The notes under the pieces: model-generated
Told to the model about the DNA's origin: nothing
The model's database searches: none
What the model saw: the letters and a program-made list of their open reading frames with translations, nothing else
NCBI GenBank assembly: GCA_001794025.1
Contig: MGJA01000012.1
Coordinates: 72,455 to 104,782, forward strand
DNA: 32,328 bases
Reading direction: 5' to 3'
Origin: Candidatus Yanofskybacteria bacterium RIFCSPHIGHO2_01_FULL_41_21
GTDB taxonomy: Bacteria; Patescibacteriota; Minisyncoccia; 2-02-FULL-40-12; GWA2-44-9
Made by a program: the position numbers and the translations under genes
In this document: positions 1-32,328 of the stretch, in pieces
Layout: each line of letters starts with the position of its first letter
Position numbering within the stretch: position 1 is the stretch's first letter

Positions 1-248
1 TCAATCGGTTTAGCTCCACCAAAATATCCAATTAGATACCACATCCAACCATTTAGAAAATCACCAATGACACAGACGATGACTGCGGGAATAATTGCCA
101 CTGATCCAAGGGACGCCAGAAATCCGGCCAAGATAATAGTATTAAAACCTTCAATCGTGGTGGCAATCAATAAAAACAAATACTTATACTGGACCAGAGC
201 GGGAAAATTGTTTTGAATTGAATCTACAATTGTAGCGAAGAGAGGCAT
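1..248 (-). CDS. DedA-family membrane protein, N-terminal fragment
   Basis: The first 82 residues are visible; the rest lies beyond the left edge. The start is the ATG at 246-248 on the minus strand. After a short amphipathic N-terminus comes a hydrophobic stretch with the pattern E-G-F-N-T-I-I-L-A-G-F-L-A-S-L-G, then G-D-F-L-N-G-W-M-W-Y-L-I-G-Y-F-G-G. The acidic residue followed by a Gly-rich hydrophobic run, and the later G-D...Y-x-I-G-x-x-G-G pattern, are typical of DedA/VTT (SNARE-associated) proteins. These are polytopic inner-membrane proteins; some members flip undecaprenyl phosphate or phospholipids. The substrate cannot be told from this fragment. Confidence 0.7.
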   Translation of the reverse strand, partial: MPLFATIVDSIQNNFPALVQYKYLFLLIATTIEGFNTIILAGFLASLGSVAIIPAVIVCVIGDFLNGWMWYLIGYFGGAKPI

Positions 249-250
249 GT

Positions 251-290
251 AAAATAAATTTCTAATTTCTAAATTCTAATTTCTAAATAA
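251..290. repeat. AT-rich tandem repeat of TCTAATT type
   Basis: Short irregular repeats of aaattctaatttcta type lie between the DedA fragment and the UDG gene. A closely similar tract lies at 25961-26000 upstream of mraY. They look like simple intergenic repeats; no further function is visible. Confidence 0.5.
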
Positions 291-888
291 GTTTGTGTTT
301 TTGCAGGATTTTGAAATCTTCAAACAATGTTTCTTTGGAATGTTGGTTATAAATCGCTACCGCCGGATGATAGAACGCCACAATCTCAATCGGACCGTAT
401 GATGTTTGGGCGGTTACGCTGGTGCCGTGCATTTTACTGATTGGCTTTAATTCTTTTTCCAGACCGAATTTGCGAATAATATATTCCATGGAGAATCTTC
501 CCAACGTCGCAATCACCTTGGGTTGAATAATATCAATCTGACGGTCTAAAAACGGCCCGTAAATTATAATCTCTTCGGGTAACGGGTCACGATTAAATGG
601 CGGTCGGTCTTTGACGATATTGGTAATATAGACGTCAGGCCGATTAATCCCAACTGACACTAACAATTGGTCCAAGATTTTACCAGCTGCGCCGGCAAAT
701 GGCCGGCCGGTTTTGGCTTCGTTCTTGCCGGGTGCTTCCCCGACAAACATTATATTTGCTGTATGACTCCCCTCGCCAATTACAGGAAAGACGCCATGGC
801 TAACCCTTTCATTATACAACGGCGAGGCCTCTAATGCGAGAACCTCGTCTTTAATCGCCCGTAATAATTCATCTCTATTATCAGCCAT
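283..888 (-). CDS. Family-4-type uracil-DNA glycosylase without Fe-S cysteines
   Basis: A 201-residue protein of the uracil-DNA glycosylase superfamily, nearest to family 4, which removes uracil from DNA in base-excision repair. Motif 1 is G-E-A-P-G (50-54), followed by N-E...G-R-P-F-A-G-A-A-G (residues 56-69) and L-D-Q-L-L; T-N-I-V-K-D-R-P-P-F-N-R (89-100) is the family-4 Asn block; the second active-site motif is Y-H-P-A (173-176). Family-4 enzymes normally hold a 4Fe-4S cluster through four Cys. Here the corresponding positions are L19, S22, D94 and Y110, and the whole protein has no cysteine. The fold and both uracil-pocket motifs look intact, so it is probably active without a cluster. 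Start is the ATG at 888; stop is TAG. Confidence 0.88.
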   Translation of the reverse strand: MADNRDELLRAIKDEVLALEASPLYNERVSHGVFPVIGEGSHTANIMFVGEAPGKNEAKTGRPFAGAAGKILDQLLVSVGINRPDVYITNIVKDRPPFNRDPLPEEIIIYGPFLDRQIDIIQPKVIATLGRFSMEYIIRKFGLEKELKPISKMHGTSVTAQTSYGPIEIVAFYHPAVAIYNQHSKETLFEDFKILQKHKLI

Positions 889-926
889 TTATGAATAGTA
901 GCCAAAAAAATGGAGATTGAAAAGTT

Positions 927-2345
927 CTATTCGGCTCCGGCCAAAAATCCTAGTGCTATAAAAAATATTAATCGTCCCGACTGAATGGTCCATAAGTAAT
1001 GGTCAAACAGGCCAAAAATTAATATTGAAACAATAACGAGGGCAAACGGGATATGATACAACTTTTTGATTCGCCAGCCGGCGAACAAGCGGTGATAAAA
1101 ATCATAGAGTAAAAATGCCAGAAAGAGTAAAAACAAGGCAATGCCAACAATCCCCGTCTCCGAATAAATCAGTAAATAAATATTATGGACGGGTTGATAT
1201 ATTTCCCGACTAAGATGTAAGTCCTGGGTCATCAGCCACGGCACAAAATTACCCATTCCCAAACCGAATAAATTTTGTCCGCTCGCTAACGATTCTTGAT
1301 TGTATAAAATCCGGAGTTGAACCGCCTCGTCATCAGAAGAAATAACCGACCGATTTATCACATACGGCCAATATACGACAATAAAAGTAACTGCAATACA
1401 AATTGTCGTCAAAAAAATTTTATGAGAGTTAGTGGCCCATATTCTTTTCCCCAGTAGCGGAAGGGGTCCCAGCGAAGAGCCGTCGGTCCGCCAACTGGCG
1501 GATGGTTTCCTGGGTCTGGGGGAAAGATTATGGGTCACTAAAAAAAACATCAGTATAAAACTTACGCCCCAAAGTCCGACAATCACTCGCGAAAAAGTCA
1601 GGAAGAAAGCCCAAAGAATTACCACATAAAAAACATGCCACCACCACTTTTTATGATATATCAAAGAATCATAAAAAATAAAGATAGCGATAAACAGAAA
1701 CAACGCCAATACGTTTGAATGGGGTGTCGTGCCATAAACACGGATAATCTTTGTGCCATCAACAAGAAAAGCCGCAATTCCGCTAAAAGCCGGCGCCAGC
1801 GGACTCTCGCTTAAATACTTCAAACCCAAACTCCCCTGCGTCATAAATTGCGCGATAGCGATGATTGATTGGAATGTGGCGCTGATAATAACCACCTCAA
1901 AAACATGTCGTAATTCAAAACGTTTCAGCGCGTAATTTTTAACATAAAAATAAAGCACGACACCTTCAACTAATTTGAACCATTGAAATACCGCTGTCTG
2001 AACATCAAGCGCCCCCCAAATAGAAAAACCAGCGACAATAACAAAAATTATAAGAAAAGTATCAGCAGACAAATTATGGTCTTTAACCCAGTAGCGGAAG
2101 GGGTCCCAGCGAAGCTGGGGAAACCGACGGGACTGGTTTCCCGGGTCTGGGTTCAAGACCATAATTCGCCTGCTGTTGAAAGCCCAAAATACTACGAGCA
2201 TTATAAAAATAATATCGGTGGCGTAGATGTAGATGGAAGTCCATTCAATAAAATTGAACGGTTCAAACCAAAAAATGTGCCGAGAGGAAATCGGAATTGA
2301 AAAAATAAAAATATAGAACACCCAATTTTCCAGTTTATTAAACAT
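927..2345 (-). CDS. O-antigen ligase/polymerase-like membrane protein with inserted repeats
   Basis: A 472-residue polytopic membrane protein with about ten hydrophobic segments. The C-terminal half carries V-H-N-I-Y-L...E-T-G-I-V-G (from residue 386), the signature of the Wzy_C/O-antigen ligase family, which joins or polymerises undecaprenyl-linked glycans outside the membrane. I chose ATG 2343-2345, which has AAGGGG about 11 nt upstream; an in-frame GTG at 2355-2357 overlaps that SD. Three palindromic repeats sit inside the frame without breaking it: residues about 57-94 (element 2063-2175), 270-305 (element 1431-1539) and 223-233 (hairpin 1651-1674). The first two encode Pro/Arg/Trp-rich hydrophilic loops between membrane segments. 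It may be a glycan polymerase or a protein O-glycosylation ligase; substrate unknown. Confidence 0.8.
   Translation of the reverse strand: MFNKLENWVFYIFIFSIPISSRHIFWFEPFNFIEWTSIYIYATDIIFIMLVVFWAFNSRRIMVLNPDPGNQSRRFPQLRWDPFRYWVKDHNLSADTFLIIFVIVAGFSIWGALDVQTAVFQWFKLVEGVVLYFYVKNYALKRFELRHVFEVVIISATFQSIIAIAQFMTQGSLGLKYLSESPLAPAFSGIAAFLVDGTKIIRVYGTTPHSNVLALFLFIAIFIFYDSLIYHKKWWWHVFYVVILWAFFLTFSRVIVGLWGVSFILMFFLVTHNLSPRPRKPSASWRTDGSSLGPLPLLGKRIWATNSHKIFLTTICIAVTFIVVYWPYVINRSVISSDDEAVQLRILYNQESLASGQNLFGLGMGNFVPWLMTQDLHLSREIYQPVHNIYLLIYSETGIVGIALFLLFLAFLLYDFYHRLFAGWRIKKLYHIPFALVIVSILIFGLFDHYLWTIQSGRLIFFIALGFLAGAE
1431..1539. repeat. Palindromic element, copy A (in CDS)
   Basis: Arms 1431-1454 and 1516-1539 (24 bp, 3 mismatches) surround a core that begins CCCAGTAGCGGAAGGGGTCC and ends GGGTCTGGG. 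The core matches copies at 2063-2175 and 24730-24838; the arms do not. The apical part differs from the other copies and forms its own TCCGCCA/TGGCGGA-type hairpin. Read on the minus strand it stays open inside the O-antigen-ligase-like gene. Confidence 0.85.
1651..1674. repeat. 24-bp TTATGAT hairpin repeat, copy 1 (in CDS)
   Basis: Arms TTATGAT and ATCATAA with loop atatcaaaga. The same 24 bp occurs exactly at 17964-17987 and 18448-18471. Here it lies within the O-antigen-ligase-like gene and encodes part of F-Y-D-S-L-I-Y-H-K-K. Confidence 0.85.
2063..2175. repeat. Palindromic element, copy B (in CDS)
   Basis: Arms 2063-2091 and 2147-2175 (29 bp, 3 mismatches) contain the locus-specific AATTATGGTCTT. 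The core is nearly identical to copy C at 24730-24838. An inner hairpin GGGAAACC/GGTTTCCC is replaced in copy C by GGGGAACC/GGTTCCCC, a compensatory change. On the minus strand it is read in a frame different from copy A. Confidence 0.88.
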
Positions 2346-2368
2346 ATCCAATTTCACCCCTTCTTTGT

Positions 2369-2671
2369 TTATTCTTTGGGTTTATCTAGTTTGTGGAGGC
2401 CAATGGCCTTGATACCGAAATAGACAACTAGGGCCACGACGACAAAATCTATCACGACGCTAATCAGGTCGCCATAGAGAATTTGAGCCGACCCAATCCC
2501 AAACGACGCTTCTTTAAGCCCGCCGGCTGCGCCAAGCAACATACTAAGCAACGGATTGATAATGTCAGTCACCAATGCCGTTACCACCTTAGATACCGCC
2601 CCGCCCAAGATGAAGCCGACCGCCAACCCAACCACACCCTGCTCCCGAATAAAATCCATGAATCCTTTCAT
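2369..2671 (-). CDS. mscL: Large-conductance mechanosensitive channel MscL
   Basis: A 100-residue protein with the MscL layout: amphipathic N-terminal helix M-K-G-F-M-D-F-I-R-E-Q-G, then TM1 V-V-G-L-A-V-G-F-I-L-G-G-A-V (about 13-35), which holds the pore-lining Gly/Ala/Val pattern, a short periplasmic loop and TM2 (about 66-90). MscL homopentamers open under membrane tension and release solutes during osmotic downshock. The E. coli protein is 136 residues; the C-terminal cytoplasmic helix is mostly missing here, leaving only H-K-L-D-K-P-K-E after TM2. The gene ends 11 nt before the O-antigen-ligase-like gene's upstream boundary, so co-transcription is likely. No SD is visible. Confidence 0.93.
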   Translation of the reverse strand: MKGFMDFIREQGVVGLAVGFILGGAVSKVVTALVTDIINPLLSMLLGAAGGLKEASFGIGSAQILYGDLISVVIDFVVVALVVYFGIKAIGLHKLDKPKE

Positions 2672-2700
2672 AGTTTTTAGGTTAGTTTATTTAATAATTA

Positions 2701-3192
2701 TTATACCATTTTACCTAACGACTTTTGGGGGGTCGGCTCACCCTGAGTCAAGTCGAAGGGCTCATATCGGGTGCCGGAAGTCGTGCCAGCCCTGCGAAGC
2801 TTGCCTTGACGAACCAGTTCCGAAAGATAACGTGTCGCGGTTGCATCGGAGACCCGAAGCAGTTTCTGAACATCATCATTGGTGATTGACCGCTTTTTAA
2901 CCGCCAACTCAACGGTCTTCGCCAATTTCGCTCTTTTCCGAAACTGAATCTTCTCCAACGCCTTCCCCAAAAAAGATTTGAGTGACGCCGGCGCAGGAGA
3001 AGTTATTGGCGCTGGTGCAGGAGTAGGTGTCGGCGGTATAACTGGCCCTGACGGCAATACCGGCACCGGTGTCTCCGTCACAACCGCCGGTTCCTCCAGA
3101 ACTGGAATCGGTGCTGGTTCACTCGGCACCACCGGTGTTGATTCGTTTGGATCCTGTACAGAATTTATTGAATTATCTTGTTCGTCAGTCAT
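2701..3192 (-). CDS. Winged-helix DNA-binding protein with Pro-rich N-terminus
   Basis: A 163-residue protein in three parts: an acidic, Pro/Val/Thr-rich disordered region (about 1-72), a basic linker (F-R-K-R-A-K-L-A-K), and a winged helix-turn-helix (about 85-145) with I-T-N-D-D-V-Q-K-L-L-R-V-S-D-A-T-A-T-R-Y-L as the HTH. That HTH resembles small transcription factors I associate with Patescibacteria; their targets are unknown. The C-terminal tail R-Y-E-P-F-D-L-T-Q-G-E-P is encoded by a CCCTGAG...TCGAAGGG palindrome (2741-2760), so the tail appears to be derived from a repeat. Start is ATG at 3192. It may share a transcript with mscL, 29 nt downstream. Confidence 0.7.
   Translation of the reverse strand: MTDEQDNSINSVQDPNESTPVVPSEPAPIPVLEEPAVVTETPVPVLPSGPVIPPTPTPAPAPITSPAPASLKSFLGKALEKIQFRKRAKLAKTVELAVKKRSITNDDVQKLLRVSDATATRYLSELVRQGKLRRAGTTSGTRYEPFDLTQGEPTPQKSLGKMV
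2741..2760. repeat. TTCGAC/CTCAG palindromic repeat in CDS
   Basis: CCCTGAGTCAAGTCGAAGGG is a variant of the repeat clustered at 6147-6327. It is translated in frame near the C-terminus of the winged-helix protein. Confidence 0.7.
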
Positions 3193-3268
3193 ATATAGTT
3201 AGTTTAAAGTAATTTATATAAACCCACCTTAACAAAAACTGGTATTTCCTTCAATAAATTATTAAATC

Positions 3269-3299
3269 AAAAAGCCCCATATAACATATAGGGCTTTTT
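3269..3299. terminator. Bidirectional rho-independent terminator
   Basis: AAAAAGCCC...GGGCTTTTT hairpin with a T-run on either strand. It directly follows the stop of the HNH gene (minus strand) and separates it from the winged-helix gene. Confidence 0.8.
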
Positions 3300-3305
3300 G
3301 CGTTT

Positions 3306-3617
3306 TTATCTTGCGACTATTGGCTGAACTACATTCGGTGGCCATGTATCGCTTTTTGCGCGATTATTTTGCCACTGCAGTGGCTGTAGATTTGACAGAT
3401 CATCAGTGCCTCCATGTGTAACTGGCTTTATGTGATCTATTTCCCAACCTGTTCCACCATCTTTAGTCACACCATACTGGTCCCAATCGATCCATGCACC
3501 ATATCTATCTTTTTGTCGGCTGTGACCAGGAACAATTTGAATTTTGTTCCAAACTGCCAATTTGACCACTTCAGAGAATCGCGAACCATACGATGTAGTA
3601 CCAAACATCCTTAACAT
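3306..3617 (-). CDS. Small HNH endonuclease
   Basis: A 103-residue protein whose C-terminal half holds the HNH motif: W-E-I-D-H-I-K-P-V-T-H-G-G-T-D, then L-S-N-L-Q-P-L-Q-W-Q-N-N-R-A-K-S-D. The Asp-His pair, central Asn and final Asn/Lys fit the metal-binding beta-beta-alpha nuclease fold; there are no zinc-binding CxxC pairs. The N-terminus is short and has no other known domain. The start at 3617 is uncertain; a second ATG is 9 nt downstream. A possible -10 (TATGAT) about 11 nt upstream would give a nearly leaderless mRNA. It lies next to the restriction-modification pair but points away and has its own terminator. It could be a homing or phage-type nuclease or part of the same defence region. 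Confidence 0.75.
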   Translation of the reverse strand: MLRMFGTTSYGSRFSEVVKLAVWNKIQIVPGHSRQKDRYGAWIDWDQYGVTKDGGTGWEIDHIKPVTHGGTDDLSNLQPLQWQNNRAKSDTWPPNVVQPIVAR

Positions 3618-3860
3618 TCTTGTTAATCATACCAGCACCTAGAAACAAATTTCGGGACTATCGACAATGTTACGCTCCATTATAAATAACTTGGCATACG
3701 AGTTTTTGTCTCAAGCCATATTACTTTAATATTTCTTAGACTAGTGTTTGATATGAATTTAAAGATTTATTTTTCGACCACAGTTTTTTAACTGTCACTC
3801 ATATTATAAAACTATTTTTTAATCGTGTCTTGATCAGAGAGTGTATTAACTGTGGATAAG

Positions 3861-3894
3861 TGCTCGGGTTTTGCTCGGGTGTTGGTGTTATACT
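3861..3894 (+). promoter_or_regulatory. Promoter and direct-repeat operator of the LexA-methyltransferase gene
   Basis: An extended -10 (TGTTATACT, hexamer 3889-3894) lies 6 nt before the ATG at 3901, so the transcript should be leaderless. Immediately upstream the 8-mer GCTCGGGT occurs twice (3862-3869, 3873-3880), one helical turn (11 bp) apart. This is a good candidate operator for the LexA-like domain of the gene; binding is inferred. The rest of 3618-3860 holds nothing recognisable. Confidence 0.55.
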
Positions 3895-3900
3895 ATATAC

Positions 3901-5418
3901 ATGCTTACTCCACGCCAAAAACAGATTAGGAATTATGTTAATAAAATTATATCGGAAAAAAGTATCGCGCCGACAGAGCGTGAGATTGCCCATAGATTTA
4001 AAATATCGCCATCAACTACCCACGAACATCTCACTACACTTCAGCAAAAAGGATACTTGGGGAAAGCCAATGGACGAGCAAGGGGAATTCAAATTAATGA
4101 TTCTGTTTCCGATTTAATCAAAATCCCCCTCCTTGGTACAATCGCCGCCGGACAACCGATTGAGGCAATTCAAAACACGGAAATGATTGCTGTGCCAAAA
4201 AGTAAAATTCCATCTTCATCAGAGGTCTACGCTCTCCGTGTAGTCGGCAACAGTATGATTGAAGAAAATATCAACGATGGCGATATTGTATTAGTCCGAC
4301 ACCAAGCGACTGCTGAAAACGGACAAAAAGTGGTTGCCCTCATAGATAACTACGGCGCAACGCTTAAGAAGTTTTATAAAGAACGCGGCCATATTCGTTT
4401 ACAACCGGCAAATAAAACCATGGGGCCGATAATTATCAGAAATGGAAAAGATATATCAATCCAAGGAGTGGTACTTGATGTTATTAAAAATAGAGAAGAG
4501 ATTTTTAAAGAAATCACACTACCCAATGTTAAACGAGATAATACTTTACCACTTAATAGAATCATTTTAGGTGATGCTCTAACTGAACTGAAAAAACTTC
4601 CTGACGAAAGTTGCGATGTCATTATTATTGACCCGCCATATAATATAGGTAAAGATTTTGGGAACAATAACGATAAAAGAGAGCTGGGTGAATATATTTC
4701 ATGGTGTAAAGATTGGATGAATGAATGTATGAGGACAATGAAACCATCAGGAACCATGTTTATTTACGGATTCAGTGAGATTTTGGCCCATCTTTCTGTT
4801 GAAATTCCAATAAATAAGCGATGGCTTATTTGGCACTATACAAATAAAAACGTTGCCTCTCTTAATTTTTGGCAAAGAAGTCACGAGGCAATTATTTGTG
4901 CGTGGAAAGATAAGCCAGTTTTCAACAGAGATGAAGTTAGAGAGCCATACACAGAAGGCTTTCTAAACGGAGCCGCTGGAAAAGTAAGGAAAGGAACACT
5001 GGGAAGATTTAGTAGTAACGGTTTAGAAACCGTTTATAAAGCCCACGATGGCGGAGCTTTACCGAGAGATGTTATTAAAATCCCTGCTCTTGCCGGTGGG
5101 GCTGGAATGATTGAGAGATGGTTTTTGTGTAAAACTTGTGATTCTGTTTGCGAGCCACGACAACTAAAAAAACACGAAGGACACGAAATAATGAAACACC
5201 CAACGCAAAAACCATTTGAATTATCTAAAAAATTAATAAAATCCGCCATGCCTAAAAAAGATGGTGTTGTATTGGTCCCCTTTGTTGGCACTGGTTCAGA
5301 GTGTTCTGCGGCAAAAGAATTAGGACAATCGTATGTTGGGTTTGAGATCAACCCTGACTACATAAGATTAGCGGAAAAAATGATTAGCGATAAAAAATAT
5401 CCCGCCAAATTATTTTAA
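3901..5418 (+). CDS. LexA/S24 repressor fused to DNA methyltransferase
   Basis: A 505-residue fusion. Residues 1-63 are a LexA winged helix (L-T-P-R-Q-K-Q-I...P-T-E-R-E-I-A; recognition helix S-P-S-T-T-H-E-H-L-T-T-L). Residues 72-196 are a LexA S24 peptidase domain with cleavage site A83-G84, nucleophile S118 (G-N-S-M) and general base K156, almost the same numbering as E. coli LexA (A84-G85, S119, K156). After a 25-residue linker comes a beta-class amino-methyltransferase (219-505): D-P-P-Y at 244-247, then P-T-Q-K-P, F-V-G-T-G-S (461-466) and G-F-E-I-N-P at the SAM site. C410, C413, C417 and H425, H428 could form a small zinc site. I chose ATG 3901 because the -10 is 6 nt upstream. The gene converges on the endonuclease gene and overlaps it by 9 bp. 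Inference: it methylates the restriction site and represses its own promoter, with RecA-stimulated cleavage possible. Confidence 0.88.
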   Translation: MLTPRQKQIRNYVNKIISEKSIAPTEREIAHRFKISPSTTHEHLTTLQQKGYLGKANGRARGIQINDSVSDLIKIPLLGTIAAGQPIEAIQNTEMIAVPKSKIPSSSEVYALRVVGNSMIEENINDGDIVLVRHQATAENGQKVVALIDNYGATLKKFYKERGHIRLQPANKTMGPIIIRNGKDISIQGVVLDVIKNREEIFKEITLPNVKRDNTLPLNRIILGDALTELKKLPDESCDVIIIDPPYNIGKDFGNNNDKRELGEYISWCKDWMNECMRTMKPSGTMFIYGFSEILAHLSVEIPINKRWLIWHYTNKNVASLNFWQRSHEAIICAWKDKPVFNRDEVREPYTEGFLNGAAGKVRKGTLGRFSSNGLETVYKAHDGGALPRDVIKIPALAGGAGMIERWFLCKTCDSVCEPRQLKKHEGHEIMKHPTQKPFELSKKLIKSAMPKKDGVVLVPFVGTGSECSAAKELGQSYVGFEINPDYIRLAEKMISDKKYPAKLF

Positions 5419-6105
5419 AGTTTGATCTATTTCTTTTTTCTTCTGTTCAAAAATGTAGGGAGTAAAAACAACAAATCCATTTGATAACCTGTTTAATTCC
5501 TTGTTGTCCTTAAATCGTTTATATGGCAGTTTATATTCTCCGTTCTTTTTCTTCGGGTTTTCAAAATAATCACTACTGGGAACCTCATACTTAATATCTA
5601 CAAATTCGCCTGGTAATTGGTTTTTTGATTTTGGTTTTTCCTGTCGTACTTCTCTACCGAGAGATTTCTTTTTAACTTGATAATTTAAAATTCTGCCACG
5701 ATATTTTACTTGAAAATCGGCTCCCTTATGATCAAGTTCACCAGACATTGAGACAGCTCCTTCGCCAAAAACTGACTCTGCCACATATCCAGCATGTATT
5801 TGAGTGATGATACTTGCCCATGTCCTATAAATTCTTGCAGGTAATCCTTTACTGAAACACGTTTTACACATTCCGGTTTTTTCTTGAAATCTATCAATAT
5901 CTGTTCTATGTTCCTGTAAATATTCTTCATAAAACTTTTCAAAACTCAAAAACTTTTTCTTATCCCAATAAACCTTATATAACATATTGATGGCTTGGAT
6001 TTCTTTTGGTAAATCCATCTCGACAATTTTAATAGACCTATACTTGTCGCGATAGGATTTAAGATCGACTGATTTTAAAAAGTCGTCGAATTTTTGTATT
6101 AACAT
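5410..6105 (-). CDS. TaqI-family type II restriction endonuclease
   Basis: A 231-residue protein resembling R.TaqI as I remember its sequence. Shared blocks are the N-terminal F-L-x-S-x-D-L-x-S-Y-x-x-K-Y-R-x-I-K...E-x-D-L-P, the central L-x-A-R-x-Y-R-T...S-I-x-T-Q, and the C-terminal L-x-R-L-x-N-G-F-V-x-F. A PD-(D/E)xK-like centre is visible: E123/D125, D130 and Q143-x-K145. C80-x-x-C83 is extra. TaqI cuts T^CGA; whether this enzyme keeps that specificity is inference. The gene converges with the LexA-methyltransferase (stops overlap, 5410-5418), so each is expressed from its own promoter. A TAAACT -10 may lie just upstream of ATG 6105. It is somewhat shorter than TaqI (263 residues). Confidence 0.78.
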   Translation of the reverse strand: MLIQKFDDFLKSVDLKSYRDKYRSIKIVEMDLPKEIQAINMLYKVYWDKKKFLSFEKFYEEYLQEHRTDIDRFQEKTGMCKTCFSKGLPARIYRTWASIITQIHAGYVAESVFGEGAVSMSGELDHKGADFQVKYRGRILNYQVKKKSLGREVRQEKPKSKNQLPGEFVDIKYEVPSSDYFENPKKKNGEYKLPYKRFKDNKELNRLSNGFVVFTPYIFEQKKKEIDQTLK

Positions 6106-6146
6106 AAATTAGTTTAGATCATCCCACTTTTTCTGGTTTTAGGCAA

Positions 6147-6327
6147 TCCTTCGACAAGCTCAGGACAAGTTCTTTGACTCGCTTTGCTCGCTCACCATAA
6201 ATCCTTCGACGGGGTCGGGACAAGTCTTTCGACTACTTCAACACCGCTCAGGACAAGTCCTTCGGCGGGGTCAGGATAAATCCTTCGACAAGCTCAGGAC
6301 AAGTCCTTCGGCAAGCTTAGGATAAAC
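6147..6327. repeat. Cluster of seven CCTTCGACAAGCTCAGGAC-type repeats
   Basis: Seven degenerate copies of a 23-33 bp unit (best copies CCTTCGACAAGCTCAGGAC followed by aagt or aaat) stand head to tail upstream of the endonuclease gene. Each full copy is a small imperfect palindrome and contains TCGA or a close variant. Further copies are at 7699-7759, and single in-frame copies at 2741-2760 and 20381-20399. The rest of 6106-6426 holds only a GGCTCAA/TTGAGCC hairpin and no gene. Confidence 0.85.
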
Positions 6328-6426
6328 CAAGGTCGGCTCAATTCCCACCATTTGAGCCAACTAGGAGTGGGGACCAAACTAAGCGAGGTTGTGTAGAAAC
6401 AGGACCAAGCGAGCAGAAAATTATTT

Positions 6427-6594
6427 TTATTTTGATTCAGAAATAGTTTGGACGGCTTGCATGAATGAACCAAAATCGTACTCTTTAACACTTTCGGAAA
6501 GTTTCAAATTCGCTTCTGTGTATGTTGACGGTAGGGTTACGGCTGTGGGACCGTAAATTTCGTCCACTGCTCTGCTTGTTAATTTCCCGATAAT
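6427..6594 (-). pseudogene. In-frame extension beyond the TAG of the nucleotidyltransferase gene
   Basis: Directly after the TAG at 6595-6597 the same frame stays open for 55 codons to a TAA at 6427-6429. It reads I-I-G-K-L-T-S-R-A-V-D-E-I-Y-G and later K-L-S-E-S-V-K-E-Y-D-F-G-S-F-M-Q-A-V-Q-T-I-S. The composition is protein-like. The helical pattern faintly recalls the anticodon-binding bundle of class I tRNA synthetases such as MetRS, but I cannot establish that. Options are a premature stop in a longer gene, readthrough, a sequencing error, or a fragment of another gene joined by recombination. Confidence 0.45.
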
Positions 6595-7698
6595 CTATCG
6601 CACTTGCGCGTTCACATCATAAGCCCCTTCAGCTCCACTATACGACCTCGTTTCAGGATACTGAACCATGAGTTCTTTTAGAAACAATTCAGGATTTTCT
6701 GTTTGAGTTGAACCTATACGACAAGCGATATCGTGCCAATGTGCGATTGCGTTTCTACGCGCTGTCTCATCTTTCATAGGTAGAATTTTCACGAACAGCA
6801 TCACAAGCCAATAGCGTCCAATGTTGGTTTTCTCTGCTTCTATGTTTTCCTCTGAGACAATGAGCTGTTTTCCCTTACCGCGTAATAAAAATGATAAACC
6901 ACGATAAAAACCATTTCGATTTAGATAAACATTTCCGTCTGGCATAACGACCCCTTCAGAACCAAACAGTGGATCGTTCTTAGCAATGAGTCGTATATTT
7001 CCTTCTTTTATATCTTGTAATGCACGATCAGGAAAAAGAAGTTTACCGTTGTAAACGGCAACTTGATTCATAGTGCAGTCAAAATTAGTAATAATACTCG
7101 GCAAGGTTGCACCAACATCTCCATCGATAATTTTTGCACCGGAAAGATCCACATTGTATTGATGTGTTTTTTTGGGAATATCTGCGTCGGTTGAAATGAC
7201 AATATCTACATCGTTAATAGGGAGTTCGTCTTGAATTTCAATGCCCGCATACATTTTAAGTGCAAGACGTGCAGTACCACCTATAACAGCAACATTTTTA
7301 TCATTTAAAATTTCAGAAGAGACGAACGGTGATATTAATTCTCGATACAACTTACCACCACAAGAAACTCCTGTTATATCAGCTTCCTGTAATAATATCT
7401 GCTCATGCTTTTTCCAAAAAGCTTCTTCTGCAAATCGTGTGATGTGATATCTAACTGAAAATGGATCTGCATCAGATACATTGTGTTGTTCTGCGTAATC
7501 AATCCATTTGCGAATGAGTTCTATTGCCTGCCTACGCAACTCTGAATCAAGATGAGTCGTCTGTGAACGGACAATTTCCGCATATCTCAGAGGTAGATTT
7601 GATAATGTCGTTTCCACTTTCGCAGCATCACGAAGAGTATCGCTAAGAGTTCTTTTATCTGGTGATAGTGACGCTTCTTTCATAAATTTTATTTCCAT
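6595..7698 (-). CDS. Nucleotidyltransferase-fold protein of unknown role
   Basis: A 367-residue protein. An all-helical N-terminal third (about 1-125) is followed by a nucleotidyltransferase core, N-V-A-V-I-G-G-T-A-R-L-A-L-K-M-Y-A-G...I-N-D-V-D-I-V-I-S: the G-G-x-A-R loop and D-x-D pair are those of the pol-beta superfamily (DNA polymerase beta, MNT, poly(A)/CCA-adding enzymes). The substrate could be tRNA, a protein or a small molecule; this family includes toxins that modify tRNA. A C-terminal helical domain follows. No SD is visible, and a second ATG 15 nt downstream is equally possible. The gene is bracketed by matching repeat copies (CTCACCATAAATCC plus CTTCGAC) at 6191-6204 and 7725-7738, suggesting a cassette. 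The reading frame continues after the TAG stop. Confidence 0.65.
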   Translation of the reverse strand: MEIKFMKEASLSPDKRTLSDTLRDAAKVETTLSNLPLRYAEIVRSQTTHLDSELRRQAIELIRKWIDYAEQHNVSDADPFSVRYHITRFAEEAFWKKHEQILLQEADITGVSCGGKLYRELISPFVSSEILNDKNVAVIGGTARLALKMYAGIEIQDELPINDVDIVISTDADIPKKTHQYNVDLSGAKIIDGDVGATLPSIITNFDCTMNQVAVYNGKLLFPDRALQDIKEGNIRLIAKNDPLFGSEGVVMPDGNVYLNRNGFYRGLSFLLRGKGKQLIVSEENIEAEKTNIGRYWLVMLFVKILPMKDETARRNAIAHWHDIACRIGSTQTENPELFLKELMVQYPETRSYSGAEGAYDVNAQVR

Positions 7699-7759
7699 TC
7701 GACCCTTCGGATTGGTTCGACATACTCACCATAAATCCCTTCGACAAGATCAGGGTAAA
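7699..7759. repeat. CTTCGAC repeats upstream of the nucleotidyltransferase
   Basis: Two or three degenerate copies, the best being CCCTTCGACAAGATCAGGG at 7737-7755. It is preceded by CTCACCATAAATCC (7725-7738), which also occurs at 6191-6204 on the other side of the nucleotidyltransferase gene in the same orientation. Confidence 0.75.
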
Positions 7760-7763
7760 CTAA

Positions 7764-8894
7764 TCATTGAATAAACAGGAAATACACAATCCCGGCCGAG
7801 AACATCGCCATCAGGGTGTATAAAAGCCAGGTGGGGATGTTGAGGGAGTATTCGGGGAGGCGGTCGCCACGGGACTTGGCACGGGCGAAGAGGAAGACAA
7901 TGAGGATTTGTTCCAGGGCCAAGGCAACACCGCCCGCCAAACTAATGATACCGATAAAAGAACGGATGCCAATGATGAATAGGACCATCGGCGGAGCCAC
8001 TGCCAAGAGCCAAGCGTTTAAACGATGAATTTTAAAATCCTGATGAAAAGTATTGACCATCGCCGAAGCGTGCATTAAAAATGCGGTCGTAATGGCAAAA
8101 GTTCCAAAGAGCGAACCCAAGATGGTAATTTTACTGCCCAAAAATTGATACAGACCGGAAATTGCATCCGGCGTAGTCGCCAAGCCGGAGACGCCGACGA
8201 CGGTCGTGATAAAAATGGCGTAGAGACCAGCCGTGAATAATACCGCCAGCGCGATGGCCGACCAAAGTTTTCGTTCTCGGCCCACCAGAAGTTGACGTTG
8301 AATCGGCACCGCCAACAATCCACCAAAAGCAAAAAGTAGAACACCGTAAGGTAAAGCAATATTGGCTCGGTTAAATCCGACAAAATTAGCGGGTTGAATT
8401 GAAGACCAACCTGTAAATAAAATTAAACCCATCACCACCACAAACAGACCGCTGAAAAATAGTTCCACGTGAGATACGGATTTAAGACCCCGCAAAACCG
8501 CCAGCGAAAGGACGACACCGAAGAGGACACTATAAGTAGCGCTGGGAGTATAAAAAAAAGACGAGAGAAGATTATTTAAAAAATCACCCGAGATAATAAT
8601 ATAGGCCAAGAGTCCGACATAACCCATCAGTACGGCCGAGAAAAAAAGAAGACGCTGGGCGTAGGGACCTAAATAAAGTCGGGCGTAGCCCATAATCTGG
8701 TGCGAGGCATGGGTTCGCAAAATAACTTCGCCATACATTAAATCAACCAACAGAGTCGCTAGAGCGATGACCACCAAAAGACCCATTCCCACCCAAAAAC
8801 CGGCTTGGGCGAAAGCATACGGCAATCCGAAAATTCCAACACCGACCATGCTCCCCACTAAGACCGATGCCGAATAAAGTAATTTTCTATCCAT
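7764..8894 (-). CDS. Aromatic/neutral amino-acid permease
   Basis: A 376-residue integral membrane protein with about 11 transmembrane segments. The first helix carries V-G-S-M-V-G-V-G-I-F-G-L-P-Y-A-F-A-Q-A-G-F, the substrate-binding unwound helix of APC-type transporters, nearest to the hydroxy/aromatic amino acid permease family (TyrP/Mtr). It probably imports amino acids by cation symport, fitting a host with few biosynthetic genes. I place the start at ATG 8892-8894; the upstream in-frame codons to 8972 are encoded by the palindromic element 8907-8960 and are hydrophilic, unlike a transporter N-terminus. The substrate is not determined. Confidence 0.8.
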   Translation of the reverse strand: MDRKLLYSASVLVGSMVGVGIFGLPYAFAQAGFWVGMGLLVVIALATLLVDLMYGEVILRTHASHQIMGYARLYLGPYAQRLLFFSAVLMGYVGLLAYIIISGDFLNNLLSSFFYTPSATYSVLFGVVLSLAVLRGLKSVSHVELFFSGLFVVVMGLILFTGWSSIQPANFVGFNRANIALPYGVLLFAFGGLLAVPIQRQLLVGRERKLWSAIALAVLFTAGLYAIFITTVVGVSGLATTPDAISGLYQFLGSKITILGSLFGTFAITTAFLMHASAMVNTFHQDFKIHRLNAWLLAVAPPMVLFIIGIRSFIGIISLAGGVALALEQILIVFLFARAKSRGDRLPEYSLNIPTWLLYTLMAMFSAGIVYFLFIQ

Positions 8895-8906
8895 CCCGTT
8901 AGTATA

Positions 8907-8960
8907 CCAGGTAGTAGAAATTCTAGAAACAAACCCGAAGGATAGAATTACACTACCTGG
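8907..8960. repeat. CCAGGTAGT palindromic element, short copy
   Basis: Starts CCAGGTAGTAGAAATTC and ends CACTACCTGG; a stem with ATTCTA/TAGAAT inside. It lies 12 nt upstream of the permease start codon. The first 17 bp are identical to the left end of the element at 31120-31253. Confidence 0.75.
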
Positions 8961-8990
8961 CAGGCCAAACAACTAAGATAAAAAGAAAAA

Positions 8991-9020
8991 GCCCCGCGGG
9001 TGGTGGACCACCCGCGGGGC
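8991..9020 (-). terminator. Strong rho-independent terminator
   Basis: 14-bp perfect GC-rich stem (GCCCCGCGGGTGGT and its complement) with a 2-nt loop. On the minus strand it is followed by CTTTTTCTTTTT. It lies 19 nt after the stop of the gene at 9039. Confidence 0.9.
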
Positions 9021-9038
9021 TGACGGACGAACTTTTCG

Positions 9039-9689
9039 TCAAGACGCAGTTTTCGTCTCCTTCTTTTCTGTCGGAAAATGCCGGTCGATAGTCAGATAGA
9101 TCGCCTGCATATAACGATCGTATTCCCTTTCATAGAGATTGAGGAAACCAGCCAATCTTTCCTGAATTCTGCAGGCCTCCAGGTCAGACCAAATCTCGTC
9201 GTACTTTTGTTGCAGGCCGACGAGATCGGTTACAACTTGCTCAATACCCGTTCTCTTGAGTTCAAAGATGTCCTTTATAAACCAATGTTTGAAATTCGTG
9301 GAGGGATCAGTAAGGCGTTCCACGATTTCCGAATGAGTAGTATCTCGGGCCTCTCTAATGCTCGGGGAAATATCATCGTCGGAATCGTTTCGCTGGAAAT
9401 CAACTCTATAGCAACCGCGAATAGACGAACTAAAACTTATGACCACTCCCGGATCAGTCCTAAGAGTTCGGCCACTGTGTTCGCCACCTTTGAATTTGTG
9501 CTCAAAGACGAACCCATGGTGAGCGAATTGATCACCGATTTTCACGAAGATATCCGTGACATCCTCGTCATGCTTTTTCTTTTCTTCGGCATACTTGCGA
9601 TTGTGCCTGTTTTCAGTCCATATCATTGATAGCAAAAAACAAGCAATGATTGCCAAAACGCCAATTACAACCATGGTTTCTGAACTCAT
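9039..9689 (-). CDS. Membrane-anchored protein of unknown function
   Basis: A 216-residue protein I do not recognise. One N-terminal transmembrane helix (about 6-24, V-V-I-G-V-L-A-I-I-A-C-F-L-L) is followed by a charged soluble part with helical, coiled-coil-prone regions (about 27-45 and 140-195). Its start is clear: ATG 9687-9689 preceded by AAGGGAGGTC, a strong SD. Promoter, leader hairpin and SD form a leader nearly identical to that of the next gene upstream (9805-10479), yet the two proteins show no obvious similarity beyond an N-terminal anchor and helical tail. It has its own terminator. Compared with the core genes nearby it looks more GC-rich and uses a much stronger SD. Confidence 0.7.
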   Translation of the reverse strand: MSSETMVVIGVLAIIACFLLSMIWTENRHNRKYAEEKKKHDEDVTDIFVKIGDQFAHHGFVFEHKFKGGEHSGRTLRTDPGVVISFSSSIRGCYRVDFQRNDSDDDISPSIREARDTTHSEIVERLTDPSTNFKHWFIKDIFELKRTGIEQVVTDLVGLQQKYDEIWSDLEACRIQERLAGFLNLYEREYDRYMQAIYLTIDRHFPTEKKETKTAS

Positions 9690-9765
9690 TATCAAAGACC
9701 TCCCTTAGAGCACCATGCTCTGACTGCCCCATATAATACAACAAGAGGTCCTATTTGTAAAATTT
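9690..9765 (-). promoter_or_regulatory. Promoter and structured leader of gene 9039
   Basis: -35 TTTACA (9756-9761), 17-nt spacer, -10 TATTAT (9733-9738). The leader holds a hairpin AGAGCAtggTGCTCT directly before the SD AAGGGAGGT and start codon. From the -10 region to the ATG it matches the leader of gene 9805 over about 60 nt with a handful of differences, one of which (C to T in the stem) keeps a G-U pair. Confidence 0.75.
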
Positions 9766-9769
9766 AAGA

Positions 9770-9794
9770 GCCCGCCGGTGCTACACCGGCGGGC
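9770..9794 (-). terminator. Rho-independent terminator of gene 9805
   Basis: 11-bp stem GCCCGCCGGTG/CACCGGCGGGC with a 3-nt loop, 10 nt after the stop codon. The T-run on the minus strand is weak (TCTTAAATTTT). Confidence 0.75.
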
Positions 9795-9804
9795 TTGACG
9801 ACTG

Positions 9805-10479
9805 TCAGCTTGTGACGGTCTCTTTCTGGTCGTCCAACGAAGCGACAATACTATTGATTCTGTTCTGGATATCGCTCTTCCTGATACTCAACTCATCCCC
9901 TGTTCTTTCCGCTTCTTGAATTTGAGCTTCCAAGCGAGGGAATTCTTGTTGCACACTTGTAATTGCTGACTCGTAGAATCGCACCGCATCCCCAATTTGA
10001 CCCGCCACACCTACCGGTTTCAACTTGAGAACTTGATGGAAATCAAGAGATCCATCTGGGAACGGGAACTTATTCTTTGCAGTTTCCGCTATTTTTCGTT
10101 TGAGAGCGGGTATTCCCCACACATCTTCGTATTCGTGGGGGAAACGCACCGCGATGAACAAAAATGGAAGTTCGGTATCGACCGTGATTGGAAAGAAGAC
10201 GACATGAACAACTATAAATATTCCGGACGCTCTCATTTCTTTGGTTCGCAGAAAAAAGGGAAAGGTCGACGCCAAATCATCATCCCTTTCATTCATGGAC
10301 AACCCCTGCTTTTGCAGTTCCATCACGAGTAAGGAATATGCGCGAAGTGCCTGTGTTCGACGCAAATCCCGACCCTCATAGTTCTCAATAGTTTTCTTTG
10401 CTTTTCCCAGCTTACCCAGAGTAATCCCGAGATAAATCGCAAAACCAGACGAAATAACTATTAATCCTAAAATCAACAT
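9805..10479 (-). CDS. Membrane-anchored coiled-coil protein of unknown function
   Basis: A 224-residue protein I do not recognise. An N-terminal transmembrane helix (L-I-L-G-L-I-V-I-S-S-G-F-A-I-Y-L-G) is followed by a soluble domain with a second, weaker hydrophobic stretch (I-F-I-V-V-H-V-V-F-F-P-I) that may be beta-strands, and a C-terminal coiled coil of about 55 residues rich in Glu, Gln and Arg. Start ATG 10477-10479 is set by SD AAGGAGGTC; in-frame codons further upstream fall inside the leader and promoter. The gene has a near-copy of the leader of the downstream gene 9039 and its own terminator, so the two are co-regulated but separately transcribed. Confidence 0.7.
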   Translation of the reverse strand: MLILGLIVISSGFAIYLGITLGKLGKAKKTIENYEGRDLRRTQALRAYSLLVMELQKQGLSMNERDDDLASTFPFFLRTKEMRASGIFIVVHVVFFPITVDTELPFLFIAVRFPHEYEDVWGIPALKRKIAETAKNKFPFPDGSLDFHQVLKLKPVGVAGQIGDAVRFYESAITSVQQEFPRLEAQIQEAERTGDELSIRKSDIQNRINSIVASLDDQKETVTS

Positions 10480-10551
10480 TATCAAAGACCTCCTTAGAGC
10501 ACCATACTCTGCCTGTCCCATATAATATAACAAGAACCACAATTTGGCAAA
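10480..10551 (-). promoter_or_regulatory. Promoter and structured leader of gene 9805
   Basis: -35 TTGCCA (10545-10550), 17-nt spacer, -10 TATTAT (10522-10527), then a leader with hairpin AGAGTAtggTGCTCT just upstream of SD AAGGAGG. It is a near-copy of the leader at 9690-9765. Confidence 0.75.
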
Positions 10552-10578
10552 TTAAAAAATAAAAGGAAAAGAGAGCGA

Positions 10579-10755
10579 GTTGAGTTGAAAGCCATCAGAG
10601 ACAATTGAGACGTTGCAGGAGTTGGTTGATATAATTAACGGTCAGGAGACCGATCAACCAACGAACTGCAATGTGAGTTTAGCTGAGACAAAACAAGGAG
10701 CTCGAAGAGTCCTTGTTTTGTCGGAGGCGTTTCGGTTGATGGCTTTCAACTCAAC
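10579..10755. repeat. Three-stem palindromic element downstream of lon
   Basis: Outer arms 10579-10597 and 10737-10755 form a perfect 19-bp stem (GTTGAGTTGAAAGCCATCA and complement). Inside are two stem-loops: TTGGTTGAT 10622-10630 with 10653-10661, capped by CGGTC/GACCG, and a 13-bp stem GACAAAACAAGGA 10687-10699 with 10710-10722. Together they fold as a three-way junction. It abuts the lon stop codon (7 nt away) and contains no plausible gene; it could be a MITE or a structured RNA. Confidence 0.75.
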
Positions 10756-10761
10756 GAGCGT

Positions 10762-13092
10762 CTATCTCAGGGCAATCTTCAGCACCTCGTCCATTGTTTT
10801 CACGAAGAAGAATTTTATATCACGTTGAATTTCTTTGGGAATATCAATCAGGTCTTTTTTGTTATCAAACGGCACGACGACGGTTTTAATACCGGCCCGA
10901 TGGGCAGCGAGAACTTTTTCTTTGAGACCGCCAATACTAAGAACTTTGCCACGGAGTGTCACTTCGCCTGTCATAGCAACTTCTTTGCGAACTGGTTTTT
11001 TAAGGAATAACGAGACCAAGGTAGTAGTGATGGCGATACCCGCTGATGGACCTTCTTTTTTGATACCGCCGGACGGCGCGTGTAAATGGATATCTTCTTT
11101 ACGAAGATCTTCTTTGACACCATTACGGGCAGCGTAAGCCCGCGCCCATGAAAGCGCGGCTTGAGCCGATTCTTTCATCACAATCCCCAACTGGCCAGTC
11201 AAGATTAATTTTCCCGTCCCCGGCATCCGGATGGCTTCAATTGAAAGCAGATCGCCACCAACGGGCGTCCAAGCCAGACCCGTCGCCCGGCCGATTTCGT
11301 CTTTCTGTTCCGCCACGTCATAGGTGTATTTAATCGGGCCAAGATAAGTGTCCACGGTCGCTTTGGTGACGCTGATTGTTTTAGTGGAAGATGATTCAAC
11401 CAGTTTACGGGTAATTTTACGAATGACGGTTGCCAATTGACGTTCCAATTCTCGGACACCGGCTTCGCGGGTGTGATCACGAATGATATCCATCACCGCC
11501 GAGTCCTGAAAATTCAAACTTCGCTTTTTTAGACCGTGGTCTTTAAAAAGTCGGGGAAGCAAAAAATTCTTGGCGATATGAAATTTTTCCAGTTCGGTAT
11601 AACCCGGAAACTCAATAATTTCCAAGCGGTCACGCAAAGCCGGCGGAATCGTGTCTAAGCGGTTCGCCGTGACAACAAACAACACGTCGGATAAATCAAA
11701 CGGTACCTCCAGGTAGTGATCCGAGAAAGCGTGATTCTGTTGCGGGTCAAGGGCTTCCAGTAAAGCCGAAGACGGGTCGCCTCGAAAATCCGAGCCGACT
11801 TTATCAATTTCATCAAGCATAAAGACAGGATTTTTGACTTTGACGTTTTGAATTCCCTGAATCAAACGGCCCGGCATCGCGCCGACATAAGTCCGACGAT
11901 GACCACGAATTTCGGCTTCATCACGCAAACCACCCAACGAAACACGGGCAAACTTGCGTCCCAAGGCGCGAGCGATGGATTGGCCGATTGAGGTCTTGCC
12001 TGTCCCTGGCGGACCAGCGAGACAAAGAATTGGACCTTTTAATTTACCGACTTGTTTTTGCACCGCCAGATATTCAAGAATACGTTCTTTAACTTTCGGT
12101 AAACCATAATGGTCTTCGTTAAGTATCTTCTCGGCTTCTTTTAAATTAATCTTTTCTTTGGTTTTCTTGGACCATGGCAGTTCACTCAAAAGGTCAAGAT
12201 AACTGCGGATATACGAACCCTCGGGATTGAAAGCCGGCATTTTACCCAAACGGGATAATTCTTTGAGAGCTTTTTCTTGGACATCTTTGGGCATCCCGGC
12301 GGACATAATCTTGGCGCGGATACCGACAAGTTCGTCTTTCTCATCATCAACACCAAGTTCTTTTTCAATACTTTTTAATTGTTCGCGGAGAAAGAGCTCT
12401 TTTTGCATCTTGCCGATTTGTTTTTTGGTTTCTTTAACGACACTCTTTTCGGTTTCAAGAATTTGAACCTCACGCGAAAGATACATATTAAGCTGACGCA
12501 AAATATCAAGCATGCTTTCCAATTCCAAAATACGTTGCTGATTTTCAACTTCCAAATTTAAATTCACCGTCATCAAGCTGGCGATATGTTCGGTATCTTT
12601 AAGTTGAGACATCATGTAAATAATCTCGGGGAGAATGGTGGGGAAAGAACGGGCTTCGGAAATAACACGGAATTGTTCAATCGCCCGACGCAGAATCGCT
12701 TTTTCATCTAAACTATCGCGAATAATTAGAGCCATCGGTTCGGCATTTACACGAAGAAACGGTTCTTCGGCAACAAAATTGGTAACCCGCGCTCGGACGA
12801 GACCTTCCACGTCAATTTTTGATGAACCGTCCGGAAGTTTAAAAACCGAAACAATTCTCCCAATAGTGCCTATTTCAAACAAATCATTTCTAGTAATGTC
12901 GTCTTCACTGTTTTTTTGAGTTACAAAAAGAACGAGCCGATTGTGGGTTTGGGCAAATTCCAACGCCCCGATTGATTTCGGACGTTGAATGATAATTGGA
13001 ATGACAATCTTTGGAAAAAGAACCGTGTTTTTAAGAGCAATCACGGGCAATTCCTCGGGAATAATTATGTTGTTTATTTTGAATTCGGACAT
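10762..13092 (-). CDS. lon: ATP-dependent protease Lon
   Basis: A 776-residue protein with full Lon (type A) architecture: N-terminal LON substrate-binding domain (from P-V-I-A-L-K-N-T-V-L-F-P), coiled-coil linker, AAA+ module with Walker A G-P-P-G-T-G-K-T and Walker B V-F-M-L-D-E-I-D-K, and C-terminal serine protease domain with nucleophile in K-E-G-P-S-A-G-I-A and catalytic Lys in G-G-L-K-E-K-V-L-A-A. It degrades misfolded and regulatory proteins in the cytosol; length is normal for the family. No SD precedes ATG 13092. The upstream 130 bp contains no gene. Transcription may end at the palindromic element that follows the stop. Confidence 0.97.
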   Translation of the reverse strand: MSEFKINNIIIPEELPVIALKNTVLFPKIVIPIIIQRPKSIGALEFAQTHNRLVLFVTQKNSEDDITRNDLFEIGTIGRIVSVFKLPDGSSKIDVEGLVRARVTNFVAEEPFLRVNAEPMALIIRDSLDEKAILRRAIEQFRVISEARSFPTILPEIIYMMSQLKDTEHIASLMTVNLNLEVENQQRILELESMLDILRQLNMYLSREVQILETEKSVVKETKKQIGKMQKELFLREQLKSIEKELGVDDEKDELVGIRAKIMSAGMPKDVQEKALKELSRLGKMPAFNPEGSYIRSYLDLLSELPWSKKTKEKINLKEAEKILNEDHYGLPKVKERILEYLAVQKQVGKLKGPILCLAGPPGTGKTSIGQSIARALGRKFARVSLGGLRDEAEIRGHRRTYVGAMPGRLIQGIQNVKVKNPVFMLDEIDKVGSDFRGDPSSALLEALDPQQNHAFSDHYLEVPFDLSDVLFVVTANRLDTIPPALRDRLEIIEFPGYTELEKFHIAKNFLLPRLFKDHGLKKRSLNFQDSAVMDIIRDHTREAGVRELERQLATVIRKITRKLVESSSTKTISVTKATVDTYLGPIKYTYDVAEQKDEIGRATGLAWTPVGGDLLSIEAIRMPGTGKLILTGQLGIVMKESAQAALSWARAYAARNGVKEDLRKEDIHLHAPSGGIKKEGPSAGIAITTTLVSLFLKKPVRKEVAMTGEVTLRGKVLSIGGLKEKVLAAHRAGIKTVVVPFDNKKDLIDIPKEIQRDIKFFFVKTMDEVLKIALR

Positions 13093-13224
13093 GGGAATGG
13101 GTTAAGGGAAACGTGTTATGGGATATGGACCAACAGAACTCATATTTGTACATACAATACTCTAATTTCCACTAAAAATCAAGCGGATTGCCATAATACT
13201 TACCCCATGTCCCTTAATACTGTT

Positions 13225-13950
13225 TTAATAAAAGAAGTCGTCGCGGGGAGGAGCGTTTTTGACGATTTCAAAGGCCTCTTGAGCAGTGTCAACGATAGTG
13301 TAGAGTTTCAAGTCCGCCTCATCAACGGCATGTAGCTTAGTGAGTATCTCTTCGAATAACCATTGATGAATTGAGCTCCAAAATTCTTTTCCCACCATAA
13401 CTACAGGAATTTTATCGGATATTTTTTTGGTCTGAATTAAAGTTAGAATTTCAAAACATTCATCAAGTGTGCCTAAACCGCCGGGGAAAAACACGTACGC
13501 CCGCGCGGCATACGAGAGCATTAACTTTCTGACGAAGAAATAATGGAAAGCGGACGACTCTCTGACATAAGGATTGATACGTTGTTCCGTCGGTAATTTA
13601 ATATTTAAACCGATAGAAATCCCACCTGATTCGGCTGCGCCCTGATTGCCGGCTTCCATAATCCCCGGCCCTCCACCCGTCACAATCCCAAATCCATCTT
13701 CAGACAAAAGTTTCCCGAGAGTGCGGGCTTCTTCATACCATTTATCACCGGCCTGAAACCGAGCCGACCCAAAAAAGGTAACCGTCTTTTTAAAATCGGC
13801 CAAAAACTGCCAACCGTCTATAAATTCAGCGATAATCCGAAAAACTCGCCAATGCAACGATGACCGAAAATCATCCGGCTCGCGATCCGACGGCAACTTA
13901 GACGCCGGCACATTCATATTGCCACCACTTTTATTTAGCTCGTCTGTCAT
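13225..13950 (-). CDS. LOG-family nucleotide-binding protein (TIGR00730 type)
   Basis: A 241-residue Rossmann-fold protein with both LOG signatures: G-G-G-P-G-I-M-E-A-G-N-Q-G-A and P-G-G-L-G-T-L-D-E. Family members hydrolyse nucleoside 5'-monophosphates to base plus ribose 5-phosphate (the plant enzymes release cytokinins) and include (p)ppGpp-binding PpnN. This one has an additional N-terminal stretch of about 60 residues (D-D-F-R-S-S-L-H-W-R-V-F-R-I-I-A-E-F), common in bacterial relatives. ATG 13950 is about 30 nt downstream of the beta-CASP gene's stop, so the two are probably co-transcribed. The natural substrate is not known. Confidence 0.88.
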   Translation of the reverse strand: MTDELNKSGGNMNVPASKLPSDREPDDFRSSLHWRVFRIIAEFIDGWQFLADFKKTVTFFGSARFQAGDKWYEEARTLGKLLSEDGFGIVTGGGPGIMEAGNQGAAESGGISIGLNIKLPTEQRINPYVRESSAFHYFFVRKLMLSYAARAYVFFPGGLGTLDECFEILTLIQTKKISDKIPVVMVGKEFWSSIHQWLFEEILTKLHAVDEADLKLYTIVDTAQEAFEIVKNAPPRDDFFY

Positions 13951-13980
13951 AACGTAAGTATATATTAAACGGCGGTTAAT

Positions 13981-15339
13981 TTACAATTCCACGGTTTCGT
14001 TGGGGGTGGGGACAACGGCCGGAACATGGAACTGGGCGGTGATGAGTTCGGCGAGAGTAGTAGCGGAAGTGGTCTCACCCTGAACGGTGAAGATTTTATT
14101 AAGATGACCGCCTTCGGCACCTTTTGCAATCCAGCTCAACAATGTCGGTTGATCGGCGTGAGCGGAGTAACCACCAATGGCTTCCACCCGACAATGAACA
14201 GAGACCTTTTCTTCAAAAATACTGACTTCTTTTTCCCCGTCAAAAATTTTCCTCCCCAATGTCCCTTCGGCCTGAAACCCGATAAAGAGCAAAGTGGAAT
14301 TCGGATCGGAAAGATAACGACGTTCGTGATGAAGAATCCGACCGCCGGCAGACATCCCCGAACCGGCAATGATAACTTTCGGACCGACAACGGCATTTAT
14401 ATTCTTTGATTCTTCGCTGGTCCGACAATACGTCAATCCCGGAAAATTAAAGAGGTCATCACCGGAATTAATAATATACTGGCTCTCTTTATTAAAATAT
14501 TCAGGATACTTCTGATACACCTCGGTCAATTTGATGGCTAATGGTGAATCCAGAAACATTGGAATACCGGGAATCTCGCCGGCATTATGCATCGCATTCA
14601 ATTCAAAAAGTAGTTCTTGGGTTCGTTCCATCGCAAACGAAGGAATCATCAAAGTCCCGCCTTTAGAAATTGTTTCTTTGACAATTGAACGAAGTTTTTC
14701 TTTACGGGTGGAACGATCTTCATGAATCCGGTCGCCATAAGCTGATTCAACGACGATATAATCGGCCTCAAGCGGATATTCAAAATGTTGCAAAAGTGGC
14801 GTCGGTGGGTTCCCTAAATCGCCCGAAAAATAAATCTTTTTCCCTTCCGCCCGAAATTCAATAATTGACGAGCCCAAAATATGACCGGCGTCATGAAACA
14901 CAGCTGAAAAATCCGGACCAAGCTGTATTTCTTTACCATAATCAACGCCTTGGGCCAAACCTTTTATCCCCTGTAAATCTTCGTCGGAGAACAAAGCCGG
15001 ATGATTAGCTTTCTTGGCCTCAACGGTCATAAGAGACAGATTATCCGGCAAAGCGATAAAGGTCATATCTAAAGTCGGTGGCGTGGCATAAAGTATCCCC
15101 CGGAAACCTTCCTTGTGCAATTTCGGTAATCGGCCAGTATGGTCAGCATGGCTGTGAGATATAAATACCGCCGATAGTTCGGACGGTTCATAAGGAAATT
15201 GTTCGTAATTTTTTTCTTCGGCGTCGCTGGAACCCTGAAACATTCCGCAATCAACAAGTACCCGAACATCCCCTACCTCAAGCAGATAATTTGATCCTGT
15301 CACCGATTGTGCCCCGCCATAAAAAGTAATCCTGGTCAT
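13981..15339 (-). CDS. Beta-CASP metallo-beta-lactamase-fold RNase
   Basis: A 452-residue protein with the metallo-beta-lactamase zinc motif H-S-H-A-D-H-T-G-R, downstream metal ligands in F-H-D-A-G-H-I-L-G-S and Y-F-S-G-D-L-G, and beta-CASP motifs including S-G-M-S-A-G-G-R-I and S-A-H-A-D-Q. This matches the CPSF-73/YSH1-like branch of bacterial and archaeal RNA exonucleases/endonucleases of about 450 residues, distinct from longer RNase J. It probably processes or degrades RNA in the cytosol. It starts at ATG 15339, 9 nt after the small membrane protein gene's stop, and heads a tightly spaced run with LOG. Confidence 0.92.
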   Translation of the reverse strand: MTRITFYGGAQSVTGSNYLLEVGDVRVLVDCGMFQGSSDAEEKNYEQFPYEPSELSAVFISHSHADHTGRLPKLHKEGFRGILYATPPTLDMTFIALPDNLSLMTVEAKKANHPALFSDEDLQGIKGLAQGVDYGKEIQLGPDFSAVFHDAGHILGSSIIEFRAEGKKIYFSGDLGNPPTPLLQHFEYPLEADYIVVESAYGDRIHEDRSTRKEKLRSIVKETISKGGTLMIPSFAMERTQELLFELNAMHNAGEIPGIPMFLDSPLAIKLTEVYQKYPEYFNKESQYIINSGDDLFNFPGLTYCRTSEESKNINAVVGPKVIIAGSGMSAGGRILHHERRYLSDPNSTLLFIGFQAEGTLGRKIFDGEKEVSIFEEKVSVHCRVEAIGGYSAHADQPTLLSWIAKGAEGGHLNKIFTVQGETTSATTLAELITAQFHVPAVVPTPNETVEL

Positions 15340-15348
15340 TCAATAAAA

Positions 15349-15630
15349 TTAGTAATTAATCCACGGGCGATTGGGGTATTCCTGAACAAAATCTCGGTAG
15401 CCCTTCCCGTCTGGAAACGGAATATTATTATCTTTAATCCACTGAGCGATAAGTTGACGCTCGGTTGAAGACATTGTTTTAATCTCGGTCGCGGATACGT
15501 CTAATACAATTTGGTCAGAAGTGTAGTTTTGAATAGCTATAAATAAAATGCCGGCCATAAATAAAGCCAACAGGGCAATGAATACAACCCCCATGCGAGA
15601 TTCAACTTGCATTGTAAGTGGATTAGTCAT
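15349..15630 (-). CDS. Small single-span membrane protein
   Basis: A 93-residue protein with one hydrophobic helix (about 13-33, M-G-V-V-F-I-A-L-L-A-L-F-M-A-G-I-L-F-I-A-I) and a C-terminal soluble tail of about 60 residues ending P-N-R-P-W-I-N-Y. I recognise no domain. The tight packing between the cupredoxin-like gene (29 nt upstream) and the beta-CASP gene (9 nt downstream) on the same strand supports a real gene in an operon. The start is uncertain between ATG 15630 and the in-frame ATG 18 nt later. Confidence 0.6.
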   Translation of the reverse strand: MTNPLTMQVESRMGVVFIALLALFMAGILFIAIQNYTSDQIVLDVSATEIKTMSSTERQLIAQWIKDNNIPFPDGKGYRDFVQEYPNRPWINY

Positions 15631-15659
15631 GTAAATCTAAAAAATAAAATATCCCGACC

Positions 15660-16145
15660 TTACCGCACGATAATGGTGCCGGTTTGGTCACTATTACTTT
15701 TATTGTAATAACTAAATGTCCCTCGGGCCGCAAAGGTAAACGAGAAATAACTATCTTGGGGAATATCACCGATACTGTCAAAACCAACCAAATCTTCAGA
15801 TAAAATTCTGATAGGAAAGATGCTATCGTTCTTAAATCGGACCGTATCACCGGCATGAATACGAAGATTGGTGGGACTAAACACTCCTGAATTATATGAA
15901 ATAGTATAGATACGAGGTTGAGTTGTTGGCGTGATTGTATTATCAGAGATTTTTGTCGGCGTAGGACTGACTACGGGCTGGGGATCGGAAAAATGAACGA
16001 CCGCCAAACCGGAAAGAATTAAAAGAATAACAACAACCAACCAGGATATTCCTGGCTCATGAGTGGTTCTAAATGATGGACGATTTACCCCGCTCTTAGA
16101 GGAATCGTCCTTCTTAGTTAATTGTACCTCCAACTCTTCAGACAT
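15660..16145 (-). CDS. Membrane-anchored cupredoxin-like protein lacking copper ligands
   Basis: A 161-residue protein: a polar N-terminus, a transmembrane anchor (33-51), a Ser/Thr/Pro linker, and a cupredoxin-type beta-sandwich (80-161) with I-H-A-G-D-T-V-R-F-K-N-D-S, G-F-D-S and F-T-F-A-A-R-G-T-F-S-Y-Y-N. In copper-binding relatives the loop after K-N-D carries a His and the C-terminal loop reads Y-H plus further ligands; here these positions are F-P-I-R-I and Y-Y-N-K, so type-1 copper binding is unlikely. The domain is probably extracytoplasmic and structural or protein-binding. Start ATG 16145. Confidence 0.72.
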   Translation of the reverse strand: MSEELEVQLTKKDDSSKSGVNRPSFRTTHEPGISWLVVVILLILSGLAVVHFSDPQPVVSPTPTKISDNTITPTTQPRIYTISYNSGVFSPTNLRIHAGDTVRFKNDSIFPIRILSEDLVGFDSIGDIPQDSYFSFTFAARGTFSYYNKSNSDQTGTIIVR

Positions 16146-16183
16146 ATTCTAATAATAACAAAAATTGTTTGATTATAACAAGT

Positions 16184-17467
16184 TTAGCGGGGCAAAAAAC
16201 TCTTGGCAATTTCTTTATCCGACCAGGGAATCTTACGATTACCGGCAACCGCCATTGATATTTCCGAACCCTTACCGGTAATAACCACTGCATCGCCGGG
16301 CTGAGCCATGGTAATAGCTTTTCCGATGGCCTCCCTCCTATCAAGAATGGTTTGCACTTTGGAAATTGAAAATTGAGAATTGGAAATTCCAGATTTTATC
16401 TCCGATATAATCTGGCGTGGGTCTTCTTCGTAGGGATCTTCGTCGGTTAAAATAATTTCATCAACCAAGCGGTCAGCGATGGCACCAAACTCTGGTCGTT
16501 TCCATTTATCTCGGCCTCCACCGGCCGCCCCCAAGACACAAATCAACCGGCCATTCATCGGCTTAAGGGTCTTATAAATTATCTCCAATGAATCCGGCGT
16601 ATGGGCATAGTCCACCACTACACTGAACGGTTGTTTTTGGATAAATTCTAAACGACCCGGAATTGATTGTATTTTTGAAAGCGCTTTTGCGATTATCACC
16701 GGCTCAATATCATGGGCAGTGGCCACGGACCATGCCCCCAGAGCATTGAGAATATTAAACACTCCACCGACATGCAAATGCACCTTTTCTCCATTCACTT
16801 TAAATTCGGACTCGCTTTCTGTGGCCAGAACATCACTGGGCCTAATATTACCTTGATTGATACCGAAAGTAATTTTCTTTTCAGCGGGGAATTTATCAAA
16901 ATCAGAAATTCGCGCTTCATCGGCATTCAAAACATGAACCCGTTTGGTCGCCTCAAACAATTTTTGCTTGGCTTTGATATAATTCTCAAACGAACCGTGA
17001 TTTTCCAAATGCTCGCGGTGAATGTTCACGAATACAGCCGTATCAAATTTAATTCCCAGATGTCTATATTGTTTTATTCCTTCCGATGTCACTTCCAAAA
17101 CCACGAAATCGCAACCCGCATTTTTGGCCTCGGATAAAAATTTCTGCAACCGGAACCGGCCCGGCATGGTCTGTTTTAAAGTATTCGGCCATTCTTTGTC
17201 TTTAATTTTAAACCCTAATGAACCAATCGCGGCCACGTTGGCGCCCGATTCTTCCAAAATCTTAGTAACCATATAGACCGTGGTTGATTTACCTTTTGTC
17301 CCCGTCACACCGATTAATTTCATATCATGCGACGGAAAACCATATCGCAACGCCCCGCCCCACGCCAACAACCGATGATACATCGGTTGGAAAAAATCAA
17401 ACACCGATTTCGGTATGAATTTTTTAACCTGATATAAAATTTTATCCAGCGCCGTTTCTTTTATCAT
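16184..17467 (-). CDS. murE: MurE-like Mur ligase without the N-terminal domain
   Basis: A 427-residue Mur ligase. ATP-binding P-loop G-T-K-G-K-S-T at 56-62, central domain with L-E-V-T-S-E-G and H-R-E-H-L-E-N-H, and C-terminal domain with V-V-V-D-Y-A-H-T-P-D-S-L and G-A-A-G-G-G-R-D-K-W-K-R. These are MurE (UDP-MurNAc-tripeptide synthetase) signatures. The canonical first domain that holds UDP-MurNAc is replaced by about 48 helical residues. The DNPR motif of meso-diaminopimelate enzymes reads D-E-D-P-Y here, so the amino acid added is uncertain. A repeat of aattgaaaattgagaatt type (16361-16390) adds N-S-Q-F-S-I-S-K to the C-terminal domain in frame. The start overlaps the stop of the upstream nucleotidyltransferase gene by 4 bp (ATGA), indicating translational coupling. 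Confidence 0.85.
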   Translation of the reverse strand: MIKETALDKILYQVKKFIPKSVFDFFQPMYHRLLAWGGALRYGFPSHDMKLIGVTGTKGKSTTVYMVTKILEESGANVAAIGSLGFKIKDKEWPNTLKQTMPGRFRLQKFLSEAKNAGCDFVVLEVTSEGIKQYRHLGIKFDTAVFVNIHREHLENHGSFENYIKAKQKLFEATKRVHVLNADEARISDFDKFPAEKKITFGINQGNIRPSDVLATESESEFKVNGEKVHLHVGGVFNILNALGAWSVATAHDIEPVIIAKALSKIQSIPGRLEFIQKQPFSVVVDYAHTPDSLEIIYKTLKPMNGRLICVLGAAGGGRDKWKRPEFGAIADRLVDEIILTDEDPYEEDPRQIISEIKSGISNSQFSISKVQTILDRREAIGKAITMAQPGDAVVITGKGSEISMAVAGNRKIPWSDKEIAKSFLPR

Positions 17468-17928
17468 TTAGATAGATTTTTAATATCCTCAACATCTACT
17501 TCTCGCTTCAATATCTTTTTATACCTTATAAGATCTTCAATTGGAACAACCGGGGTCCTTAAACCAAATATATCTTGTATTACTACCCTTGAAAAATCAA
17601 CTCTATTTTCTATCCATTTTTCTGTCATATAATCTTTAATTTTTGAATTTGAATCGCAAATATCTATTTCTTGCCCTGCGTAATCTAGAGTCATAAGATA
17701 TAAATCCCAATTATCGTCCTTAAATATTTTGGGACCAAATTTTATATAATCCTTAACTTCTTCCAAAATATACTTAAATTTATTTTTTGGAATTTCAATA
17801 TCTATATCAGCTAATGGCCTACTGGATCCATAAATTCTAGCCGCCAAGCCGCCCGTTATCTGAAAGGGAATTTTATGTTTTCCAATAATTTCCACCATCC
17901 ACTTAAAAGCATCTTCTGTATTCTTCAA
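17464..17928 (-). CDS. Small nucleotidyltransferase (MNT-like)
   Basis: A 154-residue protein with a pol-beta-type nucleotidyltransferase core near the N-terminus: F-Q-I-T-G-G-L-A-A-R-I-Y-G-S-S-R-P-L-A-D-I-D-I-E-I. The G-G-x-A-A-x-x-Y-G...D-I-D-I pattern fits small nucleotidyltransferases of MNT/AbiEii/LinB type; the second half (V-V-P-I-E-D-L-I-R-Y-K-K) matches the usual C-terminal helix. The role could be a toxin, antitoxin or modifying enzyme; no HEPN partner is adjacent. The codon at 17926-17928 is TTG; an ATG at residue 11 is an alternative start. The stop overlaps the murE start, so it is translated with murE although their functions look unrelated. Confidence 0.65.
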   Translation of the reverse strand: MKNTEDAFKWMVEIIGKHKIPFQITGGLAARIYGSSRPLADIDIEIPKNKFKYILEEVKDYIKFGPKIFKDDNWDLYLMTLDYAGQEIDICDSNSKIKDYMTEKWIENRVDFSRVVIQDIFGLRTPVVPIEDLIRYKKILKREVDVEDIKNLSK

Positions 17929-17963
17929 AATATTTTTTAAATTCTTGTTTAATATTAACTATT

Positions 17964-17987
17964 TTATGATATATCAAAGAATCATAA
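17964..17987. repeat. 24-bp TTATGAT hairpin repeat, copy 2
   Basis: An exact copy of 1651-1674, in the 64-bp gap between the TrpR-like gene and the nucleotidyltransferase gene. A motif reading TAGTTAATATT on the minus strand adjoins it, as at copy 3. Confidence 0.85.
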
Positions 17988-17992
17988 GTTGG

Positions 17993-18421
17993 TCATTTTT
18001 TCTTTAAATCTTGAAAAATATGGAATAGGAGATGATGTACTGGATATCGACGCCGCAAATTTCCTAAAGGGCTTGAATCGTAATAATCTTTAAAATTTTT
18101 ATGGTTGCTGAATTGTTTTTTTAAACTAGTAATAACTTTTTCATATCCTTTATTTTCATCCTCTAGCCAACGATGAACTCGCATGATTGTATCAGGTCCA
18201 ACTTTCATTTCTTTCATAATTTGATCATACAACTGACCATCCAATAACCGACGAGCAATCATTATTCGTCGACCTATCATTATTCGTTCACTTTCCGTCA
18301 AAACATCTCGTAAAAAATCTTTTATCTCTTGTCTTGAATTCAAAGACCCGACTGCTGTGTAAAGAATATCCAAATACTCTGCTTTATCTTTTTTCTCAAC
18401 ATTTCTAGATTTAACTTTCAT
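17993..18421 (-). CDS. TrpR/YerC-like helix-turn-helix regulator
   Basis: A 142-residue protein of the Trp-repressor superfamily (YerC/YecD branch). The HTH is L-T-E-S-E-R-I-M-I-G-R-R-I-M-I-A-R-R-L-L-D-G-Q-L-Y-D-Q-I, followed by V-G-P-D-T-I-M-R-V-H-R-W-L. YerC-like proteins are small dimeric repressors that usually lack the tryptophan pocket; ligand and regulon are unknown here. The C-terminal 35 residues are basic and aromatic and extend beyond the usual domain. The upstream region contains TTAGTTAAC, resembling half of the E. coli trp operator, next to a copy of the TTATGAT hairpin (18448-18471); another copy lies just after the stop. Autoregulation through that site is a guess. Confidence 0.75.
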   Translation of the reverse strand: MKVKSRNVEKKDKAEYLDILYTAVGSLNSRQEIKDFLRDVLTESERIMIGRRIMIARRLLDGQLYDQIMKEMKVGPDTIMRVHRWLEDENKGYEKVITSLKKQFSNHKNFKDYYDSSPLGNLRRRYPVHHLLFHIFQDLKKK

Positions 18422-18447
18422 ATATAAGAATGTTAACTAATTTTATT

Positions 18448-18471
18448 TTATGATATATCAAAGAATCATAA
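18448..18471. repeat. 24-bp TTATGAT hairpin repeat, copy 3
   Basis: An exact copy of 1651-1674, 26 nt upstream of the TrpR-like start. Flanks extend the stem: the arms here are TTTTATTTTATGAT and its perfect complement (14 bp), while at copy 1 the stem extends differently. Confidence 0.85.
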
Positions 18472-18501
18472 AATAAAAGCTAATTCTTATCCACAACTTG
18501 A

Positions 18502-19413
18502 TTAAAATATTTTGCGGAATATCTTGTAGACGACAAACCAAAAACGGCGGATGGGGAGGTCAAAGGCACCGGGGTATTCAATTTGGCGACCGGCCCAGCC
18601 GAGTTTGAAACGGGTTACGCCTGGCCATTTTTTTGCATCAATACCCCAGAAGTCATAGTGTTTCATATTATATTGCTTCGCTAATTTAATCATCTCCCAA
18701 TGTAACAAATATGGGGCCATCATCGGTTTATATTTAGGGTCCCGGTCCATTGCCCCATGCAGATAATATGCCGTATCGCCATAGGCAAGCCAAATCGCTC
18801 CGGCAATAGACCGACCGTCATGTTCCACAAAAACTGTTTCCGCCATTAATCCGGGTATGTTACATAATTTATTATAATATTCCTTGGGGTGAGTAAAAAA
18901 ATTGTCCTTCTTAGCGGTCTGTTTTAATAATTTCCAAAAAGTATCCAAATCTTTACGGACAACTAATTTTAAACCATTCCGTTCCGCGACTTTAATATTA
19001 TAACGGGTCTTGTGATGCATCTCCGTCAGTAATTCGTCTTCTGACTTTTCTAAATCAATAATCACTGACCGATGGGGCTGAATTTCTTTTGCTGATTTCT
19101 TTAATCCTGCGCCGTACAGCAATTCAATAGTACTATCCTGTAATGGTTCAATTTTTATAAAAATTGACTTTTGTTCTTTGGCGATATTTTTTATATATGC
19201 AATAAAATGTTCAAGTTCATTTTTTAACCCGCCTGTTATTTTGTCCAAATGAATCTCCGGTCCATGCGGAATATATAAATAATTCATTCCGAACGGCAAA
19301 TCGTGCTGAATGATATTGGCGATAACTTTCTCATTGTCGTATCTGAAAGTCGGCCGCCCAATAGAGCGTTGGAAATTTAACCATTCTTTGGTTTGTAGAA
19401 AACTTTTACTCAT
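18502..19413 (-). CDS. FemX/FemAB-type peptidyltransferase
   Basis: A 303-residue protein with two GNAT-like halves, as in the FemABX family that adds amino acids from aminoacyl-tRNA to the lipid II stem peptide. Family marks are an N-terminal S-F-L-Q-T-K-E-W-L-N-F-Q, the central H-H-K-T-R-Y-N-I-K-V-A-E-R-N-G-L, A-G-A-I-W-L-A-Y-G-D-T-A-Y-Y-L-H-G-A and the C-terminal H-Y-D-F-W-G-I. The coiled-coil arm seen in Staphylococcus FemA is absent, as in FemX of Weissella. It suggests an interpeptide bridge in this cell wall, in line with murE, mraY and ftsW in the window. Start is ATG 19413, 9 nt after the small membrane protein gene. Confidence 0.88.
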   Translation of the reverse strand: MSKSFLQTKEWLNFQRSIGRPTFRYDNEKVIANIIQHDLPFGMNYLYIPHGPEIHLDKITGGLKNELEHFIAYIKNIAKEQKSIFIKIEPLQDSTIELLYGAGLKKSAKEIQPHRSVIIDLEKSEDELLTEMHHKTRYNIKVAERNGLKLVVRKDLDTFWKLLKQTAKKDNFFTHPKEYYNKLCNIPGLMAETVFVEHDGRSIAGAIWLAYGDTAYYLHGAMDRDPKYKPMMAPYLLHWEMIKLAKQYNMKHYDFWGIDAKKWPGVTRFKLGWAGRQIEYPGAFDLPIRRFWFVVYKIFRKIF

Positions 19414-19422
19414 ATCTAAAAA

Positions 19423-19569
19423 TTAATCCTTGGCTCGTAACGCAAGACCACTCAAAATAATCACTGCGAGCCAGACCAGATTAATCCATCTTGTAAAAAA
19501 CTCCGGCCACTGCGCCCCAATGATTATCCCCAACCCCACAAAAGCCCCCATCAATAAACGTTTTTTCAT
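19423..19569 (-). CDS. 48-residue two-helix membrane protein
   Basis: A short frame from ATG 19567-19569 to TAA 19423-19425. It opens M-K-K-R-L-L-M-G and encodes two hydrophobic helices, G-A-F-V-G-L-G-I-I-I-G-A and N-L-V-W-L-A-V-I-I-L-S-G-L-A-L, separated by Q-W-P-E-F-F-T-R-W-I, with a positively charged start and end (R-A-K-D). It lies 9 nt upstream of femX on the same strand, so it may be co-translated with it. I recognise no family. No clear SD. Confidence 0.55.
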   Translation of the reverse strand: MKKRLLMGAFVGLGIIIGAQWPEFFTRWINLVWLAVIILSGLALRAKD

Positions 19570-19604
19570 ATAACCAAAATACCACTTCCCCTATAAAAAA
19601 ACGA

Positions 19605-19624
19605 GGGCCGCGCGTACGCGGCCC
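19605..19624 (-). terminator. Rho-independent terminator of gene 19637
   Basis: GGGCCGCG/CGCGGCCC stem with a 4-nt loop, followed on the minus strand by TCGTTTTTTT. It starts 12 nt after the stop of gene 19637. Confidence 0.9.
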
Positions 19625-19636
19625 ATCTAGTTCTGG

Positions 19637-19873
19637 TTACCCAAGCGGATCCCAATCACAACCAGCACCTCGAGAGGAGTCAGCCGGTTGTGGTATTCTA
19701 GGACGCTTGGCTGCATCTCGCCTCTGCCTGAGAACCAGGGCCTGATCAAGAACGAACTCTTTCCTTGTAACCTTGGCTCTCAATCCTTCAGCCCTGTCTA
19801 CGACAAGTCCTAGAATTTTCTTGGTCGTCTCTTCGTCCCAATCGGATGAAAACTCAATCAAACATCTATGCAT
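19637..19873 (-). CDS. Small orphan protein of unknown function
   Basis: A 78-residue soluble protein: M-H-R-C-L-I-E-F, then D-W-D-E-E-T-T-K-K-I-L-G-L-V-V and a basic central part with R-Q-R-R-D-A-A-K-R-P-R. It is unrelated to any family I recognise. The beginning reads like a beta-strand followed by an amphipathic helix. The start is ATG 19871-19873, preceded by GAGAGGTG, a good SD. It sits alone between ruvA and the small membrane gene with a private strong terminator, the pattern of the other orphan genes in this window. Confidence 0.6.
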   Translation of the reverse strand: MHRCLIEFSSDWDEETTKKILGLVVDRAEGLRAKVTRKEFVLDQALVLRQRRDAAKRPRIPQPADSSRGAGCDWDPLG

Positions 19874-19924
19874 GTGCACCTCTCGCTTTTGTAATATCAC
19901 AAAATAACTAACCGAACAAGGGTT

Positions 19925-20548
19925 CTATTTTTTACCTAATATCTTTAATGCTTCCCGGACTCGTTCTTGTAATGTTTCGGCTTTAGTATCTTTGAGGACC
20001 TCTTTGGCTTGAGTCGTTGAGTAACCGAGAACAAGGAGGGCTTCGGTCGCTTGACCATCTTGTGAAAGATCAATACCCTCGGTTTCACCTTCCAGATGGT
20101 CAACTTTGCCTTTTAATTCCAAGACCAAGCGCTGAGCAATTTTCGGACTGATAGTTGAAACCTTTTTTAGATAATCGGCATCTTGATTAATAACCGCCAC
20201 TTTTAAATGGCTTGGTTCAACATTTGAAAGGATATTTTGGGCCCCTTTGGGGCCGATGCCGGAAACGGTTGTCAAAAGATGAAAAAGGTCTAAGTCCGCT
20301 TTTTTATCAAAGCCATACATATCAAAAGTTCCCTCCCGCATGTTCATTTGGGTATGGATATACAAACGAATTTTTTGCTTCCCTTCGACATGATCAGGGT
20401 CTCCAGCCGTCTTGACGGACGGCTTGCGATTTGCTACCATATTCAATACTCTGGGGGATAGTATCACCCTATACCCTATACCCCCCGTGTTTAAAACGAC
20501 ATATTTGTCGCCTAAATGTTCAATTGTACCTTCCAGAAAAGAAATCAT
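19925..20548 (-). CDS. ruvA: Holliday junction DNA helicase subunit RuvA
   Basis: A 207-residue RuvA: OB-fold domain I (M-I-S-F-L-E-G-T-I-E...G-G-I-G-Y-R-V), two helix-hairpin-helix motifs (L-L-T-T-V-S-G-I-G-P-K-G-A and L-K-K-V-S-T-I-S-P-K-I-A-Q-R-L-V-L-E-L-K) and a C-terminal RuvB-binding domain (A-L-L-V-L-G-Y-S). RuvA tetramers bind four-way junctions and load RuvB for branch migration. Domain I is about 18 residues longer than in E. coli between residues 40 and 58; this insert is encoded by a CCCTTCGAC...TCAGGG repeat (20381-20399) and an AGCCGTC/GACGGCT hairpin. RuvB is not in the window. The start is ATG 20548, divergent from uvrB. Confidence 0.95.
   Translation of the reverse strand: MISFLEGTIEHLGDKYVVLNTGGIGYRVILSPRVLNMVANRKPSVKTAGDPDHVEGKQKIRLYIHTQMNMREGTFDMYGFDKKADLDLFHLLTTVSGIGPKGAQNILSNVEPSHLKVAVINQDADYLKKVSTISPKIAQRLVLELKGKVDHLEGETEGIDLSQDGQATEALLVLGYSTTQAKEVLKDTKAETLQERVREALKILGKK
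20381..20399. repeat. TTCGAC/TCAGG palindromic repeat inside ruvA
   Basis: CCCTTCGACATGATCAGGG, a copy of the repeat clustered at 6147-6327. It encodes D-P-D-H-V-E-G within the extra loop of RuvA. A separate hairpin with AGCCGTC/GACGGCT arms (20405-20424) follows. Confidence 0.7.
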
Positions 20549-20651
20549 CAGGATAGTAATTAGGACTCCCGCCCGAACGACTGAATCGTTCAGTCGGGCA
20601 AGGTAGCCATTAGAACTTAGAATAGCATTTTAATCGGAAAACAAAAGCCAT

Positions 20652-22649
20652 ATGTTCAAACTGACATCAAAATTTCAACCGACTGGTGACCAACCTGAAG
20701 CCATAAAGAAACTCGCTAAAGGTTTAAAGACCGGCAAGAAACGCCAGGTGCTTTTGGGTGTGACAGGTTCGGGTAAAACCTTCACCATGGCCAAGGTCAT
20801 TGAGGAATACAAAAAACCGACACTGATTATTTCTCATAACAAAACCCTCGCCGCCCAGCTCTACAAAGAGATGAAAGAATTTTTTCCTAACAACGCCGTT
20901 CACTATTTCGTCAGCTATTATGATTATTACCAGCCTGAAGCGTATATCCCCCACAGTGATACTTACATTGAAAAGGATTCCAAAATCAATGAAGAGCTTG
21001 ATCGCCTTCGCCATGCCACCACCCAGGCCTTGATGAATCACGACGATATTATTGTTGTCGCCTCGGTTTCGTGTATCTACAACCTGGGTAATCCGGAAGA
21101 ATACAAAAACTTGGGTCTGGAATTATTTGAAGGTAAAAAAATAAAACCATCGGACTTAATCCGTGGGTTGATGCGTTTGCAATATGTTCAAGATATTGAA
21201 TTAAAGCGGGGAACTTTCCGTAAAACACCCACCGAAATTGAAATCATTTCCCCAACTGGCCAAGAAGTGACAAAACTTGTGTTCAAGAGTGATGTCATTG
21301 TCCGAATGTATCGCACCTTACTCAACGACCCTGAAGATTTAGAAACAAAGGATTTAAACTACGAAAAAATAGTTCATACAATTATCTTTCCCGCCAAATA
21401 TTGGATAACGACCGATAACAAAGTCGGCCTCGCCATTGAGAATATCAAAAGCGAACTTCAGCAACACGTTAAACATCTAAAGAAAGTCGGCAAAAATCAA
21501 GAGGCCTCCCGTCTCCAAGAAAAAACTATGAGCGATTTGGAAATGATGCGCCAGACCGGCTACTGTCATGGTATTGAAAATTATTCCCGTCACTTAGATT
21601 TTCGTAAGCCAGGTGAACCGGCCTTCTCGCTGTTGGACTTCTTCTCTTCCAAAGGCGAGTTTTTAACTATTATTGACGAGTCCCATATTACCATTCCCCA
21701 ACTGCGGAGTATGTATAAAGGCGATCACTCCCGTAAATCCACCCTGATTGATTATGGTTTTCGTCTGCCATCAGCCATTGATAATCGACCTCTTAAATTT
21801 GATGAATTTGAGAAACGAGTTCAAAAAGTGGTCTATGTTTCGGCGACGCCGGCTAAATTTGAAATGGAAGAAGCCGGACCGGAAAATATTGCTGAACAGC
21901 TTATTCGCCCGACCGGGCTTTTAGATCCGACTGTTGAAATTGTACCAACCAAGAATCAAGTTGAACACTTAATCGGCCGAATTAAAGAACGTATCGCCAA
22001 AAACGAGCGGGTAATTATTACTACCCTCACCAAACGCATGGCGGAAGATTTATCCGAGCACCTCGCCCGAAACGGTATCAAAGTAAACTATCTTCATTCG
22101 GAAATAAAAACTCTGGACAGAGTAAAAATTATCAAAGATCTGCAATCAGGTGTTCATGATGTTATTGTCGGTGTAAACCTTCTCCGAGAAGGATTGGATT
22201 TACCCGAGGTCTCACTCATCGCCATTCTTGATGCCGATAAAGAGGGCTTCCTTAGAAACGCTACTACCCTTATCCAAACCATGGGCCGAGCCGCCCGCCA
22301 TAAAGACGGCCACGTCATTATGTACGCCGATAAAATTACAAAATCCATGAAATTATCTATCGGTGAGACCCAGCGTCGACGCATCAAACAAACCGCCCAC
22401 AATAAAAAACATGGCATTACTCCAACCAGTATCGCCCGCTCCACCAGTAAATTTGAAATGGGGACAGGCCGAAAACCGGAACAACATTACGGCGAAGGAG
22501 AAAATGAAATTATTTTCTACGGTAACGGCACCAAACAAAAAGCCCTCCGACAACTCCAACGCATGTTGGACAGCGCCATCAATAAATTTAACTACGAACA
22601 AGCCATCGGAATTAAAGAACAAATCCGGAAACTCAGAGAAAGTTTGTAA
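20652..22649 (+). CDS. uvrB: Excinuclease ABC subunit B
   Basis: A 665-residue UvrB of normal length. Walker A is G-V-T-G-S-G-K-T-F-T; the beta-hairpin that clamps damaged DNA has Y-Y-D-Y-Y-Q-P-E-A-Y-I-P; helicase motifs include T-I-I-D-E-S-H and L-R-E-G-L-D-L-P-E-V-S-L; and the C-terminal UVR motif that contacts UvrC is present (L-R-Q-L-Q-R-M-L-D-S-A...N-F-E/Y-x-A-I-x-I-K-E-Q-I). UvrB with UvrA verifies lesions and recruits UvrC for nucleotide-excision repair. ATG 20652 has no SD. In many bacteria uvrB is SOS-regulated; no obvious copy of the GCTCGGGT repeat lies upstream here. Confidence 0.97.
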   Translation: MFKLTSKFQPTGDQPEAIKKLAKGLKTGKKRQVLLGVTGSGKTFTMAKVIEEYKKPTLIISHNKTLAAQLYKEMKEFFPNNAVHYFVSYYDYYQPEAYIPHSDTYIEKDSKINEELDRLRHATTQALMNHDDIIVVASVSCIYNLGNPEEYKNLGLELFEGKKIKPSDLIRGLMRLQYVQDIELKRGTFRKTPTEIEIISPTGQEVTKLVFKSDVIVRMYRTLLNDPEDLETKDLNYEKIVHTIIFPAKYWITTDNKVGLAIENIKSELQQHVKHLKKVGKNQEASRLQEKTMSDLEMMRQTGYCHGIENYSRHLDFRKPGEPAFSLLDFFSSKGEFLTIIDESHITIPQLRSMYKGDHSRKSTLIDYGFRLPSAIDNRPLKFDEFEKRVQKVVYVSATPAKFEMEEAGPENIAEQLIRPTGLLDPTVEIVPTKNQVEHLIGRIKERIAKNERVIITTLTKRMAEDLSEHLARNGIKVNYLHSEIKTLDRVKIIKDLQSGVHDVIVGVNLLREGLDLPEVSLIAILDADKEGFLRNATTLIQTMGRAARHKDGHVIMYADKITKSMKLSIGETQRRRIKQTAHNKKHGITPTSIARSTSKFEMGTGRKPEQHYGEGENEIIFYGNGTKQKALRQLQRMLDSAINKFNYEQAIGIKEQIRKLRESL

Positions 22650-22663
22650 CCATTCCTCGTCCG

Positions 22664-22781
22664 CCGGACCTCTTCGAAATCTGCTCGGCCCTGAATAATC
22701 AAAACAACTTATTATCCTTTCGTACGAAAGGATAATAAGTTGTTTTGATTGGCCTGCGAGAGCTTTTCGAGAGAGGTCCGG
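22664..22781. repeat. Nested palindrome with a perfect 54-bp spacerless centre
   Basis: 22697-22750 is a perfect 2 x 27 bp inverted repeat with no spacer, centred on CGTACG (between 22723 and 22724). Outer arms CCGGACCTCT (22664-22673) and AGAGGTCCGG (22772-22781) and partly paired intervals extend it. It starts 15 nt after uvrB. No T-run follows, so it is not a classical terminator. The region 22650-22981 holds this element, the hairpin pair at 22882-22927, and no convincing gene. Confidence 0.85.
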
Positions 22782-22881
22782 TCTCCCTCGGAACTTTGTC
22801 AGTTCATCGAAATAAACGTTACCTGAATCGTGGTTTTGTGGGACTGAAGGTTACTTACCATGGAGGGTCTATAAATATAAA

Positions 22882-22927
22882 AAACAAAGTGCCCGCTGGT
22901 GACACTTTGTTTGGTGTACCAGCGGGC
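22882..22927 (-). terminator. Two mutually exclusive hairpins after gene 22982
   Basis: On the minus strand GCCCGCTGGT (22918-22927) pairs with ACCAGCGGGC (22891-22900). Alternatively AAACAAAGTG (22903-22912) pairs with CACTTTGTTT (22882-22891), followed directly by TTTT. The stems overlap, so only one can form; the second is a good rho-independent terminator. It lies 55 nt after the stop of the 80-residue gene. Confidence 0.7.
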
Positions 22928-22981
22928 ATGTCCTTACGAACTCCAATCATTTGGATCAGGTAGATAAAATATATAGTTAAA

Positions 22982-23224
22982 TTATATCTGGGCCAAATGA
23001 AGTCCTACAACACCATCAATCTCTCGTAGAATGGCCACAGCTTCAGGAGTTAAAACTGCGTCATTTGGTGGCATTTGGCCCGACTTGAGACCGAAGTCGA
23101 CCTCGATTTGCTTGCTAAACGCCAGAATCTTATCGCGATAAACTCGTAGCACATCTTCTGGTGCACTCTGCATCATGACAATCGTGTAACAAAAAACATG
23201 AGCCGCATCTTTCATGGTGTACAT
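22982..23224 (-). CDS. Small orphan protein of unknown function
   Basis: An 80-residue soluble protein: an N-terminal helix with H-V-F-C-Y-T-I-V-M-M-Q, a helix with V-L-R-V-Y-R-D-K-I-L-A-F-S-K-Q-I, then a Pro-rich turn and A-V-L-T-P-E-A-V-A-I-L-R-E-I-D-G-V-V-G. I recognise no family. AAAGGAGG is followed by ATGTCTATG; I take the second ATG (23222-23224), 6 nt from the SD, rather than the first, which abuts it. The gene has its own terminator region. The strong SD contrasts with rpsT, transcribed divergently 86 bp away. Confidence 0.62.
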   Translation of the reverse strand: MYTMKDAAHVFCYTIVMMQSAPEDVLRVYRDKILAFSKQIEVDFGLKSGQMPPNDAVLTPEAVAILREIDGVVGLHLAQI

Positions 23225-23268
23225 AGACATCCTCCTTTACTATAATTTATATCAAATTTTAGTTTAAC

Positions 23269-23297
23269 TTGCAAGAAATAAAAAGATATGCTAATAT
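23269..23297 (+). promoter_or_regulatory. Promoter of rpsT
   Basis: -35 TTGCAA (23269-23274), 17-nt spacer, -10 TAATAT (23292-23297). The expected transcription start is about 6 nt before the rpsT ATG, so the mRNA is almost leaderless; no SD is present. Confidence 0.65.
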
Positions 23298-23309
23298 GTG
23301 CATTATAAA

Positions 23310-23573
23310 ATGCCAATCACAAAATCAGCAAAGAAGGCCCTAAGACAAAGCAAAACCCGACGAATCGGGAATTTGAAGCGACTCAATGGATACAGAACTG
23401 CGGTTAAGCAGTTTAATAAACTCGTTGAAGCCGGTAATGTAAAGGAAGCCGGAGCCATGCTAGATAAGGTCTATCAGTCATTGGATAAGGCGACCAAAGC
23501 TGGCGTCATCAAAGCCAACAAGGCCTCCCGTCTCAAATCCCACTCCATCCTTTCTTTAGCTAAGAAAAAATAA
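23310..23573 (+). CDS. rpsT: 30S ribosomal protein S20
   Basis: An 87-residue basic helical protein: M-P-I-T-K-S-A-K-K-A-L-R-Q-S-K-T-R-R, later Y-R-T-A-V-K-Q-F, D-K-A-T-K-A-G-V-I-K-A-N-K-A-S-R-L-K-S. S20 is a three-helix primary 16S rRNA-binding protein; the closing motif G-V-I-x-x-N-x-A-x-R-x-K-S is diagnostic. The start at ATG 23310 gives the usual N-terminus; an upstream in-frame GTG at 23298 lies within the -10/start-site region. It is followed by a bidirectional terminator. Confidence 0.96.
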   Translation: MPITKSAKKALRQSKTRRIGNLKRLNGYRTAVKQFNKLVEAGNVKEAGAMLDKVYQSLDKATKAGVIKANKASRLKSHSILSLAKKK

Positions 23574-23580
23574 TCCCACC

Positions 23581-23616
23581 AAATAAAACCTCGCTTAAAT
23601 AAGCGAGGTTTTATTT
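23581..23616. terminator. Bidirectional terminator between rpsT and ftsW
   Basis: A perfect palindrome: AAATAAAACCTCGCTT, 4-nt loop, then its complement, giving a T-run on both strands. It serves the converging rpsT and ftsW genes. Confidence 0.92.
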
Positions 23617-23632
23617 GCGTAAAAATACAAAA

Positions 23633-24712
23633 CTATTCGCGGGCTATATTGAACACGATTCCCAATCCCGCAAGCAACGCGATCATCGCTGTTCCGCCAT
23701 AGCTGATGAACGGAAGCGGAATACCCGTCAATGGAGCAAGACCGGAGATGGCTGAAATATTAATAAAGGCCTGGGCCATAATCCAAATATTTATTCCACT
23801 CACAAAAAAACGACCGAATGGATCAGCCGTAGATATGGCAATTTGAGTAAGGGTAAGACAAAGAAGGACAAAAAGACCCACGATGGCTAAAGCGCCAACC
23901 AATCCCAATTCTTCGGCAACGACAGCAAAAATTGAATCCCCGACGGGTTCGGGCAAAAATCCTAATTTTTGCGTGCTTTTTCCAAAACCAACACCAAAGA
24001 TACCACCCGAACCTATGGCGATTTTGGCTTGATTCACCTGATATGAAATTCCTCGTGTATCGTTATTTTGATTAACAAAAGAACGTATGCGATTAAAACG
24101 ATATGGCTCAAGCCATATAAGAAGCGCGAGGATTATTAATCCAATACCAACAATGGATCCGATAAGTTTTAAATTGGCCCCGGCCACAAAATACATTCCT
24201 AAAGCGATACAACCAACGACAATCAAAGTACCAATATCCGGTTGAAGTGCCAAAAGAAGACCAACAAACCCCAACACAATAAAAAATGGCGCTGCACCAT
24301 AAAGCCAATGATTGGTTCGTTCATTACGACCATGACCGCTAAACCAAGCTGCTAAATAAATAACGAGAGATAACTTTAGTATTTCGGACGGTTGGAAAAC
24401 AATTCCGCCTATGCTTAACCAACGAATCGCCCCTTTAGCGCCAAAACCAAAATGAGATACAAACACTAGTGTCATTAGAGCCAGGGCACCCAAAAGAATT
24501 AATAATGAAAGTTTCCGCCAAATTTTAAAATCAATTTTAGATAAAATATAGGCGAGTAAAACCCCTGGAGCAATACCGTAAAGCAACTGATGAAAAAAAT
24601 AATAATACGCCGACCCAAATCTTTTTTGCGCTTCCACAATCCCAGCCGAAGACAACACGGCCAAGCCGATAATAATCAAAATTCCCAAAATCCAAAACAG
24701 CCGTTTCTTCAT
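23633..24712 (-). CDS. ftsW: FtsW/RodA-family peptidoglycan glycosyltransferase
   Basis: A 359-residue SEDS protein with ten predicted transmembrane helices. Signatures are G-A-I-R-W-L-S-I-G-G-I-V-F-Q-P-S-E-I-L-K-L, L-L-A-L-Q-P-D-I-G-T (the conserved catalytic Asp loop), and G-I-P-L-P-F-I-S-Y-G-G-T near the C-terminus. SEDS proteins polymerise lipid II into glycan strands with a class B PBP partner. FtsW (division) and RodA (elongation) are hard to separate by eye; I choose FtsW because it follows mraY in the same direction, as in dcw clusters. A palindromic element (24730-24838) lies between it and mraY. No SD. Confidence 0.88.
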   Translation of the reverse strand: MKKRLFWILGILIIIGLAVLSSAGIVEAQKRFGSAYYYFFHQLLYGIAPGVLLAYILSKIDFKIWRKLSLLILLGALALMTLVFVSHFGFGAKGAIRWLSIGGIVFQPSEILKLSLVIYLAAWFSGHGRNERTNHWLYGAAPFFIVLGFVGLLLALQPDIGTLIVVGCIALGMYFVAGANLKLIGSIVGIGLIILALLIWLEPYRFNRIRSFVNQNNDTRGISYQVNQAKIAIGSGGIFGVGFGKSTQKLGFLPEPVGDSIFAVVAEELGLVGALAIVGLFVLLCLTLTQIAISTADPFGRFFVSGINIWIMAQAFINISAISGLAPLTGIPLPFISYGGTAMIALLAGLGIVFNIARE

Positions 24713-24729
24713 AAATATAGTATATCACG

Positions 24730-24838
24730 TCACTTGGGGTATATTCTTAGACCCAGTAGCGGAAGGGGTCCCAGCGAAGCTGGGGGAACCGACGGGACTG
24801 GTTCCCCGGGTCTGGGGATAAGAGTATACCCCAAGTGA
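24730..24838. repeat. Palindromic element, copy C (intergenic)
   Basis: Arms 24730-24756 and 24812-24838 (27 bp, 3 mismatches) contain the locus-specific CACTTGGGGTATA. The core is almost identical to copy B. The element sits between mraY and ftsW, where a weak TTGACTC/GAGTCAA hairpin (24841-24868) adjoins it; neither has a T-run. Confidence 0.88.
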
Positions 24839-24891
24839 TGTTGACTCAATTCGTTAGATAATCGAGTCAAGGGTTTATCCTCGACGAGCGG

Positions 24892-25959
24892 TTATTTGAA
24901 TGGGGGCAACTTGCTATCAATCAGGAAGAGGATGAGGCCGATGATGGCGCCGATGGCGTTGACCATCCAGAAACGCATGGTGATTTGGGTTTCGGGCCAA
25001 CCCATCGCCTCAAAAGTATGGTGGATCGGTGTGGAAGGAAATATTTTTTTCTTGCGGATTTTTTTAGAAATTGTCTGAAGAATGACCGAGCCCGATTCCA
25101 TTAAAGGGACAATAGCGATAATTGGTAGAAGTAACTCGGTGTTGGTGAGTAAGGCCACCGCCCCAGCCGTGAAACCAAGAGCCATGACACCAGTATCACC
25201 CATAAAAAATTTCGCTGGATAAATATTGAACCAAAGAAACCCAATCAACGCTCCCATAATCGCGCTCATGAAAATAGCGAGGTCTAAACGGCCTTGGTCA
25301 AAAGCAATTGCGGTCAATGCGCCGAATATTGTTAAAAATACACCCCCCGATAAACCATCCAAACCATCGGTCTCATTCATTGAAAACGCTGTCGCGACCA
25401 TGATGAAAATAAAATATGGAACATACCACCAACCAATAAAATATTCGCCCATGAACGGTACGGTAATAGTTCTGATATCAAGTTTAAAATAGAACCACCA
25501 CGCTCCAATCGCCGCCACACCAATAAAGAACAATAAACGTTTACCAAGTTTGAGACCGCCTCGTTTTAAAACACCAATCATATCATCAGCCATACCAACT
25601 ATACCTGCCAAAATTAAAAATCCCAACGGAAGTAATGTCTGACTTCGGGACAGAAAATTAATCCTGTTCCAAACACCATCAACCAAAGAAGCCAACAACC
25701 AACACCCCAGAGTGATAATTGATACCGTCAACCAAATCGGCAAACCACCCATAGTTGGCGTCCCTTCTTTTTTTCTGTGTAAAGCATTAAAGATTGGCGT
25801 GTCTGGACGCTCAATCTGCTTGCCAGGTTTAAATCGGGTAAATAAAACTTTGGTCCAAAAATAGGTGATGATAAGATTTAAAAAGAAAGCCATTGTCGTG
25901 ATGACAAACAGCCGAACGATATTAAAAATATTGAAGCTTTCTAGAGGAGGGGTCAGCAT
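24892..25959 (-). CDS. mraY: Phospho-N-acetylmuramoyl-pentapeptide-transferase MraY
   Basis: A 355-residue polytopic membrane enzyme that transfers phospho-MurNAc-pentapeptide from UDP to undecaprenyl phosphate, making lipid I. Conserved motifs are K-K-E-G-T-P-T-M-G-G, the D-D of G-M-A-D-D-M-I-G, N-E-T-D-G-L-D-G-L-S-G-G, F-M-G-D-T-G, and the H-H of P-I-H-H-T-F-E near the end. The length is typical. ATG 25959 lacks an SD and is preceded by an AT-rich repeat (25961-26000). Downstream of dacA and upstream of ftsW on the same strand, it belongs to a cell-wall gene group. Confidence 0.95.
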   Translation of the reverse strand: MLTPPLESFNIFNIVRLFVITTMAFFLNLIITYFWTKVLFTRFKPGKQIERPDTPIFNALHRKKEGTPTMGGLPIWLTVSIITLGCWLLASLVDGVWNRINFLSRSQTLLPLGFLILAGIVGMADDMIGVLKRGGLKLGKRLLFFIGVAAIGAWWFYFKLDIRTITVPFMGEYFIGWWYVPYFIFIMVATAFSMNETDGLDGLSGGVFLTIFGALTAIAFDQGRLDLAIFMSAIMGALIGFLWFNIYPAKFFMGDTGVMALGFTAGAVALLTNTELLLPIIAIVPLMESGSVILQTISKKIRKKKIFPSTPIHHTFEAMGWPETQITMRFWMVNAIGAIIGLILFLIDSKLPPFK

Positions 25960-25960
25960 A

Positions 25961-26000
25961 AAATTTCTAATTACTAATTTCTAAGTCCTAATTTCTATTT
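25961..26000. repeat. AT-rich repeat upstream of mraY
   Basis: Several copies of aatttcta with spacers, like the tract at 251-290; both separate genes on the minus strand. No other feature is seen. Confidence 0.45.
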
Positions 26001-26926
26001 CATTGCCAGCGATACGCCCGCTTGGCCCACGAAATCAAGTTTTTTATATCTCCAAAACGATCATTGGAACCAAGGACAATAGCAATTATACGATCTTTCT
26101 GATTTGGAACATCTACGATAAGAATCATACACCCAAGAGCGCTATCTGTATATCCTGTTTTTCCACCGACAATATCCGAAAGAACCCCCAAAAGCTGGTC
26201 TGTATTTTTAATTTCGTGAGTGATTTTACCATCAGTTGACACGACTGTTGCGGATGTCTCGCGGGATAAACTCCAAATAGCGTCATAGCGCAAAGCGTAG
26301 ACCACCCCCTTAACTAAATCTCTTGCTGTGGAATAACCTGTGTCATCTAAACCGGCCGGATCAATAAAATGAGTATCAAACATTCCTAAAGATAACGCTT
26401 TAGTATTCATCTCCGCTATTAAATCAACGCTTTTGCTGGTCGCATAATCACGCAAAGCATAGGCGGCATCATTGGATGATTCAATAAACATCATCTGCAT
26501 TAAATCGTGAACGGAAAGGGTCTCCCCGACATAAAGATCTTTACGTTGACCGTCCACCCTGACAGCCGAAGATTTTATTGTGACAATTTCATTAGGACTG
26601 AATTTTTCCCAAACAACGACGGCGTTCATAACTTTCGTCAGTGAAGCGATTGGCAACCTTTCTTTGATATTTTTTTCAAATAGATTCCGATCTGATTTCA
26701 AATCATAAAGAATTGCCGACTTGGCATTCAAAACAACTTCCTCCATTGAAGTATCTAACACCGGTAAATAACTGACGGGATTCGGCGGAATGATAAAGGC
26801 CTGATTATTTTGAGACACTATATTAGGAACCACAGCCGGTATCCGATAAATTGTAATAAAAAAATAGGCGTTCACCAACACCAGAATTGCAACGACAATT
26901 GTCAGTCCTTCTAACTTCCGTTCCAT
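26000..26926 (-). CDS. dacA: D-alanyl-D-alanine carboxypeptidase (S11 family)
   Basis: A 308-residue penicillin-binding protein of the DacA/PBP5 type, which trims the terminal D-Ala from stem peptides. The active-site triad of motifs is complete: S-L-T-K (S-x-x-K nucleophile), S-S-N (S-x-N) and K-T-G in G-G-K-T-G-Y-T. An N-terminal hydrophobic helix (about 6-27) anchors it on the outer face of the membrane; the C-terminal beta-domain of PBP5 is absent. Its ATG (26924-26926) directly follows the aspS TAA with no spacer, so translation is probably coupled to aspS. Confidence 0.92.
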   Translation of the reverse strand: MERKLEGLTIVVAILVLVNAYFFITIYRIPAVVPNIVSQNNQAFIIPPNPVSYLPVLDTSMEEVVLNAKSAILYDLKSDRNLFEKNIKERLPIASLTKVMNAVVVWEKFSPNEIVTIKSSAVRVDGQRKDLYVGETLSVHDLMQMMFIESSNDAAYALRDYATSKSVDLIAEMNTKALSLGMFDTHFIDPAGLDDTGYSTARDLVKGVVYALRYDAIWSLSRETSATVVSTDGKITHEIKNTDQLLGVLSDIVGGKTGYTDSALGCMILIVDVPNQKDRIIAIVLGSNDRFGDIKNLISWAKRAYRWQ

Positions 26927-28315
26927 TTATTTTTCTATTTTAATATGAAGTTCTTTTAACTGCTTTTGATCAAGGGGTGATGGTGAATCCATCATTAAAT
27001 CTCGGGCATCCCCTGTTTTTGGAAACGCAATTACTTCCCTAATATTTGGTTCATTATTTAATAAAGTAACTAGGCGATCAAGACCCCAAGCAATTCCGCC
27101 GTGAGGTGGCGCGCCAAAAGAAAACGCTTCCAGCATGTGACCGAAATTTTGGTTAATTCTTTCTTCCGAAAATCCCATAATTTTAAACACGGCCTTGAGC
27201 CCCTCGGGAGTATGATTACGGATACTGCCCCCGCCAATTTCCGAACCATTCAATGCCACGTCATATTGGGTAGTAAGAATATCTCCGATATTTTCCATTT
27301 TCAGTAAATCGTCCATGAATTCGGGCTTAGGAGCAGAAAATGGGTTGTGAGTGAAAGTCCAACCATCATTAGTTTTCTCAAAAAATGGGAAATCGATAAC
27401 CCAACAAAAAGCCAAAAGATTAGGGTCATCTTTATCAGTGCGTAAATCCGGCTTATCAGTACCGTATTTTTCTATTGCTTCTTTGTAAGAAAAACGGGGA
27501 AAAGGAATTTCTTGAATTTTCTTTTCCGGATAAAGATTTTTTACAATGGAAATCAGAAGTTCTTCGTTGAGACGAATTACGTCCTCGCGTTCAACAAAAC
27601 TCATTTCCAAATCCAGTTGAGTAAACTCCGGTTGTCTGTCGCCTCGGGTATCTTCATCCCTAAAACAACGGGCAATCTGAAAATACTTTTCTAAACCGGC
27701 GACCATTAATAACTGCTTGTATTGTTGGGGTGATTGAGGTAGAGCATAAAATGAACCGCTATAAAGACGAGAAGGAACAACATAATCACGAGCCCCTTCG
27801 GGTGTTGATTTAGTTAAAATCGGGGTTTCAATTTCCAAGAATCCATTATCATCAAGATAATCACGAATAAACTTAATTAATTTATGACGAGTAACCATAT
27901 TCTTGGCCATTCGTTCCCGGCGTAAATCAAGATAGCGATATTTCATCCGATGCTCTTCGCCTATCTCCAAGCCATTCGTATCAATCGGGAAGGGCGGGGT
28001 TTCGGATTTATTTAAAATTTCCAGTTCAATCGGCTCAATTTCAACTTTACCGGTCGGTATATCGGCATTGACCATCTTGTCCGGTCGAGCATTAATTTTT
28101 CCTTTCAAATGAATCACCCACTCCGAACGCAACTGGCTGGCCAGCTCATGAATATCCTTATTACCGGGTGTAAAGACAACTTGGGCCATTCCGCTCCGGT
28201 CACGAATATCAATAAAGATTAATTTACCGTGATCACGGCGTGTATGAACCCAACCATAGACGTCAACCGTCTCTCCGACCAAATCCTTAATATCAACAAT
28301 AGAAGTGCGTTTCAT
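26927..28315 (-). CDS. aspS: Aspartyl-tRNA synthetase lacking the GAD insertion
   Basis: A 462-residue class II synthetase: N-terminal OB-fold anticodon-binding domain (V-Y-G-W-V-H-T-R-R-D-H-G), motif 2 F-R-D-E-D-T-R-G-D-R-Q-P-E-F-T-Q-L-D, motif 3 G-I-A-W-G-L-D-R-L (407-415). Sequence details are bacterial (Y-G-T-D-K-P-D-L-R at 284-292; ending in P-S-P-L-D-Q-K-Q-L-K-E-L). The GAD domain that bacterial AspRS carries at this point (about 120 residues) is missing: F-C-W-V-I-D-F-P-F-F-E starts at 303. I start at ATG 28313-28315; an upstream in-frame start falls in the promoter. TATATT ends 4 nt before the ATG, so the transcript may be leaderless. Confidence 0.95.
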   Translation of the reverse strand: MKRTSIVDIKDLVGETVDVYGWVHTRRDHGKLIFIDIRDRSGMAQVVFTPGNKDIHELASQLRSEWVIHLKGKINARPDKMVNADIPTGKVEIEPIELEILNKSETPPFPIDTNGLEIGEEHRMKYRYLDLRRERMAKNMVTRHKLIKFIRDYLDDNGFLEIETPILTKSTPEGARDYVVPSRLYSGSFYALPQSPQQYKQLLMVAGLEKYFQIARCFRDEDTRGDRQPEFTQLDLEMSFVEREDVIRLNEELLISIVKNLYPEKKIQEIPFPRFSYKEAIEKYGTDKPDLRTDKDDPNLLAFCWVIDFPFFEKTNDGWTFTHNPFSAPKPEFMDDLLKMENIGDILTTQYDVALNGSEIGGGSIRNHTPEGLKAVFKIMGFSEERINQNFGHMLEAFSFGAPPHGGIAWGLDRLVTLLNNEPNIREVIAFPKTGDARDLMMDSPSPLDQKQLKELHIKIEK

Positions 28316-28362
28316 GCAAATATAATAGTATAAAAAACCAACCAAAACAAGAGAATAAAAAA

Positions 28363-28410
28363 CGCCGGGCGAGCGAAGAAACGATTAGGTCTCTTCCCTC
28401 GCCTCGGGCG
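28363..28410 (-). terminator. Terminator of gene 28415
   Basis: On the minus strand CGCCCGAGGCGAG pairs with CTCGCCCGGCG (small bulge) across a loop, followed by TTTTTTATTC. It starts 5 nt after the stop codon. Confidence 0.75.
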
Positions 28411-28414
28411 TGTA

Positions 28415-28927
28415 CTACCCAGCCGCCATTCTTTTGTACAGCCACCAAGGCATGAACTGGATAGCCCAGTCCCGTTTCTGCCACTCCTTTTCCGTGGCAG
28501 TCCAGGGCTGGGTTGAATCCATGCAAAACCAATCTTCTTTTTTGTAGAAACACATCCCGGGATGAGGATAGATTTCCGCCCCGAAGTACCATGCGCCCGC
28601 CTCTTCCCTTGCAACTCTCCTAATGTCTCTCAGACACCGCCACATGTGCGGACCTGCGGCGACTACAATCAAATTCTCAAAGAAATTTGCTTCGGCCCAC
28701 TTGACCGCTTTCTTAGCAATCTGCAACGTGGATGGCGGTTTACCATACTTATCCTTAATGTAAGTAACACTTAGGTTCAACTCTTCAGGAAACTGGATAT
28801 CTTCCTGGGTGAAAATTGGCGCATTATCCTCCATGGCTTTTTTCGCCGTAATACCGGCGATTATCCGATTTGAACGAATTAACGATGGCTTCCCAAAGGC
28901 GAACGCCACGATACCAATCTTCCTCAT
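28415..28927 (-). CDS. Possible DUF218/YdcF-like protein
   Basis: A 170-residue protein. The fold pattern resembles DUF218 (YdcF/SanA/ElyC): an initial hydrophobic strand I-G-I-V-A-F-A-F-G with R-S-N-R-I-I-A-G-I-T-A-K-K-A, then S-T-L-Q-I-A-K-K-A-V-K-W-A (the position of the T-x-E-N helix), and N-L-I-V-V-A-A-G-P-H-M-W-R-C-L-R-D-I-R-R (cf. the H-x-x-R motif). Some members are implicated in cell-envelope synthesis; the assignment is tentative. It lacks the N-terminal membrane helix many relatives have. ATG 28925-28927 follows AAAGGTGGG. It has its own terminator, as the orphan genes do. Confidence 0.5.
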   Translation of the reverse strand: MRKIGIVAFAFGKPSLIRSNRIIAGITAKKAMEDNAPIFTQEDIQFPEELNLSVTYIKDKYGKPPSTLQIAKKAVKWAEANFFENLIVVAAGPHMWRCLRDIRRVAREEAGAWYFGAEIYPHPGMCFYKKEDWFCMDSTQPWTATEKEWQKRDWAIQFMPWWLYKRMAAG

Positions 28928-29055
28928 CACTATCCCACCTTTCTGTGAATGACCAATTCAAACTCTACACGTTAACATTATACCACAATATATCTAAAAT
29001 TGCAAGAAAATTTGTAGTAGGTTCAATAAGTAAGTGCAACACTAAAGATGTTCAA

Positions 29056-29709
29056 CTAACGAACTTCCAAAATTGGAACTTCGGCAGGAACTTTGAGAGA
29101 ACTAGGATTCACTCCATCCCAAGAAATTTCACCCTTAACCACCAAGTTGGTGATGTAGGACTGCCAAGCGTGCTCAATCTTGTTGACCCGTTTGGCTAGT
29201 GTCTCGGACGTATCGTCAGGTCGTATCGCGACGGGATACCGAAAGATATCGGGACCATCATCATATTTTTCGGTTACAAAATGTATCGTTACTGCCGAAC
29301 ATTTTACTGTTCCGGCCCGATACGCTTCCATTACCGCTTCATGGACGAAATGACCATACATCCCCGCTCCGCCAAAACGCTTGGCATCACCAGGGTGAAT
29401 ATTGATGGTCCGAGTCGGATCCAAACCTTTGACCATTTTCAGCCAGCCCGAAAGGGAAACAAAATCGGCTTTGGTTTCGGCCACGATTCGCTGGTAGTCC
29501 TCGGCTTCGCGCGGAAGCGGAAAATAGATAAAAGGAACACCCAGTTTATCAGCGCGTGTTCGGACACCACCATGTTTGTGATTTGAAACCACAGCCACAA
29601 TTTCGGCCTCAAGAACACCTAATTGAGAATTCTCCACCAATTCCTGAAAACCGGAACCGCCGTCATCCGGTTCTTTCCCGCCCGATGCAAATACAAGAAG
29701 TTTTTTCAT
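29056..29709 (-). CDS. purN: Phosphoribosylglycinamide formyltransferase-like (PurN)
   Basis: A 217-residue formyltransferase fold: D-G-G-S-G-F-Q-E-L at the N-terminal phosphate loop, catalytic N-I-H-P-G (Asn and His of E. coli N106/H108), G-G-A-G-M-Y-G-H-F-V-H-E-A-V, and T-I-H-F-V-T-E-K-Y-D-D-G-P with the catalytic Asp. PurN transfers formyl from 10-formyl-THF to GAR in purine synthesis. No other pur gene is nearby, so it may have a related role such as formylating another substrate. SD AAAGG is followed by ATGACTATG; I take the second ATG (29707-29709), 6 nt on. No terminator is seen after it. Confidence 0.82.
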   Translation of the reverse strand: MKKLLVFASGGKEPDDGGSGFQELVENSQLGVLEAEIVAVVSNHKHGGVRTRADKLGVPFIYFPLPREAEDYQRIVAETKADFVSLSGWLKMVKGLDPTRTINIHPGDAKRFGGAGMYGHFVHEAVMEAYRAGTVKCSAVTIHFVTEKYDDGPDIFRYPVAIRPDDTSETLAKRVNKIEHAWQSYITNLVVKGEISWDGVNPSSLKVPAEVPILEVR

Positions 29710-29743
29710 AGTCATCCTTTCTGGTGCAGATTACCAATAAAAC

Positions 29744-29771
29744 TTGAGAAAATCAAGATTAATAGTATAAT
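29744..29771 (+). promoter_or_regulatory. Promoter of tRNA-Lys
   Basis: -35 TTGAGA (29744-29749), 16-nt spacer, -10 TATAAT (29766-29771). The predicted start is a few nt before the tRNA at 29782. Confidence 0.75.
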
Positions 29772-29781
29772 ACATGGATAT

Positions 29782-29857
29782 GCGCTCATAGCTCAGTTGG
29801 TAGAGCAGCTCCCTTTTAAGGAGACGGTCGTAGGTTCGAATCCTACTGAGCGCACCA
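29782..29857 (+). tRNA. tRNA-Lys (anticodon TTT)
   Basis: A complete cloverleaf of 76 nt: acceptor GCGCTCA/TGAGCGC, D arm GCTC...GAGC, anticodon stem with four of five pairs (the first, G-A, is a mismatch) and loop CTTTTAA with anticodon TTT, 5-nt variable loop, T arm GTAGG-TTCGAAT-CCTAC, discriminator A and an encoded CCA. It reads AAA and AAG. It ends 1 nt before the stop codon of the converging HD gene. Confidence 0.97.
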
Positions 29858-29858
29858 T

Positions 29859-31118
29859 TTAATAAATCTCACGATTGATAAGGGTGTGTATTTTTTTGGC
29901 GTTGTTGTAGATTTTATCGCGATCACCGATGATTGAAACACGCAAAGACAGATAACTATTTAGTTCATCACTCATTCCCTTAAAATACTCTGTCTGACTC
30001 TTCTTTAAAGAAATAATCTTGCCGTCGTCATGATATAAAATATCTTTGGGAATAAAACGGCGAGTGGAAACAGTCGGTACAACTATCACGGTGTGGGCGG
30101 GAACACTAATCAAGTCCGCAATCTTTTTTTCAATAATTTCTAACGCCTGCGGGGATGAATATTTAGCGACTTGATCAAAAAATTTCTGGCTTTCACCGAT
30201 AACCTTAATTTTCTTACCCGCCAGACGTTCTCGGGATTGTTTAGTGTCAATCCGAAAAACCAATCCCGTCATCGGTAAATTACGCTGAATATAGGCGGTA
30301 TATAAAAACTTTAGACGCTCGTCCGAATCAGTGTATAACTTAGCCATAATTTCCTGATCATTAAGAGCCCAAAGTTCTAATGGGTCAATTTTGTGCCTGG
30401 AAAGCCAAATCATAATCATTTTTTGCAGGAAACGCTGGGCAATAAGAGATGACTTGTGAAGATGAACTTCTTTGTACATATATAGATACAACCGTTGAAT
30501 TTGTTTGGCTGATTCAAGGGACTTCTTATCAATCACCAACCCACCCTTCAAATAAATCAGATAATTAAAGACACTTTCCAAATCCGGCCTCTGACCGAAA
30601 CCAGTATGAAAAACATCCCGCTCCAAATAGTCCAACTTATCCATCCCTAAATTTTTATCCATGATTATTTGGCAGAGCGGATTTTTGTGTGCGAAAAGTT
30701 TTTTAATGAACGTGGGGTCTCCGCCCGCTTTCTTAATCTCTTTTTTCATTTCATCAATAATCTTGGCGCCATTTTTGTCATGGTCATATGGTGTCAGCTC
30801 TTCAATTAAATGAGAAAACGGTCCATGGCCGATATCGTGAAGTAAACCAAAAAGAGGAACATTTTTTGCCTCAAATTTAGTGAGATACCCTTCGTCCACC
30901 ATCTTCTTACAAAAACGTAGCGCCTTACTGTAAACACCTAACGCATGTTCAAATCGGTTATGAGAGGCGCCGGGAAAAATAAAAATGGTTGTCCCCAACT
31001 GGGAAACATGCCGAAGCCGTTCAAATCGCGGATGCTCAATAATCGGCATTATCGGCCTAATATCAATTGACTCCCCCGGCGGAATCCGAATATATTTTTT
31101 GTAGTATTTGCTCACCAT
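29859..31118 (-). CDS. HD-superfamily phosphohydrolase (dGTPase/SAMHD1-like)
   Basis: A 419-residue protein. N-terminal H-P-R-F-E-R-L-R-H-V-S-Q-L-G and H-N-R-F-E-H-A-L-G-V-Y, then L-L-H-D-I-G-H-G-P-F-S-H, form the metal site (H...HD...D) of the SAMHD1/dGTPase branch; a later D-x-L-D-Y-L-x-R-D is the usual final ligand block. Members hydrolyse dNTPs or other nucleotides; the bacterial relatives of this size are mostly uncharacterised. I start at ATG 31116-31118. A GTG further upstream (31158-31160) would add 14 residues encoded by the palindromic element 31120-31253, which I treat as leader. It converges on tRNA-Lys with a 1-nt gap and no terminator. Confidence 0.88.
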   Translation of the reverse strand: MVSKYYKKYIRIPPGESIDIRPIMPIIEHPRFERLRHVSQLGTTIFIFPGASHNRFEHALGVYSKALRFCKKMVDEGYLTKFEAKNVPLFGLLHDIGHGPFSHLIEELTPYDHDKNGAKIIDEMKKEIKKAGGDPTFIKKLFAHKNPLCQIIMDKNLGMDKLDYLERDVFHTGFGQRPDLESVFNYLIYLKGGLVIDKKSLESAKQIQRLYLYMYKEVHLHKSSLIAQRFLQKMIMIWLSRHKIDPLELWALNDQEIMAKLYTDSDERLKFLYTAYIQRNLPMTGLVFRIDTKQSRERLAGKKIKVIGESQKFFDQVAKYSSPQALEIIEKKIADLISVPAHTVIVVPTVSTRRFIPKDILYHDDGKIISLKKSQTEYFKGMSDELNSYLSLRVSIIGDRDKIYNNAKKIHTLINREIY

Positions 31119-31119
31119 C

Positions 31120-31253
31120 CCAGGTAGTAGAAATTCGACTTGCGCTGGTTGTTTTGCCACGCAAGACGTAAATCAAAGTTTACCTAAATAATATAGCTAG
31201 ATAGTGATTTAAGGTAAGCGCATTGCAAAACCTGTCGAATTTTCACTACCTGG
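31120..31253. repeat. CCAGGTAGT palindromic element, long copy
   Basis: The left end CCAGGTAGTAGAAATTC is identical over 17 bp to that of 8907-8960; the right end is CACTACCTGG. The next pairs (ATTCGAC/GTCGAAT) differ from the short copy (ATTCTA/TAGAAT) but stay paired. The interior has a second, weaker inverted repeat and a TATATT that may be a -10 on the minus strand. It ends 1 nt before the HD gene's start codon. Confidence 0.7.
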
Positions 31254-31292
31254 CATATTAAAAACGTAACATATTGTATAAAAAACAAAAGC

Positions 31293-31328
31293 GTCCCTCT
31301 CCAGCTCTGGTAAGAATTGGAGAGGGAC
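31293..31328 (-). terminator. Terminator of gene 31363
   Basis: Stem GTCCCTCTCCA/TGGAGAGGGAC; on the minus strand it is followed by GCTTTTGTTTTTT. It lies 34 nt after the stop codon. Confidence 0.88.
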
Positions 31329-31362
31329 GGACTGCGATTCAAGCATCATGTGCGAGGTCGTA

Positions 31363-32133
31363 TCAGACGGGGCGCATCTCCTGTGGTGTCTGCATGACCA
31401 CTAGATCATTCAGATAGCGTCCCGGAGCACGATTGAATTTGTGCTCCTTAAACGGGAGCACTGATGAGTTCACAAATGGCACGAATATCTCGGGCTTCTG
31501 CTCCAGCGTAATCTTGTAGCGTTCAACCATATCGTCAAGATCAGTCAGCCAGCCACTCACGTAGTTGAAGCCAATCGGATCATGAGTGCCTCTGTGGTTG
31601 CGGACAAACATGTCGCGGCCATTCGCATCCACAAACAGAAACGCCTCTAGGTCCGGCATCAACACGTTCTTATCCCAGAGAGCGTTCCGCCGATGCCATT
31701 GCGTTGATATCTGGCACGCTTCGTACTGAACTGGGGTCATGACCACGGTGATGCCACTCATGGTATGGTAGTAGAGCGTGAGACCATGTTCTTTGATCCA
31801 CGCCTCGCGGAGCTTCGCCCGCTCAACATTAACCCTCTCTCTTTCGGATTCGGCTTTGGCTTCAGCCAGCTTCCTCTGGTGAGCTTCCTCTCGTCTCCGA
31901 CGCTCCTCAGCTTGCTCGTCCATTTTCTTGAGCCGATACCTAAGATATGGAGCAACCGAGAACAACGCTACAATAGTGATGCTCCGTACTAGAAAGGACA
32001 GGCGCAAACGCTGAACGCGGTGCCCAACTGTTCTGATAGCAACCTCCTGGCGATAGAACTTTCTCACCGTTGAAGTGTAGCTAACGATATAAAGAACCAT
32101 CCCGATGCTTAACACGATTTCAAAGAACGTCAT
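31363..32133 (-). CDS. Membrane-anchored coiled-coil protein of unknown function
   Basis: A 256-residue protein I do not recognise. Two hydrophobic segments near the N-terminus (about 3-20 and 47-64) are followed by a charged coiled coil (about 69-112, rich in E-R-R-R-R-E-E-A and K-A-E-S-E-R-E-R) and a C-terminal soluble domain with many aromatic residues (Y-Y-H-T-M-S-G-I, W-H-R-R-N-A-L-W). ATG 32133 follows SD GGAGGTG at 6-nt spacing. A small hairpin GCTCC/GGAGC lies just upstream of the SD, as in the leaders of 9039 and 9805. The gene has its own terminator. It shares N-terminal anchoring plus coiled coil with those two proteins. Confidence 0.65.
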   Translation of the reverse strand: MTFFEIVLSIGMVLYIVSYTSTVRKFYRQEVAIRTVGHRVQRLRLSFLVRSITIVALFSVAPYLRYRLKKMDEQAEERRRREEAHQRKLAEAKAESERERVNVERAKLREAWIKEHGLTLYYHTMSGITVVMTPVQYEACQISTQWHRRNALWDKNVLMPDLEAFLFVDANGRDMFVRNHRGTHDPIGFNYVSGWLTDLDDMVERYKITLEQKPEIFVPFVNSSVLPFKEHKFNRAPGRYLNDLVVMQTPQEMRPV

Positions 32134-32176
32134 CTCACACCTCCGCTCCCGTAGGAGCTTGCCTCAGTCCGTCAGG

Positions 32177-32208
32177 TAGAAATTAAGTACCGTAGCCTAC
32201 AATTTCTA
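32177..32208. repeat. Hairpin upstream of gene 31363
   Basis: TAGAAATT/AATTTCTA arms. The left side (CAGGTAGAAATT) resembles a shortened CCAGGTAGTAGAAATT of the elements at 8907 and 31120; it may be a degenerate third member. Confidence 0.4.
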
Positions 32209-32254
32209 TCCCAAGGTAGAGACTAGCCAATCACCATGAAAATTCCCCTTTGAA

Positions 32255-32328
32255 GTGCAACACCAGTACAATGGGAAGATGACATATAAACATCTAAATC
32301 AGTCAGCTCGGGATCGAATTGAGGTTTT
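32255..32328 (+). mobile_element. Left end of an IS30-like insertion sequence
   Basis: GAAGTGCAACACCAGTAC lies about 20 nt upstream of the transposase ATG, where an IS30-type terminal inverted repeat would be. The core AAGTGCAACAC also occurs at 29032-29042. The rest of the element is beyond the window. The exact left boundary is not determined. Confidence 0.5.
32279..32328 (+). CDS. IS30-family transposase, first residues
   Basis: Sixteen codons from ATG 32279: M-T-Y-K-H-L-N-Q-S-A-R-D-R-I-E-V. The Y-K-H-L-x-x-x-x-R-x-x-I-E start is typical of the N-terminal HTH of IS30-family transposases (usually about 320 residues). The DDE domain is outside the window. The upstream inverted-repeat-like sequence supports the call. 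Confidence 0.6.
   Translation, partial: MTYKHLNQSARDRIEV

What the first reader, a model, noticed from the sequence alone, without database searches (positions are those of the whole stretch)
1431..2175. Same element read in two different frames within one protein
In the O-antigen-ligase-like gene the shared segment reads G-P-L-P-L-L-G in copy A but W-D-P-F-R-Y-W in copy B. Both frames are open, and both insertions fall in hydrophilic loops. This is like the Rickettsia palindromic elements, which persist inside proteins in several frames. A third, unrelated hairpin repeat is in the same gene.
Basis: seen in the sequence. Interest (0 to 1): 0.75.

Follow-up and report, generated by a model that had tools for sequence, protein, structure and literature searches.

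The report
Mobile folded palindrome tolerated inside proteins
A short self-folding DNA repeat has spread through the genome of a tiny bacterium and into distant phyla; it lands mostly between genes but sometimes inside them, where it is read through as extra protein in whichever frame it falls, while evolution keeps its folded shape rather than the peptide.

Summary
Copies A (1429-1541) and B (2063-2175) share a sequence read in two frames (GPLPLLG, WDPFRYW) inside one intact O-antigen-ligase-like ORF; homologues from the same genus, family and order lack both insertions.

The shared segment is the head of a larger palindromic element with 25 copies in this genome, three in this window. A 59-110 nt head sits on a long stem whose outer sequence differs from locus to locus.

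The head is nearly invariant from Patescibacteria to Elusimicrobia, Acidobacteria and Aminicenantes. The stem shows strong two-sided covariation, also between orthologous copies. Stem mismatches are G.T rather than A.C on one fixed strand (46:14), so that single strand, as RNA or ssDNA, is what is kept folded.

Inside uvrC, recG, wzy and UvrD-type genes it is read through in at least four frames and both orientations. In orthologous uvrC copies the head's frame shifted while five stem pairs compensated: the fold is kept, not the peptide.

It works like Rickettsia palindromic elements but is not shown to be one, and has no Rfam match. I call it a new variety of mobile coding palindrome. Its mobiliser and the role of its fold are unknown.

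The parts
1429..1541 (+). Copy A of the element (21-nt arms around head 1450-1520), antisense to the host gene; head partly degraded (P2/P3) and carrying the TCCGCCAACTGGCGGA insert
   Evidence: R1 57 bits
2063..2175 (+). Copy B of the element (24-nt arms around head 2087-2151), antisense to the host gene
   Evidence: R1 107 bits
24727..24841 (+). Copy C of the element, intergenic between a mraY-like gene (24892-25959 -) and an ftsW-like gene (23633-24712 -); member of the stem subfamily amplified in this genome
   Evidence: R1 117 bits
927..2357 (-). Host gene, 476-aa O-antigen-ligase-like (Wzy_C) membrane protein carrying copies A and B in frame
1649..1676 (.). Third hairpin TTTTATGATATATCAAAGAATCATAAAA inside the host gene; not an insertion

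Best explanation
The segment is a non-autonomous mobile palindromic element of about 110-160 nt. Its top strand folds into a long P1 stem of variable sequence, an invariant CCCAG/CTGGG clamp, and a junction with a variable hairpin P2 and a conserved hairpin P3. Shown here: the fold, its conservation across phyla, its amplification in this genome, its insertion whole into a gene (uvrC), and open read-through in at least four frames. Inferred: (1) it moves in trans by an unidentified enzyme that recognises the folded + strand (ssDNA or RNA) through the head; (2) insertions survive mainly between genes, and inside genes only where a surface loop tolerates the extra residues in an open frame, so the peptide is a passenger; (3) selection on the folded strand, perhaps helped by template-switch repair of the palindrome, keeps the arms complementary while their sequence drifts.
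For: Covariation on 46 copies: 91.7% of cells paired, 18 of 32 pairs changed on both sides, score 0.376 vs 0.181 shuffled (0/500) and at most 0.193 slid. Orthologous copies: 14 compensated two-sided changes where about 3 two-sided changes of any kind are expected. G.T vs A.C mismatches in the stem 46:14 distinct contexts, p=4e-5, on the head-defined strand whichever way the neighbouring genes run. uvrC: G001/G003 have 3 residues where G000 has 38, which is the whole palindrome. The head frame is +0 in G000 uvrC and +1 in G002 uvrC, with 5 compensated stem pairs. recG: present in G000, in opposite orientation in G002, absent from the 89-93% identical G001. Nine copies share a stem type not seen in G001-G003, so amplification was recent. 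Patchy across phyla: Patescibacteria, Elusimicrobia, Acidobacteria, Aminicenantes; 6 of 45 genomes of the order and 2 of 379 in an even phylum sample.
Against: No transposase or other mobiliser was tied to it: Y1 transposase absent from G000-G003 and reverse transcriptase not correlated with it. No clean target-site duplication was defined. Long retention at orthologous loci (fmt-def, gyrB, polA) with head and stem conserved is more than a purely selfish repeat needs. Whether the G.T excess reflects RNA, ssDNA or an unseen mutational bias is not settled. The compensated-pair counts include some loci two or three times.
Confidence: 0.62

Rival explanations
1. A structured RNA with a host function (regulatory or processing RNA) that has been copied many times; the in-gene copies still work as RNA.
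For: Riboswitch-like architecture with near-invariant junction and P3 loop across phyla. One-strand G.U tolerance. Retention and compensation at orthologous loci, including 5 compensated pairs inside uvrC, where the RNA is sense.
Against: Orientation to neighbouring genes is mixed and wzy copies are antisense. The number of copies varies 5-fold within one genus. No Rfam match. It is not tied to one gene class.
Confidence: 0.22
2. An ordinary palindromic repeat whose arms are kept identical only by template-switch or quasi-palindrome correction; the fold has no function.
For: Arms are near perfect and locus-specific in all contexts and orientations. The mechanism has been proposed for coding palindromes in Nematomorpha mitochondria (PMC6649704).
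Against: It predicts no G.T over A.C excess on one strand (46:14) and does not explain near-invariant unpaired head positions across phyla.
Confidence: 0.12
3. The two wzy copies are chance similarity or native loops of the protein.
For: The loops are variable in length in homologues.
Against: 25 genome copies matching one model. Shuffles never fold as well. Homologues lack the segment.
Confidence: 0.01

Closest known systems
Rickettsia palindromic elements (RPE) and Wolbachia palindromic elements
   Same: Palindromic repeats of 100-150 nt, between genes and in frame inside conserved genes, in solvent-exposed loops; small reduced genomes (PMC10969869, PMC2229807, PMC3767692)
   Different: Different lineage and phyla; an invariant three-way-junction head; arms of locus-specific sequence kept paired by compensation, whereas RPEs are reported to lose repeat identity over time (PMC6649704)
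Bacterial MITEs (ERIC, Correia/NEMIS, RUP)
   Same: Small, non-autonomous, long stem-loop, multicopy, occasional in-frame fusions (PMC2229807)
   Different: No target-site duplication defined and no parent insertion sequence found; the outer arms are locus-specific rather than shared by all copies
GTAG-REP / RAYT-associated repeats
   Same: Palindromic, contains GTAG, multicopy
   Different: GTAG lies inside the head, not at the foot of the hairpin; no Y1 transposase in G000-G003; much larger
Coding palindromes of Nematomorpha mitochondrial genes (PMC6649704)
   Same: Inverted repeats inside coding sequence whose arms are actively kept complementary
   Different: Those are unrelated perfect repeats without a conserved head; this is one sequence family with a conserved head

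Membership tests
Rickettsia palindromic elements | Palindrome of about 100-150 nt repeated in the genome | tested here: met
   25 copies, model span about 113-164 nt
Rickettsia palindromic elements | In-frame insertion inside conserved genes | tested here: met
   wzy x2, uvrC, recG in G000; uvrC and recG in G002; UvrD/PDDEXK genes in G027 and G037
Rickettsia palindromic elements | Occurs in Rickettsiales | tested here: not met
   GTDB-wide exact pattern scan found it only in Patescibacteria, Elusimicrobia, Acidobacteria, Aminicenantes and one record titled only 'bacterium'; a strict pattern, so diverged relatives could be missed
Rickettsia palindromic elements | Sequence similarity to an RPE family | not tested
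   No RPE reference sequences were at hand
Rickettsia palindromic elements | Arms lose identity with age | tested here: not met
   Two-sided compensation between orthologous copies
GTAG-REP / RAYT | GTAG tetranucleotide at the foot of the hairpin | tested here: not met
   GTAG is inside the head, overlapping the clamp CCCAG|TAG
GTAG-REP / RAYT | Y1 transposase encoded in the genome | tested here: not met
   No PF01797 match in G000-G003; positive controls rang
MITE | Target-site duplication | tested here: inconclusive
   Nearest empty sites are too diverged
MITE | Parent insertion sequence with the same ends | not tested
   Only Y1 and RVT_1 families were looked for
Rfam RNA families | Covariance-model match | tested here: not met
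   No match at copies in the window or in seven further loci

The most novel reading that the evidence does not exclude
A bacterial SINE-like element: a mobile folded RNA (or ssDNA) with a conserved protein-binding or catalytic three-way junction, copied across phyla through its folded strand, whose coding-region copies are selected for nucleic-acid shape while the encoded peptide is free to change frame.
Probability: 0.3. Interest if true: 0.85.

Novelty: new variant of a known kind. Interest (0 to 1): 0.62.

Why it matters
It would extend protein-invading palindromes from Rickettsiales to Patescibacteria and show that such an element can be held by its fold rather than its peptide. The uvrC pair, with the frame shifted and the stem compensated, is a natural experiment separating nucleic-acid from protein selection. 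A near-invariant head of about 60 nt shared by four phyla also points to an undescribed recognition partner, which can be looked for directly.

Tried and rejected
Y1 transposase as mobiliser: absent from G000-G003. Reverse transcriptase as mobiliser: present in 32 of 41 relatives regardless of the element. Phage or plasmid carriage: no hits in viral contigs, phages or plasmids. Known RNA family: none. Template switching that copies the host flank as the sole origin of the arms: rejected for uvrC, where the whole palindrome is the insert, though one recG copy (G002) has a stem running into native sequence. Strand mutational bias as cause of the G.T excess: orientation to GC skew is 12:27 in the genus/order set and 9:11 in distant ones, so not consistently on one replication strand. 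Genome-wide stop depletion of the whole element: not found. In one search wrong coordinates were folded; that result is not used. Identifying the organism from L079 was dropped because only 558 bases match before the sequences diverge.

Full report
What was checked. The window lies in a 704-kb genome of 15 contigs. By its same-genus relatives it is a Patescibacterium: contigs identical to same-genus copies carry the titles Yanofskybacteria and Paceibacterota. The gene 927-2357(-) encodes an O-antigen-ligase-like membrane protein (just under the Pfam cut-off). The shared 24-mer CTTCGCTGGGACCCCTTCCGCTAC is read in two phases in copies A and B. Both frames are open, and both insertions lie between hydrophobic segments. 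Homologues in the same genus (64-67% identical), family and order lack both loops.

What it is. The shared segment is the head of a larger element. Each window copy sits at the tip of a long stem and no shuffle folds as well; the same holds for the other copies read, except one Elusimicrobia copy (L081) that has lost its right arm. A covariance model built from 46 copies finds 25 copies in this genome, 5-6 in each of three same-genus genomes and one in each of two others among 45 of the order. An even sample of 379 Patescibacteria gave only this genus. A strict DNA pattern over GTDB genomes also found it in Yanofskybacteria, Taylorbacteria and other Paceibacterota, Elusimicrobia (many copies), an Acidobacterium and an Aminicenantes genome. 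Patchiness over such distances with near-identical heads implies horizontal spread (inference).

Anatomy. Stem P1 (about 20-36 bp in most copies) differs from locus to locus except for its inner part. Inside it comes an invariant clamp CCCAG/CTGGG, then TAGYGGARGGGGN, a variable hairpin P2 on CCC/GGG, and hairpin P3 GGRAACCG-NCGGGAC-TGGTTYCC. The structure is supported well beyond both controls. All 13 P1 pairs counted have two-sided changes. P3 contains an invariant G.U pair. Between orthologous copies 14 pairs changed on both sides and stayed paired, against about 3 two-sided changes of any kind expected if the sides were independent (some loci are compared more than once).

Which strand. 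Mismatches in the stems are G.T 46 times and A.C 14 times, counted as distinct contexts on the strand defined by the head (p = 4e-5). The excess appears whether the neighbouring genes run with or against the element (11:3 and 11:6), and in distant phyla too (16:3). Copies are not consistently on one replication strand. A DNA cruciform would be symmetric, so one single strand, RNA or ssDNA, is what is kept folded. This is the main argument against pure arm-to-arm correction.

Inside genes. In G000 four of 25 copies are in genes: wzy twice, uvrC and recG. Others are uvrC and recG of G002 and UvrD/PDDEXK genes of G027 and G037. In uvrC the whole palindrome is the insert: 38 residues where G001 and G003 have three. 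Reading frames relative to the head are -0, -1, +0 and +1. The uvrC copies of G000 and G002 are at the same site and read in different frames, yet five stem pairs are compensated. Fold, not peptide, is what persists. In recG the two genomes carry the element in opposite orientation in the same loop, while G001, 89-93% identical, has none. Heads are open in somewhat more frames than dinucleotide shuffles (4.5 vs 3.9 of six). With the arms, the number of open frames equals that of flanking DNA. So in-gene copies look like the tolerated minority of insertions, not a class tuned for coding.

Mobility. Nine copies in G000 share one stem type and some flanking sequence, and this type was not seen in G001-G003; this is recent amplification. 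No mobiliser was identified: no Y1 transposase in the genus genomes, reverse transcriptases are general in the order, and no phage, plasmid or viral contig match was found.

Mechanism. My best account is a non-autonomous mobile palindrome recognised through the folded + strand, with its insertions filtered by selection and its peptide a passenger (0.62). A host-functional RNA spread by copying is the main rival (0.22), since several copies are old and conserved. Template-switch upkeep may contribute, but alone it does not explain the wobble asymmetry or the invariant unpaired positions.

Relation to known elements. Functionally it resembles Rickettsia and Wolbachia palindromic elements (PMC10969869, PMC2229807, PMC3767692, PMC4224334). 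Membership is not shown: different lineages, sequence similarity untested, and maintenance of the arms contrasts with the reported decay of RPE arms (PMC6649704). It is not in Rfam. Seven literature searches found no description, within an open-access library only.

Limits. MAG assemblies, no transcript or protein data, no exact empty site, only three same-genus genomes, and E-values of the home-made model are rough.

Noticed in passing
L023:1320-1460 (uvrC of the own genome); L134-L153: A second, unrelated hairpin family (ATCCCGTTAGAAG..GAGTCCGAAGGACCTTGGCGAG..CTTCTAACGGGAT, peptide like VRSHARAKGTSPKDLGEDTSNG) with the same design: conserved head, stem that varies in matched fashion. Seven other matches in G000, several in frame inside genes of related genomes.
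   Followed up: partly
L135, L136, L137, L138, L139, L143, L145: Seven copies of this second family end exactly at the ATG of a 160-360-codon ORF in the same orientation (..ACGGGATG), so some may be leader hairpins or insertions at start codons.
   Followed up: partly
window 1653-1672, 17966-17985, 18450-18469: Exact hairpin ATGATATATCAAAGAATCAT occurs on both sides of a Trp-repressor-family gene (17993-18421 -) and inside wzy; perhaps the operator of that repressor.
   Followed up: partly
L009/L041 (holB-murG), L027/L046 (lemA-htpX), recG of G000/G002: The main element lies in the same spacer or loop in two species but in opposite orientation with unrelated stems: repeated targeting or inversion in place.
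   Followed up: no
L014-L047 contexts: Many neighbours or hosts of the element look like DNA replication and repair genes (polA, uvrC, recG, gyrA, gyrB, parAB, ssb, topA/dprA, holB, UvrD); names are mostly my reading of the N-termini and enrichment was not tested.
   Followed up: no
L116 (uvrC of G006), L106 (uvrC of G009): The same UvrC loop holds other insertions: a perfect 15-bp hairpin CAATCTCTCCAGAAG/CTTCTGGAGAGATTG in G006 and a different extra segment in G009.
   Followed up: no
L079: A contig titled Woykebacteria GWB1_45_5 matches the own genome exactly for 558 bases at its end and then diverges: probably an assembly chimera.
   Followed up: partly
window 6145-6318 and 9703-9767/10492-10556: A cluster of 23-nt repeats (AATCCTTCGACAAGCTCAGGACAAG) and a 65-nt direct repeat 82% alike, not examined.
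   Followed up: no
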